From the NCBI RefSeq assembly GCF_007747995.1, contig NZ_CP036276.1:248001-312000 (forward strand): a stretch of 64,000 bases of DNA. Reading direction: 5' to 3'. Below, piece after piece: positions 1-64,000 of this stretch. The position numbers were made by a program, and so were the translations under genes. Under the pieces are notes generated by a model that was not told the origin of the DNA, did no database searches, and saw only the letters and a list, made by a program, of their open reading frames with translations. Position 1 is the first letter of the stretch. Each line of letters starts with the position of its first letter. This DNA comes from Symmachiella dynata (GTDB lineage Bacteria > Planctomycetota > Planctomycetia > Planctomycetales > Planctomycetaceae).

Positions 1-1266
1 CAGTACCATATTGATCAGTAAGGCCACATCGGCAATCACGCCTGCATAGCGACCGTAAAATCCCAACATGAAAATCAACACGGCAACCGACGCCAACATT
101 AAGGCGGTCTTGCCTTGTTGAATCGTCGCTTCGCCTAGCAACGCACCAATCGTGTATTCTTGGATCGGAGCTTTTTCCAACGGAACGGGCAAGGCCCCTG
201 CATTGAGCACATTGACCAGGTTTTGCACTTCTTCTTGCGTGAAGTTCCCCGTAATGGTCCCCCGCGCGCCAATTTCGGTAATGATCGCTGGCGCGGATTG
301 CACCAGATCGTCCAGAAGAATCGACAACTGATACTGGAATCCATCCTCAAGCGGTTTGTATTGCCGCGTCAACCGGCGGAAGAGTCGCGCTCCGTCGCTG
401 TTGAACAAAAAGCCCACTGCCGGACTGCCGTCTTCACCCAATTCCGGCGAAGCACTGCGGAGATATTGGCCCGTGACGTGCTTGGTTTCGTCTTCATCGA
501 CGACGACCAACAGTTCCTCAAAGCCGTCCGGTTTACCCACGATTTGGCGAGTCACGGCACTGGAATAACTTGGGTCGGGTTCGCCGTTCGGAAGCGGTTT
601 GATCGGATGCCAGCGTGCGATTACCTTGCCTTCGCGGTTACGCACAATGGCCGAAGGCGAACTTTGCGCTTTGTTAATGATCGTCTGATGCTTTGGATTG
701 CGGGGTGTGGCCACAATCGCGAATTCCAAACTTCCCAGTTTGGTCATCTTGTACTTGTAGTCTTCAACCGTTTGCTTGTCGGCGCCGGGGATGATGACCT
801 CCACCCGGTCCGCTCCCACTTGACGTACGACGACGTCTTTTGTGCCATCGGGATTGATCCGCTTGATGATCGCGCCGACCATCTTACCCATCAAATCCCC
901 AGAGACCTCGACCTTGCTTTTTTCAGCAGCCTTGACGTCCAGGGCATACACCAAGTTGGAGCCACCCGCTAAGTCGATACCCAGTTTGATCGCAGACCAC
1001 GGGCTGTTTCCCGCGTACATCTGATACATAAATGGGCTGGAAGCGAGCGTGATCGCACACAGGATCCAGCCGATCTTACTCGCCAGATCCCGCAGCTTCA
1101 GGGCTTTGGCGATCAGGTGTCCCAGAATAAACGGGAGGCCGAAGCACAGAAATAGAACCAACACGATCTTCGCGAACTGCATCATCGCGCTGTCGCCGGT
1201 GGTGGCTTCTTCGGCGACAATTGTAACGCCGTTGGTGACTTCTTCGGCGGCAAAAAATAGATACAT
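1..1266 (-). CDS. secD: Protein translocase subunit SecD (3' end outside the window)
   Basis: The minus-strand frame runs open from an ATG at 1266 to the window edge (422 codons, no stop), so the C-terminus is missing. After one N-terminal membrane segment comes the SecD signature KLGIDLAGGSNLVYAL, then the large periplasmic region with a VVVRQVGADRVEVIIPG segment. Near the edge is the start of the RND-type membrane bundle (GALLGEATIQQGKTALMLAS). SecD works with SecF and YajC at the SecYEG channel and uses proton motive force to help export. The start is fixed by an in-frame stop just upstream of the ATG. It lies downstream of tgt and yajC, the usual bacterial order. Whether SecF is fused, as in many planctomycetes, cannot be seen. 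Confidence 0.95.
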   Translation of the reverse strand, partial: MYLFFAAEEVTNGVTIVAEEATTGDSAMMQFAKIVLVLFLCFGLPFILGHLIAKALKLRDLASKIGWILCAITLASSPFMYQMYAGNSPWSAIKLGIDLAGGSNLVYALDVKAAEKSKVEVSGDLMGKMVGAIIKRINPDGTKDVVVRQVGADRVEVIIPGADKQTVEDYKYKMTKLGSLEFAIVATPRNPKHQTIINKAQSSPSAIVRNREGKVIARWHPIKPLPNGEPDPSYSSAVTRQIVGKPDGFEELLVVVDEDETKHVTGQYLRSASPELGEDGSPAVGFLFNSDGARLFRRLTRQYKPLEDGFQYQLSILLDDLVQSAPAIITEIGARGTITGNFTQEEVQNLVNVLNAGALPVPLEKAPIQEYTIGALLGEATIQQGKTALMLASVAVLIFMLGFYGRYAGVIADVALLINMVL

Positions 1267-1361
1267 GAATTAACGTCCCGGAGCTTGATCCGTGATTCAA
1301 ACAGTGTCATCAAACAGATGCCGGTGCAAACAATTTCAACCGGCCGCCGCGTTTCAGCCGC

Positions 1362-1718
1362 TTAACTTTTCTCCGCTTCCGTTTCCGCCGTGACCACCTG
1401 TTGGATGCTCGAACGGCGAAATCGCATGCGTGTATTTTCGTCGACCTTCACGGTCACTTCGTCACTGTCGGGCGAAATTGCGGCAATCGTGCCGATGATC
1501 CCGCCAATCGTGACCACTTTGTCATTCTTCTTCAGCGAATCGAGCAGCGATTGCCGCTTCGCCTGTTCCCGCTTTTGCGGGCGAATCATCATGAAATAAA
1601 ACAGCACGCCAATTGCGACCAACGGCAACCACCAGTACGGGTTTTGCTCAGCATCCGCGGCTGGTGCGCCTTTCGCATCCTGGGCAAAAAACGCCGCTGT
1701 TGTCATCCAATAAATCAT
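1362..1718 (-). CDS. yajC: Sec translocon accessory subunit YajC
   Basis: This 118-residue protein has one hydrophobic helix (about residues 28-45, WWLPLVAIGVLFYFMMI) followed at once by the family hallmark RPQKREQAK. A small basic/beta domain with VVTIGGIIGTIAAI follows. YajC is a single-pass inner-membrane subunit bound to SecDF. Length and domain order are normal for the family. It sits between tgt (upstream) and secD (96 bp downstream) on the same strand. The N-terminal 25 residues are slightly longer than in many homologues, so a later start such as Met5 is possible. Confidence 0.95.
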   Translation of the reverse strand: MIYWMTTAAFFAQDAKGAPAADAEQNPYWWLPLVAIGVLFYFMMIRPQKREQAKRQSLLDSLKKNDKVVTIGGIIGTIAAISPDSDEVTVKVDENTRMRFRRSSIQQVVTAETEAEKS

Positions 1719-2053
1719 CGTTATTCACTTCCGCCGAGGCCTGCAAAACATCCTGATGTCAAAGACTGCCCATCCGCGTCTCGCATCGGGGCGATCATGG
1801 CGCGCGTCATGCGATACGCCCGAACCGCTCTCCGCTAGAGCGAAGCAACGATCCCAACATGTGGTCACGTGAACAGTTCGCCGCACACTTGCGGCGGCGA
1901 TTTACGCAACTTCTACCCGCTATAACGGATAGAACGCCCGGTTTTAGAGTCTTTTCGCGGGAAAAGCAACGCTGTGGCACGGACGCCCCACGGCAATTGC
2001 CCAAAACTCGCGATTCCGCAGCGGCATCGCCAATTTGGGGCGGCATCTTAGAT
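1719..2053. other. Intergenic region between tgt and yajC
   Basis: About 335 bp without a convincing gene. Reading frames here are short or antisense extensions without family features. It probably holds the yajC-secD promoter or leader, but I see no clear operator, riboswitch or terminator. Confidence 0.4.
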
Positions 2054-3178
<1,125 letters not shown>

Positions 3179-3283
3179 TTATTAAAGACAACAAAAAGCG
3201 ACCACGTCGCAACCAATCAACACGTACCCCGCCTTGCCACATCCACCCGCGAATCCGCTAGATGGGGGAAACACGCTGCAAAT

Positions 3284-4393
3284 TCAAATGCCCTCAGCTA
3301 AATCAGAGAGCATTCCTGTGTACCACAAAACGATGCGGAGGATCAGGAAAATAATCAATCCCGCCACAGACATCCAGACTGCGATGCCGGCCGTCGCGGC
3401 CATTTTCTTCATAGACCGCCGCGCCTGGTCCTCAAGTTCCGGGCTGAGTCGATGCAATTCCTCTGGAACGGTTCCGGATGCCTCAGCCACCTGGACAATA
3501 TGAATATATTCGTCAGTAAAGAGTTCGGTATTTTCCAGCGCCCGTCCTAGATCATCTCCCGCCATCACATCGCTGATCACCGCCGGCGCTGCACTAGCGA
3601 ATGCCTGATTGCCGGTCGCTTTGAAGCTCGCATCCAATGAGGGGCCGATGGGCATACCGGCATCTTGCGTGAGGAAAAATCCCCAAGAAAATCGGGCTGT
3701 GGCAAATGATTGTAGACACTTCCCGAGTACGGGAATCCTCAAAAACAAACGATGCAGTCCCCGCTGTTGTCCCAAGCCGCGCGTCAATAACTGGTAGAGA
3801 AAGACAAGCGCAAACATTGATCCAAAAGCATATCCTAACCACGTCAATGCCCCGCTGGCACCGGAGAGGCCAAAACCAAGCGGGTCGAGGGCCTTGCCGG
3901 AAACGGGATCAGGAGTACCAAGCATTCCCAGCACCAAAATCATCAACGCCACGACAAAAATCGCCGCGAACAACTGGAACAACGGCCAGGCCACCCAGCC
4001 CATGAACTCGCGGCGCAGGCGGAGGTTTTTTTCGTAATGGTCCGCCAGCTCCTTGAGCACTTCCGGCATATTGCCCGTACTCTCGGCGACATGAATCATG
4101 TCCACAAACAACACCGGGAAATATCCATCCTGTTGTTTGAGCGCCCCGGTCAGATCGTCGCCGCTACGCAAATCGTCAGCGACCTCGCCCAACCGGCGGC
4201 GGCACGCGGCGTTGCCACTCTTTTTGGCGACAATATCCACCGCGCGAATCAAATCCACACCCGATCGCAACATCGTGCTGAGCGAGCGACTGATATTGGA
4301 CAGCGTCTTTTTAGGAATGCGCGGACTGAACACGATGCGGCCCTCTCGGTGGCAATGGTAACGGAACGCACGCGAATGCCGTCCAGTGGCCAT
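3284..4393 (-). CDS. Type II secretion system F-family membrane protein
   Basis: The protein has two GspF/PilC-type domains. The first holds LSTMLRSGVDLIRAVDIVAKKSG and FVDMIHVAESTGNMPEVL. The second holds FLTQDAGMPIGPSLDASFK and IHIVQVAEASGTVPEELHRL. Membrane helices follow each (about residues 145-200 and the C-terminus). GspF proteins form the inner-membrane platform of type II secretion or type IV pilus assembly. No other secretion gene is nearby, so this is an orphan paralogue of unknown role. I place the start at the ATG at 4393; the frame also extends to a TTG at 4462 directly after the upstream stop, but that extension has no family features. Confidence 0.88.
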   Translation of the reverse strand: MATGRHSRAFRYHCHREGRIVFSPRIPKKTLSNISRSLSTMLRSGVDLIRAVDIVAKKSGNAACRRRLGEVADDLRSGDDLTGALKQQDGYFPVLFVDMIHVAESTGNMPEVLKELADHYEKNLRLRREFMGWVAWPLFQLFAAIFVVALMILVLGMLGTPDPVSGKALDPLGFGLSGASGALTWLGYAFGSMFALVFLYQLLTRGLGQQRGLHRLFLRIPVLGKCLQSFATARFSWGFFLTQDAGMPIGPSLDASFKATGNQAFASAAPAVISDVMAGDDLGRALENTELFTDEYIHIVQVAEASGTVPEELHRLSPELEDQARRSMKKMAATAGIAVWMSVAGLIIFLILRIVLWYTGMLSDLAEGI

Positions 4394-4462
4394 CACAGTC
4401 TCGGGTGCCAGGGACGGCTCGTCCGCCTGGGCCGCTGCGTGAGAGCGGCCCGAGCACCACAA

Positions 4463-5113
4463 TTATTTTGCGAGCAATTCCTCGACCAGTTGATTGACTT
4501 GTTCGTAGGTAAACGCCTCGTCCGATTTGGTGATGCTGTCATTGTCAAAACGTTTTTTCAATTCGCCGTCGCGGCCATACACAAAGACCGCCGGAATCGC
4601 GCCCAGTTCAACAGAGTCGAACCATTCGGTCGCTTCTTGATTGAGTTGATAGTTTTGCAACGTCGAATTCATCTTGGTCAAAAACTTGAGGACCCGTTCA
4701 CGATAATATTCCGGCGGCTTGTTCGGAATCCCGTCGTAATCCACGCTCATCGAGAGGCAAACCACGTCTCCATCGGCGTACTTGTTGTGCAGAGCCACCA
4801 GATTCGGAAACTCTTTCATGCACGGTCCGCACGAGGTCGACCAAGCATCCAGGACGACAACCTTGCCTTTGTTCTCCGCAATGATCGCCTGCATCTGCTC
4901 CCAGCTCACCGCTGTCAGCTCAATATCGCCCGCCGGCGCAGCCGCTTTGTCTTCTGCAGCCGGTTCGTCCGTTTTTTCCTCAACCGGTGCATCGACCGGG
5001 TCGGTGGGCGGATTGACCGTGACGTCGTTGTTCTCGTCACCCGGCTTGCCGCATCCGGCAAATACGACGCAAATACAACACAACCCGGCGAACAGTAAGC
5101 ATCCCTTGGCCAT
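4463..5113 (-). CDS. Thioredoxin-like (TlpA-type) lipoprotein
   Basis: The N-terminus is a lipoprotein signal ending in the lipobox VFAGC. An acidic Pro/Glu/Ala-rich linker and a thioredoxin fold follow. The redox motif is CGPC in AWSTSCGPCMKEFPNL; the cis-Pro position is in GAIPAVFVYG. It is probably a membrane-anchored periplasmic thiol-disulfide protein. The ATG at 5113 is chosen because AGGAG lies about nine bases upstream; an in-frame start ten codons earlier has no such site. The GspF-like gene follows directly on the same strand. The substrate is not apparent. Confidence 0.9.
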   Translation of the reverse strand: MAKGCLLFAGLCCICVVFAGCGKPGDENNDVTVNPPTDPVDAPVEEKTDEPAAEDKAAAPAGDIELTAVSWEQMQAIIAENKGKVVVLDAWSTSCGPCMKEFPNLVALHNKYADGDVVCLSMSVDYDGIPNKPPEYYRERVLKFLTKMNSTLQNYQLNQEATEWFDSVELGAIPAVFVYGRDGELKKRFDNDSITKSDEAFTYEQVNQLVEELLAK

Positions 5114-5494
5114 TATCTCAAATCTCCTATCAAGTCGTTTCAAAACCCGTTGATGCGTTTCACTGACACTGTTCTGAACGTATCGAGAACAATCGCAACT
5201 CAGGTTTTGAAACTGATACTAAGCATTTATTACGCATACATCTTCCGTAAACGAGGGACAGAACCGTTTTCCCTCAGCGGTCATTGTAACAAACTCCCAC
5301 CGCTTGGGGAGTGGGGTGGCTCGCAGGGCGTGAAAATCATGCCGTAGGCCCTTCCGTTACATCTCCTATTGGCGATCGACGCCCGATCGATTAAGACACT
5401 CCGTTTTTTTATCAATCTGATGATATCTCCTGAGGTTTCCCAAGACCACCGGAGATGCGGCGAAATCCCCAAAGTCAGGATTGGGAACGACACG
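5114..5494. other. Divergent intergenic region
   Basis: This region separates the minus-strand thioredoxin-like gene from the plus-strand DUF374 gene. It must hold both promoters, but no clear -35/-10, operator or riboswitch stands out. The downstream reading frame could extend to a TTG at 5369, but the added residues do not resemble the family. Confidence 0.4.
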
Positions 5495-6190
5495 ATGAAA
5501 ATTCGAAATCCGTATTTGATGAGGTTCGGCGCCTGGGTGTCGGCGCTGATCATTAAAACACTCTTCCGGACGGTGAAAGTACGTTGCCACAACGACCTGC
5601 CCGAAACCGATCCGCGGAATCCGGAGTGTGACCGCTTTTATCTGCATTGCTTGTGGCATGAGTCGATCGTCATGCCGGTCGGGATTTGCACGATCAAAAA
5701 CATGGCCGGACTTGTCAGCCGACATCAGGATGGCGGCATCCTGGCGCTGACGATGAAACGCTTCCACATCCGCGCTATCCGTGGGTCAAGCAGCAAGGGG
5801 GGCACGCGGGCGCTCAAAGAACTGTTAACAGCAACTGAAAGTTGGCACATTACAATCACCCCCGACGGCCCGCGCGGACCGCGGCGCGCGGTGAAAGAAG
5901 GCATCATCTATCTAGCCTCGCAATCGGGAAACCCCATCGTCTGTTGGGCATTCGCCAGCAACAATGCCTGGGTCGTCCGTGGAAGTTGGACGGATCTCGT
6001 CGTCCCCAAACCATTCAGCACGGTCGAGGCCTTCGTTGCGCCCCCGGTCGTCGTCCCCCCCGGATTGGACCGAGCCGGCATCGAAACCTATCGACAACGC
6101 GTGCAACAGGTCATGGAACAATTGGACGAAAAAGTCGCCCGCGCCACAAACGCCGCCCCCGTCGCACCTCAGCTGCGACGCGCTGCGTAA
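5495..6190 (+). CDS. DUF374 lysophospholipid acyltransferase family protein
   Basis: The family pattern is complete: LHCLWHESIVMP, then LVSRHQDGGI, then IRGSSSKGGTRAL and ITPDGPRGPRRAVKEG. DUF374 proteins are membrane-associated acyltransferases related to the PlsC/LpxL group and often occur near lipid A genes in Gram-negative bacteria. The length (about 231 residues) is typical when translation starts at the ATG at 5495. Upstream in-frame codons down to a TTG at 5369 add residues with no family match. The acyl acceptor is unknown. Confidence 0.88.
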   Translation: MKIRNPYLMRFGAWVSALIIKTLFRTVKVRCHNDLPETDPRNPECDRFYLHCLWHESIVMPVGICTIKNMAGLVSRHQDGGILALTMKRFHIRAIRGSSSKGGTRALKELLTATESWHITITPDGPRGPRRAVKEGIIYLASQSGNPIVCWAFASNNAWVVRGSWTDLVVPKPFSTVEAFVAPPVVVPPGLDRAGIETYRQRVQQVMEQLDEKVARATNAAPVAPQLRRAA

Positions 6191-6349
6191 CGCTTCGGCG
6201 CCCCGCTTTTTCCCGGAAATTTTGCGGATGAGGGGGCGGAGGGCTCCAGATTGCGGTATCGTGGAGAATGTGATTCCGCACGAATCACATGGATCGTCCC
6301 GCACAACAACCGACGGGACGTGTGATTTCCCCGCCTGAGGTCCACTCCC

Positions 6350-7603
6350 ATGATTCGCTTCGCTGCCCCCAAATATTGTTTCTTGCTCTGCGCCGGCTTG
6401 GCCGTTTCCGTAATCGCCTCGACCGCTGTGGCAGAGGAACACTTTCCGCAGTTTAAGCAATCGCTCGGCGAACGCGACCGGACTGTCAAAGTTATTTGCT
6501 TCGGCGACAGTGTGACCGGGATCTATTACCACACCGGTGGTCGGCGAGCGTATACGAAGTTGGTTCAGATCGCACTCGAAAAAACCAAACCCCGCGCAAC
6601 CGTCCAAGCCATCAATGCCGGTATCAGCGGCCACACCACGCGCGATGCGCTGGCCCGCATCGAAAAAGATGTCCTCGCCCACAAACCCGATCTTGTGACG
6701 GTGATGTTCGGGCTCAACGACATGACCCGCGTGCCGCTGTTTGAATACCGCGACAACCTCACCAAGATCATCGAAATGTGCCGCGCCGCCGGCGCCGAGG
6801 TCTTGTTGTGTACGCCGAATTCGGTCTACGACACCAAGTCCCGTCCGGAAGCAAAGTTGGAAAAATACGTCGCCGCCGTCCATCAAGTCGCGCAGGCCCA
6901 GCAAGTTGAAGTCGCCGATTGTTACGCAGCCTATCAGTCACTCCGCTCGCGCGACGAATTCGCTTGGGCGACGTTGATGAGCGATGAAATTCACCCCAAC
7001 TTGGACGGACACAAACTGATCGCCGAAGAAATCGTACAAGCCATTCTCGGCCGCCGCATTCTGCTCAAGGACATTCCCGTTTCGACGCCTTACATTCCCT
7101 GGACACGTGGCAAGCTGCAGAAAAAACAGCCGATCCATGTCCTGGCTATGCCCCCTTTCGATGCGCAAATCAAAGTCGCCATCCGTCGCGTCTATCCCAA
7201 CGCCGACATCAAAGTCACCACATGGGAAACCGCCGGAAAGTCACTCAGCGATATCGAGGAACAATCCAAAACCATCCGCAAAATGGCGCCCGACTTGGTC
7301 GTGATCGCCGTTCCGATCGAAACCACCTCTTCGTCGCGGGAACAATACGTCCGCACCTACAGTTGGATTTTGAATTACGCACTCAGTTTCGGTCTGCGGA
7401 CCTGGGATGTCATTGCTATCGATCCGGCGCTCGCCAGTGAGCCCAGCAGTCCGGAACAACGAACGCGTGCCCGACTGGTCCAACAACTCATCCGCGCCCA
7501 GGACTTGCCATTCGTGAAACGCCCAGAGGACAATTCCACTCCGGCCGGCGATGTCCTCAAACAATGGGTGGCCGAACAACTCGGCAAGCCCAACACGCGG
7601 TAG
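6350..7603 (+). CDS. Exported SGNH/GDSL-type hydrolase with a C-terminal extension
   Basis: A signal peptide (about residues 1-28) precedes a GDSL-type esterase domain. Block I is FGDSVTG with nucleophile Ser54, block II Gly is in INAGISGHTT, block III Asn is in FGLNDM, and block V is DEIHPN with the catalytic Asp and His. A further C-terminal region of about 160 residues has an alternating alpha/beta pattern, including MAPDLVVIAVPIE, but lacks a second GDS or DxxH. It may be a degenerate SGNH-like domain. The protein is probably periplasmic and deacylates a carbohydrate or lipid; the substrate is unknown. Confidence 0.88.
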   Translation: MIRFAAPKYCFLLCAGLAVSVIASTAVAEEHFPQFKQSLGERDRTVKVICFGDSVTGIYYHTGGRRAYTKLVQIALEKTKPRATVQAINAGISGHTTRDALARIEKDVLAHKPDLVTVMFGLNDMTRVPLFEYRDNLTKIIEMCRAAGAEVLLCTPNSVYDTKSRPEAKLEKYVAAVHQVAQAQQVEVADCYAAYQSLRSRDEFAWATLMSDEIHPNLDGHKLIAEEIVQAILGRRILLKDIPVSTPYIPWTRGKLQKKQPIHVLAMPPFDAQIKVAIRRVYPNADIKVTTWETAGKSLSDIEEQSKTIRKMAPDLVVIAVPIETTSSSREQYVRTYSWILNYALSFGLRTWDVIAIDPALASEPSSPEQRTRARLVQQLIRAQDLPFVKRPEDNSTPAGDVLKQWVAEQLGKPNTR

Positions 7604-7795
7604 GGCCTTACCTGTAAGCCGCTGGGTGTGCCCTGTGCGACGAACGTTTCAAAGTTTTGCATCCTGCGCAATTTTTCGTGCGGCAAGGCTGATTGATGTT
7701 CCGGTGCACAGCAGCCATTTTGAAAATCAATGGCGGAGGATCCGGTCGAATGTTTTTCGTCGGAAATCATTCGGTCACTCTGCTGGGCTAGGATC

Positions 7796-7917
7796 GCCGT
7801 GCACGACGGCAAGCCGTCGGTTTGGGATGCTGCGATGTCACGCCCGTGAATCTGTGTTTGATCCGTGTTTAATCTGTGGCTAAAAAATATTGTCATTTTG
7901 GTCCGGCCTAGCCGCGC
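7796..7917 (+). repeat. Dispersed intergenic repeat, copy 1
   Basis: This segment closely matches 42390-42512. Both copies start with a hairpin (CGACGGC, two A, GCCGTCG), then TTTGGGA, a variable stretch, then a near-identical block containing TCTGTGTTTGATCCGTGTTT and CTGTGGCTAAAAA, then GTC(G/A)TTTTGGT and a GCCGCGC end. Both copies lie just beyond the stop codon of a minus-strand gene (here 7928). It fills most of the roughly 320-bp gap between two convergent genes. Confidence 0.75.
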
Positions 7918-7927
7918 TGGGGGGGAG

Positions 7928-9214
7928 TCACGAGTTTGATTCCAATGGCGGCTCATCGCGGCGGACTTCGGCAGTGAAATTGCCCGGGCGATAAACGTCG
8001 GTGACGGTAAAGAGATATCCGCGCCAATGGCAACTGTCGCCCGTTTCAGGGACCCGTTCGAGTTCATCGTTCAGCAGTCCCGCGACAGTATGCGTTCCTT
8101 CGTCCGACGGTTCAAAATCCAAATCGAGCCGCGCGCACAGGTACCGCAGCGTCGTAATCCCATCGACGCGATACCGTCCCGGTTCGATCTCCACAACCGG
8201 TTCACGACGTAACAACCGTTTGGCGCGGCTGGGTTGCGCGCGGAGCATGGTGTCGAGGATATCCTCGTAGGTCACGATGCCGATCGTTGCTCCGTATTCG
8301 TTGGTCACTTCCGCCACATTGCAATACTGCGACCGCAGCAACTGCAGCGTCACTGCCAATGATGCGCACCAGGGAACGACCACCACCTCTTCGGCGCTTT
8401 GTTCCAGGTTCTTTTTAGGGAGCGACGAAAAATTTAAAATCGGAACCGCACCTTCAATCGATTCGCCCCCCGGTTCGATCAACAACACATAACCACTCGG
8501 CGGGATTTTACCACCCAAATCAGACAAAGCGACCGGCGGTTCGAATGTCAAATAACTGCCACGAGGACGCATCACTTCTTCCGTGGGAATCTCCGACAAG
8601 TCCAACAGATTGTGCAACAGTTGCCGTTCTTGACGAATGAGATCTTCACTCATCTCGGTCGTCTCCACAGCTCGCTCTAAGTCGTCGGTATCCAAATACG
8701 GCTCCGCTGTGAATTTGGGCCACAGCGTCCGACGGACTAAGATGGTCACCGATCTCAACATGGGAGCGACCGGATCCAGTACCCGCACCGCAGCGGCCAA
8801 CGGAAAACTGACCCAGGACGACAACGATTTACGAATCGCGATCGCCAAACTTTTCGGCAGGACCTCACCGAAGACAATGATGGCGACGAGGCTGCCCAAA
8901 CCAAACAGTCCCCCCGCAGCGGTGTGCCCCTCGGTTTCTAATTTGCGCGTGACCAGAATGCTGACAGTGAAGTACGTCAGATTGGTCACGAGATTCCAGA
9001 ACAAAATGGCCGTCAACAGACGGTCCGGGTTCCGCAGCAGTGTGGCGGCCATCCGTTCGCGGGGTTTGCCCACACGAAACGCGCGCAGTTCATCGCGCGA
9101 GAGATAAAACAGTGCGGTCTCACTAGCAGAGAAAAAACCGGATGCGACCGTCAGCGCCGCCATGGCGAGCGTACCGGGAAGCCAAATTTCAGTAGCATCC
9201 AGAAAGCTGCTCAT
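7928..9214 (-). CDS. CNNM/DUF21-CBS domain membrane protein (HlyC/CorC family)
   Basis: The N-terminal DUF21 membrane domain carries the hallmark SGFFSASETALFYLS and a conserved FGEVLPKSLAI. It is followed by a degenerate CBS-pair region with PTEEVMRPR and ATIGIVTYEDIL. The C-terminus is a CorC/HlyC-type domain (RYRVDGITTLRYLC through TVAGLLNDELERVPETGD). Family members act in magnesium or cobalt efflux or resistance. The ATG at 9214 (MSSFLDATEI) is preferred over an in-frame GTG at 9289 because the extension does not resemble the family; neither has a strong ribosome site. Confidence 0.88.
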   Translation of the reverse strand: MSSFLDATEIWLPGTLAMAALTVASGFFSASETALFYLSRDELRAFRVGKPRERMAATLLRNPDRLLTAILFWNLVTNLTYFTVSILVTRKLETEGHTAAGGLFGLGSLVAIIVFGEVLPKSLAIAIRKSLSSWVSFPLAAAVRVLDPVAPMLRSVTILVRRTLWPKFTAEPYLDTDDLERAVETTEMSEDLIRQERQLLHNLLDLSEIPTEEVMRPRGSYLTFEPPVALSDLGGKIPPSGYVLLIEPGGESIEGAVPILNFSSLPKKNLEQSAEEVVVVPWCASLAVTLQLLRSQYCNVAEVTNEYGATIGIVTYEDILDTMLRAQPSRAKRLLRREPVVEIEPGRYRVDGITTLRYLCARLDLDFEPSDEGTHTVAGLLNDELERVPETGDSCHWRGYLFTVTDVYRPGNFTAEVRRDEPPLESNS

Positions 9215-9345
9215 TGTTGTTTCGGTGTTGAAGCCTTCGTTTCGTATCGCACAGCGACAACGCGTCGTTGCCGCCGATCGTTTATACACGAATACTCAAC
9301 GAAACCTTAGAGCGCCGACAGCTTTTTCATGGTTCGCTGAACCGA

Positions 9346-11124
9346 CTAACCATCCGTCGACGAGCGCCCCAGCGCGACGTCGAATTCGCTGACCGCCGGG
9401 ACCAGCATGGCCATCGTCGTGAATCCATATGTCACCGCCACAGCGATCAACACACCCAAGGTGTTGTCCAATAAGAACCCGGTGATGGCGTAGAACGTCA
9501 AAAACGGCAACGAGAGCGCCGCCATGGTGAGCGCCGGTGAGGGATTCTTGTACGTCAGTGAACCCCATAAACCGAGACTGCCTCCTAAGATGAACACCAG
9601 GAAACTGGGCAACTGCAGCAGGAAGGAGGAGCGTGATTCGATGATCAACATCAGGCAAATGAAGATGCCCAAAAACAGAAAGAACATCGTCCCCAAACTA
9701 TTGGCAATCGCCGTCCGCGAACTGTCGTACGTGATCCCCGCATGCAGACCCAGCATGGCCGAAAACGCCGCCAAGCAGAGGAAACCCAGGATCAGATACG
9801 TGACGTTCTCTACCGAAAGCACTCCGGTCGCGGCAAAGTAGACCGCCATAATCAGCGGCGGCAGGATGATTTCTTTGGTGTTGTAAAAAATCCCCCCCAG
9901 TTTTCCGTAGATGAATTCCTTGGCCGTAATGTTGGTGACCAACAGCAGCTCCAGCGTTTTCAGATCCCGCTCGGTCGTCAGCGACGTGACCGCTTGCGCG
10001 TTGATCAACAACAAGCCAAGCAATCCAATCACCACGAATGCAAAGCCGCTCATGGAAATCATGCCCAGGACCAACGTTCCGTCAGAGACCGGATTGGCGA
10101 CAATAAACGCCATCGCCGCTGCAAAGATCGCCAGATAGGCCGCCTTGATCGCAAAGATTTTACGGCCGTAGGCCTTGGTCCGCATCTCGCGCCAGATCAC
10201 CGGATTCGTCCAGACCGTGCGGACTTTGCCCTTGCCGGTGGAGGTGTCAATGTCATCTTCCTTGGGGGCCACAAACAAATTCCGCGAGGGGTTCCAGACC
10301 CGCAAACGCAGAATCGCGACGACGTTCAACACCACAGCCAGACCCAACAGCGCCAAAATATTGGCAACCGGAAACACATCGCCCGAGGGGCCCAACGGAT
10401 TAAGCACCTGCATCATCGCCCGAAACGGATTGAGCAGGCCGATCCAGTAACCGGCCACCGGTCCGGCGAATAGCGCGCCGGCTTCAACGGCGCCAATAAA
10501 TAGCACGGTGCCCAGGACGCTGACCGCCAATGTTTGAAACGTTTTCTCGCGCCACAGGGCGACCAACGCACCCCAACTGCCCGAAGCCAGCGCTGTGACC
10601 GTACAGATCGCCAAAGACGCCCCAATTTGTGCCAGGGAAACCCCGCCAAACGCATACGTCAGCGCAAACACAGGCACCGACACAGCCAGCAGCACGCCCA
10701 CCAGCAGCAAACTGGAAAACAATTTGCCCAACACCAACTCGCGGTTTTTCAGATCGGTCATCAACAGCAGAATCAGCGTCTGACGGTCTTTTTCTTGCGC
10801 GACGTTTCCCGCGGAAAACAGCAGGGCAAAAAACAAAACCAGCACCAGCTGCACCAGCGAGAAAATTTGAAACAACAGCCCGCCGAATCGAGCCACTTCG
10901 CCAACAGTCTGTGCCGACTGCCAACCAAAGGTGGCTTGGCTGGTAGTATACATCAGTACAAACATGCCAGCCACATAGCCCGCACGCATTACGTAATGCT
11001 TCAGCTGTCGCGGCGACGTGATCGCCTCGCGATTAAAAATTGGGCCAGCTAACAAGGTGAACTCCAGCAGAGCAGGGTGGTCAGGCCGTTTTGATGTGTG
11101 ACATTTCGGTGGACAAACGCGCAC
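9346..11124 (-). CDS. ABC-2 type transporter permease, large two-module form
   Basis: This 592-residue polytopic protein has two similar halves. Each has a pre-membrane segment (LLAGPIFNREAITSPRQ; VWTNPVIWREMRTKAYG) and, later, an ABC-2 motif (EKDRQTLILLLMTDLKNREL; ERDLKTLELLLVTNITAKEF). I count about twelve hydrophobic segments. It is probably the membrane part of an exporter such as GldF/NatB-type systems, but no ATPase gene is adjacent. The start is uncertain: the frame begins with GTG at 11124 and lacks an ATG before the conserved region. Confidence 0.82.
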   Translation of the reverse strand: MRVCPPKCHTSKRPDHPALLEFTLLAGPIFNREAITSPRQLKHYVMRAGYVAGMFVLMYTTSQATFGWQSAQTVGEVARFGGLLFQIFSLVQLVLVLFFALLFSAGNVAQEKDRQTLILLLMTDLKNRELVLGKLFSSLLLVGVLLAVSVPVFALTYAFGGVSLAQIGASLAICTVTALASGSWGALVALWREKTFQTLAVSVLGTVLFIGAVEAGALFAGPVAGYWIGLLNPFRAMMQVLNPLGPSGDVFPVANILALLGLAVVLNVVAILRLRVWNPSRNLFVAPKEDDIDTSTGKGKVRTVWTNPVIWREMRTKAYGRKIFAIKAAYLAIFAAAMAFIVANPVSDGTLVLGMISMSGFAFVVIGLLGLLLINAQAVTSLTTERDLKTLELLLVTNITAKEFIYGKLGGIFYNTKEIILPPLIMAVYFAATGVLSVENVTYLILGFLCLAAFSAMLGLHAGITYDSSRTAIANSLGTMFFLFLGIFICLMLIIESRSSFLLQLPSFLVFILGGSLGLWGSLTYKNPSPALTMAALSLPFLTFYAITGFLLDNTLGVLIAVAVTYGFTTMAMLVPAVSEFDVALGRSSTDG

Positions 11125-11438
11125 TGACGGCTACTACGCCGGCCAGCCAAAACATGATGGCGCGCGTTGTCGATTTCCCGTGACGATCCACGGATTTCGT
11201 CGTCCGCAGCTAAGAAAACAGTTCGATTTGCGAATGACACCTCGGATCAGGCAGTTTTTTGTCCATCAAATGGCATTCGTAGCATCCAGTATAAAGAAGA
11301 CGCTTTGCCGTCGCCAACCGCCGCCCCCTGACGAAGGCTGGAATTCTCTAAATGTGTACCGGTTAACGGGATCACACTGCGAATTGGAGAAGATCACAGC
11401 GACAACTGCGGCAACAGCAACTGAGAGGAAGAAAACCC
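11125..11438. other. Divergent intergenic region
   Basis: This 314-bp stretch lies between the minus-strand permease and the plus-strand DUF4870 gene. It presumably carries both promoters. The only clear signal is GAGAGGA just before the DUF4870 start. Short frames here lack features of real proteins. Confidence 0.4.
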
Positions 11439-11867
11439 ATGGCAACCACCGACTGGGAAAACCAAGAATCCGAATCTGTCGAGTACTTGTCCGCGACCGA
11501 TGACGACAAGCTGTGGGCTTTGCTGGCGCATCTCAGCGGATTATTGGTCCTGGTGGCCGCACCGGCCAACGTGATCGTGCCCTTGATCCTGTTTGTGCTC
11601 TACAAGGACAAGAACCGCTATGTGGCCTTTCACGCCCTGCAATCGCTGTATTTTCAACTCGCGATTATCGTTGTGGGAGTGCTAGCCGGGATATTTACAT
11701 TCGTCACATGGGGTGTCGGGGTGATCGTCGCTATACCGGTGATCCTGGGATTGGCGGTCGCCGGGATCATTTATCCGATCATCGTCGGTCTGCACGCTCA
11801 CCGGGGCGAGATGTATGAGTACGCCTTCGTCGGCGAGCTGGCCCGAAAACACATGGGCTTGTACTAG
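11439..11867 (+). CDS. DUF4870 domain-containing small membrane protein
   Basis: The 142-residue protein has an acidic N-terminus and then the DUF4870 pattern DKLWALLAHLSGLL, FVLYKDKNRYVAFHALQSL and GLHAHRGEMYEYAFVGE, with three or four membrane helices. The family is related to the Tic20 fold and its role is unknown. GAGAGGA lies at a good distance before the ATG. It is transcribed convergently with the polyprenyl synthase gene. Confidence 0.88.
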   Translation: MATTDWENQESESVEYLSATDDDKLWALLAHLSGLLVLVAAPANVIVPLILFVLYKDKNRYVAFHALQSLYFQLAIIVVGVLAGIFTFVTWGVGVIVAIPVILGLAVAGIIYPIIVGLHAHRGEMYEYAFVGELARKHMGLY

Positions 11868-11894
11868 GCCCGCGCACACTCCGACCGATTGCCG

Positions 11895-12995
11895 TTACCA
11901 ACTACGCTGCGTGGCAAATTCGGTGATCTCTTCCAATAACCGTTTGGAAACCGAATCGGGTAGTTCCGCCAATTGTTGACGCGCGGTCTGCGCGAACTCA
12001 TTGGCCTGAGCGAACGCGTATTCGATAGCGTCGCTGCCGGCGACGAACTTTTGCAGCTTGTCCCGGTTGGGTTCAGTCGGATCGGCCAACAACCGACGAA
12101 TTTCCGTGGCATCTTCAGGCGACGATTGGTCCAACAGGCGGATCAACGGCAGCGTGAGCTTTTGCTTTTTCAAATCCGAACCGAGCGACTTTCCGGTTTC
12201 GCCCTCGTTGCCCAACACGTCCAAGAGGTCATCGGCGATTTGAAAAGCGATGCCCAGACAGCGGCCATATTCCCGCATCGCCGCCGTGGTGGCTTCCCCC
12301 GCATCGGCGAAATGAGCACCCAGTTGGCAACAGACGGCGCACAACTCAGCCGTCTTGCCCTCGATGATCTCCAGATACTGAGCTTCGGTCAGATCCTGGT
12401 TTCCCCGCTCATGAATCTGCGCCAATTCCCCTTCGCAAACGAGATTCGTCGAGTGGCCAATCAACCGGCAGGCGAGGGTGCTTTCCAACCCACTGGCCAA
12501 ATGAAAGGCGTGGGTGAACAAATAGTCCCCCAGCAGCACGCTGGTTTCGTTGTTCCAGCGAGAATTGATCGTGGCGACATGCCGGCGGATTTCCGCATCG
12601 TCCAGCACATCGTCATGCACCAACGTCGCCGTGTGAATCATTTCTACCACAGCGGAGAGCACCAAATGGTCGTGCGTCACCGCTCCGCAAGCTTTTGCCG
12701 AGAGCAACAGCAAGATCGGCCGCAACCGTTTGCCGCGGAAGCGGGTCATGTGCCCGAGCACGTCGTTGACAAACGGGTGCCAACTCTTAAGCTCTTCGGC
12801 AAAGATCTGTTCGACACGTACCAAATCGTCGCCGAACAGCTCATCGATTTGCCCCAGCAAACCGGACGCTCCCGTTGATCCTGCGACCACATCTTTCATG
12901 TCACTCCGCCTCGTCTTGAGTGTTTCTGTTCCATGCGTGTCTAGAGGCGTGGGCCAATCGGCGAGCCGGGAGACATTTTTAGCATGTGAATTCAT
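11895..12995 (-). CDS. Polyprenyl diphosphate synthase (trans-isoprenyl family)
   Basis: The head-to-tail prenyltransferase motifs are present: [19 protein letters not shown], the first Asp-rich motif [12 protein letters not shown], and the second [11 protein letters not shown], with [18 protein letters not shown]. The enzyme condenses isopentenyl diphosphate into a long prenyl chain, probably for a quinone side chain. The start at 12995 overlaps the moaC stop as ATGA, suggesting translational coupling. A second ATG at 12899, with GGAG just upstream, would give a more typical N-terminus. Chain length cannot be judged from sequence alone. Confidence 0.92.
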
Positions 12996-13465
12996 TCTCG
13001 CAGGTAATGCCCGCTTTTTCCGCCCGCTTTTTCGAGCAATTCAATCTCGCCGATCGTCATTCCCCGATCGACCGCTTTACACATATCATAAATCGTCAGC
13101 GCCGCCACACTGACCGCCGTCATCGCTTCCATCTCCACACCGGTCCGGCCTTGAACGCGTGCGACCGCGATAATTCGTACAACATCATCGCCGGGAGTTT
13201 CGAATTCCACTTCCACCGCATCCAATCCAAGCGGATGGCAGAGCGGAATCAAATCCGCCGTCTTTTTGGCCGCCATAATTCCCGCCAAACGGGCGACTTC
13301 CAATACGTCCCCTTTGGACAATTTGCGATCGACAATTAGTTGCCGTGTCGCAGTCTGCATCCGTACCGTCCCCGCTGCGCGGGCCATCCGTGCTGTGACC
13401 GGTTTTTCGCTGACGTCCACCATGCGACTGGCGCCGTCCTCGTTAAAATGCGTCAATTCGGCCAT
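12992..13465 (-). CDS. moaC: Cyclic pyranopterin monophosphate synthase MoaC
   Basis: The 157-residue protein starts at [18 protein letters not shown]. It carries the family core [38 protein letters not shown] and the basic end [12 protein letters not shown]. MoaC, with MoaA, converts GTP to cyclic pyranopterin monophosphate, the first committed step of molybdenum cofactor synthesis. The frame extends upstream to 13654, but those residues are unlike MoaC. No other mo- gene is nearby. The stop overlaps the polyprenyl synthase start. Confidence 0.95.
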
Positions 13466-14015
13466 CACCACACCCGTTTGCCGGAGCCAATCACCGTAAT
13501 CGTCCACTGCCGATTCTGCGCCGCTAGTTTGCGAATGTATCGAAAATAGCGGCGTGGGAATCGACTTGCAACCCGGTGATGCCCCAGCTATCCCGTGGCG
13601 CCACATCACCTGGTTTTTCCTTCCTTCCCCCGACAGAACCGTACGCAACCTCATGCATTAACGCCGTCTGACAAAGAAAGTGGCGAGAAATGACTCTGCA
13701 GCACCCCAGCAACCTGCAGGCAAGCATCGGAAGCTTGGACATCCTCCGGTTTTGATGGTTATGAGTATTGTCGGGAGGCAACACCGAATCGCCCGCCGCG
13801 ATGCCGGGGAAACCCGATCAACTATTTACTGACCCAGTTACGGATTCAATTCTTGCATCGGGTAATCCGGGGGTTTAAGATAGATAAAAGAAGTTGTTTG
13901 CCCCCCGGTGGGGATGGCGCATCATAGAATTGTCACCCGACCGGACCCCAATAGTCCCACACGCACTCCCTGGTCTGATTAACAGCCCAGGTGAATTTGG
14001 AAGATAGGTATAGCC
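13466..14015. other. Divergent intergenic region
   Basis: About 550 bp between moaC (minus) and the small acidic membrane protein (plus). The only open frame is the unsupported upstream extension of moaC. No promoter, hairpin or RNA gene could be picked out with confidence. Confidence 0.35.
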
Positions 14016-14417
14016 GTGAACAAAATGACCTTAGTGGGAGTCTCGCTCGTTGCCGCAATTCCGGCCTTCGTCGTGGCGGCTCTGATGGTGATTGCCTTTC
14101 TCAATTACACCGGACAAGCCAGCGGGATGATGATGACCGTCGTAGGTTTGACATTGCTCGCCTCGTCAGCCTTGGCGTTAATGCCGGTGGGCATCTTTGT
14201 CTTTCACGGACGTCAGCGCGGTGCCGCCAAGCCTGCTAAAGTGGAGCCGATCAGCGAAGATATCCCCGTCACCGCCATGACGGGTGAATTTGATCTCTCC
14301 AGCGAAGTGGACGAAGCCAGCAGCGAATTCGAAATGAGCACCGGCGAATTCGAGGCCGATGAATTTGACGACTCGGAATTCATCGAAATCGATGATGACG
14401 AAGACGAGAATTTCTAA
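14016..14417 (+). CDS. Small membrane protein with acidic tail, hypothetical
   Basis: The 133-residue protein has two hydrophobic helices (about residues 5-30 and 40-65), a short basic stretch (HGRQRGAAKPAK), then a very acidic C-terminal half rich in Glu, Asp and Ser ending DDDEDENF. The helix-basic-acidic layout suggests a cytoplasmic acidic tail. I do not recognise a family. The start is a GTG at 14016; an ATG at 14025 is an alternative. Confidence 0.65.
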   Translation: MNKMTLVGVSLVAAIPAFVVAALMVIAFLNYTGQASGMMMTVVGLTLLASSALALMPVGIFVFHGRQRGAAKPAKVEPISEDIPVTAMTGEFDLSSEVDEASSEFEMSTGEFEADEFDDSEFIEIDDDEDENF

Positions 14418-14469
14418 AAAACGCTCGTCCTTCTGCGTCCCGCGCCGTAGCTGTTCCCCAGGCGCCAGT

Positions 14470-15294
14470 TTAACTGCTGGCGCTGCGGTAGCTCATTAAT
14501 GCGCGGTGGAAGACCGCCCGCGAGACGAACAGTCCCAGTATCGTGGACAAAACCAACACGGCTGTCAGCCAGGACGGGTTGAGTGTTTTGTCCAGAATCA
14601 CGTGCGCGGGAACCGTGACCACCAGCAGGATCGGCAGCAGATACGAGAAGACGCTCTGCAGCGCCAAGCCGAATCCCGAACTGCCATCGTAAATGCTGCG
14701 GGGATACCTCGCGAAGATCGTGACGTAAAACCAAAAGTCATACAGCCCCTGATTGCGGCCAAACCAAATGCTCGTGCTGGCTAGGGTGATCATCAGGCTA
14801 TAGAAAAACGTCACACCCAGTCCGATCAACAGCAGGTACATCACCACCTGTATCACGGTGATCCGCGAAAAGGCGTCCAATTGTGCCAACGAATAGCCCA
14901 ATAGTGACAACGCGAATACCAAGTCCGTCAACCGCGCCAAATCGAGCTTTTCAAACGAAATCAAAAACTGCGTATCAATTGGTTTGAGCAGCGCAAAATC
15001 CAAATTGCCTGTGCGGATCAGCTCGCTAAAGTTCGCGCAGTTGGGCATAAAGATCGACTCAATCAGCTTGTTGATCATCATTCCGGTCGCCATGAAGGCA
15101 AAAAACTCGTAGCGACTCCAACCGTTGATCTCTTTGACATTGCCATAAATGATGTTGAACAGAATCAATTGAGCAGAAAACCACAGCGCGTTGGAAACCA
15201 CGGTGATGAGAAAATTGCCGCGAAATTGCATCTCGCGCACGAGCGAATTCCGGGCAAAAATTCGGAGCACTCGATAGTAATGCGGTGTCGCCAT
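14470..15294 (-). CDS. ABC-2 family transporter permease (PF06182-like)
   Basis: The protein of about 274 residues has six hydrophobic segments. It shows features of the PF06182 permease family: an N-terminal basic segment ([16 protein letters not shown]), [37 protein letters not shown] and a C-terminal [10 protein letters not shown]. Such proteins pair with an ABC ATPase, but none is adjacent. The ATG at 15294 is supported by GAGGAA upstream. A small hairpin (GCGCCAG / CTGGCGC, 14462-14483) straddles the stop codon. Confidence 0.85.
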
Positions 15295-15356
15295 GTCGCT
15301 GTCTTTCCTCAACCTCAATGCCGCCGTTGAGACGGCCTACTGAATCACGCCGCCAC

Positions 15357-16400
15357 TCAGTTCGTGTAGTCCACACCCGGTTCACCGGCGATGATCTTGC
15401 CAATCACCTGGTTACCCACATCTTGCCCGGTCAGCGCCTGCTGAATCACAGCGACGTTTTCCGGCGGGGCGATCACGACATAGCCGATTCCCATATTGAA
15501 CACGCGAAACATTTCGTCCCGGTCAATAGTTCCCAATTGTTGCAGCCAAGCGAATTCCGGCAACGGTTGCCAGCTGCCACGGTCTATCTCCGCCCGGCAA
15601 CCCTCGGGAAGAATGCGGGCCACGTTCTCCTGCAACCCACCGCCGGTGTTATGCGCCATGCCATGCACCACGAGCGATTGTTTCAAAACCGCCTGAATGG
15701 CCGAGACATACAGCCGAGTCGGTTTCAACAACACCTCGGCGACAGTTGATCCCAATTCGGGGATCGTGTCGTCGATCGACAAGCTGGCTCCCTCGAAGAC
15801 GACCTTGCGGATCAAGCTGTAGCCGTTCGAGTGAAACCCACTGGAGTCAAGTCCAAGAATCACGTCGCCCGGCTGAATTCTCTGCCCGTCAATCGTGCGG
15901 TTTCGTTCGACAACCCCCACCGAAAACCCCGCCATGTCGAAATCGCCGGCGGCATACAGGTCGGGCATAATGGCCGTTTCGCCCCCCAGCAGCGCCGAGC
16001 CTGTTTCCACACACGCGTCGCTCACCCCGGAGACCAACTCAGCAATCAATTCGGGTTCGTCTTTACCGAGTGCGAGATAATCCAGGAAAAACAGCGGCTC
16101 CGCTCCCAGGCAGAGGCAATCATTCACGCACATCGCAACTAGGTCGATGCCGATCGTATCGTATTTTTTCGCCTGAATAGCGACTTTGATTTTGGTCCCC
16201 ACACCGTCCGTTCCGGAGACCAACACCGGGTCTTCGTACGGTTGCCCGGGACGATTCAGCCCAAACAGCCCGGCGAATCCCCCCGGCAAATCCAGCACCC
16301 GCGGCGTCCGCGTCCGTTGCATCATTTTTGGCAAACGGGCCATGGCTTGCTGGTACAACTCCAGGTCAACACCGGCATCTTTATAAGTCGCTGCGGCCAT
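15357..16400 (-). CDS. purM: Phosphoribosylformylglycinamidine cyclo-ligase (AIR synthetase)
   Basis: This 347-residue protein has the PurM signatures YKDAGVDLELYQQ, VSGTDGVGTKIKVA, GIDLVAMCVNDCLCLGAEPLFFLDY, GSALLGGETAIMPD and MAHNTGGGLQENVARILP. The enzyme closes the imidazole ring to make AIR in purine synthesis. Length and motifs are complete. It lies downstream of glnA on the same strand, but a strong terminator separates them, so it is probably transcribed on its own. Confidence 0.97.
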   Translation of the reverse strand: MAAATYKDAGVDLELYQQAMARLPKMMQRTRTPRVLDLPGGFAGLFGLNRPGQPYEDPVLVSGTDGVGTKIKVAIQAKKYDTIGIDLVAMCVNDCLCLGAEPLFFLDYLALGKDEPELIAELVSGVSDACVETGSALLGGETAIMPDLYAAGDFDMAGFSVGVVERNRTIDGQRIQPGDVILGLDSSGFHSNGYSLIRKVVFEGASLSIDDTIPELGSTVAEVLLKPTRLYVSAIQAVLKQSLVVHGMAHNTGGGLQENVARILPEGCRAEIDRGSWQPLPEFAWLQQLGTIDRDEMFRVFNMGIGYVVIAPPENVAVIQQALTGQDVGNQVIGKIIAGEPGVDYTN

Positions 16401-16500
16401 AATTGGCGATCCACGCTAGGGGAATGGCGGACGAAAACAGGGAATTGCCGCATAATAGCAAACAGCCAACTACCCGGCGACCTTCCGCCCATCGATAAAA

Positions 16501-16537
16501 AAACTCCCGCACCGGACGTTCGTCCGGGCGGGAGTTT
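16501..16537 (-). terminator. Intrinsic terminator downstream of glnA
   Basis: A strong GC-rich hairpin has arms AAACTCCCGC...CCGGAC and GTCCGG.GCGGGAGTTT around a GTTC loop, with one bulged base. Read on the minus strand it is followed by a run of T (plus-strand A run at 16497-16503). It lies about 45 bp past the glnA stop. Confidence 0.9.
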
Positions 16538-16580
16538 GTGCTGATCGTGATTCGTATTCGTGATCGCTCACGAACAGTGA

Positions 16581-17993
16581 TCAACTATCGTAGTAGAGGG
16601 CGAACTCGTGCGGGTGAGGACGCAAGCGGAATTCGTCGATTTCGTTCTCCCGCTTGTAGCTGATCCAGGTTTCGATCAGATCTTCGGTGAAGACATCCCC
16701 TTTGGTCAGGAATTCGCTGTCCGCTTCCAACGCGTTGAGCGCCTCTTCGAGCGATGCCGGGGTCGTGTTGGTTTCGGCCAACTCTTCCGGTGTCATTCCA
16801 TAGATGTCCCGATCGAGCGGATCGCCCGGATCGATCTTGTTTTGGATTCCGTCGATCAGCGCCATCATCATAGCGGTATACATGATGTATCCGTTGGCCG
16901 TCGGGTCAGGACAGCGGAATTCCAACCGCTTGGCCTTCGGGTTGGAGGAATACATCGGAATCCGCACAGCTGCTGAGCGGTTCCGCTGCGACATCGCCAA
17001 CGTCACCGGAGCCTCGAAGCCCGGCACCAACCGCTTGTAGGAGTTGGTCGTCGGAGCGGCAAAGGCCAGAACAGCCCGGCCATGTTTCAGCAAGCCGCCG
17101 ATCGCGTGCAAGGCCGTTTCGCTCAAGCCGGCGTAACCGTCGCCCGCCATCAGTGATTGCCCGTCTTTCCACAACGACATGTGGGTATGCATACCCGAGC
17201 CATTGTCGTCGAAGACCGGTTTGGGCATGAACGTCACTGTCTTGCCATGGTTTTTGGCAACGTTGCGGATGATGTATTTAAACCACATGAACTGGTCCGC
17301 CATTTTCAGCAGATCGCAGAATTCCATGTCGATTTCACATTGACCGCCGGTTCCCACTTCGTGGTGATGGGCTTCGACGACAATGCCCAAATCCCGCATC
17401 GCATACACCATCTCGCCACGCAGGTCGTGATAGCTGTCGGTCGGGCTGACCGGGAAATACCCGCCTTTATAACTCGGCTTGTACCCCAAGTTCGGTTCTT
17501 CGATCCGCGAAGTATTCCAAGCGCCTTCGACCGAGTCGATTTCATAGAAGCCGTGGTTTTGTGCTTGATCGTAACGGACTTCGTCGAAGATGAAGAATTC
17601 CGGTTCCGGGCCGACAAAACAGGTATCGGCGATCCCGGTTTGCTTCAGGTAGTCAATCCCTTTGCGAGCGATGCTCCGCGGATCGCGGGCGTATTCTTCT
17701 CTGGTGATCGGATCGACAATGTTTGCGATGACGCTCACCGTCGGCCGGGCAAAAAACGGGTCCAGCTTGGCCGTTGCGGCATCGGGGATGGCCAGCATGT
17801 CGGATTGATTAATGGCCTTCCAGCCACGAATCGATGAGCCGTCAAAGCCCACGCCGTCTTCAAACGTGCCTTCACTCCAGGTGTCGACGGGATAAGAGCA
17901 GTGCTGCCAAGTGCCCAGCAAGTCGGTGAATTTCAGGTCCACCATTTCCGCGCCGTGCTCTTTAGCAAATTCAAAGAACTCTTTGGGGGTCAT
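16581..17993 (-). CDS. glnA: Glutamine synthetase, type I
   Basis: This 470-residue enzyme makes glutamine from glutamate, ammonia and ATP. Seen are [19 protein letters not shown], the metal and ATP site residues in [16 protein letters not shown] and [45 protein letters not shown] and the substrate loop [12 protein letters not shown]. Tyr398 in [11 protein letters not shown] aligns with the adenylylation Tyr of the GSI-beta type. AAGGAGA lies about ten bases before the ATG. A perfect sigma-54 promoter match sits about 365 bp upstream, and P-II and amt genes follow in the same cluster. It ends at a clear terminator. Confidence 0.98.
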
Positions 17994-18595
17994 CGCTTTG
18001 GTTCTCCTTCAGTGTTTCTTCCAGTTTGTTATCCAAAAATATCCAGGGACGCAGATCGCAACTCTTTACAGATCGTAATCACGATTCGTAAAGAGTCACC
18101 AGGGCACACAGTACGCCGCCCTCCGTTGGCCACAATCAATCCACTGCCAAGTCGCGATCATTTCGCCGGTGATTCACGGCGATTTTGAAAATGACCGCGA
18201 ATTCGCAGTGATTAAAAAAACCGAAAAGGTGTCGGTCGGAACACAACAAAGATGCGCGGTTTTTGCGCAGGAAATGCATGCAAATTCGGCGGCCCTGCTG
18301 GGGTCCCCCCAGATTTACCGCAGATTTTGTAAGCTTTAGCTGCAGCCTCAGCAAGAGTGCAACCAGCGTGCCAATTGCTACTTGCCGTACGAAACAGGAG
18401 TGTCTCGGGCCGCACCATCACCAGCGCGGGTCTGCCACAACACAACAGAATCTCTCGTCAGCTCGCCTGTCCCAGCGAAGTCGCCCATCATAACCAGGCA
18501 ACTGACGGAATGAAACCGAAGGCACCCAACCTCAGCCCAATCCCCGCCTCAGGCTTCCCGGCGGCAGCCGGGAAACCCAAAGGTGAGGATGGCGG
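17994..18595. other. Long glnA leader/promoter region
   Basis: About 600 bp lie between the P-II stop and the glnA start. The region contains the sigma-54 promoter at 18358-18373, which would leave a leader of roughly 350 nt before glnA. No protein gene is convincing here. The long leader could hold a regulatory RNA structure, but I could not define one. Confidence 0.5.
18358..18373 (-). promoter_or_regulatory. Sigma-54 (RpoN) promoter upstream of glnA
   Basis: On the minus strand the sequence is TGGCACGCTGGTTGCA. It matches the -24/-12 consensus TGGCACG-N4-TTGCW at every specified base. It points toward glnA. Nitrogen-controlled sigma-54 promoters before glnA are established in many bacteria. 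Confidence 0.85.
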
Positions 18596-19033
<438 letters not shown>

Positions 19034-19170
19034 TCACCGATCCGCGTCCTGCGACACGTCCAATCCATTTCAAGGTCACAATCGGATACTTGGCTGGAGA
19101 GTCCTCTCCCACCGATTTGGGTGAGCAAAAATGTGACTCTCCCAAAGGGTTTCGCCAAGCATTCCAACGC

Positions 19171-20577
19171 TTAGTGATCGGCGGAATAAGCGGCCATGCC
19201 GTGTTCGACCATGTCCAACCCTGCCACCTCTTCATCAGCATCAACACGCAACATGCCGATGGCTTTCAAGCCGAGGAACAAGGGCAACATCGTTAAAAAT
19301 GCCCAGGCGGGGATGACAGTCGAGCCGATGACCTGCGTGACAAAGTCAGCGCTATTTCCAAAAATACCGGTCGCGACTCCACCCCAAATTCCGCATAATC
19401 CGTGCACCGGAAACGCACCGACTGGATCGTCGATCTTCAGTTTGTCCAGTGCGATGATTCCCATCACGACCAACACACCGGCGACAGCACCAATGATGAT
19501 GCTCTGGAGGTTCGTCACCTGATCGCAGTTAGCCGTGATGCCGACCAAACCGGCTAACACACCGTTGAGGGCCATCGACAGGTCCGGCTTCTTGAACATC
19601 ACCCAACTGAGCATCATCGCGGCGAATCCACCAGCAGCAGCTGCGAGCATGGTATTGAGGGCAATCAGCATCGTGGCCATCGTGTTGTCGGTACCGGTGA
19701 ATGCCAATTGACTACCGGGGTTAAATCCAAACCAACCCACCCACAGGATGAACACACCCAATGTTGCAATGGCCAAGTTGTGACCCGGCATCGGGACTGA
19801 CTTGCCTTCCGCCGTGTAGCGGCCAATCCGCGGTCCCAAGACGATTGCTCCGGCCAATCCAGCAAATCCACCGACTGCATGCACGACAATTGAGCCTGCG
19901 AAATCGGCAAAGCCCATGGCGTCGAGCCATCCGCCGCCCCATTTCCACATACCGCTGATGGGATAAATCAAACCTGTCAAAACGGCACTGTACACGAGAT
20001 ATGCAGAGAACTTCATACGACCGGCAACGGCACCAGAGACGATTGTCGCAGCGGTTGCAGCAAAGGCGACTTGGAACAGAAAGTCAACTTGAGGATCCAA
20101 TGCACCCGGTGCTGCGGTCACGCGATCAGCGCCTTCGGTAACGCCGATTCCCGCAAACCCAAAATAGCCGTTGATTGCGCTATCGCCTGGATACATCAAT
20201 CCATAGCCAACCAGGTAAAACAATAAACAGCCGATGCACAGGTCCATCAAGTTCTTAAACAGAATATTGACGGTGTTCTTACTGGCATTGAAGCCAGCTT
20301 CGACCATTGCGAAACCAGGCTGCATCAAGATCACCAAGACGGCCGACAAAAACAGCACGATATTGTCGACAGCAAACGACAGTTCATCATTCGAAATGAC
20401 GACGACTTCTTCCGCGGGAGCTTCCTCCCCTTCAGCTGCAGGAGCTTCCTCGCCTTCAGCGGGTGCAGCAGCGGCTGGTTCTGCCGGAGCGGCATCATCC
20501 TGAAATGCCATGAGTGGACGAGCAGGGATCGCCACACAGAGAAAGATGGCGGTTGCCAAGGTTATTGCAGTACGCAT
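19171..20577 (-). CDS. amt: Ammonium transporter (Amt family)
   Basis: The 468-residue protein has an N-terminal signal peptide, then about 35 residues rich in Ala, Glu and Pro with a repeated EGEEAPA unit. Eleven Amt membrane helices follow. Motifs seen: MVEAGFNASKNTVNIL, GGGWLDAMGFADFAGSIVVHAVGG with the first pore His, WVGWFGFNPGS, and DDPVGAFPVHGLCGIWG with the second pore His. It moves ammonium across the inner membrane and is normally gated by P-II, whose gene is next. The acidic low-complexity stretch before the first helix is unusual. Confidence 0.97.
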   Translation of the reverse strand: MRTAITLATAIFLCVAIPARPLMAFQDDAAPAEPAAAAPAEGEEAPAAEGEEAPAEEVVVISNDELSFAVDNIVLFLSAVLVILMQPGFAMVEAGFNASKNTVNILFKNLMDLCIGCLLFYLVGYGLMYPGDSAINGYFGFAGIGVTEGADRVTAAPGALDPQVDFLFQVAFAATAATIVSGAVAGRMKFSAYLVYSAVLTGLIYPISGMWKWGGGWLDAMGFADFAGSIVVHAVGGFAGLAGAIVLGPRIGRYTAEGKSVPMPGHNLAIATLGVFILWVGWFGFNPGSQLAFTGTDNTMATMLIALNTMLAAAAGGFAAMMLSWVMFKKPDLSMALNGVLAGLVGITANCDQVTNLQSIIIGAVAGVLVVMGIIALDKLKIDDPVGAFPVHGLCGIWGGVATGIFGNSADFVTQVIGSTVIPAWAFLTMLPLFLGLKAIGMLRVDADEEVAGLDMVEHGMAAYSADH

Positions 20578-20886
20578 GTCACAGGTTCCTCTTTCCTAAA
20601 AAACAAAATTGGACGGTACGGATCGGTAGCGCAGAATAAAATCGGGGCGCACTTCCCCCACGCAGGAATTCAGTAGCAAGAGTTAGATTGGATCGAACTC
20701 GACGACACCGTGACTCCCCGGGGTGAAGTCCATAGAGCAGGGCGGCTGATTGGATGAGCCACCTTGTTCCGTCGCGATGCGTCGGAATTGTCTTGGCGAT
20801 CTAGGCCGAAGTAGCAAAACCGGAAACGACATCCTGTCAGAACCCGGAATCTCCACAGCAGTCAGAAATCACCGACAGCAGGGAAT

Positions 20887-20902
20887 TGCAACTTCCGTGC
20901 CT
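20887..20902 (-). promoter_or_regulatory. Sigma-54 promoter upstream of amt
   Basis: The minus-strand sequence is AGGCACGGAAGTTGCA. It matches TGGCACG-N4-TTGCW except at the first base. It lies about 310 bp before the amt start, implying a long leader, similar to the arrangement at glnA. Confidence 0.7.
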
Positions 20903-21223
20903 AACAGGCAGGCTCTCTGTGTGGTTTTCTTGCAATTCGTTGCCAGTAAAGCAATTGCGCCTGCAGAAATGTCTCAAAATACATCGGGTTTTGATAGGTT
21001 TTCTGGGGAGGTGCACCATATGCCATCGAAACATGCGCGCGAATCGGGCAGGAAGGCAGCGGGTTCGACCATATAGCGGCACGCAATCTGTGCAAGGCTC
21101 TCAAAGCGCGCAAACCGCCAATTCCCGGAATGAACTGGCAGATGGCTGCGGCCTCTGTTTTAAAGCAATGGCTCAGTTACGACTCAGAAAACGTTTTCAA
21201 ATTACGTTTTTCAACGCCCCGCT

Positions 21224-21246
21224 AGGGCGAAGCTCCTGCTGAGCCG
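21224..21246 (+). repeat. Short dispersed repeat, copy 1 (23 bp)
   Basis: This 23-bp element, starting AGGGCGAAGCTCCTGCTGAG and ending CCG, is identical to 56218-56240. Both copies are intergenic and on the same strand. An exact 23-bp match is unlikely by chance. Confidence 0.7.
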
Positions 21247-21363
21247 CTTATTCTGCTTAAAACTGCAGCGGTCCAATTGTTTTGGCATGCGTCTTGGTTC
21301 ATCACGGTTCGGAAAGAGCGTCGCTTTCCCAGTTTGAAAACATGCTCTCAGATATCAAAAACA

Positions 21364-21392
21364 GCCACCCGCCGAAAAACTCGGCGGGTGGC
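21364..21392 (-). terminator. Intrinsic terminator downstream of the porin gene
   Basis: A perfect 12-bp stem (GCCACCCGCCGA / TCGGCGGGTGGC) with a 5-base loop. On the minus strand it is followed by TGTTTTTGA. It lies about 55 bp past the stop of the beta-barrel protein. Confidence 0.9.
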
Positions 21393-21445
21393 TTGAGGAG
21401 ACGCTTTCAGATTGTCGACAAACTTGGGCGTGTTGCCAACCTGAC

Positions 21446-22678
21446 TTAGAAGGTCAGGATTGCGTCGATGCCGAAGATGTCTTGCGTGTACTCACCGTGC
21501 GGGAACCAATCGTGGCGGTATTCCGGACGGACGATCAAGTTGGCGATCGGTTTGTAGTTCACACCGAAGGTCGCTTCGTAGTAGGAGTGTTGTCCACCGG
21601 CGACGGGGGATTGTCCACCGTGATCGAATCCGGCGTCCGAGCTCCACCATTCCACCCGCGAACCAAGTTTCACTTGATCGTTGATGGTGTAGAACAGGTA
21701 TTGGTTGATACCGTATTCGTCATTTTGTCCAGCACCGGTGTCAAACGAGACCAAGTCGCTTTGCAGAACGTAGTTCCACTTTTCGGTGATGTTCACATCC
21801 AACACAATACTGTGCGAATAGCCATCACCACGTTGGCCCATGTTGCCGGCCGTCAAGATGTAGGTCAACGTGGCATCGTCGGTCAGTCCCAATGCGGCAC
21901 CACCGAGGAAGCTGCTGCCGCCATCGAATTGATCGAAGCCGGTGTCCCATCCCAACGTCCAACCACCGTACAGGGTCACATCGTCGCTGGCTTTGTAGGT
22001 CGCCAACGCACCGGTGTGAGTGAACGGTTCACTGTTGTACATGGTGTAGGCATGGCTGAAGAAGAAGTTCCCGGTCGCGGGGACGACTTCATAACCAACC
22101 AAGGTGAAAAAGTGACCAAACTTCACCGACAAGTCGCCATTGGCGATTTCACCGTAAGCCTGCGGCATCGCCCAACCATAGATACCGTGGTCCCAGCCAT
22201 TCTCGTAATCCCACCGACCGGGATTGTTGCCGAAGGCTTGGGTGTCGTAGGAATCGGTACCGTACATCAAGTCGGCCCGTGCACCCCAGTCCCAACCGTT
22301 GGAACCGTCGGCGACTTTTTCAGCGTAAATCCAGCTTTGGTGGTTGTTGAATCGGTCCGGGATGTCGTTGAACATTCCGGTTGATTCGCTGGTGTAACCC
22401 CATTGGGTCCATCCACCAATATCGAACCCGCCAACGGGCTCGGAGAAGAGTTTCCAGGGGTCATTCGATTCTTCGCAACCACCACAGCCATTGTCGCAAC
22501 CGTTGTCACAACTGGGCGCTTCACAAGCACAGCCACCTTGGCCGTAATAGTAGTTTGCGAATTCACCGGCATCGGCGCCTTGGGGGGCGAGGAATCCGAT
22601 ACCGCCAATGAGAAGCGTGGCAGCTAGTGCTTTCCCACGCGACATAACGTCGTAGATGTTTTGCAGAATGTCCGGCAT
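21446..22678 (-). CDS. Outer-membrane beta-barrel porin (BBP2-like)
   Basis: The protein of about 410 residues has a signal peptide ending near GADAGEF, then an unusual Cys-rich segment (GGCACEAPSCDNGCDNGC, then GGCEES). A beta-barrel region with alternating polar and aromatic strands follows (for example GGFDIGGWTQWGYTSES, VTLYGGWTLGWDTGFDQ). It ends with the C-terminal pattern FGIDAILTF, a final Phe as in OmpA/porin barrels. BBP2 family proteins are putative outer-membrane porins. The ATG at 22678 is chosen for its GGAGG site; a frame extension to 22720 lacks one. It lies near the amt cluster, which may hint at nitrogen-related use. Confidence 0.82.
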   Translation of the reverse strand: MPDILQNIYDVMSRGKALAATLLIGGIGFLAPQGADAGEFANYYYGQGGCACEAPSCDNGCDNGCGGCEESNDPWKLFSEPVGGFDIGGWTQWGYTSESTGMFNDIPDRFNNHQSWIYAEKVADGSNGWDWGARADLMYGTDSYDTQAFGNNPGRWDYENGWDHGIYGWAMPQAYGEIANGDLSVKFGHFFTLVGYEVVPATGNFFFSHAYTMYNSEPFTHTGALATYKASDDVTLYGGWTLGWDTGFDQFDGGSSFLGGAALGLTDDATLTYILTAGNMGQRGDGYSHSIVLDVNITEKWNYVLQSDLVSFDTGAGQNDEYGINQYLFYTINDQVKLGSRVEWWSSDAGFDHGGQSPVAGGQHSYYEATFGVNYKPIANLIVRPEYRHDWFPHGEYTQDIFGIDAILTF

Positions 22679-23219
22679 CGGATCCTCCGTGCACGCACCA
22701 CTCCCTTTGAGGAGTGACATGTTAGGAAATAGAGCGGGCTAGGGATTCGCGTTCCGTCCCAATGAGGACGTGTGGTCTTTGTTTCGCGAACTTACTTGCC
22801 TGCCGCTCAGTAAGGGTGGTCAATTCGTTCTAAGCGATGCGCGTAGCGCGATTCGCATATTCCAGCTATCGGGATGATTCTTGCAATTGACTCAACCCAC
22901 GAACCCCGCTCCGGATTTTCGTTAATACGTGAAAAATCGCTGCGCGCCGAAATCCTTGTGTGAATTACCCAATGTACTGAACGGTTTCCAAGCAAAAACC
23001 ATTTTTGCTGCGAACGAATCGCGCAAACCGCAGTTCTGTGTGATGGTCACGCGGATTTCGCCTATTCGATGGGCACGATGCGCAATCCGTCAACGAAAAA
23101 AAATCTCAAAAATTTCTAATGAGATAAGCATTCTAAGATGGAAATGCGGCGAACGCAGCGTGTTGGCGGGCACCGATCTTTGCTGCGATCGTGCGTTGCC
23201 AGCGGCTCGCGACGCCCGA
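22679..23219. other. Intergenic region upstream of the porin gene
   Basis: About 540 bp between pdxJ (3' end) and the porin start, AT-richer than its surroundings. It presumably carries the porin promoter. No sigma-54 match, hairpin terminator or RNA gene was found. Confidence 0.35.
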
Positions 23220-23936
23220 TTACAGCGTGACGAGCGACTTCATTTCGCGGACCGCTTCTTCGAATCCGACCATCAATGCGCGGGCGACAATGCTATGGCC
23301 GATGTTGAGTTCGCTCACTCCGTCGATCTCGGCAATCGGGCTGACGTTGCGATACGTCAATCCATGCCCCATGTGCACCAACAACTCGTGATCAATTCCC
23401 AAGTGGGTAGCCGTCACGAGTTGGTCGAATTCTTGGTCGCGAGCTCGCGCATTGGCTGCATCGGCATAACGCCCAGTGTGCAGCTCTATCGCATCGACCT
23501 GTAGGGTTTTCGCGGTTTCAATCTGACGTTCATCCGGATCGATGAACAGGCTGACTTCAATACCGGCTGCTTTGAGTTGCTCGGCGCACGTTTTGATCTT
23601 TGCAGCATGAGCAACAACGTCCAATCCCCCCTCGGTGGTGATCTCTTCCCGCTTTTCCGGAACCAGCGTCACTTGATCCGGTTTCACACTGAGGGCGATG
23701 GCGGTCATCTCCTCTTCGGCCGCCATCTCCAGATTCATTTTGACTTGCACCGTTTGCCGCATCACCTGCAGGTCACGGTCCTGAATGTGCCGGCGGTCTT
23801 CCCGCAGGTGCAGCGTGATGCCGTCCGCGCCACCCAACTCGGCCAAAACGGCCGCCCACACAGGATCGGGTTCAATGGTGCGGCGAGCTTGGCGGACAGT
23901 AGCAACATGGTCGATATTGACACCCAGGGCAGGCAT
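23220..23936 (-). CDS. pdxJ: Pyridoxine 5'-phosphate synthase
   Basis: The 238-residue protein begins [20 protein letters not shown]. It carries the PdxJ blocks [69 protein letters not shown] and [16 protein letters not shown]. It condenses 1-deoxyxylulose 5-phosphate with amino-acetone phosphate in the DXP-dependent vitamin B6 pathway. Upstream in-frame codons to 24104 do not resemble the family. Confidence 0.97.
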
Positions 23937-24081
23937 AGCGGGACTCTCGTTCCATTTTCTGTATGGAGAAGAAATACGTGGAGCAGGATTCGCTCCACGG
24001 CGATTGCATGATTGACACGCGTATTGTGGCTGAGGTTCTCCCAGAGTTCCAGTGGGGGCGAACCACTCTCCTTGCGCGACC

Positions 24082-25101
24082 CTAATTGCGACCGAACGGT
24101 CCACTCGTCAGTCCGGACAGCCAAGAGCAACAATACATCGGGCGCGGCACGGTTGATTCCATGGCGAATTGCCACTGCGCGTCGGGATGGCTGGCTTGTG
24201 CCGAACCTAAGAGAATTTCCACCAAGGTCTCTTGGTTGTCATAGGTGATCACCCGCACGTCCTCCGGTTTGCGGTCAATGCGGGTCAGCAATTCGTCCAG
24301 TGCAGCTTCTTCGTAACCAATTTTATCAATCAGCTTGTTCTTGAGAGCGTCGTCGGCGGTATAGACCTGGCCGGTTGCCAGTTTTCGGACCTCCTTGACA
24401 TTGAGTTCCACGCGGTTATCGGCAATCACATTGACGAAGCGGTCGAACGCCTGGTCAATGATGTTATTCCAAACCGTCTGTTCAGCTGGAGTCAATTCAC
24501 GAAACGGGCTGAGCGCGTCCTTAAACGGGCCGGTTTTGATCGGTGTTGATTCCACGCCCACTTTTTCCGCCAAGCCGATCATTTGCATGCGAGGAATGAT
24601 CACCCCAATCGAGCCGGTCCAGGTCGTGGGCTCGGCAAAAATCTTACCCTGTTCTCCGGCCCCCATGGCGACGTACAGGCCGCCCGAGGCCGCCATGCTC
24701 TTCATGTGGGCCACGACCGGTTTGGTTTCTCGTAACTCGACGAGGCGATGATAAATTTCATGGCTGTCCGCAACGGCGCCTCCTGGGCTGTTGATCGACA
24801 GGAGTACGGCTTTCACATCCTTGTCGTCCTTGGCCTGCTGGATACGTCTCAAAATCCGCTGCGTGTTGGGGGCCATGATCACCCCTTGCACCTTGATCAC
24901 AGCAATTTTGTCGGTGGCGACCTTGCTGCCGGAATGAAAGTGTTCGATCGGGTCGTTGCCGTCGGTGAAGTAGGACTTGTAGCGCTCGTAGAAATAAAAA
25001 TTCAGCGCAATCGATACGAGCAGCGCTATGAAAATGAGCCTGAGCAACCAACGGCGACGTTTGGGGGGGCGGTGAGTTTCAGCGTTGGCCATAGGGGGCA
25101 T
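24082..25101 (-). CDS. sppA: Signal peptide peptidase SppA-like serine protease
   Basis: The 339-residue protein has an N-terminal basic stretch and a membrane anchor (about residues 18-38), then an S49 protease domain. Family features are [19 protein letters not shown], the catalytic Ser139 in [14 protein letters not shown], and the general base Lys194 in [10 protein letters not shown]. The length fits the single-domain (short) SppA type, which degrades cleaved signal peptides in the membrane. The last 50 residues diverge from the family. An alternative start is Met4. Confidence 0.92.
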
Positions 25102-25226
25102 GCTCCGTTAAACCGAATCCAGAGTGTTCAATGTCTCAACCATCACGAGAAAGCAAAATCAGCGCAGTAGGACGACGCTGTGTTCAGCATTCGGGGTGAT
25201 CATAACAAACCGGCGCAAATTGCACC

Positions 25227-26306
25227 TCAGTCGAACCAACCTTTGCGGTGGAACCACAACAACAAGGTTGCCACGGTCAATCCCATCCCCACCACCACGA
25301 TCGGATAGCCATATTGAGAATTTAGCGCTGGCATGTTGGGAAAATTCATTCCATAAAACCCGGCGATAAAGCCCAGCGGGATGAAAATGGTGGCGATGAT
25401 CGTCAACGTCTTCATAACTTCATTCGTGCGGTTACTGATCGCCGTTAGGTGGAAGTCACGGAGGTCGGAACAGGTTTCCCGGTAGGTGTCGATGGCATCG
25501 CCCAGTTGGATTGTGTGATCGTAACAATCGCGCAAGTAGACTCGTGATTCATCCTTGATCAACGAATGCCCGTCACGCAGCAGCGCGTTGACCGCTTCGC
25601 GATGTGGGCGCAGCGCTCGGCGGAGTTCCAGAAGTTCGCTCCGCAGCGTGTGAATGGAATGGATCGAGGTACTCCCGTCGCTGTTCATCAACGCGTCGTC
25701 CATCGCATCGAGCCGTTCACCGTAGGACTCGACCACGGGAAAATAGTGGTCGATGATCGTGTCCAGCAGCGCGTAGGCCAAATAGTCGGTCCCACCATAC
25801 CTGAGGCGACCGCTTGTTTTGCGAATGCGATCGCGGACCGGGTCGAGGCAATCGCTGGGTTCATCCTCTTGAAAGGTGAGCACGAACTTGGGGCCGACGA
25901 AAATACTAATCTGCTTGGTCTTTAGTTTTTCACTCAGGTGAACCATGCGGGCCACGATGAACAGATGGTCGTCGTAGTCCTCAACTTTGGCGCGCTGGTG
26001 CACATTGACGACATCTTCCAAAGCCAGTTTGTGCAAACCGAACATTTCGCCAATACGATTGATCACCTCGACATTTGCGAGTCCATCGACATTGATCCAA
26101 GTGACGGTATAGGTTTCCGCCAGTTCCTTCAGCCCATCCAATGAATCAACCGTTTCGTCCACGAGGTCGCCGTTGGCAAAGGCCATCACGCTCACGGATT
26201 GTTTGGTGCAGGGCGTTTGTGTAATGACTGTCCCCGGTGCCGCACCTGGCAACGACCCGCGGTTGAACCGTTTGGCCTTAGGTTTTTTATGATGTCGATG
26301 TTTCAT
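25227..26306 (-). CDS. corA: CorA-type magnesium/cobalt transporter
   Basis: The 359-residue protein has a cytoplasmic domain with ALEDVVNVHQRAKVEDYDDH and a long helix. Two C-terminal membrane helices carry the GMN signature (YGMNFPNMP) between them. CorA forms a homopentameric magnesium channel in the inner membrane. The N-terminal 30 residues are basic and His-rich (MKHRHHKKPKAKR). Length and domain order are typical. Confidence 0.95.
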   Translation of the reverse strand: MKHRHHKKPKAKRFNRGSLPGAAPGTVITQTPCTKQSVSVMAFANGDLVDETVDSLDGLKELAETYTVTWINVDGLANVEVINRIGEMFGLHKLALEDVVNVHQRAKVEDYDDHLFIVARMVHLSEKLKTKQISIFVGPKFVLTFQEDEPSDCLDPVRDRIRKTSGRLRYGGTDYLAYALLDTIIDHYFPVVESYGERLDAMDDALMNSDGSTSIHSIHTLRSELLELRRALRPHREAVNALLRDGHSLIKDESRVYLRDCYDHTIQLGDAIDTYRETCSDLRDFHLTAISNRTNEVMKTLTIIATIFIPLGFIAGFYGMNFPNMPALNSQYGYPIVVVGMGLTVATLLLWFHRKGWFD

Positions 26307-26964
26307 CGGCGACTGACCTTCCTAATGCTGTGTTCTGCGGCGCTTGCTCGCCCAATCGGCCGGGCACTGAGTGGTTGATGGGGCCCAGATGCCAGTCATG
26401 ATGCGCACGGGTCATTCTTTGAATGGTTGCCGGTGGGAAGACCGTGTGGCTCAATCGGTCTGCCATCATGGATGACCGTCAGTCGGTTTTTCAAATCCGG
26501 GGAGCATGTGTGGTGCACGATTCGGTGGTCCGATTTTCTTATGCCATGATTCGATGGCTAATTCGGGCTAAACCGAATACCATAAGAGACTAAACAAGCC
26601 AAGGCTAGTTAAAATACAGCGGAGAGAAACCTGCGACGAATGGACTGGAAATGGCCACATTTCGGTTTCCCTCGGCAATGGTTGTGTTGTTCGAATTTGT
26701 CTGTATGGACCGTTGCATGCCCCGCATTCTTTCTGTTCTGGTCCGCTGAGGACATCGTCAACTATTAGTAACGCGGGCACCGCTGGCATTGCCTCTGTTT
26801 TGGCAACCGCCGAATCGATATGAAGTTGCACGGACAATGCGAGTAGCACCCAATTCCAATACGCACTTGTGATCAACGAATTAGGCATTTCCCCCCCCTT
26901 CTACCGTTTCCTCTAAAAGCGGGACGATCAAAACCAATACCTGGATTTTGGCAAGGTAGTCAGT
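26307..26964. other. Divergent intergenic region
   Basis: About 660 bp between corA (minus) and the RimK operon (plus). One minus-strand frame (26568-26888, 106 codons) starts with a hydrophobic, signal-like segment after a G-rich run but matches nothing known; I leave it uncalled. No terminator or RNA gene is clear. Confidence 0.4.
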
Positions 26965-27486
26965 ATGGCGAAACAGTCAAAACCCGAACTTCGCGTCATT
27001 GGTTGGCGCGAATGGGTCGGGCTACCGGATTTGGGCATCAAAAAGATCAAGGCCAAAGTCGACACGGGCGCGCGGTCGTCTTCCTTGCATGCGTTTGATT
27101 TGCACGAATTTGAAAAAGAGGGTGTGAAATGGGTCCGTTTCAAAATTCATCCTCTACAGCGCACGGCAAAACGGACGATCGAAGCATCCGCGGAGATTCT
27201 CGAATATCGCACCGTGCGGAGTTCCAGTGGGGCGACCCAATTGCGGCCGGTGATTGTCACGCAGGTGGAATTGCTGGGCATCCGTTGGCCAGTGGAATTG
27301 ACGCTTGCCAATCGCGACGAAATGGGGTTCCGTATGTTGTTGGGGCGTGAAGCATTTCGACGACGATTCCTGGTGGATGCGGGGAACTCCTTCTTCGGCG
27401 GTCAGCCTAAACGAAAAAAGAAACCGAAACCGAAACCGAATTCGAAACAGCAGCCGGCTGTGAACCACACGACATCGGAGCCATAA
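26965..27486 (+). CDS. RimB-type retropepsin-like ATP-dependent zinc protease family (PF05618)
   Basis: The 173-residue protein has the family pattern GWREWVGLPDLGIKKIKAKVD, the active-site DTGARSSSLHA with Asp33, and FRMLLGREAFRRRF. The fold is related to pepsin-type aspartic proteases despite the family name. The C-terminus is a Lys/Pro-rich tail. Its stop overlaps the rimK start as TAATG, so the two are probably translationally coupled. In Pseudomonas the equivalent gene (rimB) works with RimK in S6 modification; a role in trimming RimK products is inferred. Confidence 0.88.
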   Translation: MAKQSKPELRVIGWREWVGLPDLGIKKIKAKVDTGARSSSLHAFDLHEFEKEGVKWVRFKIHPLQRTAKRTIEASAEILEYRTVRSSSGATQLRPVIVTQVELLGIRWPVELTLANRDEMGFRMLLGREAFRRRFLVDAGNSFFGGQPKRKKKPKPKPNSKQQPAVNHTTSEP

Positions 27487-28718
27487 TGAAACTCGGGATC
27501 CTTTCCTGTAATTTGAAATGCTACAGCACGCGGCGTTTACGTGAGGCCGCTGAGCAACGCGGACATAAAGTCAAAGTTCTCAACACCACCAAATTCGCCA
27601 TTGACTTGGCCGAAGGGGACCCCGACCTCTATTTTCGGCAAAAACAGCTTTCGCATTACGACGCTGTCTTGCCGCGGATCGGTGCATCGATTACTTATTT
27701 CGGCACGGCGGTTGTTCGGCAATTCGAACAGATGGACATCTTCAGCGCGAATTCATCCGCTGGGATTTCCAACTCCCGCGACAAATTACGCAGCATGCAG
27801 ATCTTGAGTCGGCATCATATCGGTATGCCGCAAACCACGTTTGTGCGTGACAAGAAAGACGTGCTGCCCGCCATTGAACGAATCGGCGGTGCGCCGGTGG
27901 TCATCAAACTGTTGGAGGGAACACAGGGAATCGGCGTGCTGCTGGCTGAAACCGTCAAGTCGGCCGAAGCGATTATCGAATTGCTGCAAAGCCAACGACA
28001 AAATGTGTTGGTGCAAAAGTTCGTCGCCGAAAGCAAAGGCCGCGACATCCGCGCGTTTGTTGTGGGCGACCGAGTTGTCGCTGCGATGCGCCGCGTCGCG
28101 CAAGGGCAGGAATTTCGCAGTAATGTCCATCGTGGCGGAGTCACCGAAGCGGTGGTACTTGATGAGACCTATTGCGAAACCGCTGTGCGGGCCGCTCAGA
28201 TCTTGGGGCTCCGCGTCGCCGGCGTCGATATGCTGGAAGGGAAGCGTGGACCGCAGATCATGGAGGTCAATTCGTCCCCCGGCTTAGAGGGCATTGAACG
28301 CTGCACACAATTGGATATCGCCGGAGCCATCATTGATTACATCGCCGCCCAGGTTGATTTTCCCGAGATCGACCTGCGGCAGCGACTGACAGTCAGCCGC
28401 GGATATGGCGTGACTGAAATTCATGTTCCCGAAGGGTCGGAATACATTGGAAAAACCGTGAGCGAATCGGGACTGCGCGACAAGGACATCAACGTACTCA
28501 CGCTGCATCGGGGCACGACCGTCATCCCCAACCCGCGCTCCGATCGTTGTTTAGAAGCGGGTGACCGGTTGTTGTGCTTTGGTAAGTTGGAATTGATGCG
28601 CGACCTCATTCCACGCAAGACAAACCGTAAACGTCGGCAGAAGGTGCGCGTGTTGCCGGAACTTCCGGTCGCCGAAGAAGTGCAGGGCGATGCAGATGGA
28701 GCCGAAACCTCTACGTAG
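27486..28718 (+). CDS. rimK: RimK-type ATP-grasp amidoligase with C-terminal RCK-C-like domain
   Basis: Residues 1-290 match RimK: ISNSRDKLRSMQILSRHHIGMP, PVVIKLLEGTQGIGVLLAE (ATP-grasp loop), VQKFVAESKGRDIRAFVVGD, and MEVNSSPGLEGIE with metal-binding Glu and Asn. Classical RimK is about 300 residues and adds glutamate to ribosomal protein S6. Here residues about 295-375 add a TrkA/RCK-C-like module (EIHVPEGSEYIGKTVSES through LEAGDRLLCFGKLE). RCK-C domains commonly bind small ligands in potassium transport regulators. The target of this ligase is not shown by the sequence. It sits second in a three-gene operon. Confidence 0.92.
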   Translation: MKLGILSCNLKCYSTRRLREAAEQRGHKVKVLNTTKFAIDLAEGDPDLYFRQKQLSHYDAVLPRIGASITYFGTAVVRQFEQMDIFSANSSAGISNSRDKLRSMQILSRHHIGMPQTTFVRDKKDVLPAIERIGGAPVVIKLLEGTQGIGVLLAETVKSAEAIIELLQSQRQNVLVQKFVAESKGRDIRAFVVGDRVVAAMRRVAQGQEFRSNVHRGGVTEAVVLDETYCETAVRAAQILGLRVAGVDMLEGKRGPQIMEVNSSPGLEGIERCTQLDIAGAIIDYIAAQVDFPEIDLRQRLTVSRGYGVTEIHVPEGSEYIGKTVSESGLRDKDINVLTLHRGTTVIPNPRSDRCLEAGDRLLCFGKLELMRDLIPRKTNRKRRQKVRVLPELPVAEEVQGDADGAETST

Positions 28719-28740
28719 GCAGAAAAAGACGAATGTCGCT

Positions 28741-29832
28741 ATGAAGAAAGACCGTGTTCGAAAACCAATTGACAAGTGGAACGGTGAGTCCATTCCCCTC
28801 GGTGCCTCCCGCGACGTCAAGCTGACTGTCAGTGAAAGCTACAGCAGCATGTCCGTCCGGATTCCGATTCACATTCGCCGCGCCAAACAAGACGGTCCGG
28901 TGGTGTTTGTCACTGCGGCGCTGCATGGCGACGAAATCAATGGCACTGGGGCGGTTCGGCAATTGGTTCAGGACCCCGATTTCGAACTGATTCGCGGCTC
29001 GATGATTTTCGTGCCGGTGCTGAACTTGCTCGCCTTCGACCGGCATTCCCGGTATCTTCCCGACCGCCGTGACTTGAATCGTTCCTTTCCCGGCAGCGAA
29101 TCGGGCAGCCTCGCCGGGCGGATGGCGCGGACGATTTTTGAGGAAATCGTCTCCCGGTGCGACTACGGAATCGACCTGCATACCGCCTCCGTTCGCCGCA
29201 CCAACTATCCCAACGTGCGGGGTGATTTGTCCGATCCCGAAGTGCGGCGGCTTGCCGTGGCGTTTGGTTCGGAAATCATTATGAATGGCGTAGGACCACC
29301 AGGAGCGTTTCGCCGCGAAGCTTGTCTGGCCGGTTGTCCTTCCATCATTATGGAAGGGGGCGAGGTCTGGAAGGTCGAACCGGGCATCGTCGAGTCCGCC
29401 GTGCGGGGCATCAAAAACGTATTGCACAATTTGGAAATGGTCGACGTCGAGCCGGTCAGTCCCGATTACCAAGTGATTGTCGAGAAATCGAAATGGATCC
29501 GGGCCGAGCATGGTGGCTTTCTGCAGTTTCACGTCAAGCCGGGCGACATCATTGCCGAAGGCCAACCGTTGGCAACGAACACAACACTGCTGGGCCGCGG
29601 TCGCAGTATGCTTCATGCACCGTTCGACTCCGTGGTCATCGGCATGACCACTTTGCCCGCCACCAGCCCGGGTGAGCCGGTCTGTAATCTCGGTAAGCTC
29701 CCCAAAGGGACAAAACCATCGAAATTGCGTCGCATGCGCCGTGAGGAAGATGGCTTGGAAGGACAAGTCGTCGAAGAACTTTCTACCAACCTTCTCATCG
29801 TTGAGCCGGGAAAACCCATGAAAAAGGGCTGA
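28741..29832 (+). CDS. Succinylglutamate desuccinylase/aspartoacylase family zinc hydrolase
   Basis: The M14-like zinc site is visible: LHGDEINGTG gives His62 and Glu65, and IDLHTAS gives His147. DRRDLNRSFPG is the usual substrate-binding Arg/Asn block. A C-terminal beta domain (GGFLQFHVKPGDIIAEGQPLA) follows, as in AstE-like proteins. These enzymes cleave amide bonds of N-acyl amino acids or C-terminal residues. It follows rimK by 22 bp, so it probably hydrolyses a product of that ligase (inference). An upstream start at 28690 or 28696, overlapping rimK, is possible. Confidence 0.88.
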   Translation: MKKDRVRKPIDKWNGESIPLGASRDVKLTVSESYSSMSVRIPIHIRRAKQDGPVVFVTAALHGDEINGTGAVRQLVQDPDFELIRGSMIFVPVLNLLAFDRHSRYLPDRRDLNRSFPGSESGSLAGRMARTIFEEIVSRCDYGIDLHTASVRRTNYPNVRGDLSDPEVRRLAVAFGSEIIMNGVGPPGAFRREACLAGCPSIIMEGGEVWKVEPGIVESAVRGIKNVLHNLEMVDVEPVSPDYQVIVEKSKWIRAEHGGFLQFHVKPGDIIAEGQPLATNTTLLGRGRSMLHAPFDSVVIGMTTLPATSPGEPVCNLGKLPKGTKPSKLRRMRREEDGLEGQVVEELSTNLLIVEPGKPMKKG

Positions 29833-30124
29833 CCGGGCGCAGCAGAGGGGAAAATCACAAAAAACGACTCATCACTGAGCGGTTACGTTGGTTGTTCGCG
29901 TACAATGATCAAACCCTGACCTGTGCGAGTCGCCTAACAGCTGTGGGGTGTCCTCGCTTGCCGTTCGGCGAATTGGCATCTACATTTGAGAAGAGCGCCG
30001 CCGATACCCATTTGACAAGAACGAGTTTTAAAACCGAGTTGCGCTTGTTCCGGAAATTTACGAAACAACGTCAGTGGGACGCGTCAGAGGGTTTTGAAAC
30101 AACTTCTAGGAACCTTAGGTACTC

Positions 30125-31102
30125 ATGAATCGTCCTCATTGGAATTGTCGCTACCGAGCGACAAGGATTGCAGCCGGAATGATTGCGGCGATTCTGGTCG
30201 GAACATTCTGCGTAACTGTCTGCGCAGCGGAGGAGGCGCGTCCGGATGCGAAACGGGCCTTTGGGTATCTCGCGCAAATCTGCCGCATCGGTCCTCGAAT
30301 CAGTGGCTCGCGGGGCATGATGCGGCAACAGCAGTTGATCGGCAAGCATTTTGCCGCATTCGATTGCGAGGTGAAGTATCAGCCGTTTGATGTTCGTCAT
30401 CCGCTGACCGGTAATCCCGTGCGGATGAACAACATCATCATCTCCTGGAATCCAGAGGTCAAAGAGCGGTTGCTCCTGTGTTGTCATTACGACACCCGCC
30501 CACTGCCGGATCGTGATCGTGATGCCAATCAACGTCAGCAAGGAGTATTTTTGGGTGCAAACGACGGTGCCAGTGGAGTGGCGTTGTTCATGGAATTGGC
30601 ACACCACATGAAAAATCTCCCCGCAACATGCGGTGTCGATTTCGTGATTTTTGATGGCGAGGAACTGGTCTATGGAAATCGCGGTGAATACTTTCTGGGC
30701 TCAACGCACTTTGCCGAAAACTATCGCGACCATCCCACCGAACAGCGTTATACAGCAGGGGTCTTGGTCGACATGGTGGCCGATCGGAATCTGCGGATTT
30801 ATATGGAAAAAAACAGCCTCAAATATGCCCCCGATGTGACAAAAAGCATCTGGAAGTCAGCCGAGCAGGTGGGGGTCGACGAATTTGTGCCCCGCGCCAA
30901 ACACGAGGTTCGCGACGATCACCTGCCACTGAACGAAATCGCTAAAATCCCGACGTGCGACATCATCGATTTCGATTACCCATATTGGCATACCACGCGA
31001 GACGTACCCAACTCCTGCTCCGGCAAGAGCCTGGCCAAGGTTGCCAAAGTCTTGTTACATTGGCTGCGGACCTACCCGGTTGCCCAACCGCCGGCAAAAT
31101 AG
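30125..31102 (+). CDS. Exported M28-family peptidase / glutaminyl cyclase-like zinc enzyme
   Basis: A signal peptide (about residues 1-35) precedes an M28 fold. Zinc and catalytic motifs seen: CCHYDTRP, LGANDGASGVAL, FVIFDGEE, VLVDMVADRN and a terminal DYPYWHTTRDVPNSC. This set fits the glutaminyl-peptide cyclotransferase-like branch of M28, which either cyclises N-terminal Gln or cleaves amino acids. It is likely periplasmic. It lies downstream of the RimK operon, 292 bp away, so it is probably separate. Confidence 0.88.
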   Translation: MNRPHWNCRYRATRIAAGMIAAILVGTFCVTVCAAEEARPDAKRAFGYLAQICRIGPRISGSRGMMRQQQLIGKHFAAFDCEVKYQPFDVRHPLTGNPVRMNNIIISWNPEVKERLLLCCHYDTRPLPDRDRDANQRQQGVFLGANDGASGVALFMELAHHMKNLPATCGVDFVIFDGEELVYGNRGEYFLGSTHFAENYRDHPTEQRYTAGVLVDMVADRNLRIYMEKNSLKYAPDVTKSIWKSAEQVGVDEFVPRAKHEVRDDHLPLNEIAKIPTCDIIDFDYPYWHTTRDVPNSCSGKSLAKVAKVLLHWLRTYPVAQPPAK

Positions 31103-31193
31103 CGATCGAATTACAGATGCGGGTCCCGCAGGAACTGTCGCGATCATTCGGCGTCGCATCCAAATTCTCAAACGTAACGACCAATAACTAACG

Positions 31194-31421
31194 ATGCCCC
31201 CGAACGACCAGATTTTTATGGGAACGGCGATCGTGTTGAGTTGCGCTGCCGGCTTATATCACCATCGCTGGTTCTTGGAGCAGACTCCCAAAGGGCAACG
31301 CTTGGTCCGTCGTTTTGGCGATTCGGGGGGAGCCTGGGTATTGCGGGGACTGTTGATTTTTGGCATCGTCCTGGGAGGATTGTTGGCGATGGGAGTGATT
31401 CATCCCGTCCAGTGGGATTAG
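31194..31421 (+). CDS. Small two-helix membrane protein, hypothetical
   Basis: The 75-residue protein has two hydrophobic segments, near residues 8-22 and 48-68, separated by a charged loop (EQTPKGQRLVRRFG). It lies between the M28 peptidase gene and groES in the same direction. I do not recognise a family. Confidence 0.6.
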   Translation: MPPNDQIFMGTAIVLSCAAGLYHHRWFLEQTPKGQRLVRRFGDSGGAWVLRGLLIFGIVLGGLLAMGVIHPVQWD

Positions 31422-31680
31422 AAACCGCTGGAATTCGTCGATTGGGACGTGATTCGCAACAGTTTTCATGATATGCGGTTGCGGCGATTCCCGGCTTGTC
31501 GGTTCGGTTGGGGTGACGGTATTTCGCTGACTCAACTCAGGTAGGGGCTAGCCTTGAGGCGATTGGACCATTACAGTTAAACATATACACGTGGCTCGGA
31601 ATCAACGACTGAAATCGACGCAGAGCCGAGTTACTCATAGCCGCGAACTTTAAAGAGTTCGTTCGAGGAGAAATATTCGT

Positions 31681-31968
31681 ATGAAGGTTGTTCCCTTGGG
31701 AGACAAGGTGGTTGTCAAACGGTTGGATGCCGAAGCGATCACCAGCGGTGGGATCGTCTTGCCGGATAGTGCGCAACAGAAACCGGCGGAGGGCCGCATT
31801 CTCAGTGTGGGAGACGGAGTTCTCTTGAAAGATGGTAGCCGCGCCGACCCGCAGGTCAGCGAAGGCGACCGTGTAATGTTTTCCAGCTATGCCGGGACGG
31901 AAGTCTCCGTCGACGGGCAAGAGCTATTGATCATGAATGAATCAGACATCCTGGCCGTGATTTCCTAA
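31681..31968 (+). CDS. groES: Co-chaperonin GroES (no groEL adjacent)
   Basis: The 95-residue protein shows the GroES pattern VPLGDKVVVKRLDAEAITSGGIVLPDSAQ (mobile loop), then EGRILSVGDG and EGDRVMFSSYAGTEV and LLIMNESDILAVI. GroES caps the GroEL barrel. GAGGAG lies about ten bases upstream of the ATG. A small dyad (CGAACT / AGTTCG) sits in the leader; no CIRCE element is present. The next gene is unrelated, so GroEL must be encoded elsewhere. Confidence 0.95.
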   Translation: MKVVPLGDKVVVKRLDAEAITSGGIVLPDSAQQKPAEGRILSVGDGVLLKDGSRADPQVSEGDRVMFSSYAGTEVSVDGQELLIMNESDILAVIS

Positions 31969-32016
31969 TCGCGTTCGTCGGATATGATTTTCGCTGTTAA
32001 GTCGCTCAGTTAAGAA

Positions 32017-33183
32017 ATGAGGCCGATTGTGAAGCTCAACACATACGTTTCAGCCGTTTTAGTCGCCGGCGCTGTTCTGTTGGTTCCATTTGTCACAATG
32101 GCAACCGCTGCCGCCGCCGAGGAGGGTCCCGCCGTCAAAATGGTCGGCCCTCAACTCGACGCACTCAAAAAATCACGCGCACAGGCCACGAAATTCCTCC
32201 GCGCCAGTCAGGCCGACGATGGCAGTTGGACCTCGCCGATGGCCACAGGCATAACTGCCTTGGTCACGACGTCACTACTGCGCAGCGACGTGCCGGTCGA
32301 TGACCCGATGGTCGCCAAGGCACTGAAAAATTTGGAAGGTTTCATCCAAAAGGATGGCGGAATCTATTTCGATCAGTCGAACCACCGCAACTATGAAACC
32401 AGCATCTGCGTATTAGCATTTGACGCCGCCAATGCCGATGGTCGCTATGACAAGACGTTGGCCGGAGCTGCGAAATTTTTGCGTGGCTTGCAGTGGGACG
32501 AAGACGAAGGCTTAACAAAGTCGGACGATAGCTATGGTGGCGCTGGGTACGGCAGCCACGAACGGCCGGACCTATCGAACACGCAGTTTTTTATGGAAGC
32601 GTTAAAAGCGACCGGCGCCGGCGAAGATGATCCCAATATCCAAAACGCATTGCTGTTTGTTTCGCGGTGCCAGAATCTGGAATCGCAATACAACACGACG
32701 AAGTTTGCGTCAAAGATCAATGACGGCGGCTTTTATTACACAATTGCCGCCGGCGGAACTTCGCAGGCGGGTGTTGAGCCCAATGGCGGATTGCGTTCCT
32801 ATGGCAGCATGACCTACGCCGGACTCAAGAGCATGGTGTACGCCGGACTGGATGCGGAAGACAAGCGCGTCAAAGCCGCGCTGCAATGGATTACGGACCA
32901 CTATACGGTGTCCGAAAACCCCGGCATGAAACAAATGGGCGTGTTTTATTACTACCACACGTTCGCCAAGACGCTGGACACTTTGGATCTGCAGATGCTG
33001 GAAGACAAGGAGGGCGGCAAGCACGATTGGCGCAAGGAGTTGGCCGAGATATTGATGCAACGGCAACTCGAGAACGGGAGCTGGTTGAACACCACGCCGC
33101 GGTGGTACGAAGGGGACCCGAATCTGGCGACCGCTTATTCGCTGTTGGCCTTGAGCTATTGTCAGCCTCAACCGGTCAAATAG
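32017..33183 (+). CDS. Exported prenyltransferase/squalene cyclase-like repeat protein
   Basis: A signal peptide precedes an alpha-toroid of repeated helix units with motifs such as [43 protein letters not shown] and [19 protein letters not shown], which match the QW-type repeats of prenyltransferase and terpene-cyclase folds. No DXDD-type cyclase motif was seen, so a catalytic role is unproven. Similar exported proteins are common in planctomycetes. The start is an ATG at 32017. Confidence 0.82.
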
Positions 33184-33214
33184 GCGGTTGCAGAGCACGG
33201 GACCGATTTTCGCC

Positions 33215-34399
33215 ATGCGCATTGTTGAATTGATCGCCCGTCACGTTCGCATTCCGCTGAAAAAGAAGATCGAACACGCTTCGCATGTTCGTCGTGAAAA
33301 CGACACGCTGGTCGTCAGTTGCCGTCTCGATGACGGCAGCCTCGGCTGGGGCGAAGGGCTACCGCGTCCCTATGTCACCGGCGAAACAATCGAAACCGCC
33401 CTGGGCCAATTCTCGGAGACCGACTGGCGGACGCAACTCGCGGATGATTTCGACAGCCTCGCCGACGTAGTTTCACTCTGCCAGCGGATCAAATTGGCCG
33501 GCAGCCCTGACGGCGGGCAGCGCGATTGTTTTGGCCATTCAGTTCGCTGCGCGGTGGAGTTGAGCATTCTCGACGCAGTCGGCCGCGCGACGGAGACTCC
33601 GTTGTCGAAAGTCACTACGCTGGTCCCCGAATCGATGCCGATCCGCGAAGCACGCGACGAGGTCCGCTATAGCGGCGTGATCACCGCGATGGGTGGCATC
33701 AAAAAAACAATTCGGGCGGCCGCCATGCGTCTCTACGGTTTTCCCGACATCAAATTAAAAGTCGGCATGGACGGAGCCAACGACCCGGCTGCCGTGGCTT
33801 TGATGCGGCGCGTGTTTGGACCGGACCGTGATCTACGCATCGATGCCAACGAAGCCTGGACGTGTGACAACCTCGAGGACAAACTAAGCCCATTGTTGCC
33901 GCATGGCATTAGCAGCGTCGAACAACCGGTGCCGCACGCCGCCGTCGACGGTCTGGCTGCGATCCGCCCACGGCTCGATGTGCCGATCATGTTGGACGAA
34001 TCGCTGTGCGGCTTAGACGACGGACACCGTGCCATCGAACGGGGCACCTGCGATCTATTCAACCTGCGCCTCTCCAAGTGTGGCGGTTATATCAACTCTA
34101 TAAAATTAGCGGCGTTGGCCCACAACGCGGGGCTGGGGTATCAATTGGGATGCCAAGTGGGAGAAACCGGAATCCTCTCCGCTGCCGGACGGCATTTTGC
34201 GGCATCGATTGGCGGTATTCGTTGGGTCGAAGGGAGTTACGACCGGCATCTCGTCAAGGAACGGCTGACGGTCGAAGACCTGACATTCAAAAGCGGAGGC
34301 CGCGCCCCGGCGCTCATCGGGGCAGGATTGGGCGTGAATATTGACCGTGCAGCCGTAGAGCGCGTGACATTGCGCGAGGAACATCGTCCAATAGGGTGA
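33215..34399 (+). CDS. Enolase-superfamily enzyme (mandelate racemase/muconate cycloisomerase group)
   Basis: Key residues of the superfamily are visible: IKLKVGMDG (Lys pair), the metal ligands in RIDANEAW, SVEQPV and IMLDESL, and the Lys in LRLSKCGG on the opposite face, followed by GCQVGETGIL. This Lys/Lys arrangement fits the muconate-cycloisomerase or dipeptide-epimerase group. The substrate is undetermined. The ATG at 33215 is preferred over 33188 because the family begins with a short beta strand (MRIVELIARHVRIPL). Confidence 0.87.
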   Translation: MRIVELIARHVRIPLKKKIEHASHVRRENDTLVVSCRLDDGSLGWGEGLPRPYVTGETIETALGQFSETDWRTQLADDFDSLADVVSLCQRIKLAGSPDGGQRDCFGHSVRCAVELSILDAVGRATETPLSKVTTLVPESMPIREARDEVRYSGVITAMGGIKKTIRAAAMRLYGFPDIKLKVGMDGANDPAAVALMRRVFGPDRDLRIDANEAWTCDNLEDKLSPLLPHGISSVEQPVPHAAVDGLAAIRPRLDVPIMLDESLCGLDDGHRAIERGTCDLFNLRLSKCGGYINSIKLAALAHNAGLGYQLGCQVGETGILSAAGRHFAASIGGIRWVEGSYDRHLVKERLTVEDLTFKSGGRAPALIGAGLGVNIDRAAVERVTLREEHRPIG

Positions 34400-34535
34400 A
34401 AAGGAAATCTGCCCGGCCGAGAAGTACCGATTTTGGGCAGCCGATTCCTATCGTTTTCCCCATCACAACCCGGCATCGCTGGGTGGGAAAACATCGATTG
34501 CGTCGTTCCTTCCCCCCCCCTAAACGAATCGTTCC

Positions 34536-35450
34536 ATGCCACAAACACGCAAACCGGCCGCTGAGTGGGTGGCGATTCAGGCAAATCCCAAAGCGGGGTC
34601 CGGCGCCCAGCGCGAACAGGTCGGCCTGCTTGTTGACTCATTGCGCGAACAGGGGCTGCGACCACTGTTGTTCAAAAACCGTGACCGCCTCAGCCATGTT
34701 TTGACAAACCCGGAGTTAAAAAGCCGTTTGCGGTGCATAGTTGCGGCGGGTGGGGATGGGACGGTCGGCGACGTTCTGCATCGATATCCAGGGTGTCCGA
34801 TCTCGATTTTGCCCTTGGGGACCGAGAATTTGCTGGCCCGCTACCTGGGAATCCCCCGTTGCGGACGCTCCGTGGGGGAGATTATTGCAGCCGGCCATGT
34901 GCGAACCGTGGACCTAGCCAGCGTGGGCGATCGGCGTTTTTCTTTGATGGCCAGCATCGGTTTCGACGCGGAAGTGGTGCATCGGCTGGACGCAATTCGC
35001 ACGGGGCACGTCCGGAGGGCAAGTTATCTCAAACCAATTTGGGATTCTTTGCGTAGTTACCAATATCCCGATTTGCGAATCCGACTCGACGACGATCCGC
35101 AAACGTATACGGCAAAACTGGTCATGGTTGTTAACATCAATGCGTATGCCTTAGGAATCCAACCCGCTCAGTCGGCTCGTGACGACGATGGCCTGCTGGA
35201 GGTGTTATTATTTGAGCGAGGCTCAACGTTCCAAATGTTGCGGTACTTTTATAAGGTGATGCGAGGCACACATGAGTCGTTGGTGGACATACGCAGACTA
35301 CGGGCATCGCGGATTCATGTAGAATCCGATGGCGCGGTCCCCGTACAAATCGACGGTGATCCAGCCGGCACGACCCCGGTGGATATCCGCGTCTTGCCTG
35401 CGGCGGCTCAATTCGTTGCCCCCGCGAGCAGGGTAAAAGTCACGACATAA
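34536..35450 (+). CDS. Diacylglycerol kinase-family lipid kinase
   Basis: The catalytic glycine loop [13 protein letters not shown] (about residues 69-81) and [13 protein letters not shown] are typical of the DAGK catalytic domain. Later [15 protein letters not shown] and [13 protein letters not shown] match the second domain. These kinases phosphorylate lipids such as diacylglycerol or sphingoid bases. It lies just upstream of kdsA, 28 bp apart, which suggests a shared envelope-lipid context. Confidence 0.9.
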
Positions 35451-35478
35451 ACTTATTGATTCGAAACAGGAACGATCC

Positions 35479-36327
35479 ATGCCGGAGAATCCGGTCAGCA
35501 TTGGCAACTTCAGCTGCGGCGGAGACAATCCGTTGGTGTTCATCGCCGGTCCTTGCGTGATTGAGTCGGAAGAATCGACCTTAGCGATCGCTGTCCGTTT
35601 GGCGGAAATTGCCGCGGAACTGAATATTCCGTTGGTCTTCAAGGCAAGCTTTGACAAAGCCAACCGCACGAGTCTCGATAGTTTCCGCGGGCCTGGTCTG
35701 GAGAAAGGCTTGGCGATCTTGGCCCGGATTGCCGCAGCAACCGGACTGCCCGTCACGACTGACATCCATACGGCCGAACAGGCGGAGCCGGCTGCGGAAG
35801 TCTGCACGATTCTACAAATCCCCGCATTTTTAGCGCGGCAAACCGACTTGGTCGTCGCTGCGGCACAAGCCACCGCGCGACACGGCGGCGTGGTGAATAT
35901 CAAGAAACCCCAATTCGTTGCTCCCGAGGACATGGTTCACGCCGTTAAGAAATGTGAAGCGGCCGGCAATGGGCGTATCATGCTGACCGAGCGGGGAACG
36001 ACGTTTGGCTATGGCCGGTTGGTGAACGACATGCGGTCGGTTCCGATTATGCAATCGCTGGGAACGCCGGTGATTTATGATGCGACGCACAGCGTGCAAT
36101 TGCCGGGAGGCAGCACGACGGGTGGACAACGGGAAATGGTTCCACCCCTGGCCCGCGCAGCCGTAGCTGCCGGCTGTGATGGTCTCTTTTTCGAAACACA
36201 TCCCGATCCTGATCGGGCGCTCAGCGATGGTCCGAACATGGTTCCACTGAGTGAGGTCTCCCAATTTCTCAGCCCGCTATTGCGCATTCGTGAGGTCATC
36301 ACGGCCAATCCGCCGCTCAAATCATAA
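35479..36327 (+). CDS. kdsA: 3-deoxy-8-phosphooctulonate synthase
   Basis: The 282-residue protein has the KdsA signature [60 protein letters not shown] (here [14 protein letters not shown]) and [11 protein letters not shown]. It condenses phosphoenolpyruvate with arabinose 5-phosphate to form KDO 8-phosphate for lipopolysaccharide. AGGA precedes the ATG at good spacing. Its presence argues for lipid A-KDO synthesis in this organism. Confidence 0.96.
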
Positions 36328-36438
36328 CCCCTCGATGTGGCGTGGGTGTTCTTTATTGATCGTTGTCTCTTTATCTGTCATTCTCAATGTATGGTCACTT
36401 CAATGGTTGATTACGACGTCGTTTCCGGAGAAAAAACG

Positions 36439-38205
36439 GTGCATGCTACCCGCTGCTCATTTCACGTTGTCGCACTGTTTCTGGCCGGTTTGTGTGTGCT
36501 TGGCTGCGGCGGAGGCAAGCAGGCTACGCCGGGATCGAATACGGCGGCAACGAACGGTGGCGGTGAAAACGAAGTCACCAACGAATTGCTGTTTAGCGCC
36601 GTTTCGCAATTGGATGTTGAGAGTTTAGGAATCAGCACCGATCCCGAATCGGCCATCTCGTTGATCAATCAGGCCTTTGTGCTTTCCACGGAAGAAATGG
36701 GTGAAATCACAGAGGCCGCGAGCAATTCCTGGAGCGGATTGCTCTCCGAAGCAGAACGAAACTTTGCCTCCGGTCAGGAATTCTCAACGCGCGATGGGCT
36801 CCACATGTGGGATGCATTGTTGTCGCGGGATCTGGCCTATGTTGCCTCCGGCAGTGGCGAGACGGAACTTGAGCAAGCCAATGCCCTGTTCAAATTTGTG
36901 GTCCGCAATTTGTCGTTGGCAGATCGCCACCCCAGCGACTTGCCGCTCACGCTCCAAGAAATCTGGATGGCCGGCCATGCGACCGCCGCCGATCGCGCCT
37001 GGGCATTTGGTTCGTTGTTACGGCAATTGGATATCGATAGCGTGCTGCTGGCGCCAGCGGATGGAGACGATGCAGCGACGCAACCGTTTCTCGTGGGTGT
37101 GATGTTGGATGGCAAGGTCTATTTGTACGATCCGCGACTGGGACTGGCGATTCCTTCTGCCGATGGAAACAGCACCGCCACATTGAGCGAAGTGCTCGCC
37201 CAGCCTGAGTTGCTATCCGCCCTTTCCGTCAGCGACGATCGTCCCTATCCCCTCACAGCGGAACAGCTAAAAACGGCACGCGTGATGTTGATCGGTGATT
37301 CGGCCTATTGGGCGCTACGGATGCGAGCATTAGAAAAGGCATTCATCGGGAATGATCGCGTTCGGTTGTACGACGGCCTGCAGGATGATGCCGATCAGCC
37401 GGGGCTTGTCAGCCGAGTTGTCCAAGCGGGTGGGGATCTGTGGGATCGCGAGTCGGTTTCCGTGTGGGATTATCCCGAAAGCCAATTGGCCGGCCACGCC
37501 TCGATGTCACTTTCGCAGCAAGATGCTTTACGGACTGTCAAAGATTCGTGGAAAGCGGGTTGGCAGGAGGAAGGGGACGATTTCTCTCGCCAAGATGGGG
37601 TCACGTCCGCCAGTCAATTCGCTGCTCGTTTGCGGCAACTGATGGGGGATTATCAGGGGGCGATCAAGTTGTACGTCCAAATCGGCAAGACAAATCGCGA
37701 CTTTCAAAAACTGCAAAAAGGTGAGGTGGTCCCCCAACTGTTTCCACAACAAGACGAAGGAATCGGTTTTGATGAGGGAGAACAGGCGGAAAAGATTCGG
37801 AAAATGGAAAATACGAAACGGTTCGCAGATTTTGAGAATCGGCCTAAGGCTGAAAAAGAGGCAATGTTAAAGGGTTTGGCGCAGTACCACGCAAACAAAA
37901 TTCGCCAATATCGCAGTGCCGCAAACGACGCCGCCTATTGGGTGGGGCTTTGCCAGTTTGAATTGGATAAAATCCCCGCCTCGAAGAATACATTTGAGCT
38001 GTATTTAAAGAGCTATCCTGCGGGGAGTTGGACGACCGCAAGCCGATACGGGATTGCCCTGGGACAGGCCGCCGAAGGAGACTACGCCGCCGCGGCTGAG
38101 ACCCTGGCTGCCACACCAAAGTCCGATCCAGCGTATGATGGCCACCAAGTCCAAAGCCGACTTTGGAAACAACGCGCAGAGGCCGCTGTTGATTCCGAGA
38201 AATAA
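36439..38205 (+). CDS. Lipoprotein with degenerate transglutaminase-like domain and TPR-like C-terminus
   Basis: The N-terminus is a lipoprotein signal with lipobox LCVLGC. The middle resembles transglutaminase-like proteins (LFKFVVRNLSLAD, AADRAWAFGSLLRQLDID, KVYLYDPRLGLAIP), but the usual Cys appears replaced, so enzymatic activity is doubtful. The C-terminal third has TPR-like helices (AAYWVGLCQFELDKIPASKNTFELYLKSYP). A GTG at 36439 is chosen because GGAG lies eight bases upstream; ATG codons at 36337, 36391 and 36403 are in frame without such a site. Its role is unknown; it may be an envelope scaffold. Confidence 0.75.
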   Translation: MHATRCSFHVVALFLAGLCVLGCGGGKQATPGSNTAATNGGGENEVTNELLFSAVSQLDVESLGISTDPESAISLINQAFVLSTEEMGEITEAASNSWSGLLSEAERNFASGQEFSTRDGLHMWDALLSRDLAYVASGSGETELEQANALFKFVVRNLSLADRHPSDLPLTLQEIWMAGHATAADRAWAFGSLLRQLDIDSVLLAPADGDDAATQPFLVGVMLDGKVYLYDPRLGLAIPSADGNSTATLSEVLAQPELLSALSVSDDRPYPLTAEQLKTARVMLIGDSAYWALRMRALEKAFIGNDRVRLYDGLQDDADQPGLVSRVVQAGGDLWDRESVSVWDYPESQLAGHASMSLSQQDALRTVKDSWKAGWQEEGDDFSRQDGVTSASQFAARLRQLMGDYQGAIKLYVQIGKTNRDFQKLQKGEVVPQLFPQQDEGIGFDEGEQAEKIRKMENTKRFADFENRPKAEKEAMLKGLAQYHANKIRQYRSAANDAAYWVGLCQFELDKIPASKNTFELYLKSYPAGSWTTASRYGIALGQAAEGDYAAAAETLAATPKSDPAYDGHQVQSRLWKQRAEAAVDSEK

Positions 38206-38291
38206 CCGTGGGGACCGTCGATAAGCACGCCAGTTCAACCACCAAGTTCGTTTCACCAAACCGCCGCGCCATTGGGCACGAGGACTCTGCT

Positions 38292-39692
38292 ATGCTCTGT
38301 CGTTTAGTTGTATTGGCCATCACCATTGTCCCCTTGCTCTCCGCAACCGGTATTGCGGCGGAGTCGTTGCCAAAGAAACCGAACATCGTCTTCATCATGG
38401 CGGACGATCTGGGTTATGGCGAATTGAGTTGTTATGGGCAGAAAATTTTGCGGACGCCGAACATCGACCGGATGGCCGCCGAGGGATTGAAATTTACTGA
38501 TGTCTATGCGGGCAGCACCGTCTGTGCTCCCTCGCGCTGCGTGTTGATGACTGGCCTGCATACGGGACATTGCCGTGTTCGCGGAAATCAACGCGTGCCG
38601 CTCCGCCCCGGCGATGTCACGGTCGCTGAAGTGCTTCGCGATGCGGGATACGTCACCGGAATGTTTGGTAAATGGGGTTTGGGCGAACCGGGAACCACGG
38701 GGTTGCCGAATCGCCAAGGATTTGAGCATTGGTTCGGCTATCTGAACCAAGGCCATGCACACAACTACTATCCCGAATACTTGTGGGACAACGAACAACA
38801 ATTTCCCTTGGTCGGAAATGTCGCCGAGAAAGGTGTCGCCAGCAAAAAGGCGATCTATTCGCACGACATCGTCACGGATCGCGCACTGGGATTCCTTGAC
38901 GACGTGGGAGACAAACCATTTTTTCTCTATGTCCCGTTCACGTTACCGCACGTCAACAACGAGTTGCGGCGCGCGACCGGTGATGGCATGGAGGTCCCGA
39001 ACTACGGTCCTTATGCGAATGAAAGCTGGCCCAACCCTGAAAAAGGGCGGGCGATGATGATCCATATGCTGGACCGCGACGTGGGACGCATCATGGATAA
39101 AATTCGCCAATTGGGCCTCGATGAGAACACGCTCGTGTTTTTTACCAGTGACAACGGCGCGCAACAGGAAGGTGGCTCGAAGCTCGAGTTCTTCAATAGT
39201 TCCGGTCCGCTCCGCGGGTTCAAACGAGATCTCTACGAGGGTGGAATTCGCGTACCGATGATCGCCCGCTGGCCGGGAGTGATCGAAGCTGGGACTTTGA
39301 GCGATCTGCCCTGGGCGTTCTGGGATTTCCTACCGACAGCCGCCGAACTCGCCGGCGCCGCTGCTCCCGAAGGGATCGACGGTCTCTCGATAGTCCCCAC
39401 GCTGGTCGGCGAAGATCGTGCCGGGCATCCTCAACAGCAGCACGACGAGTTGTATTGGGAGTTCCACGAACGGGGCAGCAAACAAGCAGTCCGCCGCGGC
39501 AAATATAAAGCCGTGCGACTCTCCCCCGAATTGCCGCTCGAACTGTATAACCTCGAGACAGACCTGGGCGAAACCAACAACATCGCCGACGCACATCCCG
39601 AATTGGTGGCGGAGCTGGAAGAATATCTGGCCGGCGCACGCAGCGAATCGAAACACTGGCCGCTCAAAAAACGCCAACGCCGCCGAAAATAA
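38292..39692 (+). CDS. Exported formylglycine-dependent sulfatase
   Basis: After a signal peptide, the alkaline-phosphatase-fold sulfatase domain starts NIVFIMADDLGYGELSCYGQ with metal ligands Asp38 and Asp39. The formylglycine motif is CAPSRCVLMTG, with the modified Cys78. Later DRDVGRIMDKIRQLGL, VFFTSDNGAQ and GIRVPMIARWPG are typical. It cleaves sulfate esters, probably from sulfated glycans, and needs a formylglycine-generating enzyme encoded elsewhere. The ATG at 38292 has GAGGA upstream; the frame reaches a GTG at 38208 without a signal peptide there. Confidence 0.94.
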   Translation: MLCRLVVLAITIVPLLSATGIAAESLPKKPNIVFIMADDLGYGELSCYGQKILRTPNIDRMAAEGLKFTDVYAGSTVCAPSRCVLMTGLHTGHCRVRGNQRVPLRPGDVTVAEVLRDAGYVTGMFGKWGLGEPGTTGLPNRQGFEHWFGYLNQGHAHNYYPEYLWDNEQQFPLVGNVAEKGVASKKAIYSHDIVTDRALGFLDDVGDKPFFLYVPFTLPHVNNELRRATGDGMEVPNYGPYANESWPNPEKGRAMMIHMLDRDVGRIMDKIRQLGLDENTLVFFTSDNGAQQEGGSKLEFFNSSGPLRGFKRDLYEGGIRVPMIARWPGVIEAGTLSDLPWAFWDFLPTAAELAGAAAPEGIDGLSIVPTLVGEDRAGHPQQQHDELYWEFHERGSKQAVRRGKYKAVRLSPELPLELYNLETDLGETNNIADAHPELVAELEEYLAGARSESKHWPLKKRQRRRK

Positions 39693-39809
39693 AATGGGGC
39701 TCAACCCACCCTACAACACTATCTCCCTCTCCCTCTGCAACAAATTGCATCTATACAAGGGGAACCAATCATCGGGTGGCAGCGATTGCCAACGGCAATC
39801 GGTGTGCCG

Positions 39810-39940
39810 TAGGCACAAGAAGCAGCAGTTTCAGCTGTCCCTGCCGATGAGACTTTACTCGTTTCAGAGCGCGGGAATTGCGGCTTCGTGCGGGCTGCGC
39901 CCGCCCCGATTGCTGCCGCAATCGCGGCTACCCCGAACTC
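39810..39940 (+). repeat. Imperfect direct repeat, copy A
   Basis: This 131-bp intergenic segment aligns with copy B at 40106-40234 in the same orientation. Shared blocks include GCACAAGA(A/C)GCAGCAGT, GAGCGCGG, GCGGCTTC, TGCGGGCTGCGCCCGCCCCG and ATCGCGGCTACCCC. It contains a GC-rich dyad (CGGGC...GCCCG) able to form a hairpin. The roughly 600-bp gap 39693-40288 holds nothing else I can identify. Confidence 0.75.
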
Positions 39941-40105
39941 TATACCATCCGAACACTTGCTTGATTACTTATCTCGTAGATGCAATTGATTGCTCTGGGA
40001 GAGGGCCGGGGTGAGGGTTTTCGCACCACAAGCGATTCTCCACTTCACCCCAAAAACTGCCTACCCCTTTGAGCACCGGCAGTTCCCCGAGGGAGGGCAA
40101 CGCAA

Positions 40106-40234
40106 TAGCACAAGACGCAGCAGTATCAGCGATCTCTGCCATCGAGAATTTGCTGGTTATAGAGCGCGGAAATGGCGGCTTCTTGCGGGCTGCGCCCGCC
40201 CCGATGTCTGCGCCATCGCGGCTACCCCAAACTC
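40106..40234 (+). repeat. Imperfect direct repeat, copy B
   Basis: Second copy of the element at 39810-39940, about 165 bp downstream of it and in the same orientation, just before the 3' end of the deacetylase-like gene. Divergence is spread along its length, with the core TGCGGGCTGCGCCCGCCCCG kept intact. Confidence 0.75.
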
Positions 40235-40288
40235 CTTGCCGTCTTACAGGCAAAGGTACCTTGCAATGCAACCGAGGCCTGCGATGTG

Positions 40289-41296
40289 CTACGCAGCGGC
40301 GGGGCGGATGGCGGGGATGGTGTCGGGGGCATTCAGAGCGTCGGGGTTCGCCTTTAAGTAGTCGATCAACTCCAGCGACGTGACGACTTGCGTGCCGGGC
40401 GTTTCGCTGACGACTTCCAACATGCCTTGGAAATTCGCGATCGCCTCTTCGTCCACACCGACCGCTTCGGTCGCTTCGAGCCACGTGGCGTCGAACTTCA
40501 GGAAGGACCAAGAATGCAAGAAGATCGTTGTGCACAACACGCCCGCCGCCATCGCTTCTTGCAGGTGCCAACGAAACGTTTCCGGTGTTCGCCAATTCAC
40601 GTCCAACTTTCGCGGCGTCCCTTTCACGTCGTGATACACCGAGACCGGAACTTCGTAGACGCCGTCATATTTGCGGACCCCATTATTACAATACGATGCA
40701 TCAATCATGCACTGCTTGTGTCCCAGCAGCGATGAAAAATCGGCTTCGATTCCAATGTCACGCATCGCACGAAACGATGCCGGTGACACGCGATAGCCGC
40801 CGGCGCGATACGCGCGGGTCGGCTGACCGGTGAACTCCGCCAAGTAGTCGGACGCCTCTCCCAACCAACTCCGCACCCCTTCGTCCGTCCAATAATAATC
40901 GAAGCGGTCTTGATAGTCGGGAATGTGCAGCTCCGGATGCGAGTGCAGTGCGCAGTCGTGCCCGCGGCGCAAGACTTCCTGGCAGACTTCCCGAATCGGC
41001 TCCTTGCCGTAGGACCGCACGGTCAATGTGTCCGTAAAAAAGATAGCGGGATATCCAAACGCATCCGCCATGTCCATGATCATCGGAATGCCATATTCGC
41101 GGCCTTGATAACGCCCCCAAAACAACCGATCCACAGGCGCCTCAGGACTCCGTTCGCGGCGGGCTTCGTTGTCGATCGTGATCACAACAAAGTGCGGGTG
41201 TTTTTTGGGGCCGGTTTTTAGGCTTTGTCGAATGCGGTGAATACCGGAGAGGAGGTGACCGCTGATCGCGCGAGGATTCAACACGAGATTTCTCAT
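40289..41296 (-). CDS. Polysaccharide deacetylase-like (NodB-fold) protein
   Basis: The 335-residue protein has features of carbohydrate esterase 4-like folds: VVITIDNEAR with the first Asp, CALHSHPELHIP with the metal His pair, YRAGGYRVSP, and a C-terminal TIFLHSWSFL. It has no signal peptide, so it is probably cytoplasmic, like WbmS-type proteins in surface polysaccharide clusters. The substrate is unknown, and no glycosyltransferase is adjacent. Confidence 0.78.
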   Translation of the reverse strand: MRNLVLNPRAISGHLLSGIHRIRQSLKTGPKKHPHFVVITIDNEARRERSPEAPVDRLFWGRYQGREYGIPMIMDMADAFGYPAIFFTDTLTVRSYGKEPIREVCQEVLRRGHDCALHSHPELHIPDYQDRFDYYWTDEGVRSWLGEASDYLAEFTGQPTRAYRAGGYRVSPASFRAMRDIGIEADFSSLLGHKQCMIDASYCNNGVRKYDGVYEVPVSVYHDVKGTPRKLDVNWRTPETFRWHLQEAMAAGVLCTTIFLHSWSFLKFDATWLEATEAVGVDEEAIANFQGMLEVVSETPGTQVVTSLELIDYLKANPDALNAPDTIPAIRPAAA

Positions 41297-41341
41297 TTTG
41301 AGGTTAGTTGATATTTGGGAAACAACGATTCGATCGATGGC

Positions 41342-42289
41342 TTACCGGATGTATACATTTCCGCTCAGAACCTGTTTCGAGCCAGGAGGCACATCATATC
41401 GAACGTTAATTGCGGTCTTTTCAGTTTGTTCGAGCAACTGATCGAAGTCCACTTTCTTTCCCCACAATTCGTCCAATTGTTGGCGCTGCTGGGGGTTCAA
41501 TACGGATAGGATTTTGTCCCAGGTTTGTAAACGAACCTTACGGTGACCAGCATCGCGAATTTTTTCTAACGCGATAATCTCGTCGCGGTGCAGTTCATCA
41601 TGGGCTTCAATCGCCTCGTCAAATGCCTGCGAATACTTTTTGCCAAACTCATTGTTGTGAATTTCCGCTAACGCGATTTTGGGTGAATCAGCCCATACAA
41701 ACTTTGAGCCAACTGCCTTCTGGTAGCTTTCTGAATAATTCTTGTCGTACGCATGCCTCTGTTCAAAGCTCCGCTCCACGATGTCGTTAATCGTCTTCAG
41801 TTGTGAATCATTAATCGCTAGATAATCAGTGTATTCTTGGTCCTCAAATAGAAATATGTCCCACCCTTGAGCCTCAATTTGAACAAAACGTTCCCGTTGA
41901 GGCGTTGTCAGGATTTCGCTGAGCTGCACATGGACGGACGGTTCCAGCAGTCGAGTGAGTTCTGCATCCAGGGGCGGGGGGTGTTTGCCCTCCAAATACT
42001 CCGCCACGTAGGTCTCGCTCAATTGCCGAGCGTCGCGATCAAACGATTGTCGCAACCGGCGAATTTGTTCCTGCTGCTGATTATTGAGATTCAGTTCTTG
42101 TTGAACGATTTCCGTCTGCAGGCTCACCAGTGCTGACAAGGCTGAGTTGGGTTTCCAATAGTGAGGTTTCGACAGAATGTGATTGTCGGCAGGAACCACA
42201 TCCATTGGCTGTGGCGATGGTGAGCAACCGGCAATCGTTGTTGCAATAGCCGCAACAAACATGATCAGCCCAGCTAATTGCGGTTTCAT
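41342..42289 (-). CDS. Helical lipoprotein, hypothetical
   Basis: A lipoprotein signal ends at TIAGCSPSP. The mature part is mostly helical and charged and contains three LxxxQ-type segments (LNLNNQQQEQIRRLRQSF, ILTTPQRERFVQIE, VLNPQQRQQLDELWGKK), a pattern seen in Spy/CpxP-like periplasmic proteins. No specific family can be assigned. It is on the same strand as the deacetylase-like gene, 45 bp upstream of it. Confidence 0.75.
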   Translation of the reverse strand: MKPQLAGLIMFVAAIATTIAGCSPSPQPMDVVPADNHILSKPHYWKPNSALSALVSLQTEIVQQELNLNNQQQEQIRRLRQSFDRDARQLSETYVAEYLEGKHPPPLDAELTRLLEPSVHVQLSEILTTPQRERFVQIEAQGWDIFLFEDQEYTDYLAINDSQLKTINDIVERSFEQRHAYDKNYSESYQKAVGSKFVWADSPKIALAEIHNNEFGKKYSQAFDEAIEAHDELHRDEIIALEKIRDAGHRKVRLQTWDKILSVLNPQQRQQLDELWGKKVDFDQLLEQTEKTAINVRYDVPPGSKQVLSGNVYIR

Positions 42290-42389
42290 AGATGTTCGCG
42301 TGTGAAGTGGTCGTTTGGGAAATTACCGTGAACGATTGAGTTTTTGTTTTGCGTGTAATTTTATTGAGTCAACTTGCTCGACAAGGAAC

Positions 42390-42512
42390 GCCATGCACGA
42401 CGGCAAGCCGTCGGTTTGGGAATTTGTACTCCGACGCCCTCGAATCTGTGTTTGATCCGTGTTTCATCTGTGGCTAAAAACAACGTCGTTTTGGTAGCGA
42501 CTCCGCCGCGCC
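42390..42512 (+). repeat. Dispersed intergenic repeat, copy 2
   Basis: Second copy of the element at 7796-7917 in the same orientation, with the same CGACGGC/GCCGTCG hairpin at one end. It ends about 25 bp from the stop codon of the minus-strand sulfotransferase gene, mirroring the position of copy 1 relative to its neighbour. A partial extra unit, CATCCGTGGCTAAAAAAACC, follows it. Confidence 0.75.
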
Positions 42513-42536
42513 GTCTTCATCCGTGGCTAAAAAAAC

Positions 42537-43409
42537 CTACCAATCGTTATCCGTCGCATAGCCCAGTTCGATCAACAAGTCGCCTGCTTTGTCTTTGAAG
42601 ATTTGTTTATCTTCGTCGGTCATGTCGCGCTGCCAGCGAGCGAGGGCTTTGTGGGAGATTGGTTCGACGGCGTCGGCGGAGACCGGCATGGCTGTGAAAT
42701 CGCGGGTGGTGCTTTCCAGTTCGTGATACCGCAGCACGCGGTCGTCCCATTCTTCGCCGAGGAACTCCACGACCTTGCGCATGGTTTGTTCTGGCTGTTG
42801 CACCAATTCTTCGTAGTGCACTTCGTAGTAACCTGCTTGGCCGCGGGCTGCGAGGCCTTTGCGGGTGTAATTCACCCAGGAGGTAATGCAGTTTTCGATC
42901 GGTTTCCAGGTATTCAATTCGATCGTGCGGCCGTTTTCGTATTTGAATTTCGGATGCGTCCGCAAGGAGCAAACGACGTCGCGGCCGTCGCGGATGATGT
43001 GGATGAATCGCGCGTTGGGGAAGTGCTCGAAGATGTAGGGGATGTAATAAATGTTGGGCGGCGCTTTATCACCCCAAATCGGTTTGTCCTCTCGCTGCGC
43101 CAAACCGCGCATGAACCGTTCGATGAAGTGCGCTTGATCCTGCGAGGTCGCCAACAATTCGTCGACGTACTCTCGTGTGACGCCAAAGTTATTGACCAGT
43201 CGCTGCGGATCGGGGGTTTCCACGAAGATTCGCGAACCTTGGCCAACGGCAAATTTTGGATGGCTGTCGAGCATCACGCGAAACAGTGACGAACCGCTGC
43301 GGGAACAACAGCCAATCACAATTCCGGCATCCTGTGAAACATAGCTGCCGTATTGGTCGGTTTTGGGATCCAAACGGGTGGCCGGCGGCACGGCGGAGGT
43401 GGCGGGCAT
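42537..43409 (-). CDS. Sulfotransferase family protein
   Basis: The 290-residue protein has the PAPS-binding 5' loop GCCSRSGSSLFRVMLDSHP and the 3' block FIHIIRDGRDVVCSLRTHP, the two hallmarks of sulfotransferases. It transfers sulfate from PAPS to an acceptor that cannot be predicted; similar genes are common in planctomycetes. It has no signal peptide. The start is at MPATSAVPPATRLD. Confidence 0.9.
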   Translation of the reverse strand: MPATSAVPPATRLDPKTDQYGSYVSQDAGIVIGCCSRSGSSLFRVMLDSHPKFAVGQGSRIFVETPDPQRLVNNFGVTREYVDELLATSQDQAHFIERFMRGLAQREDKPIWGDKAPPNIYYIPYIFEHFPNARFIHIIRDGRDVVCSLRTHPKFKYENGRTIELNTWKPIENCITSWVNYTRKGLAARGQAGYYEVHYEELVQQPEQTMRKVVEFLGEEWDDRVLRYHELESTTRDFTAMPVSADAVEPISHKALARWQRDMTDEDKQIFKDKAGDLLIELGYATDNDW

Positions 43410-43523
43410 CGGTCACGCATCCTTGCGTTGGGAGTGGAGTTCTATTCAATGAGATAACGTCGTATCTCAATTGGACCGGCGTTCTACGTCGGTACGCGAA
43501 TTGTGTCAAGATGAGGTCTTCGG

Positions 43524-43691
43524 AGGCGTGAGGCTTGAGGGGACAGGCGTGAGGAAAAAAGGGAGTGGCCGGTGGCCAGAACGAAGACCGCAGGCCGACG
43601 GAATTGCCGCGTACACCTCTATCTTCCTACAGTCTAAAGCCTACGGACCACAGCCTTCCCTCACGCCTGTTCCCTCAAGCCTCAGGCCTCA
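43524..43691. repeat. Imperfect inverted repeat element with about 30-35-bp arms
   Basis: The left arm (43524-43555) contains GGCGTGAGGCTTGAGG and GACAGGCGTGAGGA. The right arm (43657-43691) is its near reverse complement, TCCCTCACGCCTGTTCCC and TCAAGCCTCAGGCCTCA. About 100 bp separate the arms. It is intergenic between the sulfotransferase and a small lipoprotein gene, and has the general shape of a small non-autonomous element or a stem-loop leader. Confidence 0.7.
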
Positions 43692-43825
43692 CACCAAGTA
43701 TCACCCATTCTACCGAGAATACCCCGGCAATCCCTATAGGCCCTCTCATGCGAATGCCGATAACCAAGAACGTCACGGATTCGATTTTTGTACCAGCGTT
43801 CGGTTGCCGTCAGGGGAGAGCCGCC

Positions 43826-44227
43826 ATGACAGGGAAGTTGCAAGCCGCAGTTGCGGCAGTATTTATGATCACTTTGGGAGGCTGCCAAGCCGTTCCCAAA
43901 GCGGGTGATGTTGAAGACAAAGTGATCCGTGGGCAGGAGGCATCCTACTACGGTGAAACTCAAGGTACGTATTATCAAGATAACTATAGCAACGTCGGTT
44001 CCGCCTGCGATGGCGACGGGTCCGATGTCAATTGTGGACTCTTGGGCGTCGCCAAAGGCTTTTGTTGTGAGTCTTGGGCGCTGTTCAACGTGATGTTTGC
44101 CTATCGTTGGGAAGGGGAATACCCCGACGGCCCGCTGCACGGTTGGCGCGGTTCGTGGTGCGGCCCGTTCGGCGAAGGCAGTGCCGACACGACCCAATCC
44201 CCGTGCATCCCGCCAGGGGCCTATTAA
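43826..44227 (+). CDS. Small lipoprotein, hypothetical
   Basis: The 133-residue protein starts MTGKLQAAVAAVFMITLGGCQ, a lipoprotein signal with Cys20 at the lipobox. The mature part has several Cys residues (SACDGDGSDVNC, GFCCESW) and a terminal GWRGSWCGPFGEG. No family is recognised. The start is supported by AGGGGAG upstream; in-frame codons back to 43565 run through the inverted repeat and are not protein-like. It ends just before a strong terminator. Confidence 0.75.
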   Translation: MTGKLQAAVAAVFMITLGGCQAVPKAGDVEDKVIRGQEASYYGETQGTYYQDNYSNVGSACDGDGSDVNCGLLGVAKGFCCESWALFNVMFAYRWEGEYPDGPLHGWRGSWCGPFGEGSADTTQSPCIPPGAY

Positions 44228-44262
44228 ACGATTGCCACGATGCGAAATTAGTATTGAAACCC

Positions 44263-44303
44263 AAAATGGCTGGGGACGGTTTATTCCGCCCCAGCCATTT
44301 TTT
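44263..44303 (+). terminator. Intrinsic terminator between convergent genes
   Basis: A 13-bp stem (AAAATGGCTGGGG / CCCCAGCCATTTT) with a 13-base loop is followed by a run of six T. It lies 36 bp past the small lipoprotein stop. The A-rich left arm means it could also work for the minus-strand gene ending at 44328. Confidence 0.9.
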
Positions 44304-44327
44304 GCGTTTAGGGCAACCACTACGGCA

Positions 44328-44813
44328 CTAGTACGACGTTTGGACTTTCAGAATGTAACGCTCGCCATTTGGGAAATAGGCACCCTGTAAACGGACTTCT
44401 CGTTCTCCAATCATGCGAGATCCATGAACGCCACCGATGTCGAAATCCGATGGTATTATTCCGGGGCGATTGTTTGCTGGAACCATCTCCAAGAAATGTT
44501 TCGACATCTCAGAGTCCATCTCCAACGGGTCCATATTCCAGTTTGTTTTAATCTCCCAAAACGCCTCTTGGGAGCAGTGGCCGGTTAATATGCCGGTGGT
44601 ACGACCATGGGGATGAGTGCGAAAGTTCGCATAGACGGGGCCGAAAGCTGTTAGTTCGTTGAGAACCTTGCCGACTACGGGAACGGTTTGAATATTCTCA
44701 TGAATTTTTTCATCAACGTCGATCTTGACCGCCAACCAACCCAACCACAGAAGTCCCACTGCACAGAAACTCCATGTAAAATAGCGGGCGATGCGTGTGG
44801 CTGTTGGTTTCAT
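44328..44813 (-). CDS. Membrane-anchored protein, hypothetical
   Basis: The 161-residue protein begins MKPTATRIARYF, followed by one membrane helix (about residues 9-28), then a soluble domain with no recognised family. The soluble part includes FRTHPHGRTTGILTGHCS and GVHGSRMIGEREVRLQGAYFPNG. The ATG at 44813 has an AGGAGAGG purine stretch upstream. In-frame codons to 44912 would overlap the neighbouring gene. Confidence 0.65.
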   Translation of the reverse strand: MKPTATRIARYFTWSFCAVGLLWLGWLAVKIDVDEKIHENIQTVPVVGKVLNELTAFGPVYANFRTHPHGRTTGILTGHCSQEAFWEIKTNWNMDPLEMDSEMSKHFLEMVPANNRPGIIPSDFDIGGVHGSRMIGEREVRLQGAYFPNGERYILKVQTSY

Positions 44814-44896
44814 AATGCGTTCTAACCTCTCCTGGCTCCGAGGTGGCCCTATGCGGGAAACGATTAGGTGATGCGTTGAACGCAAGCCTGTCAGAG

Positions 44897-45499
44897 CTAT
44901 TCCAACCACCATTCAATCAGTTCATCGGGCCAATATTTTTCCGGCAACGGCATGGCCACGAATGGCTTTTGTGGGTTCACTACGATCGGTAACAAGGGAG
45001 AGCAAAGTCTCCGTTCGGGGAGATGCTTGCGGACAAAAAACGTCGTTGAAATCTGGCAGCGCGTGGTGGGGCTGACGCTGCGAGGCACGGGCAATCCATA
45101 GACGCGCACCCTTTCGTCGGTCAAATAGGCAGCGATGCGTGCCAGATCGGGATCATCGGGGATCGTCCCTTTTAGGGTATGCAGCGTGTAGGCGACCTTT
45201 GCCAAATGCACGTAGCTGACTTTGCTTGGATCGTCTAGCGAATAGACCAATTCTCCCGGGCAATTATCATCCCCGTCTTGGAAGATTAAGGCGTTGGCTT
45301 GTAGGATGTGGCCCCAGACGACCTTCCCATTGCGGAACACCTCGTTCACATGATCGAAAATGATCGTCAATCTGTCCGACGGGTAAGCAAGCAGCCATTC
45401 GGGTTTCGGAACGCGCTGATAAGTCAATCGGTCCCACATCGAAAACCGCCGCGGAGCCGGTCCATAATTGTCGATGCATTCTTGAAGCTGGTCGATCAT
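44897..45499 (-). CDS. Cytoplasmic protein of unknown function
   Basis: The protein of about 200 residues starts MIDQLQECIDNYGPAPRRFS. It has no signal peptide or membrane helix. It contains FDHVNEVFRNGKVVWGHILQANALIF and GDDNCPGELVYSLDD, with a C-terminal YWPDELIEWWLE. I do not recognise a family. It lies upstream of the membrane-anchored hypothetical on the same strand, so the two may be co-transcribed. Met at 45550 is an alternative start. Confidence 0.65.
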   Translation of the reverse strand: MIDQLQECIDNYGPAPRRFSMWDRLTYQRVPKPEWLLAYPSDRLTIIFDHVNEVFRNGKVVWGHILQANALIFQDGDDNCPGELVYSLDDPSKVSYVHLAKVAYTLHTLKGTIPDDPDLARIAAYLTDERVRVYGLPVPRSVSPTTRCQISTTFFVRKHLPERRLCSPLLPIVVNPQKPFVAMPLPEKYWPDELIEWWLE

Positions 45500-45765
45500 T
45501 GCGAAGCCTTGTGCGCGTCTTGGGGCTACGGTTTGCGGGCGGATCAACATTTATAACATAAGCTGCCGAGCGCAACATCAATATCGCTGTCGCTGATGCC
45601 ACTGAGCAGCGACATGATTCACCCGGGACCCGTATTGCCTCCAGCCGCTCCCATCTGAGGCTGCCCCACTGTTCCCCTGGGGGGCAATCGTCTAAAATGC
45701 CAGTCTAAACCTCATGACCCACACCGTCCCGCTGACCGGGCTATATGCAGGAACTCGGAACCGAT

Positions 45766-46185
45766 ATGTATCGAATCACCCAGCAGATCGACTTTTGTTA
45801 TGGCCACCGGTTGCTGAATTATGCCGGCAAATGCCGGAACCTTCATGGGCACAATGGACGGGTGCAGATTTCCCTGGAGGCGGCTGACCTCGACAATCGG
45901 GGGATGCTGATCGACTTCACGGACATCAAAAAGTCCATCGCCACCTGGATCGATTCGGAGTTGGACCACCGCATGATTCTGCATGAGGATGACCCGGCGC
46001 TCTCCATGCTCCAGGAATTGAACGAACCGGTCTACGTGATTCGCCACAATCCGACGGCAGAGAATATCGCACGGCTGATCTACGAGTTCGCGAATTCCGA
46101 AAACCTGCCGGTCCGAGAAGTCACCTTGTGGGAGACTCCCAAATCATCAGCCACCTACGGCGAATGGTCGAGTCCGAGTCACTGA
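45766..46185 (+). CDS. queD: 6-carboxytetrahydropterin synthase / PTPS family (QueD-like)
   Basis: The 139-residue protein shows the PTPS zinc triad: CYGHRL His, and both His residues of NLHGHNG. The catalytic Cys is in GKCRNLHGH, and MLIDFTDIKK and LDHRMI follow. QueD makes 6-carboxytetrahydropterin for queuosine and other deazapurines; tgt in the same window completes that pathway. The family also contains true PTPS enzymes of pterin metabolism, so the assignment is probable rather than certain. Start at the ATG at 45766, with GGAA upstream; 45745 is an alternative. Confidence 0.85.
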   Translation: MYRITQQIDFCYGHRLLNYAGKCRNLHGHNGRVQISLEAADLDNRGMLIDFTDIKKSIATWIDSELDHRMILHEDDPALSMLQELNEPVYVIRHNPTAENIARLIYEFANSENLPVREVTLWETPKSSATYGEWSSPSH

Positions 46186-46882
46186 GCGGATAAACGCTGT
46201 CGGAAACGCTCGTTCCAGCGCCTTGTCAAATTGCGGGGCACCCCGTGTAGATGCGAAATCGTGATCAATGACCGGCGGGTTTTTGTGCGGGGGGGATTGC
46301 GCGCGGTGCGATTTCGACGGCGCATAAAGAAAGCCCCTGGAAAGCGGAAAGACAAAGAGCTTGGTTGAGTATTCTCAGGCGGTAGGCTAAATCGCGGTGT
46401 GGGTCGGTTGCGACTTAGGGGACCCTATTGCATACCAAGTTTTGTCTCTGATCCACGCTTTCACAAGGGGCTAGGCTGGGTATCGTGAGCAGAGGGCTTC
46501 TTGATTGGTTTTATGCAAGAGGCCATGCTGAAATATCGTGTTTAAACTTCCGTAACTGTGATTTCTAATATGCAATGTGCGTGCCAAACAATCGTTCGTC
46601 ACCAGTGTGACGTTTTGTTTTTTGCCGAATTGTTCAAAACCTCGCCAGATTTGCGATCCGGGCGCTGAAAACATAAAAGTAGTCCAATGTTTGCAACGTG
46701 CTTTATTGCAGTGGTTTGCGTCGATTTAATTCTTTGTGGTCTACTCTGGGACCAGGATTCGTTTGAATTTGCCCCACGATTCGGGTAATAATAGTGTCAT
46801 TGGTTCGGCGCTCGCTTCGGCGCCGATATTTACGGGTGTCGACACCTTATTTCGGCGCTATTCGGCGCTTTGGATAGGTAAA
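46186..46882. other. Long intergenic region upstream of the sigma-54 activator
   Basis: About 700 bp without a convincing protein gene, AT-richer than its surroundings in the middle part. It holds a perfect sigma-54 promoter (46571-46586) on the minus strand. The only frame behind that promoter with a plausible ribosome site is a 48-codon Arg-rich frame at 46179-46325, probably chance. Small GC hairpins (GGCGCTCGCTTCGGCGCC) lie just before the activator gene. Confidence 0.55.
46571..46586 (-). promoter_or_regulatory. Orphan sigma-54 promoter upstream of the activator gene
   Basis: The minus-strand sequence is TGGCACGCACATTGCA. It matches TGGCACG-N4-TTGCW at every specified base. It points away from the sigma-54 activator gene, toward a region of about 370 bp with no clear protein gene. 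Confidence 0.75.
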
Positions 46883-49800
46883 ATGGCGAGATATGACGGG
46901 CTCAAACCGGCGCGACGATGGCCTCTGGTCCTGGCCGGGATCGCCGTGCTGGTCTACTCGATTATCGTCCTTGGTTTTGTCAGCCAAAGTCGCGATCTCG
47001 GGCTGCGCTGTCTGATGCCCAACGAAGAGGACTTGGTCGCAGCTGGGGAACACCCTGAAAATGAGGTCGGTGTCCGCATCGATCGCGTCTTCGATGTGAC
47101 GACCGATGGCGACCGCCCGCAAGAGGGGAGCCGACTACTCAGTATTGGTGGGCAACCGGTGCGGACCTTTACAGAGTTCACACAAGCCCTCGCCAACTTG
47201 CGTTCGACCCCGACTCCAGTGGGGTCGTTCGTGCCTCAGACCAGTGACTCTGAAGAGCATGCCGGGCCGATCGTTGAAAAACTCCCCTCGCATGAACGTT
47301 GGATTGAAGTCGAGTTCTTCAAAGAGGATGGCGATCCCAGTGACCCGTATTCCCCATTTCTCCAAGAAAAACGGTTGCCGCTTGGGGCGTTGAGTCTGTC
47401 GCTGGTGTGGTTCACGTTGCACTTGGGGATCTTCGTCGTGGGGGCGATGGCGTATTGGAAACGTCCGTTTGATGCAGCGGCCCGGATGTTCTTTGCGATG
47501 TGCATCGTCACCGTTGTCGCATTTGTTGGTGGATATCACTGGTGGGTGATCGCCGCACGGTTGTGGTTGAATATTCCCTTTGCCATCTGCGCCATGCTGG
47601 TGCCGGTGGTCACGCTGCACTTTTTCCTGGTCTTTCCGCACCGTAAACCCTGGTTTGCCCGCCATCCGCGGACGATTCTTGCGGCGATTTATGCGCTGCC
47701 TCTCGCTGCGACGACCGGCATGGTGACACTGTTGTGCTATTCGGCTTGGCAACACGCACATAGCGACGCCTACGCGTTGGGGGACTTGTTATTCACGCTC
47801 TCCTACATACAAAAATCGATCTACGGATACCTAGCCGTCGCCACCGTTTATTTTGTCGCCACGTTATATGCACTCTACGACAGTTACCAAACGACCAAGA
47901 ACACCGCTGAGCACAATCAGGTGAAGTGGATCTTGTGGGCAGCGGCCGCATCGACGTTGCCGGTGGGTTATACGCTGCTGTTAGCCCTCAATGACCGGGT
48001 CGAATTCGCTGTGGGGCATGCGCGATTCCCGATGTTTATTGCCAGTTTGCTGTTCATGATGGCCTATGCGGTGGGGATCATCCGCTACAAGCTGATGCTG
48101 GTCGACCAGGTGTTCAGCCGCGGCACGTTGTACTTCCTGCTCAGCTTCGGTGTGCTGATTGTCTATAGCTTGGCAATCACCCTCAGCAGCCTGCTGGGCA
48201 TGATGCAGGACATGCAGTTCCTGCATCAGGTGATCTCGGTCACGCCGGTTGTGTTGGTGGCGGTCATTTTGCTGGGGTGGATCCGCGATCGTGTGCAGCA
48301 GACATTGGATCGCAGCTTCTATCGTGAAAAGTACCAACTCGACAAGGTCATGCAGGGGATGAATCAAGCGGTCGCCCACCTGGGCGATCATCTGGGCGAC
48401 CCGGCGACGCTGGGGCAGCAGATGCTGACTTCTTGCCACGATGTGCTGCACATCAACCAAGCGGCCGTCTATTTACGGTCAGGGCCGAACGAAGACTTCA
48501 ACTTGATTGCCGTCCAAGGTGACATGTCACCTCCCGCCCGGCTGGCAAACGATCCTGAACTCACGATCCCTCTGTTGGAAAACGCCAGCCTGCAGCGAAC
48601 ATCACTTGGCGGACGTGGCCCCCGGTCGAAGGTTCAAACGATCCTGCGCGAATTGGATGTCGACCTCATTCACCGACTGGAGATGGAAGGGGAATTGGCG
48701 GGGTTCGTGTTGCTGGGGCGGAAACGAGACGACAGTGCCTACACGGCTGAGGATCTGACATTCCTCACCGCGTTGGGTCAGATCATGACCTTGCACAGCT
48801 CGAAGGTGCACGATGAAATTACGCGGTTGAACAAGGAACTTTCACTAAAAACGGAGCGGGTTGCCGAGCAACAGCGGCAGATTTCGATTCTTCAATCAGA
48901 AATCATGGGAAGTCGCGATCCGCAGAAGATCACCGTTCAAGGAGGTTTCCGCAACGAATTGATCCGCGGCAACAGCAAGGCTATCCGCCAGTTGCTAGAC
49001 ACGGTTCAAAAGGTTTCGCACAGCGAATCGTCGGTGCTGATTCGGGGTGAGAGTGGAACGGGCAAGGAGTTACTGGCCCAAACATTGCACATGAATAGCC
49101 CGCGGCACGAAGGGCCGATGGTGCGCGTGCATTGTGCGGCGCTCTCTCCCAGTTTGCTGGAAAGCGAACTGTTCGGCCACTCCAAAGGGGCCTTTACCGG
49201 CGCACACCGCGACAAAGAGGGCCGCTTTGAGATGGCCAACGGTGGTACGTTGTTCTTGGATGAAATTGGTGATATCTCCCTGGAAACACAGGTCAAACTG
49301 TTGCGGGTGCTGCAGGAACGCTCCTTCGAACCGGTGGGCGGAACGCGGACAATTCAAGTCGATGTACGGTTGGTGACGGCGACACACCAGGATCTGGAAA
49401 GCCTGATCCTGCAAGGCCGTTTCCGTGAAGACCTGTATTATCGATTGAACGTCATCAGCATGACGCTGCCGCCGCTGCGCGATCGTGTCGATGACATCTT
49501 TGAATTGGCTCGCCATTTCTTGGGTCGTGCTGCACAACGCATCGGCAAACCGATATCTCACTTGGATGACGAAACGGTCGACATCCTCAAACAGTATCCC
49601 TGGCCGGGGAATATTCGTGAGCTGGAAAATGTGATCGAACGTGCGGTGGTGCTGGCCGATGACGAGGTGATCACACCCGGCGATCTGCCGCGGGAAATCT
49701 TGTTCCCCAATCCATCGCAGTTACAACTCGGGAGCCAAAAGCGGCACGCTCCCAGCGGAAAGCAGCCGGTCGCGGGAGGGGAAACGGAGAAGGTCCCCGT

Positions 49801-49960
49801 CGCGGTGCCTGCCGCAGTGGGAGACAACGGCGCCAACGAGGAACAACAACTTCGCGATGCTTTGTCGCGCTGTGGGGGAAACAAGGCCCGCGCTGCACGA
49901 CTGTTGGGCATGCCCCGCAGCACGTATTACAGCCGGCTGAAAAAGTACCGTATTTCGTAA
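46883..49960 (+). CDS. Membrane-bound sigma-54-dependent transcriptional activator with PDZ-like and GAF-like domains
   Basis: The 1025-residue protein has an N-terminal membrane helix, a PDZ-like region (about 60-110, GSRLLSIGGQPVRTFTEF), some eight further membrane helices (about 170-465), a GAF-like domain (about 500-660) and a coiled coil. The AAA+ sigma-54 activator domain has Walker A GESGTGKE (about 722), GAFTGA (about 770), and Walker B GTLFLDEIGD. The C-terminus is a Fis-type HTH (NKARAARLLGMPRSTYYSRLKK). GAFTGA is intact, so it should contact RNA polymerase-sigma-54. The start is the ATG at 46883 after GGATAGG. It probably senses an envelope signal through the PDZ and membrane parts. 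Confidence 0.93.
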   Translation: MARYDGLKPARRWPLVLAGIAVLVYSIIVLGFVSQSRDLGLRCLMPNEEDLVAAGEHPENEVGVRIDRVFDVTTDGDRPQEGSRLLSIGGQPVRTFTEFTQALANLRSTPTPVGSFVPQTSDSEEHAGPIVEKLPSHERWIEVEFFKEDGDPSDPYSPFLQEKRLPLGALSLSLVWFTLHLGIFVVGAMAYWKRPFDAAARMFFAMCIVTVVAFVGGYHWWVIAARLWLNIPFAICAMLVPVVTLHFFLVFPHRKPWFARHPRTILAAIYALPLAATTGMVTLLCYSAWQHAHSDAYALGDLLFTLSYIQKSIYGYLAVATVYFVATLYALYDSYQTTKNTAEHNQVKWILWAAAASTLPVGYTLLLALNDRVEFAVGHARFPMFIASLLFMMAYAVGIIRYKLMLVDQVFSRGTLYFLLSFGVLIVYSLAITLSSLLGMMQDMQFLHQVISVTPVVLVAVILLGWIRDRVQQTLDRSFYREKYQLDKVMQGMNQAVAHLGDHLGDPATLGQQMLTSCHDVLHINQAAVYLRSGPNEDFNLIAVQGDMSPPARLANDPELTIPLLENASLQRTSLGGRGPRSKVQTILRELDVDLIHRLEMEGELAGFVLLGRKRDDSAYTAEDLTFLTALGQIMTLHSSKVHDEITRLNKELSLKTERVAEQQRQISILQSEIMGSRDPQKITVQGGFRNELIRGNSKAIRQLLDTVQKVSHSESSVLIRGESGTGKELLAQTLHMNSPRHEGPMVRVHCAALSPSLLESELFGHSKGAFTGAHRDKEGRFEMANGGTLFLDEIGDISLETQVKLLRVLQERSFEPVGGTRTIQVDVRLVTATHQDLESLILQGRFREDLYYRLNVISMTLPPLRDRVDDIFELARHFLGRAAQRIGKPISHLDDETVDILKQYPWPGNIRELENVIERAVVLADDEVITPGDLPREILFPNPSQLQLGSQKRHAPSGKQPVAGGETEKVPVAVPAAVGDNGANEEQQLRDALSRCGGNKARAARLLGMPRSTYYSRLKKYRIS

Positions 49961-50053
49961 CGCGAACGCACTTTGCCCACGACTTGGTGGGCGAACTGTT
50001 GCGGTCCTTGGATCCACGTCGAATCCACCTCGGATCAGCTTTGCGTTCTCGTC

Positions 50054-52804
50054 TTAATCGCGGTGCTGTGAAATGCTGGCGCGCGTGGGGCTGATGTGCG
50101 GCTTCAGTGAAACTGAACTCGTGGAGGCTGGTGCTGGTTCAGCGCGGACGATTGTCGGCATCGACTTGCGCACTTGACGTTCGATGAACGTCCCCAGCGG
50201 CCCGGCCAACAATGCGGGAAGCAAAATCACATCGGCAACCAGCGCCATGCCAATCAGCGATGCCATCAACCAGCCGAAACGGCTGATCAATAACAACTCC
50301 GCTGGGTACAACACAATCAGTCCCAAACTGGTGACAATGCTGGTTTGAAACATCGCCGGTCCGCAATGCTCTAATGCTTGTGCGATAGATTGCTTGCGGG
50401 TGAGGTTGTCAAAAATCCCGGTGCGGAACCACGTCAGCAGGTGCACGGTTCCGTCGACGGCGATCCCCAGTGCTACCGAAGCGGTGATCATGGTGCCAAT
50501 GTCCACTGGAATTCTAAACCACGAAATCATGCCGAAGACCATGCCGATCGGCAGCACATTCGGCAGCATGGCGAAAAATCCTGCCAGCGGATGCCGCAGC
50601 ACGACCATCAACACGCAACCGATCATTGCAAACGCTAGCCCGAAACTGGTGATCAGGCTGTTCAGAACTTCTTGTTGGGTTTCTAAAAACAGCGGCACCA
50701 TGCCGGTGACGACATGTCCCGCGGTTGGTTCTAGCCGTAATGCTTCGGCGCTGATTTGGTCCATCTGGGCCATCAAGTCACCGTAATCGACATCAGTGAG
50801 CACGGCGACTTGTGCCGTGATTTTCCACAGCTCATCCCCCGGTTCGCTAAAGTCAGTTTTCTCTTCAGCGACGACTAGCAAGGTTTGCGCCTGGTGGTTT
50901 TTGTCCTCTTTGACACGGGTCTCCATTGCCCGTGCGGCGGTTTGTTCCCGCAGGCGGGCTAAGCGGGAGGCGTCCTCGGGCAGCGGTTCGGGCGTGGGCA
51001 GAAAGTCGGCCAACGACATGGTTCCGCTGACATCGGACAATTGCGAGATTTTCGCCTGCAGGTCACGCACCAATTGGGCACGCTCCGCAAAGTTCGGCCC
51101 GCCCCGTTTCACGTCCGCAAATTTGGCAACGATTTGGACCGGTACCACCCCGGAGAGGTTGTTTTCTAAAAACGCATAGTCCTGATAAACCCGCGATGTC
51201 TCCGGGAAATACTTGATCACCTTGGTTTCGGTGCGGAAGTAAGCCAAGCCGGAGGTCGTTGCCACACATGCCACAAGAAAAACACAGGTCACGATAGTGC
51301 TATGTTCAGTGATCCAATCTGCCAAATTTCGCCAATAAAGATGCTCGGTTTCTTCGACTTTGGGCTGCTTGGGCGGCCACAATTGCAGTAGCGAGGGCAG
51401 GGCATATAAAACCATCACCAGCGAAATGAGCATGCCGGCCGCTGAGTACAAACCAAAATCACGCACGGGCGTGAGATGGCTGGTCGCCAGTGACAACAGC
51501 CCTATGATCGTTGTGAAGCTGGCGAGCATACATGGCTTGCGAGCCATTTCGACGGCTTCGACGACGGCCGTTCGCATATCGCGCGCCGCCGCGTGTTTCC
51601 AATAATTGCCGACATGAATGCTGCCGGAAATTGTTAGCATTAACAGTAATGACGGCATCACAATCAGCACCATATTCATGCTCCCCCCTGTTATGGGGAC
51701 CAAGGCTACGGTGACGAGTGGCGTCAAATACGAAACGGCCAGGACCATCAGTCCCAGACGAAAGCTGCGCATCATATAAAACGTTAGTAACAGCCCCACC
51801 AAACCGGAGAGGATCATCACCGAGCGTTGGTGTAACATCCACAACGGAAAATTTGTGTTCCACGACGACTTGATGACTGCCTGGTTGAGCGCCGAAGCGG
51901 CCACAGCGCCGCCGGAAAGATGCAATGTTTCCGGGGCAATTCCGACCTCCTCAGCGGCGGCACGAATGCTCCGGATGGTTTCTCCCTTGTCGGCCATTCC
52001 AGCTTCGTTGATATAAATGACGACCGCCACCGGCGCGCCCGGGTAGAAGAAAGCATCCTCTACGATCGGTTCCGTGGGTTGGTCCCCCTCAGTATCCTCG
52101 AATCGTAGATCGAGGATCGCATCCTGAAAGGCGATCGTTTCCGGGATTCCGGGTTTCATGCCGGGCCAACTCACGCGCAGATCGTGCTGCGAAGCGAGAA
52201 CTTCTTCCAGTTTTTCTTCGTCGGTGGCGTCTTCGGTGTCGGTGAGCAGTTTGTCCTGAATTTTATCCAGGACTTCGACCTCTAAACCGAGTTCTGATTT
52301 CGCCCACTCGGCGATTTTCGCGCGCGCCGCCTTTTCGCGGTGCTTGCCGGTTTCAGACAGGACCAGCCGCAGTTTGCCCGCGCTGATCAACACGCCCGAC
52401 AGTCGTTCCAGCGACTCGTCGCGCGTCACGTCGTTTTGTTCCATCCGGTCCAGCAGTTCCAGCGGGGTGCGGACCTTGGAAATGAACGGCAGCCCGCCTC
52501 GTCGGCGCCCGTTGGAGTCGGCCTTGCCTTGCAGTTTCTCGGCAAATTCTTCCAGCCGGGGATCGCCAATCTGGCTGTCATCCCAGGAGGCCAAGACCGC
52601 ATCTTCGTGCGGGAACTGCTTCTCCAGCCAGCGGAACTTGCGGGCCTGCAGATTGTTTGGCTCCAGCCAATCGCCGACGTTGTTTTCCAGTTCGACGTCG
52701 CGGAGACCCAGTACGGCGATGGGAGCAATAAATGCCATACCCACCACGACCCACAGGGCCAGCCCCATCCCGCCGGGACCTCGCCTCTCGAAAAAATGCC
52801 TCAT
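50054..52804 (-). CDS. MMPL/RND-family transporter
   Basis: The 916-residue protein has the MMPL/SSD layout: one N-terminal helix, a large periplasmic loop (about 40-310), a bundle of helices (about 320-480), a second periplasmic loop (about 500-720) and a final helix bundle. Segments such as ISGSIHVGNYWKHAAA and ITASVALGIAVDGTVHLLTWF are typical. The family exports lipids, hopanoids or other hydrophobic compounds using proton motive force. No substrate can be assigned. It converges with the sigma-54 activator gene. Confidence 0.88.
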   Translation of the reverse strand: MRHFFERRGPGGMGLALWVVVGMAFIAPIAVLGLRDVELENNVGDWLEPNNLQARKFRWLEKQFPHEDAVLASWDDSQIGDPRLEEFAEKLQGKADSNGRRRGGLPFISKVRTPLELLDRMEQNDVTRDESLERLSGVLISAGKLRLVLSETGKHREKAARAKIAEWAKSELGLEVEVLDKIQDKLLTDTEDATDEEKLEEVLASQHDLRVSWPGMKPGIPETIAFQDAILDLRFEDTEGDQPTEPIVEDAFFYPGAPVAVVIYINEAGMADKGETIRSIRAAAEEVGIAPETLHLSGGAVAASALNQAVIKSSWNTNFPLWMLHQRSVMILSGLVGLLLTFYMMRSFRLGLMVLAVSYLTPLVTVALVPITGGSMNMVLIVMPSLLLMLTISGSIHVGNYWKHAAARDMRTAVVEAVEMARKPCMLASFTTIIGLLSLATSHLTPVRDFGLYSAAGMLISLVMVLYALPSLLQLWPPKQPKVEETEHLYWRNLADWITEHSTIVTCVFLVACVATTSGLAYFRTETKVIKYFPETSRVYQDYAFLENNLSGVVPVQIVAKFADVKRGGPNFAERAQLVRDLQAKISQLSDVSGTMSLADFLPTPEPLPEDASRLARLREQTAARAMETRVKEDKNHQAQTLLVVAEEKTDFSEPGDELWKITAQVAVLTDVDYGDLMAQMDQISAEALRLEPTAGHVVTGMVPLFLETQQEVLNSLITSFGLAFAMIGCVLMVVLRHPLAGFFAMLPNVLPIGMVFGMISWFRIPVDIGTMITASVALGIAVDGTVHLLTWFRTGIFDNLTRKQSIAQALEHCGPAMFQTSIVTSLGLIVLYPAELLLISRFGWLMASLIGMALVADVILLPALLAGPLGTFIERQVRKSMPTIVRAEPAPASTSSVSLKPHISPTRASISQHRD

Positions 52805-53277
52805 ACGGTAACTTTCGCGGCGGTAAACGATGGCCCGCCGAGGGTATTTTTAGGGGTGAATCTTCAAAATTCGAGGGGATTGCACCACTCGAACGCACAG
52901 GGACGATCGGTCTCAATGCGGATGTCGCACCACGCAATAGGTGGAGAAATGAGTGTCATTGGGACCGACGATTGCCACAATAACGGGCATTCTAGCACTT
53001 TCTGCAATTTTCGGGAAAGGCCGGGTTGCCAATACTGCAGCAAGTTCTACCGCAACGCTCACCCGAACTGACGAAAAGGAGGTTCAGGAAAAATGGGAGG
53101 ATTGCGTGCCACCTTGTCCTTGTCTGATCCAGCATCAACCGCCAATATCTCGCGGTAACGATTGAGGTTTCCCTGCGGGCGCGGTAAGAAATATCTCAAA
53201 ACCGAAATATAATTAGCGACTCTTGCAAAGTTCCCGGCGCACATGGCCGGACATTCCTCGGAAAGGACAGCCCCCTG
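52805..53277. other. Divergent intergenic region
   Basis: About 470 bp between the MMPL gene (minus) and the oxidoreductase gene (plus). AAGGA precedes the oxidoreductase start. No other signal is clear. Confidence 0.35.
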
Positions 53278-54351
53278 ATGCCTATCGGCTTTGGACTCGT
53301 AGGGTGCGGCATGATTGCCTCGTTTCATGTCCGCGCAATAGAAGATTTACGTGGCGCCAAAGTGGTGGCGCTGTTCGATTCGTTCCCAGCTTCGGCGGAG
53401 CGGTTAGCCAAATCGATTCCCGGCGTTGCTGTGTACAGCGATTACGGCGAATTCCTCAAACATCCCGGTTTAGACATCGTCAACGTCTGCACCCCCAGTG
53501 GGGCCCACATGGAGGTGGCCGTCAAAGCGGCCAACGCCAAAAAGCACGTTGTTGTGGAAAAACCGCTGGAAATCACACTCAAACGCTGTGACAAAATCAT
53601 CGAGGCTTGCAAGAAAAACAAGGTTAAATTGGCCACGATCCTGCCCTCGCGATTTAGTGGGGCGAACATGGCGCTCAAAAAGGCGATTGATAGCGGTCGC
53701 TTTGGTAAATTGACGTTGGGCGACACCTACGTCAAGTGGTGGCGCAGTCAAGAGTACTATGACAGCGGCGGATGGCGGGGAACTTGGGCACTCGACGGCG
53801 GGGGAGCCTACATGAACCAGGCGATTCACAATGTGGATTTGCTGTACTGGCTCATGGGAGACGTCGCGGAAGTCTCGGGAATCACTGACCGGTTGGCGCA
53901 CGAGCGGATTGAGGTGGAAGACACGGGTGTCGCCACCGTGCGATTCAAAAACGGTGCCCTGGGCGTCCTAGAAGCGACGACGAGCGCCTATCCCGGTTTG
54001 CTGAAAAAGACGGAAATTCACGGCACGACCGGCACGGCGATCGTAGAGCAAGATGACATTTTGCTGTGGGATTTCGCGAAATCGACCAAGAAGGACGACA
54101 CGATTCGCGAAACATACGCCAAAAAAGCAGGCAATACCGGGGGCGCCAGCGACCCGTCGGCGATTTCCTATGCCGGCCATTTGGCACAATTGAAAGACTT
54201 CATCAAGGCGATCAAAACCAATGGCACTCCTGTGATTGATGGTCGCGAAGGTCGTAAAAGCGTGGAAATCATTCTGGCGATCTACAAATCCTCGCACACC
54301 GGTCGCCGCGTGCAATTGCCGCTGAAAAGCGACCCCCGCCTCCCGCGCTGA
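53278..54351 (+). CDS. Gfo/Idh/MocA family oxidoreductase
   Basis: The 357-residue protein has an N-terminal Rossmann fold (GFGLVGCGMIASFHVRAI), the conserved HVVVEKPLEITL with the catalytic Lys, and a C-terminal alpha/beta domain with DGGGAYMNQAIHNVDLLYWL carrying the usual His and Asp. These NAD(P)-dependent enzymes oxidise or reduce sugars and inositols. It has no signal peptide. The REP/RAYT locus follows directly after its stop. Confidence 0.92.
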   Translation: MPIGFGLVGCGMIASFHVRAIEDLRGAKVVALFDSFPASAERLAKSIPGVAVYSDYGEFLKHPGLDIVNVCTPSGAHMEVAVKAANAKKHVVVEKPLEITLKRCDKIIEACKKNKVKLATILPSRFSGANMALKKAIDSGRFGKLTLGDTYVKWWRSQEYYDSGGWRGTWALDGGGAYMNQAIHNVDLLYWLMGDVAEVSGITDRLAHERIEVEDTGVATVRFKNGALGVLEATTSAYPGLLKKTEIHGTTGTAIVEQDDILLWDFAKSTKKDDTIRETYAKKAGNTGGASDPSAISYAGHLAQLKDFIKAIKTNGTPVIDGREGRKSVEIILAIYKSSHTGRRVQLPLKSDPRLPR

Positions 54352-54390
54352 TGTTGCGGAATATGCGTCATTGATCGTTATTGATCGTTG

Positions 54391-54474
54391 GTACCCCCCG
54401 GCGGAGCCGGGGGCTGACAGCAGAAATCGGTCATCAGCGCGTTCTTCCCTCAGCCCCCGGCTTTGCCGGGGGGC
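54391..54474. repeat. REP-type inverted pair (BIME-like) at the 3' side of the RAYT gene
   Basis: Two GC-rich palindromes face each other. The first (54391-54417) has stem CCCCCGGC / GCCGGGGG and is flanked by GTAC and CTGA. The second (54450-54474) is its reverse-complement version, with a TTT loop. They are 32 bp apart. The architecture is repeated at 54966-55049. Confidence 0.88.
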
Positions 54475-54934
54475 AACGCCCAGCAACCCACCGGCACCCA
54501 TGATGCCGTAAAATATACGCCCGCGCGATATCAATTTCCGCGTCCGTAAAAAGACAGCGATGACAATACCCCGCTGTCCAAATGCGGCCGCGCGCCAAAC
54601 GTTGCCGCATTCGGTTTTTGAGCCGCCCAATCATCGTGGCGACCGCATCAAAACCGTGAGCGCAAATCCAATGCAGGTGCCAGGTGTCGACGCTCACGTC
54701 GGTGACCACATACCCAAATTCATCACCGGCCGCAATGAGCGCCTCAAAGAGTTGACTCTGTTCATCGGCATCAAAGAAAACCGGCGTTCGCGACAGCAGT
54801 TGTTTGGAATACTGCAACAGCCGAGGTTCGTGCGGCAAAATGCGTTTGTCCTCGACGTATCCACGCAAGTCGCCGGGGAGCCACGTCCCGTAACTTGTGG
54901 TTGTGACCATCGTGGCGAGCACGTCTTGGGGCAT
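54434..54934 (-). CDS. REP-associated tyrosine transposase (RAYT), IS200/Y1 family
   Basis: The 166-residue protein has the Y1/HUH features: an N-terminal TTTSYGTWLPGDLRG, the His-x-His pair in DTWHLHWI (His86, His88) and a candidate catalytic Tyr140 in DIARAYILRHHG. RAYTs are single-copy transposase relatives thought to mobilise REP elements. Here the gene is bracketed by two REP pairs, and its last codons (CPPAKPGAEGRTR) are encoded by a REP palindrome. An upstream frame to 55339 runs through the other REP pair and is not protein-like. Start at 54934 or 54910. Confidence 0.85.
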   Translation of the reverse strand: MPQDVLATMVTTTSYGTWLPGDLRGYVEDKRILPHEPRLLQYSKQLLSRTPVFFDADEQSQLFEALIAAGDEFGYVVTDVSVDTWHLHWICAHGFDAVATMIGRLKNRMRQRLARGRIWTAGYCHRCLFTDAEIDIARAYILRHHGCRWVAGRCPPAKPGAEGRTR

Positions 54935-54965
54935 TGCGCTGGGTTCCGGTATCGGCTCATCGGAC

Positions 54966-55049
54966 GTACCCCCCGGCGGAGCCGGGGGCTGGGAGAGAAA
55001 AATTTTCACACGCAACCATCCATCAGCCCCCGGCTCCGCCGGGGGGTAC
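54966..55049. repeat. REP-type inverted pair (BIME-like) at the 5' side of the RAYT gene
   Basis: Palindromes at 54966-54991 and 55023-55049 have the same CCCCCGGC / GCCGGGGG stem and GTAC/CTG flanks as the pair at 54391-54474, with 31 bp between them. Just after it, a GGGGGGTACGCACA unit is duplicated in tandem (55041-55076). The pair starts about 32 bp upstream of the RAYT start codon. Confidence 0.88.
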
Positions 55050-55196
55050 GCACATATTGCGGGGGGGTACGCACAGATTGTTTTCACCCTACCACCGCCG
55101 CATGCATCGATCAACATCCGGCCGGGGTTGACGCAAATTGCCGCAAGGGCGACACTTCCGCTGCATACGACAGCAACAGTCAAGGAGTGACGCACG

Positions 55197-56162
55197 ATGC
55201 GGCGGCGGCGATGGCGATACGTGGCGGAGTACGCGGTTTTTCGCACCTTTGTGGGCTTGGTCGATGCCATGCCCGCGCGGGCAGCGGCGCGCGTGGCGGA
55301 AATGGCCGGCAATGCATTCTTCCGCTTTTTGCCGCGCAAGCTGACCCGCTATCAGGTCGCGCGGGACAATCTGCAGAATGCCTTCGGCGAGGAAATCAAC
55401 GATGCGCAAGCCGACGACATCATCCGCCGGATGTGGGTGCATCTGTTTCGCATGGTTGTGGAGATGATCCAACTCCGCCGCAAGCTCCGCGTGGAGAACT
55501 GCAAACAGGTGCTGCGGTTTCATCAAAAAGAAGAGGTCGTGCAAGCACTCTACAGCGACCGTCCGGTGCTCTTCTTGAGCGGGCATTTTGGCAACTGGGA
55601 AATCGGCATCAGTTGTTTTGGGGTGTTCGGCTTCGAAATGAACATCGTCGCCCGCGATTTGGATAACCCGTACCTCGACAAGTGGTTTCGCCAGTTCCGC
55701 GAACAGACCGGCCATCATACGATCTCCAAAAAAGGAGGATTCGACAAGATGGCCGTCGAACTGGCCGCCGGCGGCACGATCGCGCTGTTGGGTGATCAGG
55801 ATGCGGGACGCCGCGGCGTCTTCGTCGATTTCTTCGGCCGCCCCGCCTCGACGCACCGCGCGATTGCCCTGATGGCGCTGCAATACGATGCGCTGATCTG
55901 CGTCGGCTATTCGCGCCGTCTGGAAGACCGCTTCGGCGACGGATTGCCGCTACACTACGAGGTGGGCTGCGAAGAAGTGATCGACCCGCGCACCATCGAC
56001 GCTGACGATGAGGTGGCGGAAATCACCCGCCGCTACAGCGCCGCCTTGGAACGCGCGATTCGCAAATCCCCCGAACAATATTTCTGGGTCCATCGCCGTT
56101 GGAAAAGCATTCCGGGGCAAAAGCGAAAACGCAAACGACAGCCACTGAAAAAAGCGGGCTGA
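55197..56162 (+). CDS. LpxL/HtrB-type lysophospholipid acyltransferase
   Basis: The 321-residue protein has the family's HxxxxE motif in FLSGHFGNWEIG, then ALLGDQDAGRRGVFVDFFGRPAS, and a C-terminal YFWVHRRWKS. LpxL-type enzymes add secondary acyl chains to lipid A. One N-terminal amphipathic/membrane segment precedes the domain. AAGGAG lies about ten bases before the ATG. The C-terminus is very basic. It lies next to the REP/RAYT locus but is unrelated to it. Confidence 0.9.
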   Translation: MRRRRWRYVAEYAVFRTFVGLVDAMPARAAARVAEMAGNAFFRFLPRKLTRYQVARDNLQNAFGEEINDAQADDIIRRMWVHLFRMVVEMIQLRRKLRVENCKQVLRFHQKEEVVQALYSDRPVLFLSGHFGNWEIGISCFGVFGFEMNIVARDLDNPYLDKWFRQFREQTGHHTISKKGGFDKMAVELAAGGTIALLGDQDAGRRGVFVDFFGRPASTHRAIALMALQYDALICVGYSRRLEDRFGDGLPLHYEVGCEEVIDPRTIDADDEVAEITRRYSAALERAIRKSPEQYFWVHRRWKSIPGQKRKRKRQPLKKAG

Positions 56163-56217
56163 CGCTCAGAGCGAATCATCAAAATCCGTTTTCGCAAAGG
56201 AATATCAGCGCGACGGG

Positions 56218-56240
56218 AGGGCGAAGCTCCTGCTGAGCCG
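56218..56240 (+). repeat. Short dispersed repeat, copy 2 (23 bp)
   Basis: Identical to 21224-21246 in the same orientation, located 55 bp after the acyltransferase stop and 31 bp before a long inverted repeat. Confidence 0.7.
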
Positions 56241-56271
56241 TTTTGCAGCTTCACGCGGACGGATCCCCAAA

Positions 56272-56346
56272 GTAGGTCATGCTGTGCATGACGATGCTTG
56301 GGCAATTGTCAATCTTTTGCGATTTGTCATGCACAGCATGACCTAC
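56272..56346. repeat. Perfect 21-bp inverted repeat with 33-bp loop
   Basis: The left arm (56272-56292) and right arm (56326-56346) are exact reverse complements. Each arm also contains the near-palindrome GTCATGC-ACA-GCATGAC. This is a REP/BIME-like architecture of a second sequence class. It lies between convergent genes and may also act as a terminator, although no T run follows. Confidence 0.85.
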
Positions 56347-56383
56347 GAAAATGACGGCACCGCACGGATTTGAAAACAGATGT

Positions 56384-57367
56384 TCACGGCGCCTTGTTTG
56401 CCGGTGGAAGAGATAGCGTTTCAATCTGCTCATACAGCCGAGCTAACTCTAAGAGCTGCTCCTCAAGCAGTGCGTCATGCTCTTCTGCTGCGAGCGTTGG
56501 TTTTTTGTCGCGCAGTTCATGCAGCTGTAGTTCCAAGTCGTTACGTTGACGGCGAAGCTCTTCGGGGATGCTTCGTTCCAGCTCACTGCGGATCAGGTGA
56601 AACTGATGCGCCCGCCGTCCGTCGACCGCTTGGGCGGACTCGGCTTTTTGTGCGGCCCGGACACCTTGGAACCATTCCGCTGCGGCGCCTAACCCGTCGC
56701 CGTTGTCGTCCAACAGCGCGTGTTCGGTCGCTAAGCGACCTTGTTGTTTGTATTCGGCTTCGGTGTTTCGCGAAGCGGCGAGGAACGCTTCCAGCAACGA
56801 GGTCTGTCCATCTTTATCAATGTCGGCCTGCGGATCGGTAATCGCCTGAGAAAAGAAACCACCAAAGCGACAGTAGTTTTGTTCGCTTCCCGATTTGGTG
56901 GCGGTCACCACCATCCGTCCGGGAGCGGAGAGCGCATTGATGAACGGCCCGCTGCACGATGCGCAATTGATAATCGCAGTCGGCCGTTGCACCGCTTCGA
57001 GCCAATTTTTTAATTCCGTGGCTGTGACGTCCGGTCCCCGTAGATTGAATTTCGCAGCGCGGCCGTCGAACGTGCCGTGCCCGATCAATACGATCCACAG
57101 GTCGCCTTGCGTCTGCTCTGCTTCTTTCACGATGACTTCTTGGAGGGCGTCATGATCATCGCCGTTGATTTGTGCGTCCCCACCAATCAACGTGAACCGC
57201 GCATCGGCTTGCTGGGCCGCGGTCTGCCAACGTTCGCTCCAAGTTGCAAATTCGCCGGCATATTCGCTAGTCCCGGGGGCGCCGATAACGACCACGACCG
57301 CGGTTTGGTCGAGGGCGACCGGGTCTTGGCCGACGAACATCAATAACATCAATGGCAACAAATTCAC
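56384..57367 (-). CDS. Exported caspase-like (C13/C14-fold) protein with EF-hand-like loops
   Basis: The 327-residue protein begins at a GTG (57367) overlapping the upstream stop as GTGA. A hydrophobic N-terminus suggests export. The caspase-fold dyad is His97 in VLIGHGTFDG and Cys138 in INCASCSGPF, where Cys-x-Gly spacing resembles caspases. Two loops fit the EF-hand calcium pattern: residues 182-193 (DIDKDGQTSLLE) and 220-231 (DDNGDGLGAAAE). The C-terminus is a coiled coil rich in Glu and Leu. It is the last gene of the BatA-type operon. Peptidase activity and calcium binding are inferred. Confidence 0.8.
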   Translation of the reverse strand: MNLLPLMLLMFVGQDPVALDQTAVVVVIGAPGTSEYAGEFATWSERWQTAAQQADARFTLIGGDAQINGDDHDALQEVIVKEAEQTQGDLWIVLIGHGTFDGRAAKFNLRGPDVTATELKNWLEAVQRPTAIINCASCSGPFINALSAPGRMVVTATKSGSEQNYCRFGGFFSQAITDPQADIDKDGQTSLLEAFLAASRNTEAEYKQQGRLATEHALLDDNGDGLGAAAEWFQGVRAAQKAESAQAVDGRRAHQFHLIRSELERSIPEELRRQRNDLELQLHELRDKKPTLAAEEHDALLEEQLLELARLYEQIETLSLPPANKAP

Positions 57368-59691
57368 GGCAGTCCTCGAAAACGTCTCAGGCCCCATTCG
57401 CCGATAAAGCAGCACAGCGCGAATAAAAACACGCTCGACTGATGCCACAGGGGATAGGTGTAGCGTTCGGTCACCGGGGCTGATTTTTCTGGTAGATCGC
57501 GTACGAACTGGTCGAGCTCGCGCGACTGAACGACTTGGCCGCCGGTCGCGGTGGCGAGGCGCGTTAATTCCGGCCGGTTCCATGTCAGCTTATGAAATTC
57601 TTCGACAGCCGGTTGATAAACCCATCCCGTCGCAGCCCGGCCCGTTTCACTACCCGCTGCATCGGTGACTTGCACATTCACGCGGTAAGTGCCCGGATCG
57701 CGGGGGGCATAGTCGATGGTGAACAGGCCCGCCTCGGTGAGTGATGGTTCGGCATCGAGCGTGATCGCTTCGCCTTCGTTCGGCTGAACCGTGACTTTGA
57801 CGGTGGCATTATCCAACGGTTGAAAATCCTTATTCCTTGCGCGGACGGCGACGCGGACCGCACGTTTGTCCTCCGATTCGATGCTCGCCTCAACCGGCGC
57901 CGGAACATCAGCCACCATCCAGCGGACCATTTGCCGCATCGCTCGCGCTTGATCGTTCTTCGCAGGGTCGTCCCGCCGCAAGGCCCAGCGCCACAGGTCG
58001 CCGACAGCCAGCGCCGCTGTTTTTCCGCGACCAAATTGTTGGGCAACCAGTGCCGGAAATTGCGTGCCACGCGCATCAGTCGCATCCGCTAAAACCGTGG
58101 CCCCCGGCTTGATGCCGGTCAATGGATTGAGGGTCTGAAAGTCCGGCATGTCTCGTAGGCGGATTTTTTCGTCCTGTTCGTTTCCGCGCAGCCGAATCCA
58201 CGGTTGCAACCAACCGTCGCGCGACAGCGACAATCGCAACCGTCCGGCGGGTAACAGGTCCGGTTCGCGATCCAGATAGACCGGGAGCAATTCCCGTAAC
58301 GGCGTTCGCGCGTAACCGCCGCGACGGAAGGATTCCTGTCCTCCGAGCATCAACAGGCTGCCCCCGCGACGACTGACGAATTCGTTTAAGAGCGCCATTT
58401 GATCACGCGTGAAGAACTCGGCATCGACATCATCCAGGATGATTGCGTCGTAAACGAATAACTGTGCGGCGATTGTGGGGAACCCTTCTCGCAATTCGCT
58501 GGTGTCTTCGGTATCGATTCGCACAAAGACCGGTTGGTCGTATTGCTCTTTTTCCTCGGGGTCCTTTTCGTCAAAACCGCGAAACAATGGATTCGATGCG
58601 TCGACGACATTGTCGCGCCATTTGAATTTTGCTTCGCGTTTGGCAATGCGAATCAGTCCGGTCAGTTTGACAGACGGGTCGTCGTCCAGTGCGCGGCGGA
58701 GAAATTTGAATTCCCAATTCGGCCGGCCGGTGACGTACAGCACGCGTTGCGGGCGGCTGCCGCGGTCGATGGTCAAAGTTCGTTCGTTGTTGGCTAGGGT
58801 CGCTTCGGCGGTGGTCGAGGGATCATCGAATTGGTCGAATTTATCGGCTTCAGCGACGCGCAAACGATAGAATTCCACCCCGCGATGCGGAGCGGCGAAT
58901 TGCAGGCGAAACGCTAATGTGGTTCCACTATCGTCCACTGCCAACGTCTGTTCCGCAACGCGTTTGCCGGAGGGATCGAGGATTTCGGCTGTTACGGTCT
59001 CGCCCACATCGCCCAGCGTGTTGATTTCGGCTTTGACGGAAATCGGTGCATCCTCAAACGGCGAACGGCTGACGGCGACGGTTCGAATGGCGATGTCCCG
59101 CACGTCGGCGGTTTCAGGCCAAACCACCGGATAAATCGGGGGGACATTTTTCAGGTCCGGAAACTTGGCCGTGATATCGGTCGCGTTGCCGTCGCTGAAT
59201 AGCAAGATCCCCGCGAGGGGCCGGTCCTGGAATCGCTCTGTGATGGTTGTGATTGCATTTCCCAGTTGTGAGGCATCTCCGTCGAAGGGAATTTCGCGAT
59301 AGTCCGGCACGGTTTGTAATGAGGCGGCAAATTGGTAGCGCCGCAATTCAAAATCTTGTCCGAGTCGCGTTTGCCAGTCGGACTCGGCCAGCACTTGCTG
59401 GAGTTGTTTGTCCCGTTCACCAATGGTGAGACTTTGGCTATTATCGACGGCGATGGCAAACAGATTGGCACCGGGGCGGGCTCGCACGCCGCTATAAAGC
59501 GGTTCGATGAGGCAGGCGGCCAAGGCCAACAATCCACATGTTTTCAGCGTAGCGGCGCACAGGTTCACCCAATGTGCTCTTTTGTCGCGGCGATAAGAAT
59601 AGAACACGACAAAGAGCGCAGCGACCGCCAGTACGGCGGCGGGAATGATCCACCTTTGGTTACCGATCAACAGATTGGTAAACAGAGTCAT
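57364..59691 (-). CDS. Membrane protein with von Willebrand-like and GATase1-like domains
   Basis: The 775-residue protein has two N-terminal membrane helices and one at the C-terminus. The region between holds a vWA-like domain (NLFAIAVDNSQSLTI, AGILLFSDGNATD), beta-sandwich repeats, and a glutamine amidotransferase-like fold (FVYDAIILDDVDAEFFTRDQ, RRGGSLLMLGGQESFRRGGY). Such proteins are characteristic of planctomycete BatA-type operons. Its start overlaps the upstream stop as ATGA and its stop overlaps the downstream start as GTGA, so the genes are tightly coupled. Function is unknown. Confidence 0.85.
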   Translation of the reverse strand: MTLFTNLLIGNQRWIIPAAVLAVAALFVVFYSYRRDKRAHWVNLCAATLKTCGLLALAACLIEPLYSGVRARPGANLFAIAVDNSQSLTIGERDKQLQQVLAESDWQTRLGQDFELRRYQFAASLQTVPDYREIPFDGDASQLGNAITTITERFQDRPLAGILLFSDGNATDITAKFPDLKNVPPIYPVVWPETADVRDIAIRTVAVSRSPFEDAPISVKAEINTLGDVGETVTAEILDPSGKRVAEQTLAVDDSGTTLAFRLQFAAPHRGVEFYRLRVAEADKFDQFDDPSTTAEATLANNERTLTIDRGSRPQRVLYVTGRPNWEFKFLRRALDDDPSVKLTGLIRIAKREAKFKWRDNVVDASNPLFRGFDEKDPEEKEQYDQPVFVRIDTEDTSELREGFPTIAAQLFVYDAIILDDVDAEFFTRDQMALLNEFVSRRGGSLLMLGGQESFRRGGYARTPLRELLPVYLDREPDLLPAGRLRLSLSRDGWLQPWIRLRGNEQDEKIRLRDMPDFQTLNPLTGIKPGATVLADATDARGTQFPALVAQQFGRGKTAALAVGDLWRWALRRDDPAKNDQARAMRQMVRWMVADVPAPVEASIESEDKRAVRVAVRARNKDFQPLDNATVKVTVQPNEGEAITLDAEPSLTEAGLFTIDYAPRDPGTYRVNVQVTDAAGSETGRAATGWVYQPAVEEFHKLTWNRPELTRLATATGGQVVQSRELDQFVRDLPEKSAPVTERYTYPLWHQSSVFLFALCCFIGEWGLRRFRGLP

Positions 59692-62600
59692 TGGCCGCTC
59701 CCCAGTCGTTCGTAATAACGGCGGACGATTTCGCGGTATTGCGGCGGAACGGGATCGCGATCGATGGGGACTAATGCGTCGGGTGATTCCCGTTTGGCGA
59801 TTTCTTCTCTGAGCTGATCTTGCAGTTCCAACAGCGGCTGGGCGACCATTGATTCGACGAGCGACCAGTTCGGTTCCTTGGAGTGGCGACGGAATTCGGC
59901 GCGCATACTCCGCGCCCGGTCACGGACGGTGGCGACCTGTTCACGCAGCGCGGGGTCTTCAACCATTTCTTCGACATCGCGCAAACGGTCCGACCACTGG
60001 AGAAAATCACTGCCGGTAATCGGTCCACCCGGACCGCCGCCGGTGGAGGATTGGCTGCTCTGTTGTGGGCTTCCCGGTGTAGGCTGCGCGGCGGATTGTT
60101 GTGGCGTGCGATCGCGCAAACTGCGCCGTTGGTTTTGACCGCGACCACCACCAGCGGGCGATTGACCGGACGGCGATTTGGAATTCTCTCCCGGTTGTGC
60201 GCCGCCGGGTTGTTGTCCTTGACCTGATTGTTGCCCTTGCGCAGGTTGTTTTCCTTGGCCCGGTTGTTTCCCCGGTGGATTGCCCTTTTGTTGGCCGGGT
60301 GGCGATTGCCCCGATTGTTGTTGCTGTTGTTCTCCCTCTCCCGGGGGACTTTGTCCTTGTTGAGGATCGGCTTGGGCGATTTCGTTGTTGAGTTGCTCCG
60401 TCAATTCGGCCAGTTCCTGCTTAGCTCGTTTGAGGGCTTCGGTTTCATTGCCTAATACACTTTCGGCTGCCTGTTCGACACTCGTTTTGAGTTCGTCGAT
60501 CGAATCACGGGCGATACGTTCTGCTTGGGTGGCCCGCTCCGCGGAACCACGCTCGAGTAGCAGCCGCGTGGCATCCAGTGCGCGGCCCGGTTGTTTTTGC
60601 TGGGTTTTGCGGAGTGTGTCGTAGAGTTGTTTCGACAGCAGCGGTTCACTGTCTTCGGCCGCTTGGGACACATCGCGGACTTGTCGCAAGACGTCGTCGA
60701 GCTGCTGTTGTTGCTGCTTGAGTTTCTCGGCCAGTTGATCCTTTTGCCGGACATCACGGAGCGATTTCGTCTTGTCTTCCTGCAACGCTTTTAGCTCGTC
60801 GGCGACTTGTTGTTGTTCCTCAGCTAATTCGCGGGCCGCGTCGCGCATGTTTTGCATGTCGTCGGCGAAGGCGCCGGCTGATTTTTTGCGGAAGTCGTCC
60901 CGCAGTTGCTGCAATTGCCGCTGGGCGCGGGTGCCGGCATTGAGTGCCTGGGAGAGTTGTCCCTGCTCCAGTGCTTCGGAGGAGCGGTGCATGTTTTCGC
61001 GGGTTTGGTTGACCTGTTCCTGTGCCTGCTGCGCTTCGGCTTGTTGTGGTTGCGGGGATTGCTGCATGCGGTCCCGCAATTCGTCGGCGTCGCGGAGAAT
61101 TTCACGTTGATCCTCGCGAAGCCGTTTGAGCCGCCGCTCCAATTCGCGGCGTTCCGCCTCATCCTTGGCCGCTTGCAGCGCGCTTTGCAGTTCCTGAATG
61201 CGCTCGTTGAGATCATTTTGCCGCTGCGCCAATTCCCGCAAGCGATTGACCAATTGATTGGTTTCGCGCTGCGCATCGGTGGTTTGTGATTGGGCGGTGC
61301 TTTGATTTTGGTAGCGGTTTTCGTTGTCAGCCAGTTCGAGTTGTTGCAACTGTTGTTGTGATCGCCCGCCGCCCCCACCTCCCCCGCCGCCACCTTGTTG
61401 GCCTTTGGTGACTTCGTGCTCCCGTGCTCGCAATTTCAACAGCGCCTGATAAGCAGCACGCTCTGACGCGTACGCAGTGAGTAACGATGGCTCGGCAGAC
61501 TCGGCGGAGACCGTGTTCAGTCGCTCAACTGCCGACGTCATGTGCGTTTGGGCGATCGCTGCTGCTTGCTGTGATTCACTGTCGGTCAGCTTGGCGATCA
61601 CTTCTGACAATTTTTCAAGCAGCTGAGCCTGGGACTGTGTGATGACCTGCAACTGTTCGTCAAATAGTTTTGCCGCAATAATTTCCGCTGCATTACGACG
61701 AAGTTTCCAGGTGGCCGTTACGATGTCTTTTTGCAGTTTGATCAGGTCGCCAATTTTTTCGCCCTGTCCACCCGCACCACCAGGGGGGCCGCCGCCTCCG
61801 CCGGGGGGGGACTGCCCTTGCCGGAAGATTTCCTCAAAGTGCCGCACTTCGGCAAAATACATATCGCTTTCCGTGCGGCGAATTTGTCCGTCGGGATCAA
61901 AATCATCGGCCCACAGGTAATAGGACATCAACTGATCGGGCTGCGCACCCAGTTCCTCGAAACGAATCTGTTGAGAAATCTGTTGCGTTTCCTGCACTTG
62001 ATTAGACAAGGTGAGAATCTGCGGCTGTGCATCGCCGATCGTATAGGCTACTCCATGCGCGACCACGCCAAAGTCGTCGTTGATCGTGCCGGTGATTAAC
62101 ATCTCTTCCAATGGCGAGACGCGCTGATCACGGCCGGGGAAGGTGAGTTGGATGTCCGGCCGGCGGTTGGGGAGTACCTTGAGAGAAATCAGCGGCGGCC
62201 GTTTGTTCTTCCGTCCCTCGGCGTCGGTGAGTTGCAGTGTGTAGTTGCGGGATTCTCGCATCGGCAACGTTGCCACGTATTCATGCGAATCATCAACCGT
62301 CATGCTGAGCGGCACATTTTGTCCGTCGTCGCTGACCAACACAGCCTGGGCGACCGATTTGTTGAGCGCGAAGGAGAGCGTCACGGTACTCCCTTCGACG
62401 GCTGTCACTTGTCGCACATCTTCGGCGATTTCTGGTTCCTGATTCGTGTAGCTGGGGAATTCAATCCGCGCATCGGCCTGTAGTAGCCGCGGGTATTCGA
62501 AGACTGTGACTTGGAATTCCTCAGTCCGCTGTCCGTCATACTCGACCGTATAGGTCAGGTCGCTCTCCACAATTCCGATGCGCGCGCCAAACAGCGGGTC

Positions 62601-63350
62601 GTCCAAGCTTTTCTGCATGGGCAATGTTTGCGCAGCGTCGGTTGGGGCATCGTCGGATTCGGTTTCTGTTGTGGCGCGTGTGGTGAGCAAATTGACATCC
62701 ACCGGCATCCGTGCGCCGAAGCGGGCGGTGATTACCAGTCCGGTCCCCCGCTCAACTTCGACGTTGCCGGGATCGACTTGAATTTCGAAATCGGCCAGCG
62801 ACGAATTCGTAGTGGCGACCTCGTCGGAAATCACCGCTTGGGCAGTGCGGGGATTGATGCTCCACAGCCAGATCGTGACTCCCAGCATCATGAGCAACGA
62901 CGCGACATGCGCATATTGCGCGCGATGGATTTTGGTATCCGGCACGACGTCGCGCCAGTCATGCAGCCGCGCGTGATTCAAGGCTTGTTGAATCACGGTT
63001 TGCTGCAAGTACCCCATCCGGCCTGGTAGCCCTTCACGTTGTTCAACAGCTGTGAGCAACAAGGAATTCAGATCGGGATGTTGTGCTTCAATGCGACGCG
63101 CTAACCATTGTGCGTCGTGTTGGCGACTTCGCGATACCAAGTACGTCAAAAATCCGACCGACAGCGCAGCCAAGAGGTATAGCGGCATCGTGTATGCGGT
63201 CGAATATCCGGCAACGGTGGAGATCCCCCACACAACGAATGCCACCACAGAAACGGCCAGCCAGTAGAACGCCAATTGCCGCCACGTGTTGTGACGTCGA
63301 TAACGTTCGCCGACGGTCTGTAACAAATAATCGAGATGCAATTCAGTCAT
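59688..63350 (-). CDS. Large membrane-anchored coiled-coil protein (DUF4175-like)
   Basis: The 1220-residue protein has two N-terminal membrane helices (about 25-75), another near 150-170, extracytoplasmic beta domains (about 185-500), a Gly/Pro linker (GGGGGPPGGAGG), a long Gln/Arg/Glu coiled coil (about 540-960) and a Gln/Gly/Pro low-complexity segment (about 960-1080). It resembles DUF4175 proteins of alphaproteobacteria and planctomycetes. ATG 63350 is preferred over a TTG at 63362. It sits between the BatA-like gene and the vWA-like gene and may scaffold that system. Confidence 0.82.
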   Translation of the reverse strand: MTELHLDYLLQTVGERYRRHNTWRQLAFYWLAVSVVAFVVWGISTVAGYSTAYTMPLYLLAALSVGFLTYLVSRSRQHDAQWLARRIEAQHPDLNSLLLTAVEQREGLPGRMGYLQQTVIQQALNHARLHDWRDVVPDTKIHRAQYAHVASLLMMLGVTIWLWSINPRTAQAVISDEVATTNSSLADFEIQVDPGNVEVERGTGLVITARFGARMPVDVNLLTTRATTETESDDAPTDAAQTLPMQKSLDDPLFGARIGIVESDLTYTVEYDGQRTEEFQVTVFEYPRLLQADARIEFPSYTNQEPEIAEDVRQVTAVEGSTVTLSFALNKSVAQAVLVSDDGQNVPLSMTVDDSHEYVATLPMRESRNYTLQLTDAEGRKNKRPPLISLKVLPNRRPDIQLTFPGRDQRVSPLEEMLITGTINDDFGVVAHGVAYTIGDAQPQILTLSNQVQETQQISQQIRFEELGAQPDQLMSYYLWADDFDPDGQIRRTESDMYFAEVRHFEEIFRQGQSPPGGGGGPPGGAGGQGEKIGDLIKLQKDIVTATWKLRRNAAEIIAAKLFDEQLQVITQSQAQLLEKLSEVIAKLTDSESQQAAAIAQTHMTSAVERLNTVSAESAEPSLLTAYASERAAYQALLKLRAREHEVTKGQQGGGGGGGGGGRSQQQLQQLELADNENRYQNQSTAQSQTTDAQRETNQLVNRLRELAQRQNDLNERIQELQSALQAAKDEAERRELERRLKRLREDQREILRDADELRDRMQQSPQPQQAEAQQAQEQVNQTRENMHRSSEALEQGQLSQALNAGTRAQRQLQQLRDDFRKKSAGAFADDMQNMRDAARELAEEQQQVADELKALQEDKTKSLRDVRQKDQLAEKLKQQQQQLDDVLRQVRDVSQAAEDSEPLLSKQLYDTLRKTQQKQPGRALDATRLLLERGSAERATQAERIARDSIDELKTSVEQAAESVLGNETEALKRAKQELAELTEQLNNEIAQADPQQGQSPPGEGEQQQQQSGQSPPGQQKGNPPGKQPGQGKQPAQGQQSGQGQQPGGAQPGENSKSPSGQSPAGGGRGQNQRRSLRDRTPQQSAAQPTPGSPQQSSQSSTGGGPGGPITGSDFLQWSDRLRDVEEMVEDPALREQVATVRDRARSMRAEFRRHSKEPNWSLVESMVAQPLLELQDQLREEIAKRESPDALVPIDRDPVPPQYREIVRRYYERLGSGQ

Positions 63351-63383
63351 AGCTCGTCTCAAAAATGCGAGTAGACGACATCG

Positions 63384-64000
63384 TCAGGCAGCAGGTGCAG
63401 CGGCCCGTGCCGTGCGACCTGCCCACCAGGTTTCGAGTATCAACACGACCAATGCCGCCAAAACTAGCCAATGCCATAGTTTTTGACGGCTCTCCAGTTC
63501 ACGGTTTTTCAGTTGCCGCTGTTGTTGTTCTTGCTGGGCCAGTTCCGCGGCGGTCGGCGTGCGCTGTAGCACCAGTCCCAACTGTTCCAATTGTTCAACG
63601 GGTAGCGCAGCGGTTTTGCTTTCTTGCGGAGGCAGATTGACCGCGAACGCCTGTGAGCGGTCGCCGCGTTGAAACCGATAGATCCCTGGCGTATCGGTCG
63701 CGTCGGTGCTGCGGCCGTTGAATGCTAGTTGCGTCTGCACCGCATCGGGCGCTGCCAGCACAATCTCTCCTTCGCCGCCGCCTCCCTCATCCAATGTACA
63801 GACAACCGCGTCGCCGACGTAATACGCTGGTAAGTCCGCGGAGATTCCGGCGCTGCGTTCCAAAATCGCATTGAGCAGCGGCGCGAATTTTGAGGAGAGT
63901 GCCAATTGGCTCTCCTCGGGATGCCAACCGGAGGTGAATAACAACAACCGGCCTTTCCCGACGGGCACCTCGACCAGAGCTGCTGCGCCATCGTCGAAAC
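63384..64000 (-). CDS. BatA-like membrane protein, C-terminal part (5' end outside the window)
   Basis: The frame is open to the window edge. The visible 205 residues include FDDGAAALVEVPVGKGRLLLFTSGWH, a common pattern before the end of BatA-type proteins, a PGIYRFQRGDRSQAFAVNLP segment, a coiled coil and a final membrane helix (LWHWLVLAALVVLILETWWAG). BatA proteins normally begin with two membrane helices and a vWA domain and sit downstream of MoxR and DUF58 genes; those would lie beyond the window. It is the first visible gene of the operon that ends in the caspase-like protein. Confidence 0.8.
   Translation of the reverse strand, partial: FDDGAAALVEVPVGKGRLLLFTSGWHPEESQLALSSKFAPLLNAILERSAGISADLPAYYVGDAVVCTLDEGGGGEGEIVLAAPDAVQTQLAFNGRSTDATDTPGIYRFQRGDRSQAFAVNLPPQESKTAALPVEQLEQLGLVLQRTPTAAELAQQEQQQRQLKNRELESRQKLWHWLVLAALVVLILETWWAGRTARAAAPAA

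Follow-up and report, generated by a model that had tools for sequence, protein, structure and literature searches.

The DNA described here carries what appears to be the gene of a small RNA that is absent from the catalogues, strongly structured and conserved within a single planctomycete family. We propose, with a probability of about 80%, that this RNA acts in trans as part of a two-gene circuit and is turned on by sigma-54 together with an activator in the membrane. The promoter, the homology of the RNA, its covarying structure, the terminator layout, the linkage to the activator gene and the enrichment of a repeat between the two were all computed in this work. The window is a stretch of 64 kb from the 7.77-Mb genome of Symmachiella dynata (G000:C1:248001-312000), and positions are counted from its first letter. 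The search for relatives covered two genomes from the genus itself and another 34 from its family.

In the proposed circuit, the activator gene would encode a probably membrane-bound, one-component sigma-54 activator that binds TCGGCGC repeats beside its own start. Once bound, the activator would open a sigma-54 promoter with its start point some 245-310 bp from the repeats, and this promoter would drive a stand-alone RNA of about 235 nt, transcribed in the direction opposite to the activator gene. The RNA is predicted to fold as a rod with its two ends paired, the closing stem and a U-tract terminating transcription. It most likely acts in trans through unpaired C-rich elements, the candidate contact elements being ACCCAGCC near the 5′ end, an apical GACCCA and less regular CCCA elements in the 3′ internal loop. 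Transcription itself, its dependence on sigma-54 and on the activator, and the action of the RNA in trans are what we infer. The features are collected in Table 1.

Table 1. Features of the predicted circuit and its surroundings (positions in the window)
Feature	Position	Strand	Basis
6-pyruvoyl tetrahydropterin synthase gene	45745..46185	+	PF01242, E 4.5e-33
Predicted small RNA, ~235 nt	46326..46560	-	MFE and shuffles; ends inferred from sequence
Closing-stem 3′ strand and U-tract, putative intrinsic terminator, GCTTTCCAGGGGCTTTCTTT	46326..46345	-	Sequence, predicted stem
Conserved RNA core	46328..46482	-	Match to covariance model R1 (E 6.1e-6); covariation; identity to G002
5′ leader with small hairpin	46483..46560	-	Poorly conserved beyond the closest relative
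Sigma-54 promoter (-24/-12), TGGCACG-CACA-TTGCA	46571..46586	-	Exact consensus
Further UAS-like half-site, GGCGCTGA	46661..46668		Sequence
Four TCGGCGC half-sites, presumed enhancer (UAS)	46805, 46817, 46852, 46862 (46805..46868)		Repeat conservation
Activator gene	46883..49960	+	Pfam, AlphaFold model, PDB matches, relatives

Promoter, activator gene and repeats

The 16-mer TGGCACGCACATTGCA at 46586-46571 (-) matches the sigma-54 consensus TGGCACG-N4-TTGCW exactly, as a first-pass annotation of this DNA had claimed, and the second exact match that it reported in the window is also there, at 18373-18358 (-). Its chance expectation of 0.002 exact matches per 64 kb is too low, however. The whole genome holds seven exact matches and the reversed pattern also occurs seven times (5+2), a count that gives a chance rate of about 0.06 per 64 kb. 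Sites with at most two mismatches number 14 in the window, against 13.75 expected. The exact match is thus weak evidence by itself, and it is the conservation of the site across loci that makes the promoter convincing. The genome does contain a sigma-54 gene.

Conservation of the promoter in close relatives, which had been named beforehand as a test, is seen in G001, where the counterpart is exact, and in G002, where it has one mismatch (CGGCACG). Further loci were collected by scanning named genomes with the N-terminal part of the activator, the best 80 of 183 relatives being kept as loci. All but one of these 80 (labelled ‘bacterium’) bear planctomycete names. The locus set overlaps with the 37-genome set used below (e.g. 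L087 and L008 are the same contig), therefore the two samples are not independent. Six loci on short contigs were set aside; the other 74 offer 700 bp or more ahead of the activator match, and all of them have a minus-strand sigma-54-like site that points away from the same activator gene. When the best site within 900 bp is taken, with the GG and GC required, the minus strand has sites with 0, 1, 2 and 3 mismatches in 2, 30, 36 and 6 loci (at most two in 68), the six with three mismatches being no better than chance. The same scan gives 0, 0, 4 and 16 on the plus strand (at most two in 4 of 74) and 0, 0, 3 and 25 in shuffled DNA. The layout expected of an activator and its target was correctly recognized in the single sequence, where the promoter lies about 300 bp from the start (46883) of the gene for a GAFTGA-containing activator and points away from it; a promoter facing away from the activator recurs in 74 of 74 loci.

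Three other sites in this part of the genome deserve a mention. The second exact match is upstream of a gene for glutamine synthetase (16581-17993, -; PF00120), and a site with one mismatch (20887-20902, -) is upstream of two genes, one for PII (PF00543) and one for an ammonium transporter (PF00909). Glutamine synthetase, the ammonium transporter and PII are classical nitrogen targets of sigma-54. A third exact site is found at G000:C1:316647-316662 (-), some 4.6 kb to the right of the window.

The activator has the composition of a bacterial enhancer-binding protein, i.e. a sigma-54 AAA+ domain with GAFTGA and an HTH. Pfam identifies PF00158 (sigma-54 interaction domain, E 6.2e-71), PF25601 (lid) and PF02954 (Fis-type HTH), and the GAFTGA motif is present in the translation; none of the 25 NCBIfam matches listed for the protein reaches the cut-off. 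The gene is matched over most of its length in relatives, with 97% identity in G001 and 71% in G002. An AlphaFold model of residues 1-660 (pLDDT 82.7) has a single N-terminal helix, followed by a small alpha/beta region and then by long helices that form a bundle. Its C-terminal domain matches GAF domains in a PDB search. In this model the alpha/beta region looks PDZ-like and the long helices are probably membrane-spanning. Pfam finds no receiver domain in the protein, which is therefore probably a one-component, membrane-bound activator.

The TCGGCGC repeat is present in all 75 intergenic regions, with 352 occurrences, and GGCGCTG in 60 of the 75. The stretches between promoter and activator gene hold 344 TCGGCGC copies in 74 loci, at least two in each and at least three in 73, compared with nine copies in equal lengths on the RNA side, five inside the activator gene and none in shuffled intergenic sequence. 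We consider it likely, from this distribution, that the repeats are binding sites of the activator. Do they also serve a second target? In the genome of S. dynata, three of the four matches to TTCGGCGCN{0,30}TTCGGCGC (two direct copies within 30 bases) fall in this region and one lies elsewhere, and the palindrome TTCGGCGCCGAA has four further sites elsewhere. The 3-kb stretches around these five extra sites contain no sigma-54 site with fewer than two mismatches, although sites with exactly two are found near three of them, and five repeat sites of G001 have no sigma-54 site with up to two mismatches nearby. With no good sigma-54 site beside them, the extra repeats offer no convincing second target; the four palindrome sites elsewhere count against the proposed circuit. 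Another arrangement is seen in G022, where the RNA, its promoter (two mismatches) and three repeats stand together and the activator gene is on another contig, its upstream region containing neither the repeat nor a sigma-54-like site. This is the arrangement expected if the repeats serve the promoter of the RNA.

Fold, covariation and distribution of the predicted RNA

Both ends of the RNA were predicted from sequence, the +1 being set 12 nt downstream of the GC of the -12 element and the 3′ end at the U-tract. The resulting transcript (46560-46326) has an MFE of -66.6 kcal/mol and a z-score of -3.38, and none of 200 shuffled sequences is equally stable. The predicted core has the unpaired ACCCAGCC on its 5′ side, a rod of stacked helices and an apical loop with GACCCA. 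The stem that closes it doubles as the terminator stem, and folding predicts the same layout in relatives.

ATGCGC often comes after the U-tract, at 46319-46332 (-) and at the corresponding places in relatives. Across 13 genomes there are 23 occurrences of the pattern TTTTTTATGCGCTG and none of its reversed form; 2 of the 23 are at the predicted RNA. A U-tract followed by ATGCGC may be something that planctomycete terminators have in general.

A comparison with G002 is instructive. The RNA core (46319-46482) is 87.9% identical, compared with 69.8% for the neighbouring synthase gene, 63.6% for the repeat block, 36.4% for the spacer between promoter and repeats and 6.8% for the spacer between synthase gene and RNA. 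The leader (46483-46559) is 94.8% identical in G001 and 27.3% in G002. A non-coding core that is more conserved than the adjacent gene is strongly constrained.

This neighbouring gene is convergent with the RNA, whose end is about 140 bp away, a proximity that might suggest an antisense or terminator element for the synthase gene. The comparison contradicts it: a synthase homologue is found in just 13 of the 80 related loci (flanks of at most 4 kb), and we regard the gene as standing outside the circuit. Alternatively the RNA could be the leader of the next gene. Near its 3′ end, however, the longest open reading frame is on the same strand in 37 cases, on the opposite strand in 29 and missing in one, which argues that the RNA is not the leader of any one gene. 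Both of these explanations are extremely improbable.

The first-pass annotation had found no convincing gene behind the promoter, and indeed only short mechanical open reading frames lie between 46186 and the promoter. It had offered either a small RNA or a very short peptide as the product. The latter, a short secreted or regulatory peptide, could be sought in the mechanical reading frames of up to 32 codons that lie inside some RNA cores. A closed reading frame of at least 10 residues is missing from 27 of 68 cores, though, and the sequence varies through compensatory base changes, so the peptide is unsupported as a product and we give it hardly any weight.

Across the family the RNAs have diverged. 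Most share a CCCAGCC-like 5′ element, an apical ACCCA and a run of G followed by the U-tract, and the apical ACCCA columns are invariant in 32 of 32 aligned RNAs. In a set of 68 RNAs, cut with the 5′ CCCA as anchor, the mean folding z-score is -6.0 and 67 fall below -2 (20 shuffles each). Seven of the 74 loci, whose ends could not be cut (L065, L089, L090, L092, L093, L094 and L098), were left out of this set, and all seven were later matched by a covariance model at the expected place. Counted from the predicted start, the first CCCA falls within +1 to +15 in 34 of the 74 loci; in one it is at the base before +1, and in 39 it lies further down, as far as +101. In nearly half of the loci, then, the RNA would begin at the start point of the promoter, and the long leader of S. 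dynata is not general.

The small RNA suggested as a product, and the check proposed with it, a comparison of relatives for conserved structure, both fared well: the predicted structure is a conserved, covarying rod with a built-in terminator. To recover a consensus, the RNAs had to be aligned in a structure-aware manner, using a model of one subgroup. A MAFFT alignment of the 68 RNAs analysed with RNAalifold gives no consensus fold, and its column covariation forms no clean helices; an alignment of 32 RNAs gives just three spurious pairs and no consensus fold. The covariance model R1 was seeded with one subgroup of nine sequences from other genomes. At E ≤ 0.1, 60 of 79 sources (the nine seeds and the window included) give a match where one is expected, with 28.7 bits for the window locus. 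R1 has nine additional matches on the plus strand of seed loci, at 28-37 bits (the minus strand scores 155-180 bits); it also finds a second copy in L059 and, in L087, one match away from the expected place.

In the 50 R1 matches other than the seeds, 84.7% of the cells are paired, compared with 58.3% after shuffling and 39-45% when the partners are slid, and two-sided changes keep the pairing at 44 of 47 pairs; the model itself selected and aligned these 50 rows, therefore the pair counts favour the structure. The two innermost pairs, at the apical loop, are 70% paired and have no two-sided change, and are thus unsupported. A plain MAFFT alignment of the nine seeds has two-sided changes at 5 of the 47 pairs. 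Together with the slid controls, these changes argue that the remaining structure is real.

A second model, R2, finds the RNA in 29 of the 37 genomes of the family, as a single copy in 28 and as two tandem copies in G033. It has no match in 21 genomes from six other families of the class, and its seven matches in a phylum-wide draw of 149 genomes all belong to the same family. On loci outside its seed, R2 matches 24 of 26 from the family, or 22 of 24 without the contigs counted twice (L008/L087 and L025/L111), and none of 11 from outside it. Among the eight family genomes that the genome search misses, G005, G007, G016, G025 and G030 are recovered in the locus test and G009 and G021 again have no match; G012 was outside this recheck. 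The RNA adjoins the activator gene and points away from it in 27 of the 29 positive genomes, the exceptions being G022, where the two are separate, and G032, where both lie at contig ends and cannot be judged. A survey of orientation left 10 of 48 loci unclassified, as it required a GAFTGA-like motif in an open frame of more than 800 residues. The two tandem copies behind one activator are at L059:3493-3777 (G033:C58:3582-3865).

Possible modes of action and the sister families

How would such an RNA act? One explanation is that it serves as a decoy, titrating one RNA-binding protein through repeated CCCA in the manner of CrcZ and CsrB, which use other motifs. The CCCA elements are mostly unpaired (mean 0.81, versus 0.39 for all positions), and many of the RNAs carry them at several separate places. 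The 68 RNAs contain 3.07 CCCA each, compared with 1.61 in shuffled sequence, an excess that is inflated by about one per RNA because the 5′ CCCA served as the anchor for cutting, and that is moderate once this is discounted. We know of no such C-rich-binding partner protein for a decoy in planctomycetes. The genomic arrangement speaks for a decoy too, a sigma-54 RNA beside its activator being the arrangement of cbrB and crcZ (PMC8871633). Taken together, we rate the decoy at just short of an even chance.

Base pairing is the commonest mode of action of bacterial small RNAs, and here the C-rich single-stranded elements could be seeds for G-rich stretches of messages. The invariance of the apical ACCCA is consistent with this, as are the 34 of 74 loci whose RNA would open with the 5′ element. 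On the other hand, the bases outside the loops are mostly paired. The 40 genomes searched contain seven copies of a 14-base complement of the apical loop, of which five are the RNA gene itself and two lie elsewhere, fewer than the eight of the reversed control; the test is a weak one, since it captures long complements only and the RNA of S. dynata has no exact copy of the 14-mer. We regard base pairing as a serious possibility of somewhat less than even odds. Of the two, pairing with messages seems to us slightly less likely than a decoy that offers several sites to one C-rich-binding partner.

The layout of promoter, repeats and activator gene is not confined to the family that has the RNA. 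In 4 of 11 activator loci from sister families (G041, G050, G046 and G037), a sigma-54-like site on the minus strand, one or two mismatches from the consensus, has such repeats behind it and is followed by an open reading frame with an alpha/beta-hydrolase fold, assigned with Pfam in G050 and G041 and by eye in the others. This counts against the proposed circuit: a similar layout leads there to a hydrolase-like frame instead of an RNA. In the family of S. dynata, a tblastn search of the 80 loci found no alpha/beta hydrolase beside the RNA (E ≤ 1e-3). It may be that the circuit has switched from one product to another. Hydrolase-fold frames behind a divergent site are found in two sister families, at L142:138-1196 (-) and L139:677-1537 (-).

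The most far-reaching form of the decoy hypothesis combines these observations. The RNA would be a planctomycete-specific decoy with its own membrane sensor, titrating a C-rich-binding regulator through CCCA loops; it would be an independent global switch of the CsrB/CrcZ type, in which an RNA has replaced the alpha/beta-hydrolase gene of some sister families. As a whole this seems to us rather unlikely.

Comparison with known RNAs and circuits

No match to Rfam 15 reaches the gathering score in the 64-kb window. At E ≤ 1, a search of 10 loci (including that of S. dynata, L001) gives only two matches to mir-657, far below the cut-off. 6S RNA is also a long rod, and the shape predicted by folding here, a rod with a bulged middle and an asymmetric internal loop, could suggest a 6S-like RNA that binds RNA polymerase. 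Yet the predicted RNA has no match to RF00013, either at the gathering score in the window or at E ≤ 1 in the 10 loci, and the genome has its own 6S RNA elsewhere as the sole match (G000:C1:4749073-4749271 (-), 64.4 bits). We have rejected the identity with 6S RNA, and a 6S-like function is very unlikely. RF00013 matches at E ≤ 0.001 are found in 23 of the 30 genomes searched, 18 of them over the cut-off.

In a library of open-licence papers we found none on such a regulatory small RNA from planctomycetes. A 2010 list of candidate RNAs includes a Rhodopirellula-1 motif from Proteobacteria and Planctomycetes, with no Rfam number (PMC2864571). Its presence in Proteobacteria makes identity with the RNA described here less likely. 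A table in a 2022 review has the entry ‘PVC group 8’, which we take to mean distinct small RNAs, against 345 for Proteobacteria (PMC9029176). The predicted RNA comes with a promoter, a presumed activator and a presumed enhancer, so its expression should be switchable by the removal of one gene. This would make post-transcriptional control genetically accessible in a phylum for which little has been described, and it points to a dedicated control circuit that leads from a sensor to an RNA.

Other bacteria provide useful points of comparison. The Qrr RNAs of Vibrio are sigma-54 RNAs encoded near the gene for the LuxO activator; they act by base pairing, are used with Hfq and often occur in several copies, unlike the RNA described here, which is single-copy in 28 of the 29 matched genomes. 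In enterobacteria, the activator of GlmY is GlrR. GlmY is a small RNA expressed from a sigma-54 promoter (PMC3162934), as predicted for the RNA described here, but it comes from a different phylum, and the planctomycete RNA has no Rfam match. Another example is the CrcZ/CrcY-CbrB system of the Pseudomonadaceae. There too, the RNA gene lies beside the gene of its sigma-54 activator, with a sigma-54 promoter, activator sites and synteny that is conserved within one family (PMC8871633). CbrB is a two-component response regulator and crcZ is located downstream of cbrAB (PMC8871633), whereas the predicted planctomycete circuit has an activator with a sensor part of its own and a divergent RNA that has no match in Rfam.
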